Origin: Sipunculus nudus
Taxonomy: Eukaryota; Annelida; Sipuncula; Golfingiida; Sipunculidae
Direction: 5' to 3'
DNA length: 64,000 bases
Assembly (NCBI GenBank): GCA_026874595.1
Contig: CM049306.1
Location: forward strand, 9,170,519-9,234,518
Positions within the stretch are counted from its first letter, which is position 1, and each line of letters begins with the position of its first letter. Shown piece after piece: positions 1-64,000 of the stretch. The position numbers and the translations under genes were made by a program. Under the pieces are notes generated by a model, which did no database searches, was not told the DNA's origin, and saw only the letters and a program-made list of their open reading frames with translations.

Positions 1-1028
1 TGGTATGCAAAATGTTGGAATCGTAGGTCCGACGGTTTCAAAACTTGCCCTGTTAACGGACAGACGGACGACGGACAAAGGACCATGACTATAGCTCAGA
101 TGACTTATAGTCAGCTGAGCTAAAACTGCCAAAAATCTTGATAGCAAGAACTACAATGGTTTTGTTTTTGCAGCAAAAAAACAGATATGTCTCCCCCTAT
201 GGGCAGTCCTAAAACATTAGGGGTAAAAGAACAATGATTCTAGAATTCAGCAGATTTGACAGTGAAGGTCAAGGTCACTGGATTTGGAACTCCTCTGAGA
301 TTTCAGTAGGAACAATGTGTTATTAAAAAGTTATGGGGATCACAAAAATTTGACATTTTGGCAGATTGGACCTTGAAGAGGAAGGTCAAGGTCACAGGGT
401 TTCAAATTCTTAGGAGGCTTTGGTAGTAACAATGACTGTTATTATTTTTAGAGGAAAATATGCAGCCCTTCAGAAGTTATCATGTTCACAAGACAATAAC
501 TATAAATCAGCTGATTTGGCCTTTAAGATCCTGGTAAAGGTCACTGGGTTTTGGACTTTTTAAAGAACTTGGTAGGAACAACTGGTTTACCAAATTTGAG
601 GACAAAATGTTAAATACTTCATAAATTATCTCGTTCACAAGACAATAACTATAATTTGGCTGATTTGACCTTGAAGATGAAGGTCAAGGTCACCACTTTT
701 TGAACTCCTCTGAGAACTCGTTAGGAACAACTGGTGCACCAAATTTGATGACAAAATGTTGAATACTTCAAAAGTTTTGAGGTTTACAAGAATTTCATAT
801 TTTGACAGATTTGACCTTGAAGATGAAGGTCAAGGGCACCAAGTTTCCAACTTGTCCCAGATGTATCATGAACAATGAGTGTTTAAAATATATAAATATG
901 CAGCCCTTCAAAAGTTATCGCATTCACAAGATATTCTACAGACGAAGACTGACTACCACCACAGACAATGGAACTGAAAACAACATGTCTCCCCGGGGGG
1001 GGGGGGGACATAATAGTTCCTGATCTAG
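1..1028. repeat. Pearl/HINE-like element with ~145-bp tandem core
   Basis: At least five imperfect copies of a block resembling GACCTTGAAGATGAAGGTCA, each followed by AGGTCAC, begin near 255, 370, 515, 665 and 810, about 120-147 bp apart. Between them recur phrases such as 'gcagcccttcaaaagttat' and 'acaagacaataactata'. The block ends in a C/G-run inverted pair (tctcccc...ggggacat) and then CTAG at 1025-1028. A tandem core of ~150 bp, a subterminal inverted repeat and a CTAG end fit the non-autonomous pearl/HINE (Helentron-related) elements known from bivalves. The 5' end lies outside the window or is unrecognised. An open frame at 802-1023 is part of the repeat and not a gene. Confidence 0.6.
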
Positions 1029-4000
1029 ATACATGCCTATAAGTATATATTCAATGGCAACTTTTCTCTGGACAGTGGCATTACTGAGAGGATCTAGATA
1101 TACTCTGCTCTTTGTGTAAGATTATTAAAAGAAAAAGAAAGACCAACAAAAACAGATTACAAGACTTCTCAGGTGGTATATTACAGGTGCGAGTCTCAAA
1201 CTAGGAGAGCTGGGATGACAGATGGTGGTATTCCTGACATATCAGCCTCATAAAAAAACATCCATACACCACTACACTCACACCAAGAAAGAAGCACATG
1301 GTAAATATAGATATTGATATTCATGCTTGGTCTTCCTCTCATTTCCCTCGTTTACTCACCTGTCTTTACCTGTCACACCCCCATTCACATATACACCAGC
1401 AATAAAAATATGACCACCTGGTCTTTTTTAAATATTTGCTTAAAACAGTCTCTATAATGTTGCCAGTCACCCCCAATAAACCACACTGCCTCTAAGCCTC
1501 TCAGGCCATCATCTGGTAACAATGGCATTTTTTACAAGGAAAATAGAGAGCAGCTAGAAGAAAATTCTTGATGGATGTTTAAATTTTCCATCAATGAAAT
1601 CATTCAGCTGACTTTTTTGTTGTACAGCACAGTCACTGAGTATGCATACTGACCAAGTCAGTGTAAAGCTTTTTCTGTTGAGCAGATACAAAGGAAAACT
1701 AAGTAGTGGCTGGTAATCAAGGATCATGCCAGTCAGTTATACCATAGCCAAGGAATACACTAAGAATAATATAAAAACAAAAGAATGATGTTATAAAGTG
1801 GATTTTCAGTTCCAAATGTACTACAGTTCTCCAGTTTGAACAAATTGAAACTCTGGCACCTAAATGTGATTCCTCAGCATCTAAAGCCTAAATATATTTT
1901 TCCAATGCAGTCACTGGAATACATCATTTACATGAACTAGTTTGTTCATTATAGATGAGATTAGGCTAAAAATTCCATAGACAGAAATTTCATGAAAGAA
2001 TTGTTAAAAAAAAACAATATTCATTAGAAACAATATAAAACAAAAATTTACAAAATTCAAAATTCCAAAAGTTCTGGTATTTTTTATGCAAATAGAAGTT
2101 AATAATTCAGGTGAAGAGCACTTGGTGATGTCTGTTCTTTAAAAATATTATTCAGTCATGAATCTTATTAACTTATCATGAAATGACATGAATATCAGGA
2201 GAGGGACTGAAGGTCATGTGGGACCCACCTGTGATGAGGAGAGGACTGAGTGGTAGAAGAAACACCCATGCGTGCTCTGACTGTGTACTGTTAATGTTTA
2301 CCCAGAGCTGTGATACAGGATGAGGGGCCAGGTAAAACATGCTCTGCAACTGTTGCAAGGTTAAGGAGGGGCCACTGGGGTGGTCTGTGTGTGTCTGTTA
2401 ACTCTACACACTGCCCGCCCCTGTCATAACTGGAGTCCCTCATCAACAGATCACTATCAACCCCCCAGACCTCAGTGTGTCTACCAGGCATTACCTCAGT
2501 GTGACTAACACTGTACCAGGGATTTATTCCATCATGTGGCCAGTGCAACAAGAGAACAAGCATTATGCCACAAAGCAGGGATTTATCATGATCATCTGTA
2601 CTTATGTTATGGCACAAGGGGAAAATGACAGTGAGCAAAGGATGTCTTCCACCCTCTGAGTTTTGGTGAACCCTCTGAGTTTTGGTGAAAAAATTCTGGA
2701 ACTTACCGTGTGACATAAACGTCTCATCTCTTTAAAACAAAAACAGAAAATGTATACTGTAAACCAAACCTTGTGAGATCAATGGAATATTACAATAATT
2801 TACTCATACTGAAACTGTGGAAAGACTTTAATAATTCTACACATGCATTTGTGCCATTTTCTTTTGAAACTAACTTAATAAACAAAATAACCATTCTGGT
2901 ACCCATCTTGATGCACCACCTGATATCTCATATCAACAGCATGGTTATCCTGTTGTGAAACAAGTTATTCCTGCCAGCTAGTAATCTGTTTAATTGAAAA
3001 TTCAAGGAACAGGCATATGGGATTTTATGCCAATTCTCTTTCACATACAGAGCTGGTATTTAATATTTTTATAAAGTAAAAAACTAAAAAAAGTTCCTTG
3101 AACCTTGATAATATTAATCACTTATAATTTTGTTGATTTGGTAAAATTAAAGCCTTTCACCTCTTGTTACTGCTAATGGGGCCAAATTACAAACATGCAA
3201 GTCTGGTGATAAGTGAGATTATAACAATTAATTCTAACAAAGCCTCCCTGATCTGAGCATCATGTCTCTAAAATTAAATAATTCTACCAATGTTTTTTTC
3301 AAAATGTCAACATTCGGAAGTTCAAAATAGAATTTAAGTATAACCCAATGAATGTTCATTTTTATTATATTTTGCTGTCTATACTTTATACTGATTTTCA
3401 TAATTAATGTATTTCATACTGCTTTCTAATAACTGCATGAACTCCATATTAAAGAAATATTGAACATGCCAAAAAAAAAGGTACCATTAGAACAAAAATG
3501 CTTGGACACAGTTCTAAGACAGTTTAAATATAATAGCTATATAAGCTTGTATGAATAAAATGCATTCCTATAGTATTTTACCACCAAGTGACAACTCATC
3601 CTTATCAAACATGCACAAGTATATGTGCCAAAGGTGTATTTAACTGCAACCATTCAAACGGTCCAGTGGGGTTTAATGTTTAAAATGGAAGGTATGCACC
3701 ATAACGCTGCCATCCAGTGAGAGTTATTGTGTACACATCTTTATAATACACACAGAAGGACATCATCTGGTTAAACCAGAACACCATCCATGCTCCAGTT
3801 ACCAGACCTGCAGTCAGCTCTTTACATGAATCACAGTCTCAGGTAACAGCTGTCACATCAGGACATGTTTTATCATATAAATATGTATGGTACTGGGTCA
3901 AGAAGAAAGAATAAACACAAATTTTGAAATGTGCATAGACGATTTGTATGGCTAAATACTGAAAAGGATATTATATATCTAATATACCTGAAACTGGCTA

Positions 4001-5043
4001 ATGTTATATAATGAATACTGCTAAGGAGTTGGAAAAACCAGGTATATTTTTACCAATGCGGAGAACTGGCCAAGTTGTTAAGTGTGGTGCTTCAATATTA
4101 ACTGTCAAGAACATAGTTAACACAATCAATCATACCCCTTTATCTAAACTACAAAGTAATTGATATTAAGAGGTGACACAATGACACTTGATAGTAACAG
4201 TTGGGAAATCCACAGCACCATACCAGTATTAATAATGTTATATTTATACCAGCATGATAACAGACTGGAAAATGTATTCCCCCATCAATGATCAAAATCT
4301 TAAGTTTTTACTATGGGTGGGGCATAACTTTTAGGTTAAGGAAGGACCTGGTTTGATTGCTGATGTTGACACAGCCTTTCAGACAGAATGGTGAAATCTC
4401 AAATAATTTTGTTTAATCCTGGCTTTAATTATTTAAAACTATATACTTTAGAAATCAAAATCATATTTTCTTCTCTCATGATCTGACTATGTGACACCCT
4501 TCTATAATTATGGATAATAAAAGTTCCCACTTAATTTCAATTTCTTGCCAGGACAAGCCAGTTTCAATTATCCAATATTATTCTTATATATTCTCATATT
4601 CACAAGTGGTATCACAAGTGTATACACAAACTATTACAGAGCATGAAGACTGATTAAAATCTTATAGCCTTTAATTAAAATCTATGGAATGTGATTTGAA
4701 AGAAAGTCTCATTTCACATGAACTCAGGCCTGAACTGTAAGAACAGATTTTAATAAATCACAGTGAAGTCAAAATTCCATCTGTACATTAATTTCAAAGC
4801 CCATCTGTTTACTGGTAAATCACATTCATGGTCCAATTTCCTTAAGTGGGAGAAGAATAGAAACTCTCTACCACTGCCCCGCAGGGACTGGTGTAGATCT
4901 ATGCATTGTTTCTGTCAGGACTGCTATAATACAGATCAGGTTTTACATCAAGCTTCTGTTTATCTGTCCCCAGAGATAAAATGTGGCAAACAGGATCTAA
5001 TAAACAAGTTACATGTCTAAAGTTAGGGATTTGATGAATGACC
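1029..5043. other. No gene recognised; probable SLK-like intron DNA
   Basis: AT-rich sequence with only short chance open frames. A 19-bp phrase ('ccctctgagttttggtgaa') is duplicated in tandem near 2651-2688. The stretch is downstream of the minus-strand kinase exon at 10570-10719, so it is probably within intron 1 of that gene. I looked for a minus-strand exon encoding the next kinase segment (the AAKxI lysine region) and did not find one. Confidence 0.4.
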
Positions 5044-5051
5044 ACAATAAA

Positions 5052-6041
5052 CAGGGTTGGGTGGGTAATACCCTGGTGGGTAAACCCGGGCGTTTAATAC
5101 CCCTTATTTTCCTGGCGGGCAATAAGCCTTAAAACCCACATGCGGGTTTTAATGGGCAATATGATTTGGACTTTTCAAGAAGCATTCTTTTCAATCTCAG
5201 AATCTCTGCATAAAATGCATATAATCAAATAAAGAGGAAAACCTACAGTGATTGTCCATGAAATAAGTTTAGGTTTCATGGTGGCAGTCAGAGATCACAC
5301 TATGAGTGTAAACCTTAGAACTAAAGATCTCTCATATGACCTGGATATATATAGCAGAATCATACCGTAATGAATTCCTTTGTAACTCTTGATTACCCAG
5401 GCTGTACTCCACTTCAACCTCTAATATTCTTGCAATAACAATAACCCCCAAAGTGTCAGTGCCCAATGGATGCCATTGCTTCTGCAGCACAGTCCCAGTG
5501 AGGTAGCACTGTGGCTTGACCTGTATGGTATCCTATACATGTACTGCCAATCAGTTGACACTTGGCAGCAAGTAACCATCTTGTGTCGACCAGTTAGCAG
5601 GTTTGTTTACACACCAAATAAGTAATCAATGCAATTTCAATCTTTCATTGATACAAAGGAAATTATTTCAAAATCATTAAATAATTACAAATGATAGATT
5701 CAGATAGAAATATGATTGAAATAATGGGAGTTACAAAGTACGGTAGGTTTATACTCCATCTTAAAGACTCCTGATTTTTTTTTAATTATCATTATAACTG
5801 CTATATGTCACCAATATTAGTGATATAATATATTTATTTATATAGTTATATATATCTTAAAACAAAGTAGCGTATTGATCACAATATTTCCCAAGCTGGT
5901 ACAAAAATTCGAGTTCAGTCCAGTTGCCATTTGAGACTATATTGCTCATAAAACCCATAAAACCCATGTTTACCCAGGTTTACCCAGTAAAACCCACTGG
6001 GCTGGGTTTTATGCTTAAAACCCGGGTTTTGCCTAACCCTG
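5052..6041. mobile_element. Non-autonomous hAT-type DNA transposon (MITE), 990 bp
   Basis: The left end reads CAGGGTTGGGTGGG and the right end GCCTAACCCTG, which are inverted relative to each other. The inverted ends continue for ~100 bp as runs of AAACCCGGGTTT-type sequence. The element is flanked by a perfect 8-bp target site duplication, ACAATAAA, at 5044-5051 and 6042-6049. CAGGG ends with an 8-bp duplication are the signature of the hAT superfamily. The interior (5160-5940) has no transposase-like open frame, so mobilisation would have needed an autonomous partner. It probably sits within the kinase intron. Confidence 0.87.
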
Positions 6042-6049
6042 ACAATAAA

Positions 6050-6960
6050 ACAGAAAACTTTAGAATATGATTATGAAGCCTGATCAGAAAATGTCATATC
6101 TGATGATATACCGGTATAGTCAGTATTAGTCACAATTCACAGGTCTATGCCTGTACTGTTGAAAGATTTAAACTAAACACTGATGTTTAATGCTTACTCC
6201 AAAGTTTAGGTAAAGTTCAATAAATGAACATATTTAGCATTTTGATACCATGATTATTTTAAGTTACTGTGTGCTGACTCTGGGTCGCATACATGTGTTT
6301 GTTTAAATGTGATCAGTTGAGGCATAGGTGACTGTATGATGCAAGTATGGGAATCATGGGTTTGTCCATGCAAAGAGTATCATAGATTAATATAACATAT
6401 TCAGTACTGTATCATCTGCATCTAACTCACTGATTGCAATCAATAAGATACATCTGAGTCAGCTACAGTTGATTAAGTTTAAGAATTAAAATCAATACCT
6501 GACTGAGCAGGTGGTCTGATTTTCTTTGGTTATCCCCAGAACAAATTACCACAGGCTTTCAGATATCCATGGTACCAGTCTTTATAAATATTTATTTTAC
6601 TTTCTTGCAGCTTGTTATCTGCTTAGTGACAATTTTATTTATGAGCATTGAAGTATTCATTAAATATTCTTTTTCTTCATAAATAAAGTCTCTTTTCACT
6701 GTTTATTTTAAAATTAAGTTGTATTTAGGAATTCTGTAAGTGAACTTGTGTTACTTATTTCTATTGTAACCGATTGGGAAGAAGGGTTGCCAAGGAGGCT
6801 TAAAAATTAAGACCAAATCTTGTCTCTTTACAGCTGGCTTTGCTGAAACATCAGGTTTATTCAATCACAATGTGCTGGTGACACACCAGTTTAGGTATTT
6901 TTTCCAGTTAGGTGTGTAAAATCTGTAGCACTGGCTAGTTCAAGTCAAGCTGACTGTATG

Positions 6961-7000
<40 letters not shown>

Positions 7001-10000
7001 TATATATACACCATAAATTTCATGAGAGTTAGCATGAAGGAATCTGGACCTTACCACTTCACTCTGTCCTTAGTGACCCCAGCTCTTGAGAGACTCACTA
7101 AAACAAGCTTATAAGTGACCTTTCACCTTTATAATGGCTTAATCACCTTTACTCATGAGCCCAAATCCTTTCTAAATAAAAACTGCCTCATACTACAGCC
7201 ACTGCTAAATAATCAAGACTAGGCTTAACTGAAGATATTATTAATGGCACTGTTTAAACTTTATCTTTGTTCATATTGTGTTTAAATCAACATGGAGTAG
7301 ATTAAATGGTCATAATTACATATCAGAGCCAGTCATCATATCAAAATCCATTCAGCTATATATTCATTAATTCAATCCACATGGATCCTTAGATGACCAC
7401 TCCAATGTGACTTTTATGATGATTGTTACTGTGAAAAGGCCCCACCCCTCTCTAGGAAGCTGAGAGTTTTATCAGTTGGTTCCTTTGAAAGGCCATGGAT
7501 TATCTTGACAGTCAGAAAGTCTATTAATATGAATGATGTGCTGATTAGTGTAAAATGAATTTATAAATGTTGTAACTCATTTTCTGTGAGGAATTCCATT
7601 TGGAATATACATTTATTTAGGCATAATTCGCACACCATGAAATTATCTGTACCTCTTCCTGTCTACATGAGGACATAGATTTTTGTATTGTGCTGTCACT
7701 TATTTCTACTTCATCAAGACAGGTGACCTCTGTAAGATGGTGATCATGTCACAGGCACAAGGCAGTAAGTGACCTTTGACCCTGCTGTCAGCCATCCAGG
7801 TGTTATGACCTTTGACATCACATCAATTACAGGTGGCCAGAATGTAGGTCAAGAGTCAGGAATGTGTGTACATTACAGGTGTCCTGTTCTCTTGATCATT
7901 GGAAGATCCACTGGTAAAGTACTTGATAACATTTAAATCAATCAGCAATAAGCTGGTCTTCCTGGTCACAGGTTCACAAGTAAAGGTACTACAAGGTATT
8001 GGTTGACTTGGATAATATTACTTCATGCATAGAACCATGATGTGTTTTCTTGGGGGTATAAATTTACCATTAAATTCATCAATTATAATACATTATAAAT
8101 GTTAATTCTTACACAAACCGTGACCCTTTTGAGAAAAACCTAAATTTATACACCAAAGTGTATGTGTAGGTCAAGGTCCTTGAATAATTTATAAACCTGA
8201 TAACTGATCTACAAAAAAGAACATAATATAATAAGAATTTTTACATTTGCTCATTTACTTGAATTTTTTATAAGATTATTAATAATAAATAAGAGAGTAC
8301 TTGGTTTATTTATTTTATTCAATTAATTACCACCTCAAAGAGCAAAACTGTCTGACCCTGACTAGGAAAGAATGTTCCTATTTACAAATATCAATAAAGT
8401 GGACAGGCATGACCTAGAATGTTATTACATTACTGTAGTTTATATTTTAACTGTACTTCAATCTTGTATTGCTTATAATGATCATCTGAATGAAGTGAGA
8501 TTGTATTTACTATTTACTCAAATCTTGTTTAAGTTACAAGTATAACCCTAGGTTGAAATAAACTCACAACTATGATGGTATGTAGGTATCTGAGTAGCAG
8601 AAGTTCAGTGATATTTTCTTTTCTAATCAACACTTAAAAATTCCTCCCTGTTTTTATGGGGCTGTGTTTTAAGTCTTTTACTCCAAGCAGGAGCTAGTGA
8701 GGGGCCTGTGAGTAAATCCTCTTGCATCTGATAATACAATAAGGAATCCATCAAAAGTTCAGTGCAATGTATATGGAGCAATGTCAAATTATGGAAGCTT
8801 CTCTATTATGAAAACTTGATGCTGTTCAACTTAAAAGAAGTAGATTTAGAAATGAGTACAAGTAACCTCTTTACTGCAGCAAAACCCAGGTCCAACTGAT
8901 CAGTTTTCAAAATATTAGGAAGTTCAAATGTGAAACCTTAACCAAATAATTCTCAATTTCAGTAGGTATACACAACTTCACCAACACTACAAATTCTGTA
9001 CTCAATGTATACAGAGATGTAAAGAGAAATTCATAAATTTAACTTCAATAACATATTTAATAAAGTTGAATTTATATTACAAGACCATCTCTTATATTCC
9101 CCTGAAAGTAGTGTCAGTTTTGCTGCCTTGACTGTCAATTAATGCATGTATTTAAGGGACAGGGGGTAAGCCACCATGTTTCATAGCACTGTTTGTAATT
9201 TGATATTTCACATTGAGGCAAATATTGTTTCCCTGCAGCTGTAAGTTCAGAAGTAATGTGTGGATCACCTTTACAACCAGGTTAAGAAGGTTATCCTTCA
9301 TACCTGCATGCTTTACAAATCATCACGGACAGAAACATCAAAAAATGATGATAAGGTATAGACAAGCAGAAAGTATTTGGTTAAACCTAGCAATTTATAC
9401 TACAGCAGATATTTACCCTTGAACACTGGTTTTTACTGCATTTGCAATCTGACACCCACACACTGATTCATGAATTAATCATTATATGTATCCATTTGTC
9501 ATTTCCCATTGATATGATCATTCAGAATGCTGGTTTTAAAGTTGTCATATAAATTATTGTTTGTTCCACCAGGACTAATGCTATACTTGTGCTGGTCTGA
9601 AAACCATAAACATTTAATGTAATACAATTTTCATGCAGCAATACTGGATACGTAGACGTAGTAACAAACTAAAACAGTGCTCATTATCAGGGATTGCATT
9701 AGCCTTAACATTCAGCCTCCATTCAGGAATGGAGAAAGAACAATTAAATAAGAATTGGGCAGAACTATAGAAACCGTGCTTCAGCCTACCAAGGGTACCT
9801 TATGCACAACGGATGTCGCATAATAAATTATTCCAGAAAAAGGCCGATACATATTATTTTCCTGAGAATTCCTGTATTTAATTTTGCTCATAACTGGAGT
9901 TTATAATATCAGAGGAGGAAGGGTCCGGGAAACCTGGGTTCCCTGTCTGAACAGGGATGTGGGGGTGGAGCCCCCACAGAAAGCTTAATTTTCCAATTCA

Positions 10001-10084
10001 AATAGTAAATGGTTTCCCATTTTCGCGATAGATAGTGCTTCAATCGCAAATATAAATGAACAAAACTCGCTCTTGCTGGTATCT
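6050..10084. other. No gene recognised; one (TA)n array
   Basis: AT-rich DNA with a (TA)n microsatellite at about 6959-7010. The open frame at 9213-9422 has no flanking splice sites and no recognisable composition. Probably intronic to the minus-strand kinase gene. Confidence 0.4.
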
Positions 10085-10220
10085 CGTCTACACGGCTCAC
10101 TTAGTAGCGTGTAGGGCTCCTAGTCTAGAGATTGTAGGTTCGATTTCCGATTCAGGCAACTTCTGATGCTTAGTAGTTGTTTATGTTAGAAGGTAGGGAC
10201 ATCTATAGGGAAAAGTAGGA
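10085..10220 (+). mobile_element. tRNA-derived SINE-like segment
   Basis: A box-A-like stretch (tagtagcgtgtaggg, near 10100) is followed about 35 bp later by a B-box-like GGTTCGATTTCC (10136-10147). This is the spacing of an internal RNA polymerase III promoter. The sequence does not fold into a clean tRNA, so a tRNA-derived SINE head or degenerate tRNA copy is likelier than a functional tRNA gene. No target duplication was identified. Confidence 0.4.
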
Positions 10221-10569
10221 GTTAAGATAGGGAATGAGAGGAGACAGTTTTATTTATATTATCCTCAATAGAAGTGAAGCCTGCTTTCTATAGTGGCTCC
10301 AAGAATTGTTTATTTTACAGCCTGTAGCTAGGACTGCATGTTTATCTATTTATAATATTGTGGAAGATATTAATTTTGATTAATTAAACATTATGATAGA
10401 GAGCTTTAAGTTTTGGGTGGTTAATTAATAATCTTCTTCATAATAAAAACAACCTGTCATTGTAATTGCCAGATCAAGTGTGAAGTGGCAGCTTAGCTTT
10501 TGGGCTTGTATGTGTGTATTGTGTACCTTTACGGAAACTGTCAAAGCCTAACAGAGGTCTGGGCCTTAC

Positions 10570-10719
10570 CTTATACACCGTGCCAAACGCTCCATCGCCT
10601 AGCTCTCCGATTATGCTCCAGATTTCGTTCGGATCTCGATCACGTATTATATTGCTAAAATCCCTCTTAGGCTTCTTCTCCGAGCCGAAGAAATTTCGTA
10701 ATTTACCAAAGAAAGACAT
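10570..10719 (-). CDS. SLK: STE20-like kinase (SLK/STK10 family), first coding exon
   Basis: A 150-nt exon encoding 50 residues. It starts MSFFGKLRNFFGSEKK, runs through RDRDPNEIWSIIGELG, and ends in the glycine-rich ATP loop GDGAFGTVYK. The exon finishes at a consensus donor (AAG|GTAAGG, phase 0) immediately after the loop. Vertebrate SLK and STK10 have the same layout: a short basic N-terminus, an R-D-x-x-P-x-x-x-W motif, then IxGELGDGAFGxVYK. These are germinal-centre-kinase Ser/Thr kinases acting on ezrin/radixin/moesin proteins, the cytoskeleton and cell adhesion. The rest of the kinase domain and coiled-coil tail must lie further left. No exon 2 was found in 1-10569, so intron 1 is probably longer than 10.5 kb. 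The frame reads on past the donor only as intron. Whether the gene is the SLK or STK10 orthologue cannot be settled from 50 residues. Confidence 0.9.
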
Positions 10720-11120
10720 GGCTGCAGAGCTGATGCCAATCCAACGTGACCTGACAGCCCACGTTTGGGATTGTCAGGTTCAGCTGTGCTGCAGACCCTC
10801 CCGATCCCGAGATGACAAGTTCACAAGTGTCAACATCAACACTTCCGCCTCGCCCCTGACCGCAAAACTCCCTGCAAAGCTCAGATCCTTTAATCCTGTG
10901 ATTATTTTACGATAACGGTTCCTAAACAACGATTTATATCATTTTATATAACGTACTATCCTTCACCGGCCCCTGTGCACAGATTGATGTTCAGTGCGTG
11001 TCGCCTGTTCTGCTAGATCCGCCATACTAGATTGTAACTTCCACAGCTGCGCACTGAATGCCTTGTTCGTGACGTCACAGGGAGACCGGACACGCCTGCC
11101 CAACTCAGTGGGCGAGTCCT
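10720..11120 (-). promoter_or_regulatory. Promoter/5' region of the SLK-like gene, with CRE
   Basis: The segment just upstream of the kinase ATG is visibly richer in G+C and CpG than its surroundings. It contains a perfect palindromic cAMP-response element, TGACGTCA, at 11070-11077, about 350 bp before the start codon. No TATA box is obvious, as expected for a CpG-type housekeeping promoter. The transcription start cannot be placed. Confidence 0.5.
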
Positions 11121-13989
11121 TCTGCGTGTAATTTTGTTTTTATTGAAAGGTTAAGTATTTGCACCCAGATGTCAAGAGGAGCATAGCGACACTGAGGATT
11201 TATTTCCCATATATTTAGTGCTCAAACCTCTATAGGTGTTTAATATCACACGAACCGGAAATTAAAATTAATTAGATACTCAGCTGGCAGGTGGCAGCAA
11301 CGTCGCGTGCACCTTGATGAACATGTTAAATTTGTCTGTGACCTATGCAGCGACCTGAACTTAGAGGTAGGCCCCCTAACTGTATTTCTGATGTCCACAC
11401 GGGGCGTAATACGAGAACAGTCCGCTTAAAACTAGATAACTAGTAAATTCTTAATTCCAGCATCATATGCCATTCACGGGACTGAAACCTTATTCAAAAT
11501 TTTAAATTATGTGCTAGGCCTATGTATTGAGTTAGCTATAGTAGGCCTTAATATTAGTAATTAAATATTAGGTACAAGAGAATAGTCAGAGATTACTTAT
11601 GTACCTTCAATGTGATTATTATTGAACAATTTTGTGTGCTACATAGAAAACGTTAACACGAATCATCACCTCTATCGTTGCATCACAGGTGAGCTCCGGA
11701 ACAAAGGCGGTACTTAGGCCAGCCTAATAGGCTACACGAGAATGCTTTTGGCCCTTGAGCCGGGAAAAATCTATCTGCCCAATTTACAATGTTACAGATT
11801 TCTAAAAATGAAATCATTATGGCAAACCGTAATGCACATAAAATGTTATGGATATTTATTTGAGTACTGTTACTGTGACCCTTAAAATTAATAATAATGA
11901 AAAAAACCAACATTCTTGACTTTATCTGAAAAGTTGCCAACAGACAACCCTGTCATGCTTATCAGTTCGCCTGGTCAGTTGCATAACAAATGCTGGTCTT
12001 TATACTTATGAATGGACTGGTCTCCACATAGCAAAGCAAACGCATTTTGCTACAATGCATGGTATATAATCCTTTAAATTAAAAATTTATTATGCTGATA
12101 AAAAATAATGCAATATTTAACTGTCCACCACGTTTCACAAAAATCCTAACTTTTTGCGTTATGTTTCATGTGGAAGAAACAACTTACAATACCCTGAGGA
12201 AAAAACAGAGTACCTTTCTGACAGAAGTATAATGATATAACCATGCAGGCTCGTCTCTGAAAACATGAGGAAATATTCGTGGTGTTTAGCTTGATACTTT
12301 TAGTAATAGTTTACTTTTTTCAACAGGCGTTCAAAGAATAAAAAGAAAACCAGATGTCAAAGTCTTAAACAGATGAGAGGCATCTCGCATCGCTCCATGA
12401 GTCTTTACAGAGTCTTTACAAATGAGGGTTTGAACAGCATACCTTAGAAATCAGGGTAAAAGTGCAAATTAGAGGACCTCTATTCATGTCTCTAACTGCA
12501 AGGTGTGACTACTCTTCAATGACTTTTTTGTAAGATAAAGTTGACGTTCAGGTGATTCGAATAATTTAGTATACGCGCATATCTAGTTATAAAGTATTTT
12601 GGTTTGAAGTGTCAGATACCGGTACATTGCAGAAAATTCGGTTTGCCTTTTACATAGATGGACTGATTCCATATATACATACAACATAGCCCACAGCTGT
12701 ATTGGGAGGGGGGGGGGTACTATTGTTAGCTTTTAACATTTGGGGAAAAATAACTGGAAAAAAGCAATTTGTGCGAGTAAGCTTAGGGGTTAAACCCCAT
12801 AAACCTTCCTTTGAATCCGCCCCAGTTCGTGTGTGCATGTGTCTCTTCAAAACATATAACTCCCGCAGTCATGAACGAAATCTCATCAGATTTTCAAGGA
12901 ATTATGGGAATAGTCCGTATCCACAAAGTTCGTTTCTCGTAGGTATTCAGTACTAACGTGTTGCTATAGGTGCTCGATAACTAATTGTTTTTGTAAGCCG
13001 TTTCACCATACAGTTATTGTACTGTTATATGGCATCATGTTTCCTTATATTATATTATGTAATTTAAAACTTGGAATGTCGGTTGTTCTTTTACACATGC
13101 CAATGTTAAATCTCTTATCTTTAAGTTTCAAACAATTAAACCTTATCCTTCATAAATACAAAGACAACAAGACAGCGGTCAGGGCTGAAGGGCATCCGCT
13201 AACTCGGACGTACCTGCAGATGTCTTTCAGTACCTACTGTACCGTCAGATGTCAGCACCAGATACTCGAAGATAGATGACAAACCAACAAAGTGATCTTG
13301 TGAGCTTTGCTTTTATCCCGCCTCTGCATCCATCTTTAATGCTGATAAGTGCTTATCCTTTCGGTTTATTTTTTAAAGTTAAATGTATGTGCAATCCGTA
13401 CACCGTGTTGATTGGATTTTGTAATTAACCTTATAATTAATTTATTTTTTATACCTTAGCAACACAAATTTAGGTTAAATCTGATTATAGTAATAGTAAT
13501 CAATTCGTAATGATCTATATTTTTATAAGTTGACGTTAATGCTTACAATGTAAAATATTGTATAATAAATGGAAAACACACTTCGGCCAATTGCCGATGT
13601 TCCAGCCGCGGATCCAGAGGAGAAAATTTGGGGGACGAGACCCTCCCCTTCTCATCCCTTCTCATCCCTAATCCCGACCTAAAAAGTTAACAGACGTGAT
13701 TTATGCAAAAAAATACACTATTTACCGTACAATCATGATTTAATATTACATAAATATATATAGGTATTATAAATTCTAGTATAGCTGGCCCCTGCGTGAA
13801 CAGTCGCCCGCCTGTCATTATTCAATTGTAACATTGTTGTATGGCATGATCAAAGCTACGCTCTTTACACAGCGCTTTACCTATAGGGCTACTTCCTATA
13901 TCTTCTTTAGAAGCGCAAGATTTCCGCTGCCTCGGGAGCGTAGATCAAAGCATGCGGAATAAAGAAAAATAATTTGCACATTTCATATG
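11121..13989. other. No gene recognised
   Basis: Intergenic sequence upstream of the kinase promoter. It holds a short G-run (12708-12717). A segment near 12825-12950 ('aaaacatataactcccgcagtcatgaacg') resembles the dispersed repeat copies at 41.3 and 51.7 kb. Open frames here are short and unsupported. Confidence 0.35.
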
Positions 13990-13995
13990 TAAATG

Positions 13996-15750
13996 TACGG
14001 TGGCTGATTTAGGACACAGAAAAAAAAATATTTATCTCGTGATCTCGAGATAACATCTCGAGATCTCGACATAGAATTTCGCAAAAAAAAAATTTTAGGA
14101 AGCAAAAAAAAAAGAATTTTTAGGAAGCAAAAAAAAAAATTTTTCGGAAGCAAAAAAAACATTTAGGAAGCATAAAATAAAATTTTATGAAGCAAAAAAA
14201 AAATTTTAGGAAGCAAAAAAAAAAAAAAATTTAGGAACCCAAAAAAAAAAAAAAAATAGGAAGCAAAAAAAAAAAAATTAGGAAGAAACCCCAGCTGGGA
14301 ATGGGTCTTATCAAGGCACTTGAGCAAGTGTTAACATACAGATAAAAACATATAACCGAGTCATTGAAAGATCACTAGTTGATATTCGTTAGAGCATGTG
14401 AAGCAATGCAGTATTTGTCATTTACAGAAATCTGTAATCTCTGAATTGAAGCCAGATGTTTCTGCCGGACGTCTTTCTATTACGATCGGTGGCAATTTTT
14501 GCACCCCCCCCCCCGACCCATGTTATAAAAAATATAGATATATATATGGATATAGACAAAGACACGCGCCTTTACCCATGGCATTGGCTCATTTTTATGA
14601 AAGGTTAATAGATTATGTTTACCTAGATTATGTTTATGATTACTTTCACTTTATATGCAGAGTTAGCTGGTATTACAAAGATTCAATAAATAAGGCAGGT
14701 GAATAGCGACTTTAAGACCAAAGCAGAGCATTTTGCTGAAGAACAATCATGATGAGAGATGATCGAAATTTTAAACCATTTATTTATGAATATAAAACAT
14801 TTATGAAGATAGGTTGATTAAATTAATCTGAGCTATAGTAAGAGCTATAGTCGATCAAGACTTCGGCTTTAGGGGCTGAAGCAACGCCCCTCCCCGACCC
14901 CCCCCCCCCCCCCCCCCGCCCCCCGCGTACCTACCCGAAAACACAGTAATCAGTTTTAGCATATTTTAATTTATGATGGTCTAATACATTTTCAACAAAA
15001 CAACACACCATTTCAATAAAACAAAAGCTGAAAGAAATTGTACCACAATTTGTACAAAAAGCGTGTTTCTATAAGAAGCTCATATTTGTTTGTATTCTTA
15101 AAATAATAAGGTACCCACAATGCATGCATGCAGACCTAAACATTTCTATTTGAGTGATTTAACAGACATGGCTCCGAATCCGCCGTTCAGGTAGAATGTT
15201 TCAGATTCTTTAGGCTTTGACATCTTCCTTACGGATATGAATAATTTAATATTGAATTTATATTGAACTTTTCTTCAACTCGTCTTATCTCAGGGGATAT
15301 ACAAACTTGATTGATTTTAAATTAATTATATTGTATTACCGTTCAGTTAAACACAGTATACATGGTCTTTGTTATATAATTGCAATAGTAAGCACTCTTA
15401 ACGTATTCTGTCCCCATAAGATTGCTTTGTTTTATGTCAATTCAGCTTCGAATGGTTCGTACAAGTGTGACATTTTATCTGAAGATCTCGAAAGATAATG
15501 TTTTTTTTTGCTTCCTAAAAATTTTTTTGTTTGTTTCTAAAATTTTTTTTTTTGCTTCTTAAAATTTTTTTTTTTGCTTCCTAAAATATTTTTTTTGCTT
15601 CCTAAAAATTTTTTTTTGCTTCCTAAAAATTTTTTTTTTTGCTTCCTCAAAATTTTTTTTTTTGCGAAATTTTATGTAGAGATCTCGAGATAACATCTCG
15701 AGATCTCGAGATAAATATTTTTTTTTCTGTGTCCTAAATCAGCCACCGTA
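13996..15750. mobile_element. DNA transposon with ~250-bp A-tract inverted ends
   Basis: The left end is TACGGTGGCTGATTTAGG and the right end is its inverse, CCTAAATCAGCCACCGTA. Each is followed inward by CTCGAG/GATCTCGAGAT palindromes and then by 5-8 copies of a ~20-22-bp unit. That unit is AGGAAGC plus an A-run and TTTTT on the left arm, inverted on the right arm. The arms cover roughly 13996-14290 and 15498-15750. A 6-bp duplication TAAATG flanks the element (13990-13995 and 15751-15756). The ~1.2-kb interior contains C-runs at 14506 and 14900 and no transposase-like open frame. Superfamily is unassigned; a 6-bp duplication does not fit hAT, Tc1, Harbinger or piggyBac. Confidence 0.8.
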
Positions 15751-16313
15751 TAAATGTGTATTTATACTGCTTAATTTAAATCCTTTATATCTAGTTACAA
15801 TTATTTTTCTAAATGGCGGCCAAAAAATCTCAACTGATAAGGTTTTCCAGTTTCATACTGGGAAGCCGGGAGAAGAAGTTGACTGCTTATAAGGTTTTCT
15901 CGGGGAGGCTCATCAGACCCCATTATGTGTATCATATACATTTGTACATATAATATTATGTGTTAAATATTTTACATATTATGTTACATATTTATATTCT
16001 TTAAATATTTTACATATATATTACAATATATAAATATATATGTATTGATACGGATAAATTGAAACAACCTAGATAAAATCTATATAGAGTGATGTTTAAC
16101 GACTATACACATACATGTACACCTGTACAGGCTGTGCGTGTTAACTACGCATACATAATACTAAAGGAAAACCAGTTTAGCTCTTTAAAAATCGTTCAGG
16201 TCGCTAACACACAGATAGAATAAATGCATTGTCATAAACTAAATGAAACTGAGCTTTAATCACATAGGTGGTGCCAATTGTGCAATCAAGCTGTGGCTTA
16301 TTAGGTGGTCTTA

Positions 16314-16563
16314 TCAATAGTAAACTGACAACGGAAACACATGATCCATATGTGATTCTGTAATTAGTTTGAGTGTTATCCGACAGAGGTCGCCCGGGTA
16401 CACAAGCTCAGGTTTAACATGTTTATTAAAATCAATTTCTGGAGCGTATGCCTTGGTATAAACAATCAAGTCACTCAATTTATTTATGACGACTTCTACG
16501 AAAACCTTAGCGGCTATTAAAATTGCAGACGTACCAAGTTGTTCATGATTTTGGCTAAAAAAT
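16314..16563 (-). CDS. Uncharacterised open frame, possible terminal exon
   Basis: An open frame of about 83 residues ends in a stop at 16314. It is preceded by a good acceptor-like tract (T-run then CCAAG, boundary at 16563/16564). The composition is protein-like, with AILIAAKVFVEVVINKLSD and a run of charged and aliphatic residues, but I recognise no family and no partner exon nearby. It could be the last exon of a minus-strand gene or chance. Confidence 0.22.
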
Positions 16564-16679
16564 CTTGGAAAAAAAACACACACACGGAACTCCAACAGGC
16601 GTGACTGAATCTGAACACCCATGAGGTTGAGCAGACCTTGTTTGTCTGTCCTTTCAGTCGAAATTAAGAGATATACAGG

Positions 16680-17090
16680 ACATTATACGGATAAAAAGCT
16701 GAAAAATAAAGAAATAAATAGAACATAACACAGATAAAAAGCTGAAAAACAAAGAAATACACGGAACATAAAACGGATAAAAAGCTGAAAATCAAAGAGA
16801 TACACAGAACATAACACGGGTAAAAAGCTGAAAAACAAAGAGATACACAGAACATAACACGGAAAAAAGCTGGAAAACAAAGAGATACACAGAACATAAC
16901 ACGGAAAAAAGCTGGAAAACAAAGAGATACACAGAACATAACACGGAAAAAAAGCTGGAAAACAAAGGGACATTCAGAGCATAACACGGAAAAAGGCTGA
17001 AAAACAAAGAGATACACAGAACATAACACGGATAAAAAGCTTAAAAACAACGAGATACACAGAACATAACACGGAAAAAGCCTCTGAATA
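16680..17090. repeat. Minisatellite, ~42-bp unit, about 9-10 copies
   Basis: The unit contains AAAAAGCTGAAAAACAAAG, then AGATACACAGAACATAACACGG, and recurs at ~41-43-bp intervals with point differences. Because the unit has no stop on the minus strand and its length varies, overlapping long frames (Phe/Cys/Leu-rich) appear on that strand. These are a product of the repeat and not genes. Confidence 0.9.
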
Positions 17091-17099
17091 TCCTCAAAG

Positions 17100-18994
17100 C
17101 AAACCATCAGGGGCGTAAATGTGGAAAGGATGTACACAATATAATAACAAATCGTCATGATAATCTGGCAAACACGACCGCCTGCGGAACACCCCAGGGG
17201 GTCGTCTTAGTGAGGCTGGTAGTCATGGCGGGCTGGTCGTCGGGCAAGATTTCACTGTATATATAATGGAGTATAATACGTTAACAAATAAAATAACAAC
17301 CCTACATGGGTTCTAGCTATTTCTTTAAATTCGGTCTTTTAGTGGGACTAGTTCCATTAGATGGTAATTATTATTCTTTACTGACCACCCGGTTTAACAA
17401 TGAGTTAACAAGCCAGAGAGTACAAGCGGCTGTCTTAAACACATGAACACATCTGGTGAACAACAACACGGGGGCTGTACAAGACTGCTGGTGTGACGGG
17501 TATAACCAGTCACATGTGGTTACAGTAACTGCCGCTAATGATCTCATTACGAATACTTTAATATAGACCACTTATCCATGACTTAAATGGATCAAAGGGG
17601 TCCGACTGTAATATTATTTTGTTGGGGTGTGTTGGCCGCTTGGTTGGTTTTATGTTAACAACTTTATTTAAAAGTTATGTACATACTTTAATAAAACTTT
17701 CGAACATGGAACCTATAATTAAATTCTGGTGCTTTATTATCTGGATCTCCCCCCCCCCCCCGGTAGTGACCGTGTTTGGAGCTGTGTTTGCAGCTGTTCT
17801 GGCTTGACGAGCTGACCTGTGATGCTGCCACTAAGCTGATGAACCCTAACATACGCATTCCTCAGGCCTTAGATTATTTCATGCGTTTATAGCAACAGAT
17901 TCTTATCAGCGGGATAATTTCAATACGAAGGAATGGAACTGCCTTGGCAGATGAATGCGCTCTCCTAGTGCCTTTTCTCTAGTTTGTCACTAGGTTTAGT
18001 TTGTGCAGTTGGACAGACACCCTTGAATAAATTTTGTGCAAATGCATAAGACTGCACAGGTTAATAAATAAATAAATTAAACTCTTTGTTTGTAATAGGA
18101 TAATGCCTCCGAGTTGAACGTATAAGAATTACCGCGGATGTAATATTGAGAACATAAGCAAATGGAGTAATTTTGCTTTCACATTAGCTCGCCATGTTAT
18201 TATTATTTTTATTATTTTTAGTAGTAGTATTAACCCCTTATTTATGATACAATCTCTGTATCAGTAACTTGATTGTTCAGTTTTGTAACATATTGCCGTT
18301 GGCGGAGGCCCGCGCTCTATGGGTGCTTTCTCTTTCTTCTTCTTATTATTATTATCATTATTATTGCACATTGTACATAGTCCACACACCTATACATGGA
18401 TTTCAGTTGGTTCATTTTTGCAAGAAAGCAAAACTTTTCTTTGATCCAGTGATGAGTGTTTGTACCATATACCGGTGGATCTTTTACACTAGCCGTGAAT
18501 AAACAACTCTGTAGGCATTTGTATATAGGAATGTAAGCCTTCTTGATTCGTGAGTCTCGTGACATAAGTCATGCAGGAAAATGCACGGCAACGGTCATCC
18601 ATCCTATGGCATCGAAATAGTGATAAAAAGCCAGTAATCTTAACACTGGGCTATACAAGTATGACATTACTCAAAAGAATACATGTGGACTCTGTACAAA
18701 CCAAAGTTTAATCAATCTCTAAAGCAACAATTCATTTCCTGTATCACGTACGTTGGCTATGGATTTATGAATCGGGATCAACATGGTTTTTTTTATGTTT
18801 GTGTGTGTGTATGTGTGTCTTATATAACATCTCAATGGTCAAATGTCACCTTCATTCAGCTCTATTTTTATTTGCAGGATACGGTAAGCAGATTGTTATT
18901 CGTATGTTTTGTAGTATTATTGCAAGAAAGTAAAACATTTCTTTGATCCAGTGATGAGTGTTTGTACAAGATACCGGTAGATCTTGTACACTGT
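17100..18994. other. No gene recognised; internal ~78-bp direct repeat
   Basis: About 78 bp at 18418-18495 (from 'tgcaagaaagcaaaac' through 'gtgatgagtgtttgtacc') are repeated in the same direction at 18920-18993. The second copy ends exactly where the left terminal repeat of the retrotransposon begins. A C-run lies at 17750-17761. No coding exon is supported. Confidence 0.5.
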
Positions 18995-19528
18995 TGTACA
19001 CAAAATGTGTCATTTAATTGTTCCCGCAGGCAAGCAGTAATAACTAGCAGTCATATGCCAGGTAAGGTTACTGTATATAATTTTCTGTCAAGTGTCACCA
19101 CAGCAGTCACAACCTGTGGTACTGGTACTTGTGGCCTGGATCATGGACCACTCAAGTGATTAAGTGTACTGTACCAGTGCTAATTAGTTAATTTACCTTG
19201 TCAACTTATAACTATAATACATTATAAAAAGAATTTCTTGAATTATTTTTGTTATGTACAATATTTATTTATGGTAAATTAAATAACTGAGGATTAAATG
19301 TAATGTTTTACTAGCTTTGTGTATTGTAATCTTAAAGGATTTTCTCTTTGGATAAAGGGGTTATTGTGCATATCCAAGGGAATAAAGATGCAAAATTGTA
19401 TTGTTGACATGTAGTAAAAAAGTCTGGGCGGAACATGATGTTTTAAGACTTTTAATGTGGTTACTTTTGTCGTTTTACCAGAATTGTTTGTGTATTAAAT
19501 ATTTCATAAATGATGTCACGTTTAATTG

Positions 19529-19532
<4 letters not shown>

Positions 19533-19591
<59 letters not shown>
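19533..19591. repeat. (AT)n microsatellite inside the left LTR
   Basis: Uninterrupted AT dinucleotides. The right LTR copy has a shorter tract at the same place (29741-29781). The tract therefore predates integration and has changed length independently in the two copies. Confidence 0.95.
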
Positions 19592-19592
<1 letters not shown>

Positions 19593-19759
19593 TTTGAGTC
19601 ATCTGGTGCATGTACTAATAATGCCGAGATTAGTAACATGCAGGAATCAAGCTTACATTATACTATTACAAGATGTTATTACAAATGTAATAGGATCCTG
19701 GTGACTGAATTTCTCATTTGCATAGTTAATGAGTACGTAACAAGTCTTTAGAAGGTTTA

Positions 19760-21215
19760 CTAGCAAGTGATTATACCCGTGTTACGCACGGTTTGAGGCG
19801 AAAACGACAATCCGTACGGTGGTATGGATATAAAAAAAAATTGATATACGGAAAATCACACAAATCGCGTTACGGTATTAATATATAGATCCCTTATATG
19901 TACAGTGTTGTAGATAAATCTCTTTCGGAAGGGCGTTCGGAACATGTTTCGGAACAGCGTACTGTCGCACAAAGTCACCTGAAACCAGTGCCTTACATGC
20001 ATGTGGTCGGGATCTTTGACAAATAGTCACTTACACATGTACCATGTGACATGAGAAATTGATCGACAGTATTACATATACATACAAAAGAAACCGTCCA
20101 CGGAATAGACCTAAATGCAAAAATACCATTTTTATTTGTAAAAATGATGGCCATGACTTATACGCAATAAGCATACATACTGAATGAAAGATTTAAAAGT
20201 CTTTAAAAACAAAAGTATTACATAAACATTATTGCAAATCAGATGGCACACGCACAGTACAAACGTATTAAATATACATTTTTACAGGGGTTTTACATTT
20301 GTAACTGCAGTAATGAGAAAAAAGTCTCGATTTTCAAAACATTTTAGGTCAATATAATGTGTTTACAACTTTGATGGTGCCACTCCACAATTGTATCATG
20401 AATTTGGTTAACATTTTCTTCACATCTGTCACATAGTATAGGCCTACATGTGTTGGTGAATATGTGTTAAGAACCTCAATCGCATGCAAAGTCCTTGACT
20501 TCGTGCGACCAAATGCATGCGACTGTATAAGACCAAAAGAAAAATAAAAGGTATGATTCTTAGGCAATTATGCCCCCCCCCCAAAACATTTTTTTATGTA
20601 GTGCTTTTTATTTATGTAGTGCTTTTGTGCGTTTAGCAAACAATTCTGTTATTTTCATGTTTTTCCCTGATCATATGATATTTTTTTATCGAAACTTACA
20701 AAACAAAGATAAAATATCGCCTGGCCTCACAGGTTTCTGAAATATAAAGTGCCTGAGAACCATAACTTTTGCCCTATCCATAACGTTTTCCTGTGACCCG
20801 GTAGATGTGCACTTAAACATATTAGGTCACGAAGCTCTTGCAAAACAATTCTTTCAAAGATCCCCCTTTTGAGAAGGGATTGCCAATGTGGATTTTTTTT
20901 CGGGCCGGTCACCGCAAAATGTAAGAAAACCCCAAAAAGGGCCCCCGGAGTAAAACTCTGTCCCGCCATAAAATATTCTATGGCCTTTGTGTTACCAGGC
21001 CCGGAGACACAAAGAAAAGAGGCACCCGCGGAGGATCAAATATTAAAATTAATAATTATGCATGTAATATGCAAATATTGCAAATAAAAGTGGGCGGAAT
21101 CTCTTCGGACAAACCCGGAGCATATCTGTATGTCGAAAATCAGGGCAATCCGTAGGGCGGTATCAGAGGAGATACGGAAAATTTCAAAAATCGCCTTACG
21201 CTATTAATATATAGA
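19760..21215 (-). mobile_element. Non-autonomous Helitron with two 5' ends
   Basis: Present in the left LTR copy and absent from the right one, which gives near-exact borders. On the minus strand the 5' end is TCTATATATTAATAGCG, preceded by A. The 3' end is CTAG followed by T, with a perfect hairpin CCGTG-cgtaa-CACGG 13 nt before CTAG. Insertion between A and T, a TC start and a hairpin plus CTAG are the Helitron signature. A second 5' terminus of the same type (TCTATATATTAATACCG) lies at 19889, so 19760-19889 alone is a complete ~130-bp minimal Helitron. The region 19890-21215 holds a C-run (20574-20583) and no recognised gene fragment. Confidence 0.78.
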
Positions 21216-21936
21216 TTATTATTGAAGTGTTTTATTATTTTGATACCCCTTCCAGGATATAAGTAGCTCTGTAATGATTATATGTATTATCCACAATATT
21301 AATGGTTGTTTGTTCTTGTAGGTGTAATAGATACGGAAAAGCATACCTGTACAGAACAAGTTATTCCTGATATTTGTTGTAAGTTTATTGGCTTTAATTC
21401 AACATATCAAGCTTATTATTCAATATAGCATAAAATCTGTTTAGACTGTAATCAATCAAATATATATCTAAATATTCAGTGAAATTCTTTAAATGGTGAA
21501 ATTGTTTTTAAGTTAAATTAATAATTGTTCAGATATGATTTGTACTGGAAATAGGGTATTATGAAATGTTTGTTTGATAACATATATGTCTCAATAGTAC
21601 AGTTACTCAATACTCAATAGTATATTTTTTTAAAGTTAATCTTCCCTTTGTTTTTGTATCGACACAACATCCAGTCTTGAAATAACATTCATTGATAATT
21701 GGTCGTGTAGGGATATATGTGTCATGCATGTTTCGTAATCGCTATTGTACCTCACCTTATCTTGTTACACCTATCTTATACGTGTTTTGTAATTCATATA
21801 TTTCAGCTGGTTCGCCAGCCATATGGACGAAAGCCAATGACCAAAGCCTTGGACTACAACCGTCGATGCAAATAAACAGATTTTCGCTACATTGCCTTTG
21901 AGTTGACCTCTGTTCCCTAACCCACGGCTACATCTT

Positions 21937-21954
21937 TGGTGTCAGAAGTGGGAT
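21937..21954 (+). promoter_or_regulatory. Primer binding site, tRNA-Leu type
   Basis: TGGTGTCAGAAGTGGGAT is complementary to the 3' end of an animal tRNA-Leu including CCA. It begins four bases after the end of the left LTR. This is where minus-strand DNA synthesis of the element would start. Confidence 0.85.
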
Positions 21955-22583
21955 ACCTTGCTGTTCCAGATCAAGGTGGTGGACATTGGCGATCTGAAAT
22001 GTCTGCAATGGTGGGATACTCAAGGACTGACTGTCAGGTTTTCTATGATGGCTGGCGGGAGTGGAGTGGACAGTTTCAGATAAGTTACATACATATTTGA
22101 AATAGCTCATGTCCTGTTGTATTTTATCAGTTTGTATCATACATACATTTAAGCTATTATTCATTTAATCCATATTTGCTCACTTAAAAAATACAGCAGT
22201 ATATGTATTATGGTTTATGCATAGTCTGTTCTCTTTTGCAACCTTGCAGTACTTTTATCTTTTTGATTACTTAATGAATAATAACTTTAGTTGTACATAA
22301 GGTTGCACATTAAGGTTTATGCTTTGAATAATTATCTGAATTATCTGATTTGAATGAGTTGCATATTGGTTTCCTTGTGGTGGCCAGCACTAATTCCTTT
22401 TTTATAATCGTTGAATGTTATTGGGTCACAGGTTAAGTGACTTGTTTTAAATGTACAAGATATTTCAAGCCAAGAGGGTTGACGTTAGTTAGTAAGCATT
22501 AGCCTATTTACCTCACATATAGATTTATCAAATCATTGACAAATGAAACTGTTTGAAATTATGAGATTGATATCCTTGTAATC

Positions 22584-23560
22584 ATGGCTAGGTTGAAGTA
22601 CTTACAGAATCAGTTTGATCTACTTAAAAAGGAATTTGAAGGGGCTAGGGTTACACGCAAAGTAGTGGTACAGACTCGCCTGAAGTGCCGAAAGTTAAAA
22701 AGTTGGGTGGGAACAGGCAGGAAATAGATCGATGGATCACAGATATGGAGCAATATATATCTCTCCAAGGTCTGGACCAAGTGAAAGCTGTTGACTATAT
22801 CTTAAGCAGCTTTGAAGACAAAGAATTTCAAGAAGATGAATTTGTCCCAAAAGACAATAAGATGACAGCAAAGCAGATATTTTAAATCCTGCGCTCTGCT
22901 TTTGTTGAGACAATGGCCATATCTGAAACAGAAAATCTGTATAACAATCGAAGGCAGAAATCAGGTGAAAGTCTTCGAGACTTTTCATACAGTCTCATGG
23001 AACTGTTTGGAAGAGTTCTGAAGGTTAACTGTGAGTTTGTTGCCAATAAGAAATAAATTCGCAGAAAATGTCAAGGACATTAATCTCCGTCGAGTCCTTA
23101 AGGATAAAATAAGGTCAAATGATCAGTTGACATTCTCCAAGATAAGAGAAGAGGCACTGCTATGGCAAGCAGAAGAACGAACTAAAATGACTGATGCCTG
23201 AGCCAACGAGACTTGTGTGACTTCAGCCAGTGAGAATTTAGGAACCCTTCAAAACCAGAGTATTGACTTGCTCACTCTGCAGAGGAAGCAACAGGCTTAG
23301 CTAGATAAACAACAACAGCTTCTTGCTAAATTGGTGGATGACAACCATATCTCCAGGGGAACCCAGGAACATAGGGAAATAAAATGTTAATTTTGTGGAG
23401 AACCTGGACATATGAAGAGAGACTGCTGAAAATGGAAGAACAAAAAGGAAAAGCAGGTGAGAATCCAAGATGCTCATCTCTTTCCAGTCCCCATGTATCC
23501 CTACAGCCTTACCAGATGCCTGCGTATTACCATTCTTTTCCGGTAAATAAAAACCGGATG
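22584..23560 (+). pseudogene. Retrotransposon gag remnant
   Basis: An ATG at 22584 opens a frame beginning MARLKYLQNQFDLLKKEFEG. It shifts frame near 22670 into a second stretch (22685-22885, with EIDRWITDMEQYI), followed by a stop and further coding-like sequence in more than one frame. A CCHC zinc knuckle of the form C-x2-C-x4-H-x4-C lies at 23385-23426. It contains a TAA at position 23388 and a TGA directly after the last Cys. Capsid-like sequence followed by a nucleocapsid knuckle is the normal gag order. The stops and shifts show it is dead. Confidence 0.78.
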
Positions 23561-23799
23561 CCAGTTCCTTAAGGGAGTACTGCACTACCGCCTCCATCAG
23601 AATCTCCTATGACGTTCAGGGATTACCGGGAGTAGCACTAGGGACATTTTGAACTACCAAGGGACAACCACCCTGCGTAAAACCCAAACTAGAACGTCCC
23701 ATCGTTGGTGCTGACCATACGGTCGGACGATGCAATATTAATGAGGCCACACAGCAAAAACCCATGGAAGAGATTATTCAGAAAGCAGTAGGAGGGAAA

Positions 23800-25480
23800 A
23801 CCTGTAATTTCAATTCAGATATGTAATCAGAGTATTTAAGCTTTAGTTAACACAGGTTCTCAGATTTCCCTGATTGGTGAGGAATTTTTCAGGACACATT
23901 TGCAACCAGTAATTCAGCAATTTCACAGTGCAACTGGTTAAAGTTGGCAAATAGGTTTTTTGTTCCATATGAAGGATTATTCCTCACTGATGTCACAGTT
24001 AGTAGAATTACAGTACCACAAGTAGGAGTTCTAATGGTAAAGGACATTCCAGGCACAGTGTAAAAGAGCTGAGGTTCCAGGGGTCTTAGGAACTAACATA
24101 CTACATCTACCTCAGTTTGCACCTTTACTGTGTACAGACGGGAAAGATACACACAATATTAGAGCTTTCCCCCAGTGCATGATTTACAAGGGTGACAGGA
24201 TGCAAATCACATGTCCTCCCGGCGGGCACAGTCACAAATGTCGTGATATATACGTGGTACTGGGCCTAGTCGCACTAGCTCAGCAAACAATTCAGGTGGT
24301 CAACACTTGGTTAAAAGACTTTAAATTAACACCAGAAACAAAGGTTGGAATGTGTCACATGGTGGAAATTGTGTAATGCAAAAAATAATAATAAAATATG
24401 CGTTGATTACCGGAAGATGAACACCAAAATCCGGAAAGATGCTTTTCCACTTCCCCGGATTGAATAGTCTTTGGATGCATGTCAAGGGCCAAATACTTTA
24501 CAACATTGGATTTGGCTTCGGCATATCATCAAATTGAAGTCGCCCCTGACGGCTGGAAGAAGACTGCATTCACAATTCCGATGGGCCTATATCAATATCG
24601 CAAGATGTTTTTCGGACTTTCTACAGCACCAGCCACTTTCCAACGGCTGATGAATAAGGTTTTCCGAGGGGATATTTTCCGTATTCTTTTAGTTTACCTT
24701 GACGACATTATCGTTTTCTCGAGCACAATTGAAGAACATCTGGAAAGGCTGGAGAAGGTTTTCAGTACTTTAGGTAAGCACAACCTCAAAGTTAAGGCAG
24801 AAAAGTGTGCTCTGTTTGGAGAAGATGTGACATACTTGGGCCATATCGTGTCAAGGAAAAGTATTCGTCCTGATCCTGGAAAGGTAGTCGCAGTGAAACA
24901 ATATGAAGTGCCAACCACTGTGCGTGAACTGAGAAGATTTTTGGATTTTCTCCAGCTATCGTCGCTTTGTCAAAAATTTTGCTAAAATAGCTGCTCCTTT
25001 GCATGAGTTAGTTGGATCCGTATCGAGAAAGAACAAGAAAGGTCATCAGAGAGACAACAATCAAGTGTTGCCCTATTGAGAAACTCGCCATGATCAGGCA
25101 TTTCAAGTCCTGAAGGACGAACTAATCGAGACCAATTCTGGCATATGCTGATTTTATCAAGTCTTTTAATCTGAAAACTGATGCGTTAAACAAGGGATTT
25201 GGGGCTGTGCTCAGCCAAAAGCAAGGTGGTGAAAAGCGTGTTATAGCATATTCAAGCCGAGGTTTGAGAGGTTATGAAAAGAACAAGGATTGATACAGTT
25301 CAAGACAATTAGAACGGTTGGCATGAATATTGGCAGTAGCAGATAAATTCAAAGAAATCTCATCGGAAGTTCATTTCTGGTACTTACTGCCAATAATTCA
25401 TTATGTAATTCGGCGTAGAAAATTACCAGTTGTGGAACTCCGATGGGTTGCAGCACTTTCACCTCTCAATATCCCTTCCT
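23800..25480 (+). pseudogene. Pol remnant: protease, reverse transcriptase, RNase H
   Basis: The protease motif at 23840-23880 reads ALVNTGSQISLIG, where the catalytic Asp of the D-T/S-G triad is Asn. Reverse transcriptase is the best-preserved part (24479-24950). It has TLDLASAYHQIEV, AFTIPMGLYQYRKMFFGL, the catalytic YLDDIIVFS and GHIVSRKSIRPDP. A frame change near 24945 leads on to NFAKIAAPLHELVG. RNase H follows with KTDALNKGFGAVLSQKQ and RVIAYSSRGL (25175-25270), interrupted by stops. The YxDD box with Ty3/gypsy-type flanking sequence identifies the family. Several stops and at least three frameshifts rule out a functional product. Confidence 0.9.
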
Positions 25481-25849
25481 AGTATCAATCAGGTAAAGAA
25501 AAATTTAAACGCAGATTTTCTGAGTCGTCAGAAACAGAGACCATGGGATATGACATGGATTCTGAGGAGGTAATAAGCCCATGTGCCATGGGTAGGCAGT
25601 ATACTAGTGTATCAGCTGAAGTTCAGATTAAAGCCTGTGAAACTGTGATCAGTCACACAGAAAGTAACTATATATCTGAGCAGGAAGAAAATGAGCTGGA
25701 AGTAACTACATTACCCATCATGGATTCAGCTGAAATGGTACAACTCCAGGATAAAGATATGGTGATAGGCCACATTATGCAGTTCTTGAAGGAAGGAGCG
25801 AAACCATCTTGTAGTTAGAGGAAAAAGGAATCAAAGGAAGTCCAATTTC

Positions 25850-27339
25850 TGTTGCGACAGAGGGTTCGTATTAAAGAGAAATTTCGAGAAATTGAGGACC
25901 CACAGAAAGGCAAACTGCAGCAGTTACTACTCCATTTGATATTAAAGGAACAAGAGTGTCATGATCACTATGGATACCAGGGCGCTGAAAGAACAGAGTT
26001 GCTCATCAGAGAGAAATTTTTCAGGCCAAAAATGCACCAAGGGACACTATGTAGAGCAGCGTGAGAAGTGTGTACTGAGTAAACCAGTAAAATACAAGTG
26101 TCAACTTGGAAGCCTTTTAGCCTCCAAACTCATTAGAGGTAGTTGCCATGGATTTCACTCAGTTTGAAAAATCTTCAGATAGGTACGAATATGTATTAGT
26201 CCTTACAGACATCTTTACCAAATATACAATCGCTATTACAACAAGAGCAATATGCAAACAGCACAACTGTGACAAGAGTTTTAGCCAATCACTGGTTTAG
26301 GAGGTTTTGCTCACCTCAAAGACTTTATTCAGACCAAGGACGGGACCTTGAAGCAAAGGTTACGAATGATTTATGTGACCTATATAGCGTCAAGAAAACT
26401 CGTACAACAGCATACAGGCCACAGGGGAATGCTCAGTGCGAGAGATTTAATAGAACTTTGCATAATTTATTCAGGTCGTTACCACCCGAAAAGAAAATGG
26501 ACAGAGTACATTGAAGAATTAGTATTCTCCTACAATACCACATTCCATGAGTCTACTGGATTCTCTCCATTCTTCCTGATGTATGGAAGGGAAGCTCACA
26601 CTTTCAACAGCCTTTACCAAGATGACTTTTTGAATCAATCAGCAACATCAACGGTAGAAAAGAATATATATGATTGGGTAGTGAAGCGTCAAGAAAAACT
26701 GAAAGATGTTTATCGAATAACACAACAACGACTTGAACAAAAGGCCAAGATACGCAAGGCATATTATGATCGAACTGCAAAAGACCATCATTTAGCAGTT
26801 GGCAAGGTAGTGTTTAAACGACACCATAGTAAGAAAGGAAAGAAGAAGTTCCAGGATGCATTTTACCCTCAACGATTCGCCATACTGTCTTGCAATTATA
26901 CAAAATATTTATTTAATTGAACCTTTGAATGGAAAGCAAAGTGGGTAAACAGAAGTGAACTGAAACTTTGCCTAGCTAATAAGCCTATTCAACAAGCACC
27001 AAGGACAGTTAAGGGCGAGTCAGGGTTCTCTGGAGCAATCCCTACTCAAGTAGTTCTGATCAGGAAGATTTACAGATCAACATCTATTACTCCTAAGGAC
27101 AATCTTTGAGGCAATCTGATGGAACAAACGATACAGACTTATCAACCAACAAATAGCGAGTAAACACCTGAGACAGAATCTTCAGGAACTGCCAGTGATG
27201 GTGTCACCGAACAACCTCAAACAGAACCACTGTAAGAACAAGAGCTAGCACACGCAGTAACCCTCATAAATTGCCAAGATCAGTGTTAGAGAGACTTGTA
27301 GCTAGCCAACTAAAACAGAAGAGAGAGATTACAGTTTAA
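25850..27339 (+). pseudogene. Pol remnant: integrase and C-terminal tail
   Basis: The HHCC region begins at about 25955 with HDHYGYQGAERTELL and CEKCVLSK; one expected His of the pattern is Tyr. The catalytic core follows: MDFTQFEKSSDRYEYV near 26146 (first Asp), SDQGRDLEAKV near 26330 (second Asp), and TAYRPQGNAQCERFNRTL near 26410 (Glu). The frame changes near 26505, then runs to 26920 through ELVFSYNTTFHESTGFSPF and a basic tail. Another shift gives WVNRSELKLCLAN. A last frame ends in a stop at about 27339 after LVASQLKQKREITV. The D-D-E residues are present but separated by stops and shifts. Confidence 0.88.
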
Positions 27340-27580
27340 AGATATAGAAATCATGTTTTTAGGTTTTTTATATAACATTACAACCTTGAGAGCATATTTT
27401 ATCACAGTTATTATTTTTGTTTTATATTAGCTGATTTGTTTGGGTTTTTTTTGTGTATACATTAGTTGGATCATTCTAGTTATGTTCATAATGTTGATTC
27501 ATTTGATTGAATTTTGTATTTTTGTAACATTTGTAACTGTTTTGTAACTGTTTTAAACATTGCTCGAGGACGAAGCAATT

Positions 27581-27596
27581 AAAAAGAAGTGGTGGA
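27581..27596 (+). promoter_or_regulatory. Polypurine tract-like sequence
   Basis: AAAAAGAAGTGGTGGA is purine-rich and is followed directly by TGTAAG, the expected layout of a plus-strand primer and the first bases of a 3' LTR. It lies ~240 bp after the last pol codon, the usual place. It is 1.6 kb before the right copy of the terminal repeat, however. Confidence 0.55.
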
Positions 27597-29200
27597 TGTA
27601 AGTGGATGTACCTGTGCGAGGAATTTTAAAAATATCATATGCAAGATATTCATAAAGTGTGACTGTAATCATTCTGATTATACCAGTATTTTACCTTAAT
27701 GCCTCAATATGTTTACTCGTTTCAGCCTAGTGCAAATGTACACTTGACATATTGCCCCTGTAATATGTAGAGGCATTAGCTTTTAGTAGGCTGGTTGTGC
27801 TTTGCAGAGAAACTTTTTTTTAGTCATGGCGTTAGCCGGTCTCGAAATCCAGGATTGACCTGGATCACCTGATTTCATGCATGAGAAATGAGAATGCATT
27901 AGGAAATAATTGTTTTAAAGGAATATATTTAGTGTGTGCCAGTATAGCTGGTAAAACATTTTTTAGCCTATTTTAGTATTTGTATTAGTAATTACATTTT
28001 TAATACCAATGTCATATTTAATAAAAAAAACCCATAAAATTGAGACAGATACGGAACTTATTTTTGTGCCATGACCCGGAAGTCTTGGTATACAACGGCC
28101 TACAAGGTTTAGGTCCTTGCCTAGGCCCATTGTCTGTAAAGAGAGCTATACAAGCAGCTTAAGATAAGGTAAAAGTTTAATACTTATCCAGATATTTTTT
28201 TTATCTTGAGAGTTGTCCTACGTTTCCTGTTGATGGAAAAGGATATGCTTTACCTATTTACTGATATTTTTTTGTAATTTAGGTGATTGAGTGTTTTGAA
28301 TTTGTCCCTTTTAATTAATTAGATAAAAGAAAAAAGAAAGATGTCAGTTTAATCAATGAACTTTATGTTGTAGAATGGAAAATATATTACATTTACACCA
28401 AGTTATATATTTCCATTGTTCTCTGTTAAAACATCTGATAATTGATTTAAATGCTAATGTCACTTTTTGATCCAACATGATGTTTTACAAGTTCTGTTAT
28501 TATATGATCGATAGACTGTAATCTAGTCTTCCTGTTTACATTATATATATTTGAGAAAAAACAAAGTGCTTCCTTCATAGATGAGTACTATAAATTACCA
28601 AATAATGCATTTTTGAGATCTATTCCTGTAAGAATTTATGATTATTGATCCCTGGGCAGGTATTTTATATTAAATGCCTGTTTAACATAATCCTTTTATC
28701 TGCTTGTTTAACATATCTTTTATCTGCCTGTTTAACAGTCTGTTTATGCTAGAATTTTATTAGAAAATAACTAAAAAGAATAGTGGGGGTTAAGTTTGTG
28801 TAATGCTCTCTTCAGATCAAGATCAAGGGAATTTGCTTGATCGAGGGAATTCGCAGACAGTGATAGAAATATGAATTTATAAAATATATGGTGAGTTTTT
28901 ACTTTTTAATTATCTGAAAGGTTTGCATTAAAATGGTTGTCTAAATGTTCATTCAAATAAATAACAAGTTTGTCCATACCTGAGTTTGTGGAATTAAATA
29001 TGTTTACTATATACATATGGGGCCGCCTGGGCATGAGTTTGATTTACCATCTAGATATTGCCAATTACATCTCTGACACATCACACCCCTCTCTGTAAAA
29101 GAGTTGGGAGCAGTCCTGATCTATTAATGTGAAAGGTCAAGCTATCTTGCTGTAACATCAAGTTCCACAGATTAGGACTGGAGACCCTTGTCGCTCAGGT
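27597..29200. other. Unassigned 1.6 kb between polypurine tract and right LTR copy
   Basis: No open frame or recognisable repeat. Either this is the 5' part of a ~3-kb 3' LTR whose counterpart is missing from the left side, or it is later insertion or internal sequence. No matching sequence was noticed upstream of 18995. Confidence 0.4.
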
Positions 29201-29736
29201 TGTACAAAAACTGTGTCATTTAATTGTTCCCGCAAGCAAGCAGTAATAACTAGCAGTCATATGCCAGGTAAGGTTACTGTATATAATTTTCTGTCAAGTG
29301 TCACCACAGCAGTCACAACCTGTGTTACTGGTACTTGTGGCCTGGATCATGGACCACTCAACAGTGATTAAGTGTACTGTACCAGTGCTAATTAGTTAAT
29401 TTACCTTGTCAATTTATAACTATAATACATTATAAAAAGAATTTCTTGAATTATTTTTGTTATGTACAATATTTATTTATAGTAAATTAAATAACTAGGA
29501 TTAAATGTAATGTTTTACTAGCTTTGTGTATTTTAATCTTAAAGAATTTTCTCTTTGGCTAAAGGGGTTATATTTTGCAAGTCCGAGGGAATAAAGATGC
29601 AACATTATATTGTTGGCATGTAGTATAAAGTTTGGGCGGAGCATGAAGTTTTAGGACTTTTAGTGTGGTTACTTTTGTCGTTTTACCAGATTTGTATGTG
29701 TATTAATTATTTCATAAATGATGTCACGTTTAATTG

Positions 29737-29782
<46 letters not shown>

Positions 29783-31319
29783 TTCGAGTCATCTGGTGCG
29801 TGTATTTGTAATGCCGAGATTAGTTACATGCAGGAATCAAGCTTACATCATACTATTACAAGATGTTATTACAAATGTAATAGGATCCTGGTGACTGTAT
29901 TTCTCATATGCATAGTTAATGAGTACGTAACAAGTCTTAGAAAGGTTTATCATTGAAGTGTTTTATTATTTTGTTACTCCTTCCAGGACATAAGTAGCTC
30001 TGTAATGATTATATCTATTATCCGCAACGCAAAAGGTTGCTTGTTCTTAAAGGTGTATTAGATACGAAAAAGCATATCTGTACAGAACAAGTTATTTTCT
30101 TATATTTGTTGTAAGTTTATTGGCTTTAGTTCAACATACCAAGCTTATTTTTTTCAATATGGCATAACATCTGTTTAGACTGTTATCAATCAAACAAATA
30201 TATAAATATTCAGTGAACTTCTTTAAATTGTGGAATGGTTTTCAAGTTAAATTAATAATTGTTTGGATATATTTTGATTGAAAATAGGGTATTCTGAAAT
30301 GTTTGTTTGATGATATATATATCTCAGAAGTAAACTTACATTATGGCTATATTTTTATGCCCCCGCCACAAAGTGGCCGGGGCATATAGTTTTACCCCTG
30401 TCCGTCATTCCGTCATTCCGTCATTCCGAAATAAAACAGTTGTACGGACTTTTTTTTCGCAATGCCTGCAGATATGGGCCTGATTTTTGGTGTGTAGGCA
30501 GATAATGACCAGTGACAGATCGAGTTCCTGTTTTGTCTCAGTTGACCTACTTTTGACCATTTGACTGCTCCTGAACATAGAAAGTTTCATGAAAAATATA
30601 AATTTTCATAACAAATGCATATGTACTGACTTTTTTTCCTCAATGCCTGCAGATACCACCCTGATTTTTTTTGTGTGGGCAGATAATGACAGTTACAGAT
30701 CGAGTTTGCGTTTCATCCTGGTTGACCTACTTTTGATTGTTTTACGGATCCTAAACATAGAAAATTTCATGAAAGACAGAAATTTTTATGGAAAATGCAC
30801 ATGTATGGACTTTTTTTCACAATGCCTGCATATACTGGCATGATTTTTGGTGTGTTGCTTGATAATGACCCGTTACAGATCGAGTTTGCATTTTGCCCTT
30901 GTTGACCTACTTTTGACCATATAACACCTCCTGAACTTAAAAAATTTTCCAAATTTTACAAATGTTTCTAATTTGCCCAAGGCGGGGGCATTCGTGTCGT
31001 TCCGACACATCTAGTTTTAAAGTAAATCTACCTTTGTTTTTGTATCGACACAACATCCAGTCTTGAAACAACATTTATTGATAATTGGTTGTGTATAGGA
31101 ATGTATGTGTCATGCATGTGTCGTATCGCTATTGTACCTCACCTTATCTTGTTACACCTATCTAATACGTCTGTTGTAATTCATATATTTTAGCTGGTTT
31201 GCAAGCCATACGGACCAAAGCCAATGACCAAATCCATGGACTACAACCGTCGATGCAAATAAACAGATTTTCGCTACATGGCCTTTGAGTTGACCTTTGT
31301 CCCCGATCACACAGTTACA
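29201..31319 (+). repeat. Right LTR copy (interrupted by a HINE/pearl-like element)
   Basis: Colinear with the left copy from TGTACA to TTACA, including the (AT)n tract (29741-29781) and AATAAACAGATTTTCGC near its end. It lacks the Helitron and instead carries a 658-bp insertion at 30357-31014. After removing both insertions the copies have nearly equal lengths, about 1.48 and 1.46 kb. Confidence 0.75.
30357..31014 (+). mobile_element. HINE/pearl-like (Helentron-related) non-autonomous element
   Basis: Borders come from comparison with the left LTR, which lacks it. The start ATGCCCCCGCC is inverted as GGCGGGGGCAT at 30981-30991. Next come a hairpin GTGTCG-ttc-CGACAC (30994-31008) and CTAG at 31011-31014. 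The site is a T-run, so insertion was between T and T. The core has three ~147-bp tandem units, each with 'caatgcctgcagata', 'gataatgac' and 'gttgacctacttttga'. A 5' terminal repeat, an inverted subterminal copy, a terminal hairpin, a CTAG end and a tandem core together match HINE-type elements such as DINE-1 and bivalve pearl. Confidence 0.75.
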
Positions 31320-31679
31320 TATAGAATAGGTCAACATCCATGTTGTCAACTGTTAGAGTATATTTGTGTGCGTGTGTGAACTTGCATACTTTTGTGTCTT
31401 TGGAATAAAGAGTGTGACTAAATTGCTAACACTTTTGGGTAGCTAGATATCTGTCCACAACAACAGTTAGAAATAGAAAATTCATAAAACACAATTCCCT
31501 TTCCACATCAGTATCATATTACATTCTTGGAGAATCTCTTACAAATTTTAATCCATACCAACTTTAAGGAGTGAATGATTGTATGAATGAATTGGCGTTT
31601 TGTTTCCATATTGTTTCAGGGGCAATGAATTTCTGTTTTACCGTTACGTATATTTTTATAAATATGTCAGTGGCCCTCT

Positions 31680-31931
31680 GCTCACGTCCTAGAATACATA
31701 ATCTCACGAGATTTGAGGGCATTTCGGGAATGGGCAATGAGGAAGCGGTAAGGTTTTGGTGTGGATCCTGTTTCATGAACGTCATCAAGGAATATTCACA
31801 AATGTAGAGCACTGATATGTACAATGAACCTTGGTATATGGCATGAAAAAATGAACGTAAGACTGTTTAAAGAGCATCCCACGATAGAGCCCCATGGCGG
31901 AGGCTTGCATTTCTTGGAATGCAGATTTGAA
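31680..31931 (+). repeat. Dispersed repeat, copy 1 of 3
   Basis: Shares 'tttcgggaatggg', 'tcaaggaatattcac', 'aatgaac' and 'ggcggaggcttgcat' in the same order with copies at about 41.3-41.7 and 51.65-51.93 kb. This copy has lost the terminal TTTCTAG (it reads tttgaag). Confidence 0.65.
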
Positions 31932-32005
31932 GTTTATGTTGGGCCTGTATGCACCCATGTGTATCTATATACACTTCTAGTTTCAAGTTTATTTCATAGT
32001 TCACA

Positions 32006-32340
32006 ATGGAAAAAGCGCCCCTCCATGTCGCAGATAGGATCAGCACCGGCAGCTCTGACGAAAGAGCCGCAATTAAGCGAAACCATATGCCGCTCTCCAG
32101 CTTGTGTGGCTCACGTGTGTTTGTTGTGTTACCATAACAGTCTATTCGTGTCCATGTAAAATACTTCGGTGCCGAGAACAGTTGAAAGAGCTCCTAAACA
32201 CTGAAAGGAACCTTGGTTATAGAGTACTTGACGAAAATGCTGTGCTGCCAGCTGGGCATGGCATACACAAAGTGTGTGGTAAAACGATCATTGTGCAAGG
32301 CCTGCAACACGCCCAGAGGGACTATCTGAGCAAGCGGTGA
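32006..32340 (+). CDS. Uncharacterised coding-like segment, two frames
   Basis: A G+C-richer island. One frame starts at ATG 32006 (MEKAPLHVADRISTGSSDER) and stops at 32137. A second frame, ending at 32340, has RCREQLKELLNTERNLGYRV followed by GHGIHKVCGKTIIVQGLQ and ends YLSKR. The two are in different frames, so this is either a frameshifted relic or two exons. I recognise no family. A decayed transposon coding region is as likely as a host gene. Confidence 0.25.
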
Positions 32341-33440
32341 TAGTTTGACATATAGTTTTGTCAATGATCTGACGTCAAAGAGAACATCTTCCCCGGAGAA
32401 GAAAAGTGAGCCAGTCAGTAAAGTGTTTTGTTGGGTGATTTCATTATTTTTATCATTTCAAGTTGCATAACTGCCGAGGTGTGAGGAATGCCAAAAGAGA
32501 ACACTTTATTGAACAGTGCATACTTAAAATTCCAACTCTTTATAATTCCGCTCGATTAAGAGTAGTGAAACATCATTTTATCTGTAATGTGATGTTTATT
32601 CCACGCACATACAGTTTTGCTGGTTATACAAACCAGAAAAAATATCCATGAATATCCAAGGTACCCTTAGGTCAAAGTTCATGCGACTGTCAAAATGACA
32701 ATGGGAGAGGAAATTTAAATTGCGAGTTAACTTCAACAAATTATTGTTATACGGTTTCAGAGGATGAAACAGATTTTATGTTTTATAAAACACACCAACG
32801 TGCTACTAACACAGTAAGCACTTGCTGCAAGTGTTTATAAGTACTTAACGGCAGGAAGTTGTTTAGTTGTGTATTTAGGCATATTACATACAGAATACAC
32901 TCACAGGGTTTCATCCAATGTACGACAGTAAACCATCCAGTGAATACAGTGTATGCAGTTATTTATAGACGGGCTAACACTTACCGTTGTAAGTGGTTGC
33001 TCATGAAGCTTAGCTTCCGGTAGACTGGCTTCAGCACCGTTACCTTCCTGGTCGTTTTACATAGCTGAATATCTCATCGCCAGGGTATGTTGACGTAACC
33101 TTTATAGGCTGTATACAGATGATCTGTGTCATATTCTGAATTTTTATTTGAAATTGAATCTTTTTCCTCCCTTATAAGGTCAATATTTATATTATAGTAT
33201 TATTAAATGATTAGAAATCATGTCGTTATATGATTATTTAATTATGCAAGATTTAATTGTCAGCGCATTGTTTTCAAAACTGACTGGTTGGTTTTAGGCA
33301 GCCGGTTACAAGGGCAAATTGGATAATATCGGTCCCACAGCCAAATATCTTCGCGTCCCATTAGACGCTTGAACCCCATGAACCGAGTGTCCAACAGAGA
33401 TTTCGAGCGTCACAGACGTTTACTTCCGCGTTCCTGAAAG

Positions 33441-33442
<2 letters not shown>

Positions 33443-33484
<42 letters not shown>
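33443..33484. repeat. (TA)n microsatellite
   Basis: Uninterrupted TA dinucleotides about 0.5 kb downstream of the GPCR stop codon. Confidence 0.95.
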
Positions 33485-33493
<9 letters not shown>

Positions 33494-33968
33494 TACATAT
33501 AATATATATATCCAGTGGAATTAATCTTAATCTTGATTTCATTTGCATGTCATTTTTTACTAGATATTGTTTTGGCGTGAAACAAATTAAAGGATCATTA
33601 AGGAACTATAAATATAAATAATTATAAATATATAAACAAATTCTCATTATGGTCTGTTGTCAAATCGGGCTTATCAATTTTTCAGCCTTAACCTATAAGG
33701 AAAATGATTGTTCTTCTTATTACAACTCTTGAAAATATATTCGGGATTGGTAAAATGCGTCCGAAGTAGCACCAAAACGTACCAATATTCCATCGAACAA
33801 AAAATAACAAACTAACAATTCTGGTGTGATGAACAGATTTATATTTTAAAATAACATTTAAAAAAGACGTTAAATCCTTTTTGAATACCATGATTATACC
33901 TGATTGCATATTTTAAACCGTTTAGAACTAATATTTAGATGTGAGACTAATTGTGCAAATTATTTCCA

Positions 33969-34829
33969 TTAAACCTGTATTTCACGTGATCCTGACATTT
34001 GAGCTGTACGTGCTTGATTTTTCGCGGGTGCAGCGCGCTTGTGCACAAATAGATTGATGATTACTTTTCTGTAATTTTCATTAAAATATCCATAAAGAAT
34101 GGGGTTTGCCAGCGAACAAGCAAATACAATAGTCATTGCAGAGGTATAAATTGTGGATAAATAAATTATGTTGATTTGAGCTAATTTTATAATGTAAACA
34201 ACTGTAATTGGCACAGACGTGATGATGTATGTCACCACGTGGGCGGCAAATAATTTAGTCAGCTTCTGACGTCGTTGGTCACCTGACGCGCCTGCGCGAC
34301 AGGAAGTAGAAGTCGCCAGGCGCCATATTTTAACATAATTAAATATAACGATGATTAAGAGTACTGTGTGTAACAAAAGTAAAAATATGATAACATAAGT
34401 GCTCGTGTTGAATTTCTCTGGATGTTGGAATTCCTTTGTTTGTTTGCACACGGTATAATTAACCATTTGTTTGACGTCGTGCCATGCTGCATAAAATCCA
34501 ACCGGGAAACTCGGTAAGACCCATGACATAACAATAAAAACGACAACGTATCTCAGCTTCATCTGATATCCTGGCATACTCTCCACAATACGTCGACGTT
34601 GAAAACTAATACAGGCCATGGTCAGAACTGTCGGGAAACATGTTACTGTGGTAAAAAATGTAGTCAGTTGACATGTTACTTTACCAAACATCCATGATTT
34701 TTGTACTCTGACGGCGATTATCAGAGGCACGGTCAACAAGAAAGCGATGTCTGCGGTCAGCAGGTTGGCTATCAGACAGTCGGTAGCGGCCGGTCGGCCT
34801 TTGTTCTTCTTACACACAGCAACAAATAC
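33969..34829 (-). CDS. GPCR exon 3 (TM2 to C-terminus)
   Basis: 861 nt from CTGCAG|GTATTTGTT to a TAA at 33969-33971. Encodes the first intracellular loop, TM2-TM7 and the C-tail. The residue numbered as a start in simple frame searches is a GTG (Val) inside the exon. Confidence 0.95.
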   Translation of the reverse strand, partial: VFVAVCKKNKGRPAATDCLIANLLTADIAFLLTVPLIIAVRVQKSWMFGKVTCQLTTFFTTVTCFPTVLTMACISFQRRRIVESMPGYQMKLRYVVVFIVMSWVLPSFPVGFYAAWHDVKQMVNYTVCKQTKEFQHPEKFNTSTYVIIFLLLLHTVLLIIVIFNYVKIWRLATSTSCRAGASGDQRRQKLTKLFAAHVVTYIITSVPITVVYIIKLAQINIIYLSTIYTSAMTIVFACSLANPILYGYFNENYRKVIINLFVHKRAAPAKNQARTAQMSGSREIQV

Positions 34830-35317
34830 CTGCAGTATATAAATATATTACATTACCATGCATTACCATGAAAACGGTTGTCATATTGTGACAACAAAAC
34901 CTTAATTCCAGTCTCATTAACCTTAGAACTTATACAGAACAGTGAATTCAGATTAAAGGTAAGAAATATATTGAGGTGTACTCCAGCCACCACCAGGTAT
35001 CCAACCTCTTATTGGATGCAGCCATGGGACCTGTCCCATGTTGATAGGGAGACATTAGATGGAAGTCATCCCAACTGTTGTTGGAAAGTGCACAAGTTAA
35101 CAGGTTTTGTTGGCTGCAGGTATACTTTCTTGGAAAATACTTCAAAATACTATATATTATATATATATATATTGTTACGAAGAAAAATTGCTCAGCGGAA
35201 AATACTGGGCCGATCCGGGATTCGAACACATGCCGGTAGCGCACACGTCCGGCGTTTCAATCGCTTCGCTAGAAAAACAAGCTTCACTAGCGAGACAGTT
35301 TGGTCCGCCCCATAACA

Positions 35318-35375
<58 letters not shown>

Positions 35376-35868
35376 CTCTGAAGAAAAACAACACTGTAAA
35401 TTCACTAGTCTGTTTCACGGGATGCGACCCGAAAAAAAAAATGAGAGAAAATCCTAGATTCCGGGAAGAATCAGCTCAGAATTTCAATATTCTTATAACA
35501 CAAAACAAGAGGATCAACTTTAGAGTATTGATGAAACTGGGAATGGGTGAAAAAGAGTCATTTATTACAATCAACTCATTAATAATTAGTTTGGAAAACA
35601 TGATTTCTTATCTCCAGTGTCTTAGTTTCTCATGACAGATTCAGAAATTTCAGGATTTCATGATAGATCTGCGTTTTAAAATTATTGTAGATGAAAGTGT
35701 ACGGTAATGAAAATTGACTGATATTTTCATGTTTTTTTTTTGTTTTCTTGCTTTATTTATTTTCTAGCTTCTTGAAATTTTAACTTGAATATTATATGTA
35801 AAGTCGGATAAGGAGGGAGCGGGGCGTGGTCCCTTGCGACTGCACGCTTGATACTCCCCTGGACTTAA

Positions 35869-35915
<47 letters not shown>

Positions 35916-36185
35916 TTATTCTAGTCATTAGGTAGACCAGTCTTTCACTTAAACACTGCAATAGGGGGGCCATATGTGCTCCCCCTAATATTTCAACATT
36001 TTATTAGTGATAAAACAGTGAAAATTGGTCGATTTGCCATTAGCAACTATTATGTCTAGATTAAAATGTCATTTTTCACATATTCAAGACCAATGTATGC
36101 CCTTTTGGCTTTTTTCACCATATTAACGTTACAAATTGTCCCCCTAATGCCTAAAATAAAGGATGGTCCGCTTAATGCTGTCAGT

Positions 36186-36258
<73 letters not shown>

Positions 36259-36398
36259 GTATATAGGAGCTGAACGAATCTAACAGTACTCCATTGGCCT
36301 GATGCTAAGAGCTGATACACAGAATTTACAACGAAAATGTTCAGTTAGACATTAACACGTGAACATTTTCGTTGTAAATACTGTATACACACACACAG

Positions 36399-36472
<74 letters not shown>

Positions 36473-39400
36473 CCCTCCAGAAATTATCAGACAGATACCT
36501 ATAATGATTAGCAAGTGTGTATCTGACACCTCTTGCCATGAAGAGCTATTCATGAAAGCCAAATCAATGTATGACAAAGCTTTAGCGAAAAGCATATGGT
36601 TCAATCCCCCCTACAGCCGTCATGTAAAAACCAGTATTGGAAGACAATTCATGAAGCTAGTTGAAAACACTTCCCACAACATAACAGGTACCACAAGCTA
36701 TTCAACAGGAAAAATTTGAAAATAAGCTCCAGCTGTTTAGCCAACATGTCAAACCTGATCAGCAAACATAATATGAAAGTCCTTAATACCAACAAAGCTG
36801 CAAATGTACCTCTGTAAAAAAGATGAATGCCCTTTGAATGGTCAGTGTCAGCTGAGATGCATTGTCTATAAGGCAACTGTAAGAACAGACAATGACGAGA
36901 AATACTACATATAGGGTGTACTGAAGGTGATTTCAAGACCAGTTACAATAACCACAAACAATCCATTCGTAACAGATCCCACGCTAAAAACACTGATCTG
37001 TCTAAACACATCTGGACCCTAAAAGACAAGAATATGTATTACAAGCTCTCCTGGGAAATGTCGGCCATGCAGGGCAGCACCTTGCTTCTGTTTGTCTTAA
37101 AAGCTTCTTATAGCAACTGCCCCATGATCTTTTTTGAACTCAAGAGCGGAAATTCTCTCCAAGTGCCACCATCAAAACAAAATTCACTTTGAAATGTTTA
37201 AAAACCTAGCATTCATACATATAATCAACGTGCTCGCTTACCCATCCCTCACGGAATCCGCTCGACCTACTTACCTGTTCAGGTAAGTTGCTCTCTCACT
37301 GCTCTGCAGTGTTGAGGGACATGGCGTTGCCACTACCTCATGGTGAGTTTGTCGAGTTTAGTCCACTTGGTATGAGTGTAGTATATTTGCCTTTTATATT
37401 ATGTGTATTTTTACAGTATATGTGTATTTTTATATCATATGTGTATACAACTGAAAAATCAGCATACTGTGCTGAATGGACATCCTGGTAAAATTCCCCT
37501 TGTAATAAATAATAAAATAATAAAACAACAACGAACCTCTTTCCCCTGTGATGTTCCAGCATGATGTACCTCGACTGATCCTATTGTACCCCGAGTACAA
37601 TAGGATCAGTGTCAGCCATTTTTATGCTCTCCCTGATACGCACAAAGCATAATCCCGTAATCTCGTATAGTCTGGGCTTTCAAACCATGCCGTTAGCTTA
37701 GTAGGGAGGGGCTTAGTAGGAAGATCAAAAAGTTGTTTTAAGTTTTATTTAGAGATAATTATAGCATAATTAGTGGTTGATGGGCAGTCAAAGTATTAAG
37801 GGAACCATTTTTAATATGTAGGAAGGTTGGTTAGATTAGTGATAGGCGGTTGGGCCCAGTAATGTCTGTGATATCGCTCACCCGGTGAATATATTGTCAG
37901 ATGCCTGCGACCTATGGTTACTAAATCGTATATATCACAGAATATGAATGTCCATGTTTGGACTATCCCTCCGAATATTACCAAGAGCGCGGAACTGTCT
38001 TTTGCCTATATTGGACCGTTGTTCGAGTTCTCATATTCCCATGCGTATACTAATTTAATCTAATGTACGTGACATGTACTACTACTACCGTTTCAACAAA
38101 GAAAAGTTCAGCAAACTAAGTATATTCAACCCGATTTTACATTAAAGATATTACGATAATATTTTCGTTCTTAAATAACAGTCCTGCAGGCCTGTTGTTA
38201 TAGCTGTCCAAAAGTGCATGGTAATCAAACTGGGCATTCTGTTATAGGTGTTCAATAGTAGTTATTAATAAGTAGTGTTATAGGAGCCAGTAGAGGGAGC
38301 TGGAAGCACTGAGCCTGAAAGATGCTTTGTCTGATAAAGCAGACCCGGGTCCATATCCGCCCGAACGGGTGAGTCTTACTTCTCTCTGGGAAGGAGATAT
38401 GATCTTTAGCATGACTGAAAGTAGGTCCCAGTTTTTGCAGACTGACCACCACCTAAGCTTGCTTTTCAATATAGTCAGGTGTTTACATTAATTTATTTAG
38501 ATGGGGTTTGTTATAAAACAATCCTGACTTGCAGTTAATATTTATGTACATATTAACCCATCTGTATTTGTCATGGGAAAAGTACTGTTATTGGAGTTAC
38601 CATGGGGACTGACTGGTTAGTTATTAGTGTAGAACCCGCATCTTACACTATAGAGCAAATTAGATATTTCAGATTAGATTATTATCAGTAAAAGCATCAC
38701 TAGTTGAAACTGCACATCAAAAGGATATTATCTCCATAGTGTATGAATCAGTATGTGAGCATAGCAATATGCCTAAAAATCTTACCGTAATGTTCCCAAT
38801 AATCCCCGCGAGGAAAATGACAGTCATGATTGTTACTTCTATCACCACATAACCTGAAAAGCGAGAGTTTTAACATAATGAGTCATATATAACCTTTCAA
38901 CAAACATCCCTTTTGTAATTACCAGATGATTGCTCCAGTAATACCCACTGTGTTAATGACAGTTTAAAAGGTGACTAATCAAGTAATGATAAGACTTTAT
39001 GCATGGTACATATAGTGTATCCTCGTACAGCTGTAATATAGTAATATATTATGAATTAATGCTTGCTGTTCTTTATATCAAAGTTTGATATATGTGACAG
39101 CCTGGACAATAAATTACCAATCACGATACATATTTGTTCAAATTTTATACATGTACTTATGAACTTTTTGTAGCAATCCTCTTCCTAATTAATATATTCC
39201 AGTGTGGTCCATCTGTGGGTCCTCATCGTAATTTGGCTATATTTTAAAAAATTGGCAGATCATTTACAAAATTACGATTCTAACGCATTGGTTATACACA
39301 CTGAGTATTCCATGATCTCGTGATAATTTTAACCGCTGCTTTGTATAGCAAAGTTCTCTCGGTTCCTCCACCAGCGGAGACTAGTAATCAGACCAATGGG

Positions 39401-40539
39401 AGCGTGGTATCGCATTGTGCATCCATCTCAAACTTTAAAACATGCGACACCCGCTCTTGTTGGTCTGATTCTTTGCCCTGTGCCAGAACCGGTGTATTCA
39501 GACCAACGAGAGCGGATGTCGCATATTTAAAATTTGGAGGTGGATGCACAAGGCGGTTAAAAGTAGCAGTTAAAAACTGAAGAGATCTGGGTGTATAACC
39601 CGCAGTGTATTACCTTTGTGTAAGGAGCGTATTACAATTGCATTTCAGTGCAACATCTCCATCCTACTGATAAGGTCAAGGTCACTGGTCATTTACGGAA
39701 AGATCTACATTTACAAAATGTACATTAAATGGCACTTAGACCTCCCTGCTATGGCTAGGTACAACATGTTGAATATTAATTTTCATCTCAAATTACTCAT
39801 TATCTCAGGAAAACCTCTTTTGGGACCAATGCAATATTTATTGATGATACAATAGAAGCTGAGCAAAGTATTGCCTGTAATGTAATGAATGTCGAAACTT
39901 GTCTGAAATCTAAAATGAATGTAAACAGTTCAGGGTTAAGGCTGCTGATTGGCTGTTTAGTGCCATATATATTCAAACAAAATGTACCATAAAAGTTAAG
40001 TAAGCAACCTATGGCAGACCCCATATATTTATTTGGTCTTAACCATAAGAAATAGAGGAACTATACATGATTTATGAGTATTAATTGGTCATGGTTTTCA
40101 TGTTGTCATGTTTTTCATTCTCAACTTAGTCTTGAGTCATACATACCCTTAAATATCAAAAGGTGTCCCAACTTTCAATTTGAAAACACAGATGATAGAA
40201 ATTTTAAAAAGAATGTACACTTTATGGGGAGTAGCGGACAATTTAACACAATAGAAAGCGGATTATTGTTCATCAACCCCTTCCCTCGGTTGGCTTGAAA
40301 GTTATGGTACAATGTATAAATGAAGGGCGCAAAAAAACCCATAAATTTCACAGCATAACTGCCCTTTGTAGGCCTACATACAAAGCTCGCTATGTTACTT
40401 ATTAAACATAACATTGAATATATACAGGACTATGTCATTTTATCTGACTGACTAGAGAAATTTATGTCGGCTTACCTATCCAGCGTTCTTGTAATTCAGA
40501 ATACCCTGTAAAATTCACAACCATGGCGCCTGTGGTCAT
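33969..40539 (-). CDS. Rhodopsin-like (class A) GPCR, three coding exons, 330 aa
   Basis: Exons are 40476-40539 (phase 1 donor G|GTAAG), 38786-38853 (TM1; acceptor TTTTCAG, donor ACG|GTAAG, phase 0) and 33969-34829 (acceptor CTGCAG, to stop). They join in frame to 330 residues. The short extracellular N-terminus has one N-glycosylation site (NFT, residue 9). TM1 carries the GN pair (LAGIIGN), TM2 the conserved Asp (NLLTADIAF), and TM3 starts at the conserved Cys (VTCQL), with a partner Cys in loop 2 (NYTVCKQ). TM7 reads NPILYGYFNENYRKV. TM3 ends SFQRRRIV, so the usual DRY is QRR. TM6 lacks CWxP but has SVP. A basic C-tail follows. The ligand is unknown; a peptide receptor is possible but not shown. 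It lies ~3 kb downstream of the cytokine-like gene on the same strand. Confidence 0.9.
35170..35312 (-). mobile_element. tRNA-derived SINE-like segment
   Basis: On the minus strand a box-A-like TAGCGAAGCGATTGAAACG is followed by a perfect B-box-like GTTCGAATCCCGG (near 35214-35226). AT-microsatellites flank both sides, as often seen at SINE tails. It lies in intron 2 of the GPCR gene. A working tRNA is unlikely because no acceptor stem pairs. Confidence 0.5.
35319..35374. repeat. (TA)n microsatellite
   Basis: In GPCR intron 2. Long Tyr/Ile open frames crossing it on both strands are artefacts. Confidence 0.95.
35872..35911. repeat. (AT)n microsatellite
   Basis: In GPCR intron 2. Confidence 0.95.
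36190..36254. repeat. (TA)n microsatellite
   Basis: Uninterrupted TA tract of about 32 units in GPCR intron 2. Confidence 0.95.
36388..36467. repeat. Compound (CA)n-(TA)n microsatellite
   Basis: CA dinucleotides with a single G interruption (36388-36427) run directly into TA dinucleotides. The array borders the Penelope-like fragment. A perfect 18-bp inverted pair, 'cgaaaatgttc' and flank versus 'gaacattttcgttgtaaat', lies just to its left (36331-36379). Confidence 0.9.
36475..37200 (+). pseudogene. Penelope-like element 3' fragment with GIY-YIG endonuclease
   Basis: The first frame (36504-36719) contains SKCVSDTSCHEELFMKA and IWFNPPYSRHVKTSIGRQF, a motif run typical of the RT-to-endonuclease linker of Penelope-like elements. 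After a frame change comes KDECPLNGQCQLRCIVYKAT. Next is the GIY-YIG core, which reads KYYI then GVLKVI with a stop or shift in place of the expected YIG. It continues in another frame as NNHKQSIRNRSHAKNTDLSK and HIWTLKDKN. The last piece resembles FLNSRAEILSKCHHQNK. Frame breaks make it dead. It is a 5'-truncated copy in GPCR intron 2. Confidence 0.78.
37574..37610. repeat. Perfect 16-bp inverted repeat with 5-nt loop
   Basis: ACTGATCCTATTGTAC pairs with GTACAATAGGATCAGT around the loop CCCGA. It lies in GPCR intron 2, so it would be in the unspliced transcript. Confidence 0.95.
38786..38853 (-). CDS. GPCR exon 2 (transmembrane helix 1)
   Basis: 68 nt between TTTTCAG and GTAAGA. Encodes YVVIEVTIMTVIFLAGIIGN and then IT, a hydrophobic helix with the class A GN signature. 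Two bases at its start complete the codon split by intron 1. Confidence 0.9.
39389..39553. repeat. Fold-back repeat, 54-bp inverted arms
   Basis: A unit CAGACCAACGAGAGCGGATG, continuing GTCGCATATTTAAAATTTGG and ending at GGATGCACAA, lies forward at 39499-39553 and inverted at 39467-39414. A third, partial forward copy is at 39389-39413. The spacer is ~31 bp. Likely a small MITE or stem-loop element in GPCR intron 1. Confidence 0.75.
40476..40539 (-). CDS. GPCR exon 1 (start codon, N-terminus)
   Basis: ATG at 40539-40537 with G at -3, a second in-frame Met five codons later, and 21 codons plus one base ending TGG ATA G|GTAAG. No in-frame stop was found in the ~70 bases read upstream, so an earlier start or a further 5' exon is not excluded. 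Confidence 0.85.
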
Positions 40540-41279
40540 GACACGTGACAGTTCTTTGGAGCACTTACGGTACCTCAAGCAACAAAGAAGATAATTTATA
40601 ACAATAGAGCAGTGCTCTGTGTGAACAAGCCCTTGCGTGTGAATAACAAAGAGGATATTGAATTAGAAAATATTACCAGCGACTGTATCACGTGTAGGCT
40701 TCTAGCTGATCGTATCTCAACCAGCTAAACCAACAGCAGGACTTGCAGCGTGAACAGCTTGAAACACTGTGCTACCAAAAATATTGCAGGGACACTGCAA
40801 GAGAAAACAAGCGGGATGTTTACGTAATAGTTTATATGAGATAAAAATTAATACTTACAGGCTTTCAATATTTATCTACAACCAAGATGATTTATATAAA
40901 GCCCAACATAGCAGGGGTAATCAAAATTTATGGTGTCGTTAACATTTAACTGTAATGGCAAAAATAACAGAGCTGCTTTGTGTTTACGACATATGGGTGA
41001 TGATGGAAACATATCACGCTGTGAGTTATCATGTAGTTACTAGTTGACCTTTCATCAGTCCCAGGTCAGACAAGCCAACGAAGGGAGTATATTAACAAAA
41101 ATTTTTAAAAGATATAGGAGCATAAATCAAGCGCTTAACATTTTAAAAATTTTAGCTCACCTATTTTATATTTACGATAACTCTGATTTTGGCTAAGCAT
41201 TGCAAAATTTCATTATAATAAAGTTGGGATCTATTGGAGCTTAACTGGTAAACTTAAGTTGCCCCCGGAAGGTATGCGT

Positions 41280-41681
41280 TCATTTTCATAATGGTGTGTG
41301 TGTTTGTTCAAAACATAACTCATCCAGTCACGAACGGAATTTCAGTCATGAACTTAATCAAATTTTCGTCGCAGTTCGGGAATGGGTCAAATGAGGACCG
41401 ATTACATTTAGGTGTTAATCCAGCATCTTCTCCGGATTCTGAAGCACCATCAAGGAATATTCACATATGTATGGTCACTTATGCACGAATGAACTGGAGA
41501 ATATGGGCAAAAATGAATGCACACAAGGTCCCGTCTCATCAGTGTGTTCAGGCACCTGTTCAAGCCACAGTCTATAGATCTCAACATCTATGAGTGACAG
41601 TGTCCAGTGTGTTCGCATAGCGTTGTTTAAACTTGTGCTACCAACGCGGAGGCATGTATCCATTGGGATACAAATTTCTAG
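41280..41681 (+). repeat. Dispersed repeat, copy 2 of 3, ends in CTAG
   Basis: Contains 'ttcgggaatgggtcaa', 'tcaaggaatattcacatatg', 'cacttatgcacgaatgaac' and 'gcggaggcatgtatc', ending TTTCTAG followed by T. The copy is interrupted or diverged between 41540 and 41640. Confidence 0.65.
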
Positions 41682-42299
41682 TTAAATTACGTTTTCTCTT
41701 TCTTTCTGTGTTTGTTTCTCCCTGTCTGTCTGCCTATCTGCCTGACTGTTTGTCCGTTTCTCTGTCTGCCTAGTGCCTACCCTTCACCACCTTACCCTAC
41801 CCTACCTATAGCTATATTGTAGAATTCTGTAGGTTAGCTAAAACATAAGCTGTACCATGTCCACACATGCTAACATTCTCTGTTTATCTTCGTCTCATTA
41901 CAACCACTGTTAAGTTAGGGAAGGTTCTTTCAGAAAGAGATATAGTCCATTTTCAAGGTTTATGTTGGCCTAAATGTCCTCATTTCCCAGGCTGTTTTCT
42001 GTCTCTAACTATGACCTCGGGCAAGATTTATTATATACAGCACAGTAAGACTAGGAGAAAACCGGCTTGAAAAAAGACAGGAGCAAAGCAAAACATGGGT
42101 ATCAGTTACCACAGTTAATGGGTTAATCTGAATTTGAGGAATGTTGGGATTTTTTATTGGAGTACCGGCCGAAATTAAGCTACATATATGTCAGGATGTT
42201 TTATATTTTGTCAATGCATGGAGAGGGTTAATTTGAAATTTCTTGACCATATGGCTGGTCGTATCCTTGTGAAATCACTCAAGACAACATTAGTGTCAA

Positions 42300-42450
42300 C
42301 AGTCAAGAAAGTACCGGTGTCATCACGAAGCAGGATCCAGTATCATCACTGAGGAGGGTTCAGTGTCATCACCCTGGAGGTTCCGGTGTCATCACTCAGG
42401 AGGGTTCTGGTGTCATTACTCAGAAAGGCAACGATGTCATCACTTTCTAA
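42300..42450. repeat. 24-bp minisatellite, about six copies
   Basis: Unit close to CCGGTGTCATCACTCAGGAG plus GGTT, with each copy slightly different. Confidence 0.85.
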
Positions 42451-43572
42451 GACAATTTTGATAACACTCACAGGCGATACCGGTGATATCATTCACGAAG
42501 TTAAAAATGTCACGTGACGTCCATTGGCGGAGGTGGGGTATAATTAAGTATCAGGCAGGAGGGTAACATTTTGTCTTTTTATACAGGATTTTATTTATTT
42601 ATTTTTTCATTTAAGTGATCTCCTAGACGCGTAGTTAAAAGATTGGGGGTATATGAGATAAAATAAAGATAAAAAATAAAGTCTTTTCACTTTATTATCG
42701 AACTTTGTAACCTTAATATAAAAACTCACATATACATGTACTTAAATATATCATGTGGGACCAAGTACATTTATACATATTGGAATGTTTAATTAGTTGT
42801 AAATCTCGAGAACAATTCTTTTCACTCCGTATTTTCCATGAAGATATGTCGGTTGTTTCTTTACACAAGACCCGTCTTCTGGTCAAGCAAACGTACTCAG
42901 AATCCCCATCCATTATCATTTAATACATTTGCCTATAAACATTATTAATATTTTAAAATCTTACATTGAATAAACTCATTCTTCTTTTTATCTTTCCACA
43001 AAAACACATGCTACCAGGCCTTAATCAACAACCTGACTTTTTTTCAACAAGAGGATTTCAGTAGGCACGGAACACATAACACGACAGAATATGTCACTTG
43101 ACTCGTGACGTCATTAATCACGTGCGGAACTGGGACGGTATGTTAAAAAAACTTTTAAAAAGTCTAATAGCTGTAAAACGTTCATGACGGATGACACTGC
43201 CATCTGGAGGTTTAAACGGAAACTATATTTGAATAAGTTCTTTTGTCTACACCTTTTGAATGGTAAATAGACTAAATACAAATAAAAGCTATTTTCGACT
43301 AAAATATCTAAAAACAATTAACGCCTCTAAACATGCAGAATACCAAACATTCATTTGTACAATACAATAAATTCCGCATATAAAACGTATGGTTGACTAG
43401 AATTATTTGTTTAAAACATATTTTTTTTAAATATAAAAATAAAAATAGTGTAACTTAATCCCTGGCAATACATTCAAGTATTGAATAAATTATACAATAA
43501 TCGTGATATGTGGCCCGCTCATTTTATATAACGGAGAAAAGGTCGTACTCATTATGCGAAAAAGGGTTCTCA

Positions 43573-43752
43573 TTATTGTCCTATACGGTGTCGCCTCCTG
43601 TAGGCCTGTAAGATCTTCACTGTTTGCCTAGCCTGGTTTTGCAGCCGCCATGAAGTTACCACGTTACGGAGTGTCCATTCCAGCTCATTCATGCCTTCAA
43701 AATCTTCACTTGGGGCTTCGTTTCTTGTTGAGATCGGTTCGAGCTCCTGCAC
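43573..43752 (-). CDS. Cytokine-like gene exon 6 (helix D, stop)
   Basis: Begins after CTGCGTAG with VQELEPISTRNEAPSEDFEG, then a ~35-residue amphipathic helix and YRRRHRIGQ, with tandem stops TAA TGA at 43570-43575. An alternative in-frame acceptor (GTGCAG|GAG) would drop two residues. Confidence 0.75.
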   Translation of the reverse strand: MQELEPISTRNEAPSEDFEGMNELEWTLRNVVTSWRLQNQARQTVKILQAYRRRHRIGQ

Positions 43753-46700
43753 CTACGCAGAGTGTTCAGAAATATGTTATTTAATAATTTAATATTTTAA
43801 TATATAAACCTCAATAAACATACAAATGTACTGTACTTCGACTTCACAGTGTGTAAAAGTCCAGAGTCCATAGTCGTATATACCTTCCACGGCAGTCGGC
43901 TCAGAAGATACGCAGGGGCGCCAAATATATTCATTTGTGTCATTGGTAATATTATCCACCAACACGCATATACATATCTATGTATTACACTTATTTTCAT
44001 CTTCACACAAAAGACTGTTTTATAATATTGTATTATGTCCTTTTTTAGCAGTTCCAACCTTACATTAAAATTGACATTGAAAAATATTCTTCAATTACGT
44101 GCTCAATTTGAATAAATTAAAGTACCATGCGGTGGCACAACCGTCGTACATTTGCCCCTTGTATGATGTGCCCGACCCCGCTTTCCTGTACATGTTTTCG
44201 GCCTACGTGATTCATTAACAGTGGTTCTTTTAATATTTAGCTCTGTAGCTTGACGACCATTTTACATATATTGAATTAAACACAAATTAAATAAAAAAAT
44301 GTTGTTGAGAGGTTTTAGAATATTCATCACAAGCGTTTCTAGTTAATCAACCAATTTGTTACTTTTGTAGCAATTTTGAATTAAGTTTTAAATAGATCTT
44401 TAGACTTACAGCTGTATAGTTTTAGGCCAATTGAATTAATTCTGTTCTATTTCATTTAAATTTTGTTTTAATTAATTTTTTTTACACAGTAAACCACCTA
44501 TTAACGGGAATTATGGCGGGCGCTAAAGAGTTGGACTCTACTAAAGATAACTATTAAAATTTTATATGATTATACTCTGGATTCAAATATTGAATATATA
44601 ATATGTTTCAATAGGCCCAGCTCGTCGTCTGTCTGTCTTCTACTGACGATACTCGAGGTGCTAATATAAGCCACGGAGGGATTTGCGAGTAAGCAAAAGG
44701 AATTTAAAGCGAGGTCAATAGTCTACCAGCAGCCAATTTAGCTCCATAAGTACTGGCCTGATGTGAGCTCGCCGCGAGGTGCGTGTGATAAACAAAGCGG
44801 CACAGTTCTGGAGGCCCAGGAATCTGCTTACCTGAGCCTGGTTGATGATATACAGAAGCATCTATAGTAGGGCTGACAGGTTTGCGGGCGAGGTTTCATG
44901 TGTTCGTGCAACAACTGAAGATTCGCATGGAAGTTTTATATATTTTCGCAACTTTTTTTGTAAAAGGTGTATTCGAAATGTTAACTGGGAAAAGCGTTTT
45001 TTTTTTTTTTTTTTTTTTTTTTGCGAATCGCAACCGGATGCACCCTGTTGCATGTTTTTAGAAAACAACACTAAATGTGATATATAGTTACATTATATAC
45101 ATCCTTATGGCGTGCAAAAGAAAAAATGTTCCTTCGAAACTTCCAGTTGGGGATAGGGGGAAAATTATTTTATTTAGTAAAATTCGAGATAGGATATGGG
45201 ATTTTTTTAACATTTAAACATTTATAAGCTGAAGTTCATACATCTACATAAAAATATCAATATCTATAATTCATAACAACGATTAGTCAGACATGGAGAG
45301 TTCAATCTGGTGAGCTTTTCATGAGCAGACAGGTAAATGAAGAAATTATCAAATAACATTATAAGAGGCGCAGCAAAGAATCCTAAAGAAAAACTTAAAG
45401 GTTTGTTCCATAATTTATTTGGGGTCTGACAGGGTTTTCATTTCACAAAATTCCTACGTACTCATCAGCCAGAACCAATACATAAGTTCAGGTGTCTTTT
45501 GTGTTCAGTTGAACAAATAAATATTCCGTAATTTGTTTCGGGTTACGAAAGAATAATTTTTAAGGTACGAGGTACGAATGATCGAGGTACGGATAAACGG
45601 GATACGGAAGAAAGTGACCTGTCTCATTCTCCACACGCGAGATCTTGTCTATGAAGAGGATAAACGACACTCAATGTGCGCACAGCACTCTCCAGTCGAA
45701 CGCGAGCTTTATCGCCTTGCATTGAAAAATTACATTAATTAAGGAAAATAGCAAATACAGAGTATGCTTCGACAACATCCATTCAAAATATAACCAATAA
45801 AGAGCATTTGTCCGTGAAACATATTTTGTATATTGACAAACCTGCGGATATATTTTTGGTGTCATATCTGTGACGCGGTATTGTAAATATAACAGAAACT
45901 TGTGCACGTGCTTCCATCGATAGTTTATGTGATACAGCTGCTGCCAGAGTTGTTGAGGATGTAAACGCACGATGAACTTGCAGGGACATTTGTTATGCTT
46001 TTTTCTAACCTTATGCTACAGGATTACCGGCATGCATTAGGGGTTAACCATTATTGCATGCTGATATAAGACACGAGTCCCAAGGGATCGTGAGTCACAA
46101 GTTGTTAACATTTTACTGATCATCCAAGTGAGGCGCTTACTGGGTCAACTGTCAGGTCAAACATGCTTAAGTCCGTCACGGCTGGCAGGGAACTATCATC
46201 ATTACAATAGATCTTGACCCTGTTGGGAGGTTGCGACAGTCTGCATGACTTTCTTCTTTATCGTTTATCGTGTCAAAAACACCACTCTGTGGTGAGCTCT
46301 AGCGAGTAGGTGGGTTACTAACCTTGCCAAGGTTTAAAATGTTGTCGAGAATGAACAATATGGCGGCACCTCTCCTGTCTTCAAAGAGAGATGGGTAGTA
46401 TTCCTCCGGTTTCCTGGCTTCGACCTCTGAGAGCCAGACACGGCAACTGTTCAGGTGTCTCAGCAGCGAAATGATCTCAGCCTGGTGACGATAAAAATAA
46501 GCAGACAATACTTATGTTTCTGATGTGTTTAGGGGACAGTTCCTTACGTTTAAGTAAAAGAGAAGGGAAAAGATGGCTGTATTAGCGAGGTTTCAAAGTA
46601 CATAAGTTTTTACTTTTCTATTTTACACCAAGGTTGCAAACAAGTTTGACTCGAAATTTCCTCTATTAAAAAAAAAACTAAAAATGCTTCAAAGGGGCTT

Positions 46701-49700
46701 ATTCCGACATTTGACGTCTATAAACTAGATCCTCAACCCCTTTTATGAAAATAGGGTCAAGGAAACGCTACTCCCAACGCACATAGGCTGTTCTTTTTGT
46801 TTATATCCATGTGTACATAACATGTGGGGGCCCGCCAAAAATAATCCAAACACATTTGCATTCAATAAAGACATCAACCCGTTTGGAACAACAAATTTGT
46901 CAAAATAGCAGGTAAATCAGTATACTCTGGATTTTTTTATAACATTGGAGTTAAATGTATTCATGATTTATACGAACCAAATGGAGAATCTAAGAATTTT
47001 TCAGAAATATTTCACCCTGAAAATAAACTCTATAAAAAATACCTGATGTTCTGGTATTCTATACAACAAGCGGTACCAAAGGAATGGAAATTAGTTCTTA
47101 AATCAGAGAACATGAGTGATATCTACGTAAAAGACACTTTATTATTGAATAATCAAGTTCTAGACTTGAGAAAAGTCTATTACCGTAAGGTGTATAATAT
47201 GGTTATAAATGACTATACAAATGAGCCGGCTAATAGAATTAAACTAGAGGAAAGCTTACCTCAGGTATTTTTCTGGAAAGATGCAATTGTTTATATATAT
47301 AAAACCACTATGGATATGTTTTTGAGGCAATTTCAGTTTAGAATAATCCATAATATATTGTCTGTGAATGTAAAGCTATACATATGGAAAATAACTGATA
47401 CCAATATGTGTTCATATTGCAAAATTAGTTTTGCAAAGAAAGGTTTGTTATGAGTGAACTTTTAAGATTCCGCACATATGCAATCAAACACCTTTGGTAA
47501 CATGGTTTTTCGCTTTTGTCAACAGTTCCTTTTGAATAACAGATTGTAGATAAACAAACTATGACACAAAGACGCTATAAGATTTTTCCTGAAAAGAATT
47601 ACATAAAGCAGTTCATAAAATTACCCTACGCAGAGTAATGCAGAAATTACTTATAGAAGTCTATACATCGAGTAGCTTAAAAGCTGGCTTTGACATTCAC
47701 TCATGGATACTCTCAGTTGTGCTTTTGAAGATCTGGTCTTTAGCAAGTCCGATGTAAGCTAAATGTACTCAGAAACTGGACTTTCACTGCCAGTTAACCT
47801 AAGTGGCAGGGGATCTGGTGGCGCGGAATTTATCACGTGACCTACCTCTCCTGGCTCTGTGACGTTGATTGGTGGCGGCAGACATTCACCCACTTCCGGT
47901 TCCCCTTTGGCGTATTCAGTACACACGTTCCGGGGCGCTTCACATGCGTGTCCTGGTATAGGCGGGAGATCTGGACATGTGTCATTGCACTGAAAAAGGA
48001 CAGGCTTTATCACTTTACCAAGCTTTATCACTTAATGGACATTTTGTAAAGTTTATTGAAATTAAAAAGTTACACTTGTTTAGGATGCAGCACAGCACAG
48101 TGCGGGTACCATATATGGCGCACTATGTGACTGAGTCACAGCCAGTATACATGTACATTGTGTCACACCATCATACGTTTTTTAGGGGTACAAATTTGAC
48201 ACTTAGCATGGTTTCGTCTTAATTGTCACTTAATAGACAGACTATGGGATTTCCCCTCTAACCTCAACTCTATCACAAATAATAGCTGCTTGGAAAGACG
48301 AATCCAATGTAGAAAATATGAGATTTGTTTTTGTATAAGCTAGCAAGCTGCCCCCCCCCCCCCCCATCAATAAAAATGAAATTATGTCATGTTTTCCAAA
48401 TCTATAGTGTATCCAGATACATATACATGTATAAATATCATCAAGTATGTATATTTATATAAATACATATATTTTTATGTGGCAGCTTTACGCACCGACT
48501 AAATATAGAAACAGGGTGTTTTTACTAATCACATACAGTCACAATAAGATTGTATGTAATGTCTTAATCAAGTTTCCATTATCCGTGTCGTACTAGTCCC
48601 GCTCATGAAAAACCACGACAAGCTCCGAATGTAATAGTCCGTCATAAATCACACTAAACGTAATTACACTACACATAATATACATAACATAAACGCTATA
48701 ATACCCCAAAATATTTAAATCGAGGATACAAAACCATTCTATAATTTTTGAGAATTTAATTAAAAATTAATAGAGGTGTAGTTTTGAATTATTGAAAGAA
48801 TCAGGATTTTAACTGAAACAACAAGGGCTAATATAATATGAACGTTTTCTTTGATGTAAAGGAAACGGGACTTTTATCCGATAGTTTCATTTCTCGTTTC
48901 ACAAGGAAAGTTGTTAAAATATTGGACGAGGATTATAAAGATGTAAACCTGTATTGCCCATCATATTAATTTTTATGTTATCAAAGAATACCTTAACCAT
49001 CGCTCTGCACCGCAGTACGGTCCTGCTCCCTTTAAACACTTATTGTATCACCATATCACATAAAAAGAATAAGCAGAACCTCGTTCTTGATATGATAATA
49101 ATTTTATACAAAATATTTTTTTTACAATTGGAGAATAATCCTTTCATTGTAATCCTCAATACAAACAACTGTCCAACTCCGAAGAGCTGATAAAACATAA
49201 AATTGGACGGACCTGTCAATCAGGAGAATATGGCCTTTTAATCTTTCAAAGTCATCGATAAAAGGTCTATTTTTCTGAATCTGATTACTTGCGATGCATA
49301 TTTTAATTGAAGAATGATAAATTGACACAAATCATCAGATTCATTCCCAATAATTAAAACTAAATTCACCCGTTAAGGAGAGGCATGTTTTCCTAAAATG
49401 TCTCCTGCACAGAGAAATGCCCGCTAATGCACATGGAAGGTCCTTGTATGTTTCCCCGGGAGAGTTTGGTGTCAAAAACTATGGCCTTTTTACTAGTACA
49501 TGTATGTTGATTTTTTCCACTAATTGTTAAACGGGGATCTGTTGGCTTTGGTTTTATTTAAGTAAATTGATATAACTGATATACTTCCATACCCGCTTTG
49601 TTTTTCTTCCTACGCCATTGAACAAATAAATTAGCAAATAGATGACTGATCAGGAAAAAAATTACAACCAATTATGAAGAGCCCGTATCTGAGTATACTA

Positions 49701-52085
49701 TAATGTGACGGGGTCTGCCCTGACACGCGGATATCAAGGAGAGTAATCAACTTGAGTGGGGTCCCAATTAGCAATTCATTAACTCAGTATTTATTTCATC
49801 TCATTGTGGTTTTGTTTTTATTATGACAGTTTTTGCAATCCTCGCCATTTAATACATACCTACTTTGGTGCATGCAATAACAGAAACCTGCACCGCTGTC
49901 GTCTGCTAAACCAATGACAATTGCACATGTGCATATCTATGATATATGTAAAATTAATTGAAGTTCTAATACTTACATAATTCTCAAACACTGTATTTGT
50001 AACTTGCTGCAGTTCCTTTGCTTTGACGTACAGATGTGTTGTGTCAATTATATTCGGTCTACATAGGATCACGTGACATGACGTAGTCACAAGGGCACTG
50101 AAAAGATAAATCACCAAATCTGAAAAGATAAAAAAAAAATTAGATACAATAGAAATCTATGGCTCAATTTATATTTATATTTAAAAAAAGGTTCAACATC
50201 TTCACGCATGTTAATATAAGGATTCCCTGTCCCTAACATGTATTCAGTGTTCACAACTGACCGGTTATATGAGTAGATGAAAGTCATTCGAAAAAAGCTA
50301 TCTCGTGAAACCTGAGAATATATATATTTCATTGATATTTCATTGATATTAAATTGCATTTTGTAATTTTTTATAGGTAAAGGTTACAGCATGATTTCAA
50401 AAATTAATGTCCGACATTTGATAAATAGAACGTTAACAGTTCTGTGATTACCGCTGAAAGATCATATTTAAATTACATTTCAACAATGTTAAAAGCAAAA
50501 TAAATGTTACCAAATTTTAAAATATATCTGAAAAATAGTGATATACGACATGTAACTACAACGAGGCATTTTATAGTAGTAAATTCCCTTGCCTCTTAGC
50601 ATCTTCAGTTTATTTTCTGCAAATGTTTATCTGAAGCTGTAAAGCTAATACTTGAGGTTACAGGGTCGACAGAGGGTATTTATACAGGTTTGGGAGGATG
50701 TTGAAAGTGCTCATTTAAGAAGGGTTGTGGTTGATTTGAGGGATGAAAATAAAGAGAGGGGGTGACCAACTGGGGGCGGGGAATCCTTCGAGAGCTTTCT
50801 ATTTTTGTCTCAACATGGCCAAACTGTCGTGCAGGAAACGTCTCAAAGTCAGTCAGATAATTAATGCAACAGCGCTGCAGTTAATCGAGGTTACTAGGAA
50901 ATGAAACGAAATTTGTGTATATGACGTTAACCACTGCAGCTCTGAGGGTGTAAAAAATGACATATAAGACCAGGAAAACCAGGCAGATACTTCAAATACT
51001 AATCGTGTTAAACTCATATCATTGTTTTCCGTTTTAATCAATGTATCCTCATTAATATGCAAATATATTTGTAAATATGGGTGCAATTGAGTACGCCCAG
51101 AATATCTAACATCTAACATTTCATCACTAACAAAAACACAACAACTGGAAGTTTTAGGTTGGTTTTGTGTATTTCGTTTTTAATAACCTGAGCATGATTT
51201 ATGTGCTCACTAATATAAAACCGAGTCATATAATTAAGATATCAACGGGGACATATCGTAAATATTTCCACTTGGTATAAAACCAGAAAGATGCATTCCT
51301 AGCATCCTATTTTTGTTTTGTTTATGAAAATGAGAGAAATTTATCTTTCCTGGAGGGCAAATAATCATATTATATCTATATATATCTTACTTTAAACAAT
51401 AAAAGCATAAAAGAATATCGCAAATGAAACGTTATAGGAGCTTTATGGTAATTAGTTATTGGATGAAGAAGTTAAACGGGATAAGATTTTTTTAATTAAT
51501 ATTTTGTAAGATCATGAGTTGTTTGAATGATATAAAGGGATCCTAACAATTTCATCTAAATTAAAATTTATCAGACAAATATTCAGATAGTCAAAAGTAA
51601 CCAGAATAAATTTAAACATACCAGAAATCTGAATGTAAGCCTTCGCAATGAGGAGCTCTGTATTATGGGATGCACCCAAAACCCTGTCAGGAAATTTTCA
51701 AAGCTTTTCGGGAATGGACCAATGCAGAATCAATTAAATGTTGGTGGTGATCCGGAAGATGATCCGCATTAAGGAACTTCACCAAGGAATATTCGTAAAT
51801 ATACAGTCACATATGCACGAATGAACTTGGGAATATGGCCCGATAGTGAATGCAAACACGGTTTGGGGAGCATCCCGAAATACGGACCCCCACATGGCGG
51901 AGGCTTGCATTCCTTAGAATCAGATTTCTAGTTTGTGTTTGTTAAAGGTTAATAATTGAGTGAACGCCACTCAGAAGCCCCATCTAGTTATTTACCTTCC
52001 CTAGCTTGAAGATGAAGTTCACCATGGTAAGGTTAACCATTTCCGACTAATTAAAAAAAAAGTTAAACATACCATTTAACTTCAT
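43573..52085 (-). CDS. Predicted secreted four-helix cytokine-like protein, six exons, 257 aa
   Basis: I assembled exons 52073-52085, 49977-50119, 47846-47989, 46323-46481, 45842-45976 and 43573-43752; all joins keep one frame (774 nt with stop). Signal peptide: MKLND then LVIYLFSALVTTSC. Exon 2 then gives a helix (THLYVKAKELQQVTNTVFEN). Exon 3 is a Cys/Pro-rich loop with glycosylation sites NDT and NVT. Exon 4 has helices around EIISLLRHLNSCRVWLSEV and GAAILFILDNILNL. Exon 5 gives LWQQLYHINYRWKHVHKFLL. Exon 6 gives TLRNVVTSWRLQNQARQTVK and a basic end. Intron phases are 1-0-0-0-0. Vertebrate IL6 and CSF3 also have a phase 1 intron in the signal peptide and phase 0 introns after it, with similar size and helix order. 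No receptor-contact motif such as FxxK is seen at the start of the last helix. The fold assignment is inference; another secreted helical protein is possible. The exon 5 call is the weakest. Confidence 0.62.
44998..45022. repeat. Poly-T tract
   Basis: About 25 consecutive T within intron 5 of the cytokine-like gene. Confidence 0.95.
45842..45976 (-). CDS. Cytokine-like gene exon 5 (helix C candidate)
   Basis: 135 nt, open, phase 0 at both ends, between CCTGCAAG and CAG|GTTTGT. The polypyrimidine tract is weak and the donor is non-optimal. Encodes an aromatic-rich amphipathic helix and a short loop, TDMTPKIYPQ. If skipped, exons 4 and 6 still join in frame and give a 212-residue protein. Confidence 0.55.
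46323..46481 (-). CDS. Cytokine-like gene exon 4 (helix B region)
   Basis: 159 nt between GTCACCAG and AAG|GTTAGT, phase 0 at both ends. Two helix-forming stretches flank an acidic/aromatic linker, KPEEYYPSLFEDRR. Confidence 0.78.
46826..47453 (+). pseudogene. LINE reverse transcriptase C-terminal fragment
   Basis: The open frame at 47046-47453 has the tail typical of non-LTR retrotransposon ORF2. It shows SIQQAVPKEWK, then PQVFFWKDAI, RQFQFRIIHNILSVNVKLY and a Cys-pair end (TNMCSYCK). About 200 bp upstream continue the same protein in other frames (KDINPFGTTN; YEPNGESKNFSEIF). It is a dead 5'-truncated copy, opposite in strand to the host gene, in the intron between exons 4 and 3 of the cytokine-like gene. 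Confidence 0.82.
47846..47989 (-). CDS. Cytokine-like gene exon 3 (Cys/Pro-rich loop)
   Basis: 144 nt between CTTTTTCAG and GAG|GTAGGT, phase 0 at both ends. Starts CNDTCPDLPPIPGHACEA and includes five Cys, many Pro and two N-glycosylation sequons, as expected for an exposed disulfide-linked loop. Confidence 0.8.
49977..50119 (-). CDS. Cytokine-like gene exon 2 (signal core, helix A)
   Basis: Acceptor is a T-run plus ATCTTTTCAG; donor is TAT|GTAAGT, phase 0. Encodes the hydrophobic signal core, CRPN, then a predicted amphipathic helix ending VFENY. A second CAG 22 bp further in is a weaker alternative acceptor. Confidence 0.75.
51650..51931 (+). repeat. Dispersed repeat, copy 3 of 3, ends in CTAG
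   Basis: Shares the ordered landmarks of copies 1 and 2 and ends 'cagatttctag' followed by TT. A small hairpin (ATTC-ctta-GAAT) precedes CTAG. The end resembles a Helitron/HINE 3' end. In intron 1 of the cytokine-like gene. Confidence 0.68.
52073..52085 (-). CDS. Cytokine-like gene exon 1 (start codon)
   Basis: ATGAAGTTAAATG|GTATGT: 13 coding bases and a consensus donor, phase 1. It was chosen because it supplies Met, a basic n-region (MKLN) and exactly the one base that exon 2 needs. The bases before ATG (cct) are a poor Kozak context. A different first exon remains possible. Confidence 0.5.
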
Positions 52086-52199
52086 AGGACTCGCCCGTCT
52101 TGTGGTTCTCATGGAATTCACAGATTATAGGAATTCCAAGATGACTGCCTTGTGGCCATATTGAATGTCTAACGGGTCTGAAATTTGTTAGGTTACATC

Positions 52200-52378
52200 C
52201 TCTTACACTGAAAGAAAAAGGGTTACATGTAGATCCCTTAACGGTTCTTTAGAGTGGAGCAAGTGTGGAACTCTTAGAGGTTCAAGGTAGAACCCTCTAG
52301 TGTGATAATGGGTGTTTCTAAGTACCCTACAGAAGGGTTCTTCCTTGAACCATTTGCTTTAAAGGTTCTTTAGGTTCT

Positions 52379-52440
<62 letters not shown>
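52200..52440. repeat. GGTTCTTT-rich repeat and (TA)n array
   Basis: Repeated short motifs GGTTCTTT, GGGTTCTT and GGAACTC, partly inverted (GAACC), run into a (TA)n tract at 52380-52436. Probably a small MITE-like or satellite-like element. It lies within 120 bp of the predicted start of the cytokine-like gene. Confidence 0.5.
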
Positions 52441-52444
<4 letters not shown>

Positions 52445-53364
52445 AAAGTCTTGGATGTCATATCAAATAATTTGTCATATCATATAATTTAGAAAAAATA
52501 ATTCATTCGTCATATGTCAATATTGAAGGGAAACAGTTTGATTGATAATATGAAAACTCTTAAGGTATTTCTCAAAGAAAGTGTGTATAATTGCAAGGAC
52601 CACAGCTAAAAATCATATATCTTATTTAGTTATATTCTGTAAAAATGATAAATTCTTCCAGATGAAATGAGAAACACGTTTTGTAAGGAAACACTTCATT
52701 TTATTTTGTTGTAAAGATCCACTTGTCAGAAATATGCAACAGCCAAAAGGTTTTAGCATATGTATTCACCCGTATTATATATTTTTGCATCTGTGATATA
52801 GAGTTAGTGAACACGTCACACAGGTCTCCCTCATCAACACACAAAAAATGGCGACAAGAAAGAACACCCACGGGGCCAAGGGTGTGCTGGTCTTCTTGGT
52901 TTGATTGATTCTTCGCGTGTTCATGGGTACATCTGTTGTGATTCTAGATCCTCTTGTGTAGTCCACTTGTATTACAACATTAATACTTGTCTGTTTCACA
53001 AAATAAAATATAACAAGCCGTAACACCATACAATCGACAAACAGCAGGTGATGCAAGGTGTCTTTTTCGATGTTTGCTTGTACAACTGATACGCCTTAGT
53101 GAAACGTACACATGTCCCTTGGCAAAAGTATTGTTTCATTAGCCCAATTTACACTAGAAAAATGTGGCGCGCTAGACCGGTCCGAAAAAACGTGGAGCGG
53201 GCCACATTTTAATTGCGTTCACACTGTGCCGGACCAAGTGACCTATAGTGCGCAACCCTGTCAAGTTAAAGCCCAGTCACACATGCCTACGATCACCTAC
53301 GACTAGTAGTTGCCGATTACCTGCGACATGTCGCAAGGGATTAGGTTTGCGGTCACAAGTGAGG

Positions 53365-53366
<2 letters not shown>

Positions 53367-53427
<61 letters not shown>
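53367..53427. repeat. (TA)n microsatellite
   Basis: Uninterrupted TA tract inside the nested transposon cluster. Confidence 0.95.
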
Positions 53428-53431
<4 letters not shown>

Positions 53432-53563
53432 ACCTTGGTGTATGAGAATGCACCCCTTTTATTTTCGGAACCATTTTCCAGTTTGCTTAGAGTAGATCGA
53501 AATTTGTAAAAAAAAAAAAATCATCATAGAAAAATCGAAATGTAAACTGCATCAAGTAATATG

Positions 53564-53596
<33 letters not shown>

Positions 53597-54651
53597 GGTT
53601 TGTTTGATTTATAGATTATATTGTGAATATCCAGGGACACAATATACATAAAACAATTGGGTATTTAAAAGTAGCTAGTTTCTAGCTATTTCAGGTGTAG
53701 AATTCCCTAAAATATGGAACAATGAAATGGAACAATAAAAAGTGTCCTTTTCCCAAAATTTCCAATATTTTGAGGGGATATACCCCTCTTATACACTCAG
53801 CCATGCATGAAGTTCAGTTCACCATGTATTGATTATATGCCATAGATCATACAAATTTTAGTTTACCTGCCCCTTTGTATGTATCTATGTGCCAGTGACA
53901 TGTTCACGACAAGTCGCACGACTCGTCGTACCACTAATCGGGATCGGTCGTGACCATTCTTAACCATTCGGTAACTGGTCGTAGCCTGTTTCTCGACCTA
54001 TCGTACCACAAGTCGGTATCAGTCTGCGACTGCTCGGTAGCTCCGATGGCTACCGATCACATAAGACTACCTCCGACCACTCGTAAACTAGTCGTACGAC
54101 AACAAAAAAGAACAACCGATTTTCCAAGACCACTGCTGATCAGTCGTAGGGTTGTGAACCGTTAAGCCACGGTCACACTGGAGATACGACCAGGTTACGA
54201 CCTGTCCACGACTGAAAATTTGAGGAATCGCCGGACAATCGTGACAAGAACGTGCGACCGATCGCGGAGGTCGTGGCTGATCACTGGGTGAAAAATCGGT
54301 CGCAGGTGGTTTTTGAACATGTTCAAAATCCAGTTGCGACTGATTTGTCAATTTTTAGGTCGTAGGAGCTCGCAAGAAGGTTGTACCACCAGTCTTTGGT
54401 CATCGCACGACCAGTCGTGCATCATCGTGCGACAACTTGTTGCACGATTGGTCGTGCCACTGCTCGTGCCACCTCGCGATTGGTGGCACCACTGGTCGTA
54501 CGACCTTGTGATCAGAATTGCGACTTGCCAAGATCTCCCCCGACTTGTGGCACAACCATACGACTGGTCGTGCTATCAGCTCGGCAAACGTTATAAAAGT
54601 GTCGGGATCTAGAGCTAAGCTCATTCAGCCGTATTTACCTCTATTGTAAGT

Positions 54652-54787
54652 ATGGATCAGCTGATGCCTCCCTGTAGACTCGAGTTTACGCTGGTTCGGC
54701 TACAGCTGGAGCAAAAACAACAGCTTGGCGCTATTGCCGCAGCTGCACTTCTGCACCGAAGAAGCCAGCGAAGACAAAGAAGAAAAC
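54652..54787 (+). pseudogene. Harbinger-type transposase first-exon remnant
   Basis: ATG at 54652 opens LEFTLVRLQLEQKQQLGA, then IAAAALLHRRSQRRQRRKR, ending at a donor C|GTAAGT at 54787. An Ala/Leu run followed by a block of Arg near the N-terminus is common in animal Harbinger nuclease proteins. The frame continues past the donor only as intron-like sequence. The catalytic domain is absent. Confidence 0.5.
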
Positions 54788-54794
54788 GTAAGTA

Positions 54795-54940
54795 CTCTCA
54801 GAGGCATCTGTTTCCTGCACAGATACCGGCTGCGGATCATCTTCTGCCATGGGTGCCGTGTAGATTTCTGCTAGCACCGCGGTGTCTGAAACAAGCTGTT
54901 TTCGGCCCTTGCCACGTCCTTTTCCTTTTCGTGGAGTCAT
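54795..54940 (-). pseudogene. Opposed coding remnant, possibly second Harbinger gene
   Basis: ATG at 54940 opens TPRKGKGRGKGRKQLVSDTA and then an acidic stretch (PMAEDDPQPVSVQETD). It runs convergently towards the plus-strand exon and stops being coding-like at 54795. Harbinger elements often encode a Myb-like DNA-binding protein, but no Myb helix is visible here. Confidence 0.35.
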
Positions 54941-55858
54941 ATCACTGTACTTTCTTTACGAGATCTAGCGAACGAATGACTAGGGCTGATATGAGGCCCA
55001 GGAATATATATCCATACGATCGGTGGCACGACCAGTTGAACGACTAGTCGCAGGTCATTACGACAAGTCGTACGATTAGTCGCTGGTCACTAAGACTTGT
55101 CGTACGATCAATATTAATCGCAACGACTTGTCGCACGACTGACCTTGCGACCGATCGTCACTAGTTCTGGTTGATCGTGCAACCGAGCGTGCCACCAGTC
55201 GTACGATTACCTACCACCAGTATCAAGAACACACGACCATTTCAGAAACAGGACAAAATTATGGAGACTGGTCGTGCGTCTACCTGATCGTGGGTCAATC
55301 GCACGATTAAACAGTCGTACGATTCAGTGTGACCGTGGCTTTAACAATCCACTTACGACTGGTTAGGAGTTCTTACGACCACTTCAGACAACCTACGACT
55401 TCTTGCGACCAGTTTGGACATGTCGTACGACCTTTCCACGACTACTTACGATTTTTCAGTCGTAGGTGATCGCAACCTGTCGTAAACCGATCGTAGGTGC
55501 ATGTGTGACTGGGGCTTTGGCCACATTGCACTTGGCCCGGCCTAGAATCTGCATTGTGTTTACACGCAAATAAATACTGCAATGCAATCTAGCGTGGCCT
55601 AGATTGGATTCCCCCTTGCGCGCAGCGGTAATTCCCAGTCACATGACAGCCGAGTCTTGCTGGAGCGCACTGTATAGATAGCGCGCTCCACTTCTGTTTA
55701 CACACGTTCGAAGCACAAATGTAGATCGCGCCAGTCAAACCGGTGGTCAAAATGTAGCGCTTCAGACCGAAATTCCTCGAAATCTGGCACGTTTTTGGGA
55801 CTTGGCGCGCGCTAAACGACGTTGAGCGCTCCAGAAAAACGTGTGTAAATCGGATTTA

Positions 55859-56467
55859 TGTATCCCATCCAAAACGATATGTTTGTGAAGAATCGACAAA
55901 CTCCTAAACTTTCGCGACCCCACCTAGTGTGTGCACTCTGTAAGCTTAATGGGGAGTCGTGTTTCATTCATAAAAATGTGTGCGCCTTTCGGGGGTTCCT
56001 CGGTGTTATGACTCAGTAATGGGGATGACACACACCCAGGTCCCCCAGGAGTGGAATAACGATCCTGGTTGACACCAGGAAAATCAGATATAAGCCCCTG
56101 TCACGTATCACGAAACCGGAATGGAACTCTGTAGATGTACATATACTTGCTGAGCAAAGCAATAAAAATGGAGGCGGTTACCTCCACCCAAAAAATGTTT
56201 AAATAAAAAAAAAATCGCGACGGTCGAAATAATAAGTAATTCCGTGTCGACATATTCCTTAATTTGCAGGATGGGTAAGGAATGGTACGGAGAATGGATC
56301 TGGAAATATGTACAGTAGTGGTGTAGTCAGTTATCATTTGCGTTGTGTTTGGAGAGTCTTCAACCTGTGTGATAGCAGCGGTGCTCAAGTTTTTCATTAC
56401 GCGGCTTGATAATTAATTAGCTTATGTCCTTGGTCTCTGAAGCCGCCAATGGCACCTTTCGAGAGAC

Positions 56468-56517
<50 letters not shown>

Positions 56518-58546
56518 AGAGGGATTGTTATCGGAATTTAAAAGTCGGAAACCTTACAATAGTTTTAAAGGTTCCCGAAATATCATTAATTAATATCATC
56601 CTTTATAAAGGAAACAAACTTGAAATAAGGGACCAATGGATCATGGCGCTCAGCTGAAGTTTCCTATGATAAATTCCTGGCAGACAATTTTGTTGTATAG
56701 GTTCACTTGAAAAAGGAAATCATAATGCTACACTCATTTGACATTAACATATAAAATAATAACTGATGGACAGACTGGTGGACAAACAGAACTGATCATT
56801 TTACTTCACTTTCTGCAAGGATAGGATAATAATGGTTTATATTAAACCCCTTTTTTTGCACATCCATTTTTGCTGAAGAATAATGAATACATGTTTGCAT
56901 TCGATCCTATTTTTTTATCATAGTCATTTTTTATGTTTACAAGTGTTATAAATTTGCAATATAACACAATCTGAAAAGAAAAGTTAATTCAGAATTATTA
57001 ATTGTATCTTATATTTAGTTTAGCTCATACCATGTCAACTCATGCAAACAAGTATATTTTATTATTATTTTTATATTTTCTTGATTTTTTCATAAATTGT
57101 TAAAATGAAATTAAAAGAAAATAATTTTTTAAAATAACTCCAGTCCTTAAAAAATCCATAATGCCAAAAGAAGGCATGTTCATCCGTTATTCCTAGGATC
57201 ACTTATCAATACAGTTGTGCACATTAGAGTTTTCAGTTAAATGTATATGCTTAATTTTATGAACTAGAAGTAAAAAAAAATGATAAAAATGTCAAATCAG
57301 ATATATAAACTGTTGATGGCATGAGGGAGAAACAATATCATTGTGCTATTTATTAACGTTTCTCAATTACAGTTTGATACTTATATTAATATTCAATTTC
57401 ACACATGTTAAAAAAGAACGCAAACAGTTTTTTTACTCTTCTAAAGTAAGGAATTCCCCATAGCATGAACATCCACACATTTATAGCAGTACATCACTTT
57501 GTGGACATTCAATTAAATGCGCACTTTTATCCTTGTCAACCCCTGTAATACAAAACAAAAATGTAGTAAAAGTGTAAAAACAAATTAAACATAGAAAATT
57601 ATAACATTCATCTTGTTTATGCATCCTGTCCACAGACAAGGGGAGAGAGAAAGCTCAGCTAAGTATGGCAGCCCAAAGTGAATGGAGAATATTAGCCAGG
57701 TGGGTCATACACCATTGACTGCAACTGATGAACACAATACATCAATGTATGAAAAGGTCTTCTAAATCTTGAATGGAAGCTAGTATTTGATCATTTGCTT
57801 TGAAATTTCAGATTTTAAAAGTTTAATTCTTTATGTGAACATATCGTAAAAATTAAATCAACAGTGATTTCCGAAAAAAAGTACCATGGTCTAAATTGTG
57901 CAAAATTTAAGGTACTGATTTGAGATGTATGCCATTAACTTAAAATGTTTACAAAATTCTAGTCTAATCTCCTGTATACAATTATATCTATATTAAATGT
58001 AGTTATATGCTTGAAAAAGACTCTCTAGCTTCATCATTTACAATGTAAAATGGGTAAATATCTTTCCTGATGTTTGACAAGATACATTATGTTCGGGTCC
58101 ATAACGTCTAACAATTGCACAATATTGACCTAATTTCTGGTAAGTGCATAGGAAATATATAGAGGAATATCCATGCAAAATGTAAATAAACAACACCAGT
58201 GGTTTTATTATAAGGCACCCTAGACGTGTAGCAACATGTTGTTGCCGTAAAATTGAGGTCTTTCCTTTATTTCTCTAAGGAACGAAGGCAGGGGAACTTA
58301 GGGACATCTAACTTCATGTCATATTTTGGATTTATAGGTCTAACGTATTCAAATCGGGCCCTGATGATGGAAGGACAAAAGATATCTCATCACTGTAGCT
58401 CAAATGACTTATAGTCAGCTTAACTAAAAATAACACGGAGAAAGCTCGAATTGTTATCGCGTTGAGTCAAGCTAAAGAATTCTAAGACAGCTGCCTGTTG
58501 CCATAGATCAGCATGTCTGCAAAATTTAGTGATGATGAGTCCAGGG

Positions 58547-58547
<1 letters not shown>
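55859..58547. other. No gene recognised; (CT)n at 56469-56516
   Basis: Contains a (CT)n microsatellite of about 24 units. The minus-strand frame at 56101-56397 starts with several N-glycosylation sequons but has no splice context or recognised domain. A segment near 58387-58425 ('gctcaaatgacttatagtcagct') matches one near 92-120, so it is a dispersed repeat. Confidence 0.4.
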
Positions 58548-58548
<1 letters not shown>

Positions 58549-58600
<52 letters not shown>

Positions 58601-58708
58601 TATATATATATATGAAAATATATATATATTTATATATATATATATAATTATACTATGTATATAGTTAGCTTGATTCGATGATGTATTGAACCTTAATGTA
58701 TTATATTG

Positions 58709-58742
<34 letters not shown>
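58549..58742. repeat. Clustered (TA)n arrays
   Basis: Several TA/ATA tracts (58549-58604, 58618-58646, 58711-58736) separated by short unique pieces. Confidence 0.9.
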
Positions 58743-58747
<5 letters not shown>

Positions 58748-59159
58748 GCGTGTTTTTGGTATCAGATTTTGGACCAAATTCTAAAATCGTATAATTTTAC
58801 GAAACTCGAAATTCTTGTGGCAGGAATATTCCGTTTTGATTATATAATTGATTCGGCTCATGCTAATGAACCTCCTTACTCTATATAAATTTTGCAAATG
58901 ATCAGATGCTAAAGTGTCCAGATTTCCTGAAGAAACCGGAGAAAAGGAGACCCCCCCCCCCCCCTCCAACACTCATCTATTTAAGCAGTCCTCTTGCGGC
59001 AGGTTAGTAATAAAAAGTAATATTAAAGGGACCCAATTACCTATAAAGCATGTTGAATTAACACGGAAAATAGCTTCTTCTCTTTAAAATGATATTGCCT
59101 TGAAACCAGGGGCGTACCAAGACCTGACCGTCGGGGGCAAGAATCAAGAGGTTTCCCGA

Positions 59160-59300
59160 TTCTGTAATTTATTTGTTCTTCTTCCTTACCATTCTCCTTT
59201 TTCGTTTCCTTTTCTTTTCCTTCTTTTTCTTCTTCCTTCCCTTTCTCTTCTTCCCTCTTTTCCCTTTTCCCTTCCTTTCCTTCCTTTATTCCCTTCCTGA
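59160..59300. repeat. C+T-rich low-complexity tract
   Basis: Nearly pure pyrimidine (TTCC, TTTTCT, CCTT mixtures). The Lys/Glu-rich frame on the minus strand is its by-product. Confidence 0.9.
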
Positions 59301-61339
59301 TTATTTTGCCCCTTCCCGTTTTTGGCAAGCTGCCCCCCCGGCCACCCCACTGGTTACGCCACTGCTTGAAACCGTTTGCTTACTCTTGTAAACGAGTGTA
59401 TTTTTCTTGGTCAAAAACGTTCTGAATGAAACTGTATTAAGGTAGTTCTTTGCAACACAGAAAAAAACATATTTAATGAGCGATGGAAATCCCTCTATAA
59501 CGCAATTAATACCAAAAGTGAAGATCAATTTGATACCGACCAGATACTTCTAGACGATACTTATACTCAAGTAATTGATGTTACAACAATATGTAAATGA
59601 TCTGTGAAAAAATATTTTCGAACTAATGATACTAAAGAATAAACAGGAAATAGATGTATATTGATGTGTATATATGTATGTATATATTTGTTTTGTATAT
59701 GTATGTAAAGGTATGTGAACGCTTTCATGCATGTTACTATTGCGCATGTTGACAGCCTTTTTGATTCATTAATACTGTTTTATTTATAAATTGTTGTCTT
59801 ACCTTGGTACAAGCTGGAACTTAGTGTCACAAGCGAAGAAGTTATTTATATATATATATACTTAAAACATATCCAAGTATATACTTTATAAATTATCACA
59901 GTATATATGTATCTACCCCCATTATTCTTATTCTGTCTATATCATTAATTAAGCGTCACCTTTTCAAATAAAACTCGACGTCGATGATGACATATATTAC
60001 ATTTACAAAAAAGATGGTGTAAAAAAAAAGAGTGTTAAAAACAGTGAACCGGGCGCGATCACAGATGTCAACATAAACACAGCACATTGGGCCGTTAGCA
60101 TCGTGAAGCGAAAACACGTGTCAATCAGGAGATACCCTTACTGACTTGGCCAAGATAATGTAATACTCTTTTCTGCTGGCTTAAACACCGGGTGATGCAG
60201 CTCAAAATCGGACCTCCGGTCACGCGGCCGTGTTATGGTAAACAGACACATGTGGACTGAGTTTACCAAGGCGCAGAGCCGTAACACTGCTGTTAAAGAG
60301 CGATATGCTAGGTACAGTGTGGTCGGATGGTTTTGTTGGGAATCTTTTATAAAGCAAAACTGAACTAAATGTGTGAAAGAATAGGCATAATATTGCTCCT
60401 GATAATGTCCCTTTAATCATAATACAAAAACTCATACTTCGTCAGGTCTCTAAGAGTTCACCAAAACATCTGGACAAAAATTAATGATATGATTGGATAA
60501 ATATGGCAAAAACAGACTCAATGAAACCTCACTCACAAACACACACACTGACAAGAACAGTAGTGGGATCCATTTTTAATATCGGGGATGTTTAAATAAG
60601 ACAAGACATTTGGACGAAGTTCTGGCTAATTTTTTTTCCTTTAGGAGGTTTTCGTCATTTCTCCTGTGAAGATTCATCTACTCTAACGATATATCGTTTG
60701 TACAGCGATATATCGCGGCCCCTCTCGCCTGTTAGTAAGTATGGTGTGGAAATACTGTGATGGTTTTACATTTATAAGCAATTGCCCGCCTACCACGGTG
60801 TTATTAAGGAACCCTGACACTTCCTGGATTTAGTATGCGGCTTTCTGTATTGCACAATAAAATTGAGCTCTTACCAGTAATGTAGGTATCGGTCTAGGAG
60901 GTTCTGGTCTCGTTCTCGGACTACAATAGTGTTTTTTAACCTTTTTATTTTATATAGCTTGTCTTACAAAAGTATTTCGTTGAATAATTATGATTTGCCA
61001 TCGAAAAATCGTCAACTATTTGTTTTCAATCTGATTTTCTGTCAAAACGTCACGCAAATATATTGTTGCTTTTTGTCATGGGTCACTAAATCCAACAGTC
61101 GGCTTGAACGCAGTGGGATGTTAATATAAAATTATGAATAAAGACAAATATTAAATTGTTAAATAATAGTGTTAGATTATTAGAAGGATTTATCTTTAAT
61201 TAAATGTAAGGCTACTTGATGGAAAATAACCCGCTGAATCCATGTAACTCTGGATAAAAAAGCACAATACCTGTAAACATTCTTTTTAGAATTAAACTGT
61301 GGACATTTATTGGTTTAACCATGCCATGATATTTATTCA

Positions 61340-61800
61340 TGATTTAAAAGAGGGTCTAGGAGGGTCTCTCTCGAAAGCTTTTGACAGGGTCTGGCACCAT
61401 GGTTTAACTTCTAAATTGATATAATTAAAAAATGTAGGATGTATATCTTAACATTTATTACAAATAACCTTAGTAATAGAAGACAATGTGTTATAATGAT
61501 AGGGTATAAATCAGAAAGGAGCGCTATTTATTTAGGCGTTCCCCAAAGGCTCTCTACTATTCCTGGTTTATGTCAATGATATAAATATGAGTTTAGAAAA
61601 TAATATATTAATGTAAGTCGAAGACAACTGTATTTATTCATGTAAGGTTGACCCTAAAATGCTGCCCATTCACTCAATAGGAATTTGGAACGTCTAAGTA
61701 GCTGGGCAGGCAAATGGTGTCTGAAATTCAATGCAGAGAGAAATGCGGTTATTTTTTTCTAACAAGAAAAGGAACATTTCACAACATGTCAGAAATACTA
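61340..61800 (+). pseudogene. LINE reverse transcriptase core fragment
   Basis: In several frames the translation shows RVWHHGLTSKLI (61388-61425), GALFI then a VPQGS-like FPKGSLLF (61520-61560), LVYVNDINMSLEN, and a VEDNCIYS segment in place of the YADDxxxY catalytic box. It ends with W-A-like NRNLERLSSWAGKW. The order is that of Jockey/CR1/RTE-type non-LTR RT. Numerous stops and frameshifts show it is old. Confidence 0.7.
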
Positions 61801-64000
61801 AACTTTTGCTGGGACGTAAATTTTATTTTTGTCATACGTTTTCATGTTTTATTTGTAAGTTAATCAAAGTTTTGTTCTGCTTGGCAATACGTTTAGTTTG
61901 ACAAGCCTACATTTTCTGTGAATGACGCAGCTAATACCTCAACCTCAAAGCAAAAGTCATGATTGTTAATTTAAAACTCAGTACATTTATGATCTCAGAA
62001 AGGTATATACATCATCACAGAGGTTTAAGTGACAAATAGTTCTAAAATCTCCCGAAAGATGTGACCAGCAGTCCCAATTTTCCCTGACAGAGAACCAAGC
62101 AGACTAAACACAATTTATCTCTTTGCACGGCTGTCTGGATACTTTGTCAACGTTCAGAGAAATGATGTACATAGATAAAAAAAGGACAGACGAACAGACA
62201 GACACAAAGCAAAGATAGACATTCAAGCTTAGTCCAACAGACGTTAAAATGAGTTTAATTTATTTCTGTTAACCGGATTATTCAGGATTAAATTTAAAAG
62301 ATCTACCTTAGGGACCTACTTAGGGATGATGGAACTACTAACTATTCGAACAAACACGTTGCAGCATATAAATGTAGTTGTTATTTGAGCCACTAGGCGG
62401 CGTTCACGCACAAATAAACCCATGATTATTTCATCGCGAAAAAAAGCTTCACTATCTCATATTAAGTAACATGTATTCATAAAGTTAATTAATTTCTCGA
62501 AGCGTGTATTTTCTTTTAATAAAGATTAAACAATATGGTATACAAGACGCTCTTATAATTGACCCTTTAATAGCTGAAAGTAAATGAATGAAAATCTAAC
62601 ATGTGACATTAGATGCTTTAATACGTTGTATTTGACAGTAGATGCTCTAATAACCAGCGGTTGACAGCAGACAGTTTACGATAAGTAAAATGTAGAAGGC
62701 TATTTAATATTTCTAATGAAAGAAAGTAGATAATTTATTACATGTGCGTAGTAGAAGAGACTTTTGCAAAGTTGTAATTATTTTAAGCGCTTGCAATGAT
62801 TTTTGTTAGCGAATTCGTGGTGCCGAAAAACATATTCTACAATTTACCAGAAGCCTCCTTAATCTATATAAACCATTAAACACTTGATATAAATAAGAAA
62901 ATATACGAGAACATCACTACGTCATACCTATCTTCTCTTTTCCTGCTGTTTGAATTGGAAAATAATTATAAAAATAATTACATGAAGGAAAAAGGAACAT
63001 GCTTTAGACATAAAGAAATGTCAAATTAATGAAAGTTCACAATTTGATCGTTCCGCTTACCATAAGCACTACGTTATCCATATTTATGTCTGTATGGGTC
63101 AATTTTCTTTCTTTTCGGAAGTAGTCCTGTTTAAGCCCATTTTTCTCCGCACATGTACCAGCACATGTCGACAGACGGCACCAAGGCGTAACGTTAACTA
63201 CTGGTCAATGTCTAGTCAGCGTTCGTCTTAACCAAATTCAAACTTTTCATTTAGCATTACATTTTACAATAACTTTATTGCTCTCTTTATTACGCAAAAA
63301 AATCCGGTTTACATCGGTTAATACACATCTAAAGAAGCTGGAATTGAATCTCATTTAGTGCTTAAGAGTGCAAAAATAAGTGAGGTACAAGCACCTTCAC
63401 ATATATGTGTGCCAGCAACGGGAAACTCCCCTCCTTATTGGGTAATGTTTCACATATTCCTTCAGATAATAAAATTAATAGTTAGATATATATTTAGAGG
63501 CTGTTGACGAGGAAGTCTTGCTCACGCACCTGTTGATTATGACTTGATTGATATATACGGTTACGAATCCAACGCTAGTTTTGGATTATATTAATAACTT
63601 CTCAGAAGCAAGTGCTCGCAGTTTGCTGATGATTGTTTGCTCGTCTGTGGTATTATAAGGAAGGACAATGCATAACAAAAGAACTGAATAAGACCATGAA
63701 AATAAAATGGGTGACCTGTTTTTGTCCAGAAAAAAAAAATCCACGGGCGGAAGAAAATGCCTTGCACCCTTCAGGATACACACTGGGAGTGGTTGATATA
63801 GTGGGGAATATTTGAATATCATTGTTTTTATATATTTATCTTACACTAAACATATTAGCACATTTCCCTACTGGATAGGCCTTCTTTGCTTTCTGAAAAA
63901 AAACATATTTAGACAGGCATACACCCGAAACCAATGATACAATTTACATTAGACCAATATTATAATATATACTTTACAATTGTGGGATTTAATATACATC
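61801..64000. other. No gene recognised
   Basis: AT-rich sequence. The overlapping frames at 63586-63822 on both strands have no splice context, motif or composition that would support a gene. Confidence 0.4.

What the first reader, a model, noticed from the sequence alone, without database searches (positions are those of the whole stretch)
43573..52085. Candidate molluscan long-chain helical (IL-6/CNTF-type) cytokine gene
Six small minus-strand exons join in one frame with consensus or near-consensus splice sites. They encode a 257-residue secreted protein with a signal peptide, four or five predicted amphipathic helices, a Cys/Pro-rich glycosylated AB-type loop and a basic last helix. Seen directly: open exons, GT-AG borders, phases 1-0-0-0-0, hydrophobic leader. 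Known: IL6 and CSF3 genes have a phase 1 intron in the leader and phase 0 introns between helix exons. Inferred: a class I cytokine fold. Invertebrate receptors of the gp130/Domeless type are known, but clear four-helix ligands outside arthropod Upd are scarce, so a protostome member would matter.
Basis: partly seen in the sequence, partly recalled or inferred. Interest (0 to 1): 0.9.

Follow-up and report, generated by a model that had tools for sequence, protein, structure and literature searches.

The report
Candidate animal helical cytokine gene
This looks like a real gene for a small secreted, helix-rich protein whose exon plan resembles that of vertebrate hormones such as erythropoietin; if it is one of them, it is a candidate for a signalling molecule whose receptor is known in many animals but whose natural partner is not.

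Summary
The core observation holds, with corrections. Four minus-strand exons (50119-49977, 47989-47846, 46481-46323, 43752-43573) join in one frame through GT-AG borders. They encode a hydrophobic leader and likely helix A, a Cys/Pro-rich loop, two helices, and a loop plus a 41-residue helix. Exons as good as the middle two occur once in 265,354 strand-bases of comparable DNA, against two in this 8.6 kb. AlphaFold2 on single exons gives two helices for exon 4 and one long helix for exon 5. Without it, phases are 1-0-0-0, as recalled for EPO, GH and IL6. The 13-nt first exon is plausible but unproven. No sequence relative was found in Pfam, PDB, viral contigs or elsewhere in the 1.43-Gb genome, and alignment to five human cytokines is not convincing. 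The genome does encode a STAT and a CRLF3-like receptor with WSPWS. Best reading: a class I long-chain-type cytokine gene, nearer in layout to EPO/GH than to IL-6/CNTF (0.6). The whole fold was not predicted, the phylum not checked, and function is inferred.

The parts
52073..52085 (-).
   Evidence: Only ATG with a phase-1 donor of at least 2.5 in 12 kb upstream of E2, but such pairs occur 1.73 times per 10 kb-strand by chance; not inside the dispersed repeat upstream. Unproven.
49977..50119 (-). Exon 2: rest of the leader and likely helix A; entry phase 1, exit phase 0
   Evidence: Open frame, 85% pyrimidines before the acceptor, GTAAGT donor; one similar exon in 265,354 null strand-bases. 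Codon use and GC not distinct from chance.
47846..47989 (-). Exon 3: 48-residue loop with five Cys, ten Pro and two N-glycosylation sequons; phase 0-0
   Evidence: GC 0.562, reached by 0.09% of 150-nt windows.
46323..46481 (-). Exon 4: two helices (B and C in the cytokine reading); phase 0-0
   Evidence: AlphaFold2 on the exon alone: helices 2-22 and 36-49 with short turns between, mean pLDDT 80.8; best codon score of the exons.
45842..45976 (-).
   Evidence: Weak acceptor, lowest full codon score, common by chance; some points for it.
43573..43752 (-). Exon 5: loop and long helix with a basic end (D in the cytokine reading), stop codon
   Evidence: AlphaFold2 on the exon alone: loop 1-17, helix 18-58, mean pLDDT 80.6, 29 residues at 90 or more; helical periodicity above shuffles.
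50602..50684 (-). Alternative start: TATAAATA (50684-50677) and an ATG ending the stretch at 50602
   Evidence: Read by eye; only poor phase-1 donors follow and the phase-2 route gives a worse leader.

Best explanation
A real gene, of which no second copy was found, encodes a small secreted protein of about 190 mature residues with the layout of a class I long-chain helical cytokine: helix A, long A-B loop, helices B and C, long C-D loop, helix D. It most likely acts as a circulating cytokine or hormone that pairs class I receptors at the cell surface and so activates JAK-STAT signalling. Shown here: exons, borders, common frame, hydrophobic leader, helices predicted in exons 4 and 5, and STAT and CRLF3-like genes in the same genome. 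Inferred: expression, secretion, helix A, the bundle and its topology, the receptor, the signalling.
For: Exons joined in one frame with GT-AG borders; exon quality rare by chance; helices on exons 4 and 5 in the expected places; helix D periodicity; leader with a von Heijne score of 5.91 (recalled matrix); STAT exons and CRLF3-like exons with WSPWS. The five-exon, 1-0-0-0 layout with loop alone on exon 3, B and C on exon 4 and D on exon 5 matches EPO and GH as recalled; no call supplied those gene structures.
Against: No sequence relative in Pfam, PDB or viral contigs, and no second copy in the genome. Alignment to five human cytokines gives z 0.8 to 2.7, while reversed-sequence controls reach 2.4; profile comparison stays within 40 shuffles. 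At a fixed 100 degrees none of the helix segments A-D is more periodic than shuffles, while the exon 3 loop is (0.2% of shuffles). No hit over cut-off for the IL6R-binding domain. The nearest AATAAA lies 876 nt after the stop. Exon 1 is unproven. Helix A and the whole bundle were not folded.
Confidence: 0.6

Rival explanations
1. A real gene for a secreted helix-rich protein of another kind, for example a carrier, defence or matrix protein, whose helix order and intron phases resemble class I cytokines by chance.
For: No significant sequence or fold link to cytokines; phases 1-0-0-0 alone are not rare among genes (my estimate, no call).
Against: Helix positions relative to exon borders fit the recalled EPO/GH plan in exons 3, 4 and 5 together; the genome has a class I receptor-like gene.
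Confidence: 0.28
2. The open exons are a chance assembly or a dead gene.
For: Exon 2 codon use is not distinct from chance; no second copy or relative to test conservation; exon 1 unproven.
Against: 207 codons in four exons without a stop, with consistent phases; exons of this quality are rare in comparable DNA.
Confidence: 0.06
3. A class II helical cytokine (interferon/IL-10 kind), as has been reported in oyster under the name CgIFNLP.
For: CgIFNLP is described as an interferon-like cytokine of Crassostrea gigas (PMC8218723, start of abstract in a search listing).
Against: Fish type I interferon genes have four phase 0 introns (PMC4929537, passage), while the intron after the leader here enters exon 2 in phase 1; no Pfam match of any kind. 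CgIFNLP itself was not compared.
Confidence: 0.06
4. The reader's six-exon, 257-residue model is the true transcript, with an additional helix between C and D. This can hold together with the best explanation and is scored apart.
For: Frame kept and GT-AG borders; helix-like periodicity at 100 degrees and a donor and synonymous score slightly better than those of exon 2.
Against: Weak acceptor, lowest full codon score, 0.79 lookalikes per 10 kb-strand by chance.
Confidence: 0.12

Closest known systems
Erythropoietin (EPO) and thrombopoietin
   Same: Exon plan 13/143/144/159/180 nt here against 13/146/87/180/156 for human EPO (recalled); loop alone on exon 3 with CxxxC close to its start; B and C on exon 4; D on exon 5.
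   Different: No significant sequence similarity (EPO z 2.4, TPO z 0.8); longer A-B loop; no Cys in exon 5, so the EPO bridge to a C-terminal Cys (recalled) cannot form.
Growth hormone / prolactin
   Same: Five coding exons with phases 1-0-0-0 and the same helix-exon allocation (recalled).
   Different: GH z 2.0, its reversed control 2.4.
IL-6 / G-CSF / CNTF family
   Same: Long-chain helical layout; IL6 gene phases 1-0-0-0 (recalled).
   Different: Pfam IL6 profile has no match at this gene; IL6 z 2.7, reversed control 1.9; CSF3 z 1.9. CNTF was not compared.
Arthropod Upd ligands of Domeless
   Same: Secreted ligand of a gp130-like receptor in a protostome, UPD2 modelled as a four-helix bundle (PMC5385356 passages; PMC7378365 passages).
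   Different: Not compared by sequence apart from the Pfam scans, which returned no family.
Oyster interferon-like protein CgIFNLP
   Same: Described as a molluscan cytokine (PMC8218723, listing only).
   Different: Not compared; interferons belong to class II.

Membership tests
Class I long-chain helical cytokines | Secreted, with an N-terminal signal peptide | tested here: inconclusive
   The leader segment on exon 2 is hydrophobic and scores 5.91 by a recalled von Heijne matrix with three of four possible starts, but the exon with the start codon is unproven.
Class I long-chain helical cytokines | Four-helix bundle, up-up-down-down, with two long connections | tested here: inconclusive
   Exon 4 and exon 5 folded apart give two helices and one long helix. 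Helix A and the packing were not tested; the spliced protein was not folded.
Class I long-chain helical cytokines | Coding introns in phases 1-0-0-0, helices B and C on exon 4, D on exon 5 (recalled for EPO, GH, IL6) | tested here: inconclusive
   Three phase 0 introns and the helix placement agree; exon 2 entry is phase 1, but exon 1 is unproven and the comparison rests on recall.
Class I long-chain helical cytokines | Detectable sequence or profile relationship to a known member | tested here: not met
   No Pfam or PDB match; alignments and profile comparison not convincing. 8 of 10 pairs among the five human cytokines also score z below 2.5, so the test has little power.
Class I long-chain helical cytokines | Binds a class I receptor (WSXWS) and signals through JAK-STAT | not testable with these tools
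   A CRLF3-like gene with WSPWS and STAT exons are in the same genome; binding needs experiment.
IL-6 family (Pfam IL6, PF00489) | Match to the IL6 profile | tested here: not met
   Own-genome search: 3 matches, none over the cut-off and none at this gene.
Erythropoietin | Bridge between the N-terminal Cys and a C-terminal Cys (C7-C161, recalled) | tested here: not met
   Exon 5 has no Cys.
Class II helical cytokines (interferons) | Only phase 0 introns, as in fish type I interferons (PMC4929537) | tested here: not met
   Exon 2 is read with entry phase 1.

The most novel reading that the evidence does not exclude
Probability: 0.4. Interest if true: 0.92.

Novelty: new member of a known kind. 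Interest (0 to 1): 0.7.

Why it matters
PMC13203501 (passages) reports IL6R, JAK and STAT in molluscs and IL6 only in vertebrates. [quoted passage not shown] A candidate ligand in a genome that also encodes a CRLF3-like receptor makes both questions testable. If the shared exon-helix plan is inherited, it would date the class I cytokine gene to before the split of vertebrates from this lineage.

Tried and rejected
Second copies in the same genome: one search gave 8 matches, 4 of them this gene's own exons; the other 4 (E 1.5 to 6.1) were translated and judged to be noise by eye, as were 3 IL6-profile matches elsewhere. Viral contigs: 11 stretches matched a pattern, none encodes a relative. Foldseek of the exon 4 model: 3 matches, E 6.2 to 9.2, none a cytokine. 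PDB sequence search: 0 for the whole protein, 1 chance-level match each for exons 4 and 5 (E 0.97 and 0.71). Human cytokines: z against EPO 2.4, GH 2.0, CSF3 1.9, TPO 0.8, IL6 2.7; reversed controls 0.9, 2.4, 0.4, -0.3, 1.9; the native exon order ranked 1 of 24 for EPO, GH and CSF3, 3 for IL6, 11 for TPO. hhalign scores lay within 40 shuffles in 3 of 3 comparisons. Hydrophobic moment at 100 degrees: A, B, C and D not above shuffles, the exon 3 loop and the extra exon are; with a free angle of 85-120 degrees only D is, and 4 of 5 control helices from human cytokines are not either. IL6R-binding domain: 1 match of 10 scored, 20 bits, cut-off 24.3. JAK domain PF17887: 0 matches, and the control rang nowhere, so no conclusion. 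Alternative first exon at 50602: poor donors. Two planned searches met a busy machine and were not repeated: a kinase training set (PF00069) and a mollusc haemocyanin marker (PF14830). Ten paper searches listed no title or abstract start that reports a long-chain class I cytokine gene in a mollusc; the lists were capped, and the library lacks most subscription papers.

Full report
WHAT IS THERE. The window lies on a 110.9-Mb contig of a 1.43-Gb genome in 153 contigs; GPCR, STAT and CRLF3-like genes show that it is an animal's. On the minus strand four exons join in one frame: E2 50119-49977, E3 47989-47846, E4 46481-46323 and E5 43752-43573 with the stop.

IS IT MORE THAN CHANCE. I scanned 265,354 strand-bases of presumed noncoding DNA of the same genome: parts of the window away from the gene, and flanks of 30 GPCR loci. 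Phase 0-0 exons of at least 48 codons with donor score at least 4.0 and at least 60% pyrimidines occur once (0.038 per 10 kb-strand); the gene strand of this 8.6-kb stretch holds two, exactly E3 and E4. E2-like exons also occur once in that null, and E2 is the only one in the stretch. The thresholds were taken from the exons themselves, so these are not formal P values. A codon model from 30 GPCR ORFs (7,520 codons) was set against 15,538 overlapping stop-free 50-codon stretches. On synonymous use, the share that scores as well is 1.7% for E4, 11% for E5, 13% for E3, 26% for the extra exon and 30% for E2; on full codon score it is 7%, 18%, 13%, 84% and 44%. E3-E5 are GC-rich (0.494-0.562) against introns of 0.335-0.366; the extra exon has 0.415 and E2 0.378.

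The extra exon has 50% pyrimidines before its acceptor, the lowest full codon score, and its like occurs 0.79 times per 10 kb-strand by chance. In its favour, its donor and synonymous score slightly exceed those of E2 and its translation has helix-like periodicity. I judge it more likely unused. Exon 1 stays open: it is the only ATG with a phase-1 donor of at least 2.5 in 12 kb upstream of E2, but such pairs are common by chance, 1.73 per 10 kb-strand at donor 3.3 or more. A rival start with TATAAATA at 50684-50677 and an ATG at 50602 offers only poor phase-1 donors and a worse leader in phase 2. A dispersed repeat covers about 52301-52204, upstream of exon 1, and does not reach it. The nearest AATAAA is 876 nt after the stop.

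ANATOMY. E2 encodes a hydrophobic leader and a likely helix A. E3 is a 48-residue loop with five Cys, ten Pro and two sequons (read). AlphaFold2 on E4 alone, without relatives, gives helices at residues 2-22 and 36-49 with short turns between (mean pLDDT 80.8). On E5 alone it gives a loop of 17 residues and a helix at 18-58 (mean pLDDT 80.6). Helix D shows helical periodicity beyond shuffles; A, B and C do not, and neither do 4 of 5 helices from known cytokines used as controls. At a fixed 100 degrees none of A-D exceeds shuffles while the E3 loop does, which does not help the cytokine reading.

COMPARISON. No Pfam family matches the protein or its parts. The PDB gives no sequence match to the whole and one chance-level match each to exons 4 and 5. 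The IL6 profile has no match at this gene. Alignments to human EPO, GH, CSF3, TPO and IL6 give z of 2.4, 2.0, 1.9, 0.8 and 2.7, while reversed-sequence controls reach 2.4; hhalign stays within shuffles. Eight of ten pairs among the five human cytokines score z below 2.5, the exceptions being EPO/TPO and CSF3/IL6, so sequence cannot decide. The gene plan is the stronger argument, and it rests on recall: coding exons of EPO (13/146/87/180/156 nt), GH (10/161/120/165/198) and IL6 (19/191/114/147/168) have phases 1-0-0-0; here it is 13/143/144/159/180. As recalled for EPO, exon 3 begins at or next to a CxxxC, exon 4 holds B and C and ends just after C, exon 5 holds D. EPO's bridge to a C-terminal Cys is missing here, since E5 has no Cys. 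Fish type I interferons, the class II alternative, have four phase 0 introns (PMC4929537, passage).

SIGNALLING PARTS. The same genome has two STAT matches over the cut-off on C12 and four collinear matches to human CRLF3 on C2 (E 4e-6, 3e-5, 0.009 and 0.12), one of them with WSPWS; that it is the orthologue is inferred. The IL6R-binding domain has no hit over its cut-off, and the JAK domain search was uninformative. Papers: IL6R, JAK and STAT but no IL6 in molluscs (PMC13203501, passages); IL-12 type receptors traced to about the mollusc era (PMC12162339, passages); a gp130-like and a CRLF3-like receptor in sea squirt (PMC1963337, passages); no natural ligand known for CRLF3 (PMC8063046, passages; PMC6797617, passages), which is found in relatively few invertebrates (PMC6797617); insect CRLF3 is activated by Epo and Tpo but not by prolactin or GH (PMC12409108, passages).

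VERDICT. By my judgement a real gene for a secreted helix-rich protein is very likely (about 0.93). A class I long-chain cytokine type is the best single reading (0.6). IL-6/CNTF type specifically is not supported, and mollusc origin was not tested. The whole fold, a transcript, and relatives in other species are the missing evidence.

Noticed in passing
window 33969-34817 (-): Rhodopsin-type GPCR open frame (PF00001, E 9.6e-27) about 9 kb from the gene.
   Followed up: partly
window 24479-26920 (+): Reverse transcriptase fragment (RVT_1, E 1.2e-28) at 24479-24985 followed by an open frame at 26348-26920 that looks like a retroelement integrase by eye (no Pfam match).
   Followed up: partly
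window 47046-47453 (+): 135-codon open frame antisense in intron 3 that looks like the C-terminal part of a LINE by eye; no Pfam match.
   Followed up: partly
window 52301-52204: Dispersed repeat of about 98 nt, 85-90% identical at 39 other scored places of 258 first-look candidates, next to a TA run at about 52381-52440.
   Followed up: partly
L052-L055 (G000:C2:37404484-37412591): CRLF3-like gene in four collinear matches with WSPWS, a candidate receptor.
   Followed up: partly
L006 (G000:C3:70335388-70335534): Cys-rich exon-like stretch ending in a GTAAGT donor that matched the loop of exon 3 weakly (E 1.5); looks like another Cys-rich secreted protein.
   Followed up: no
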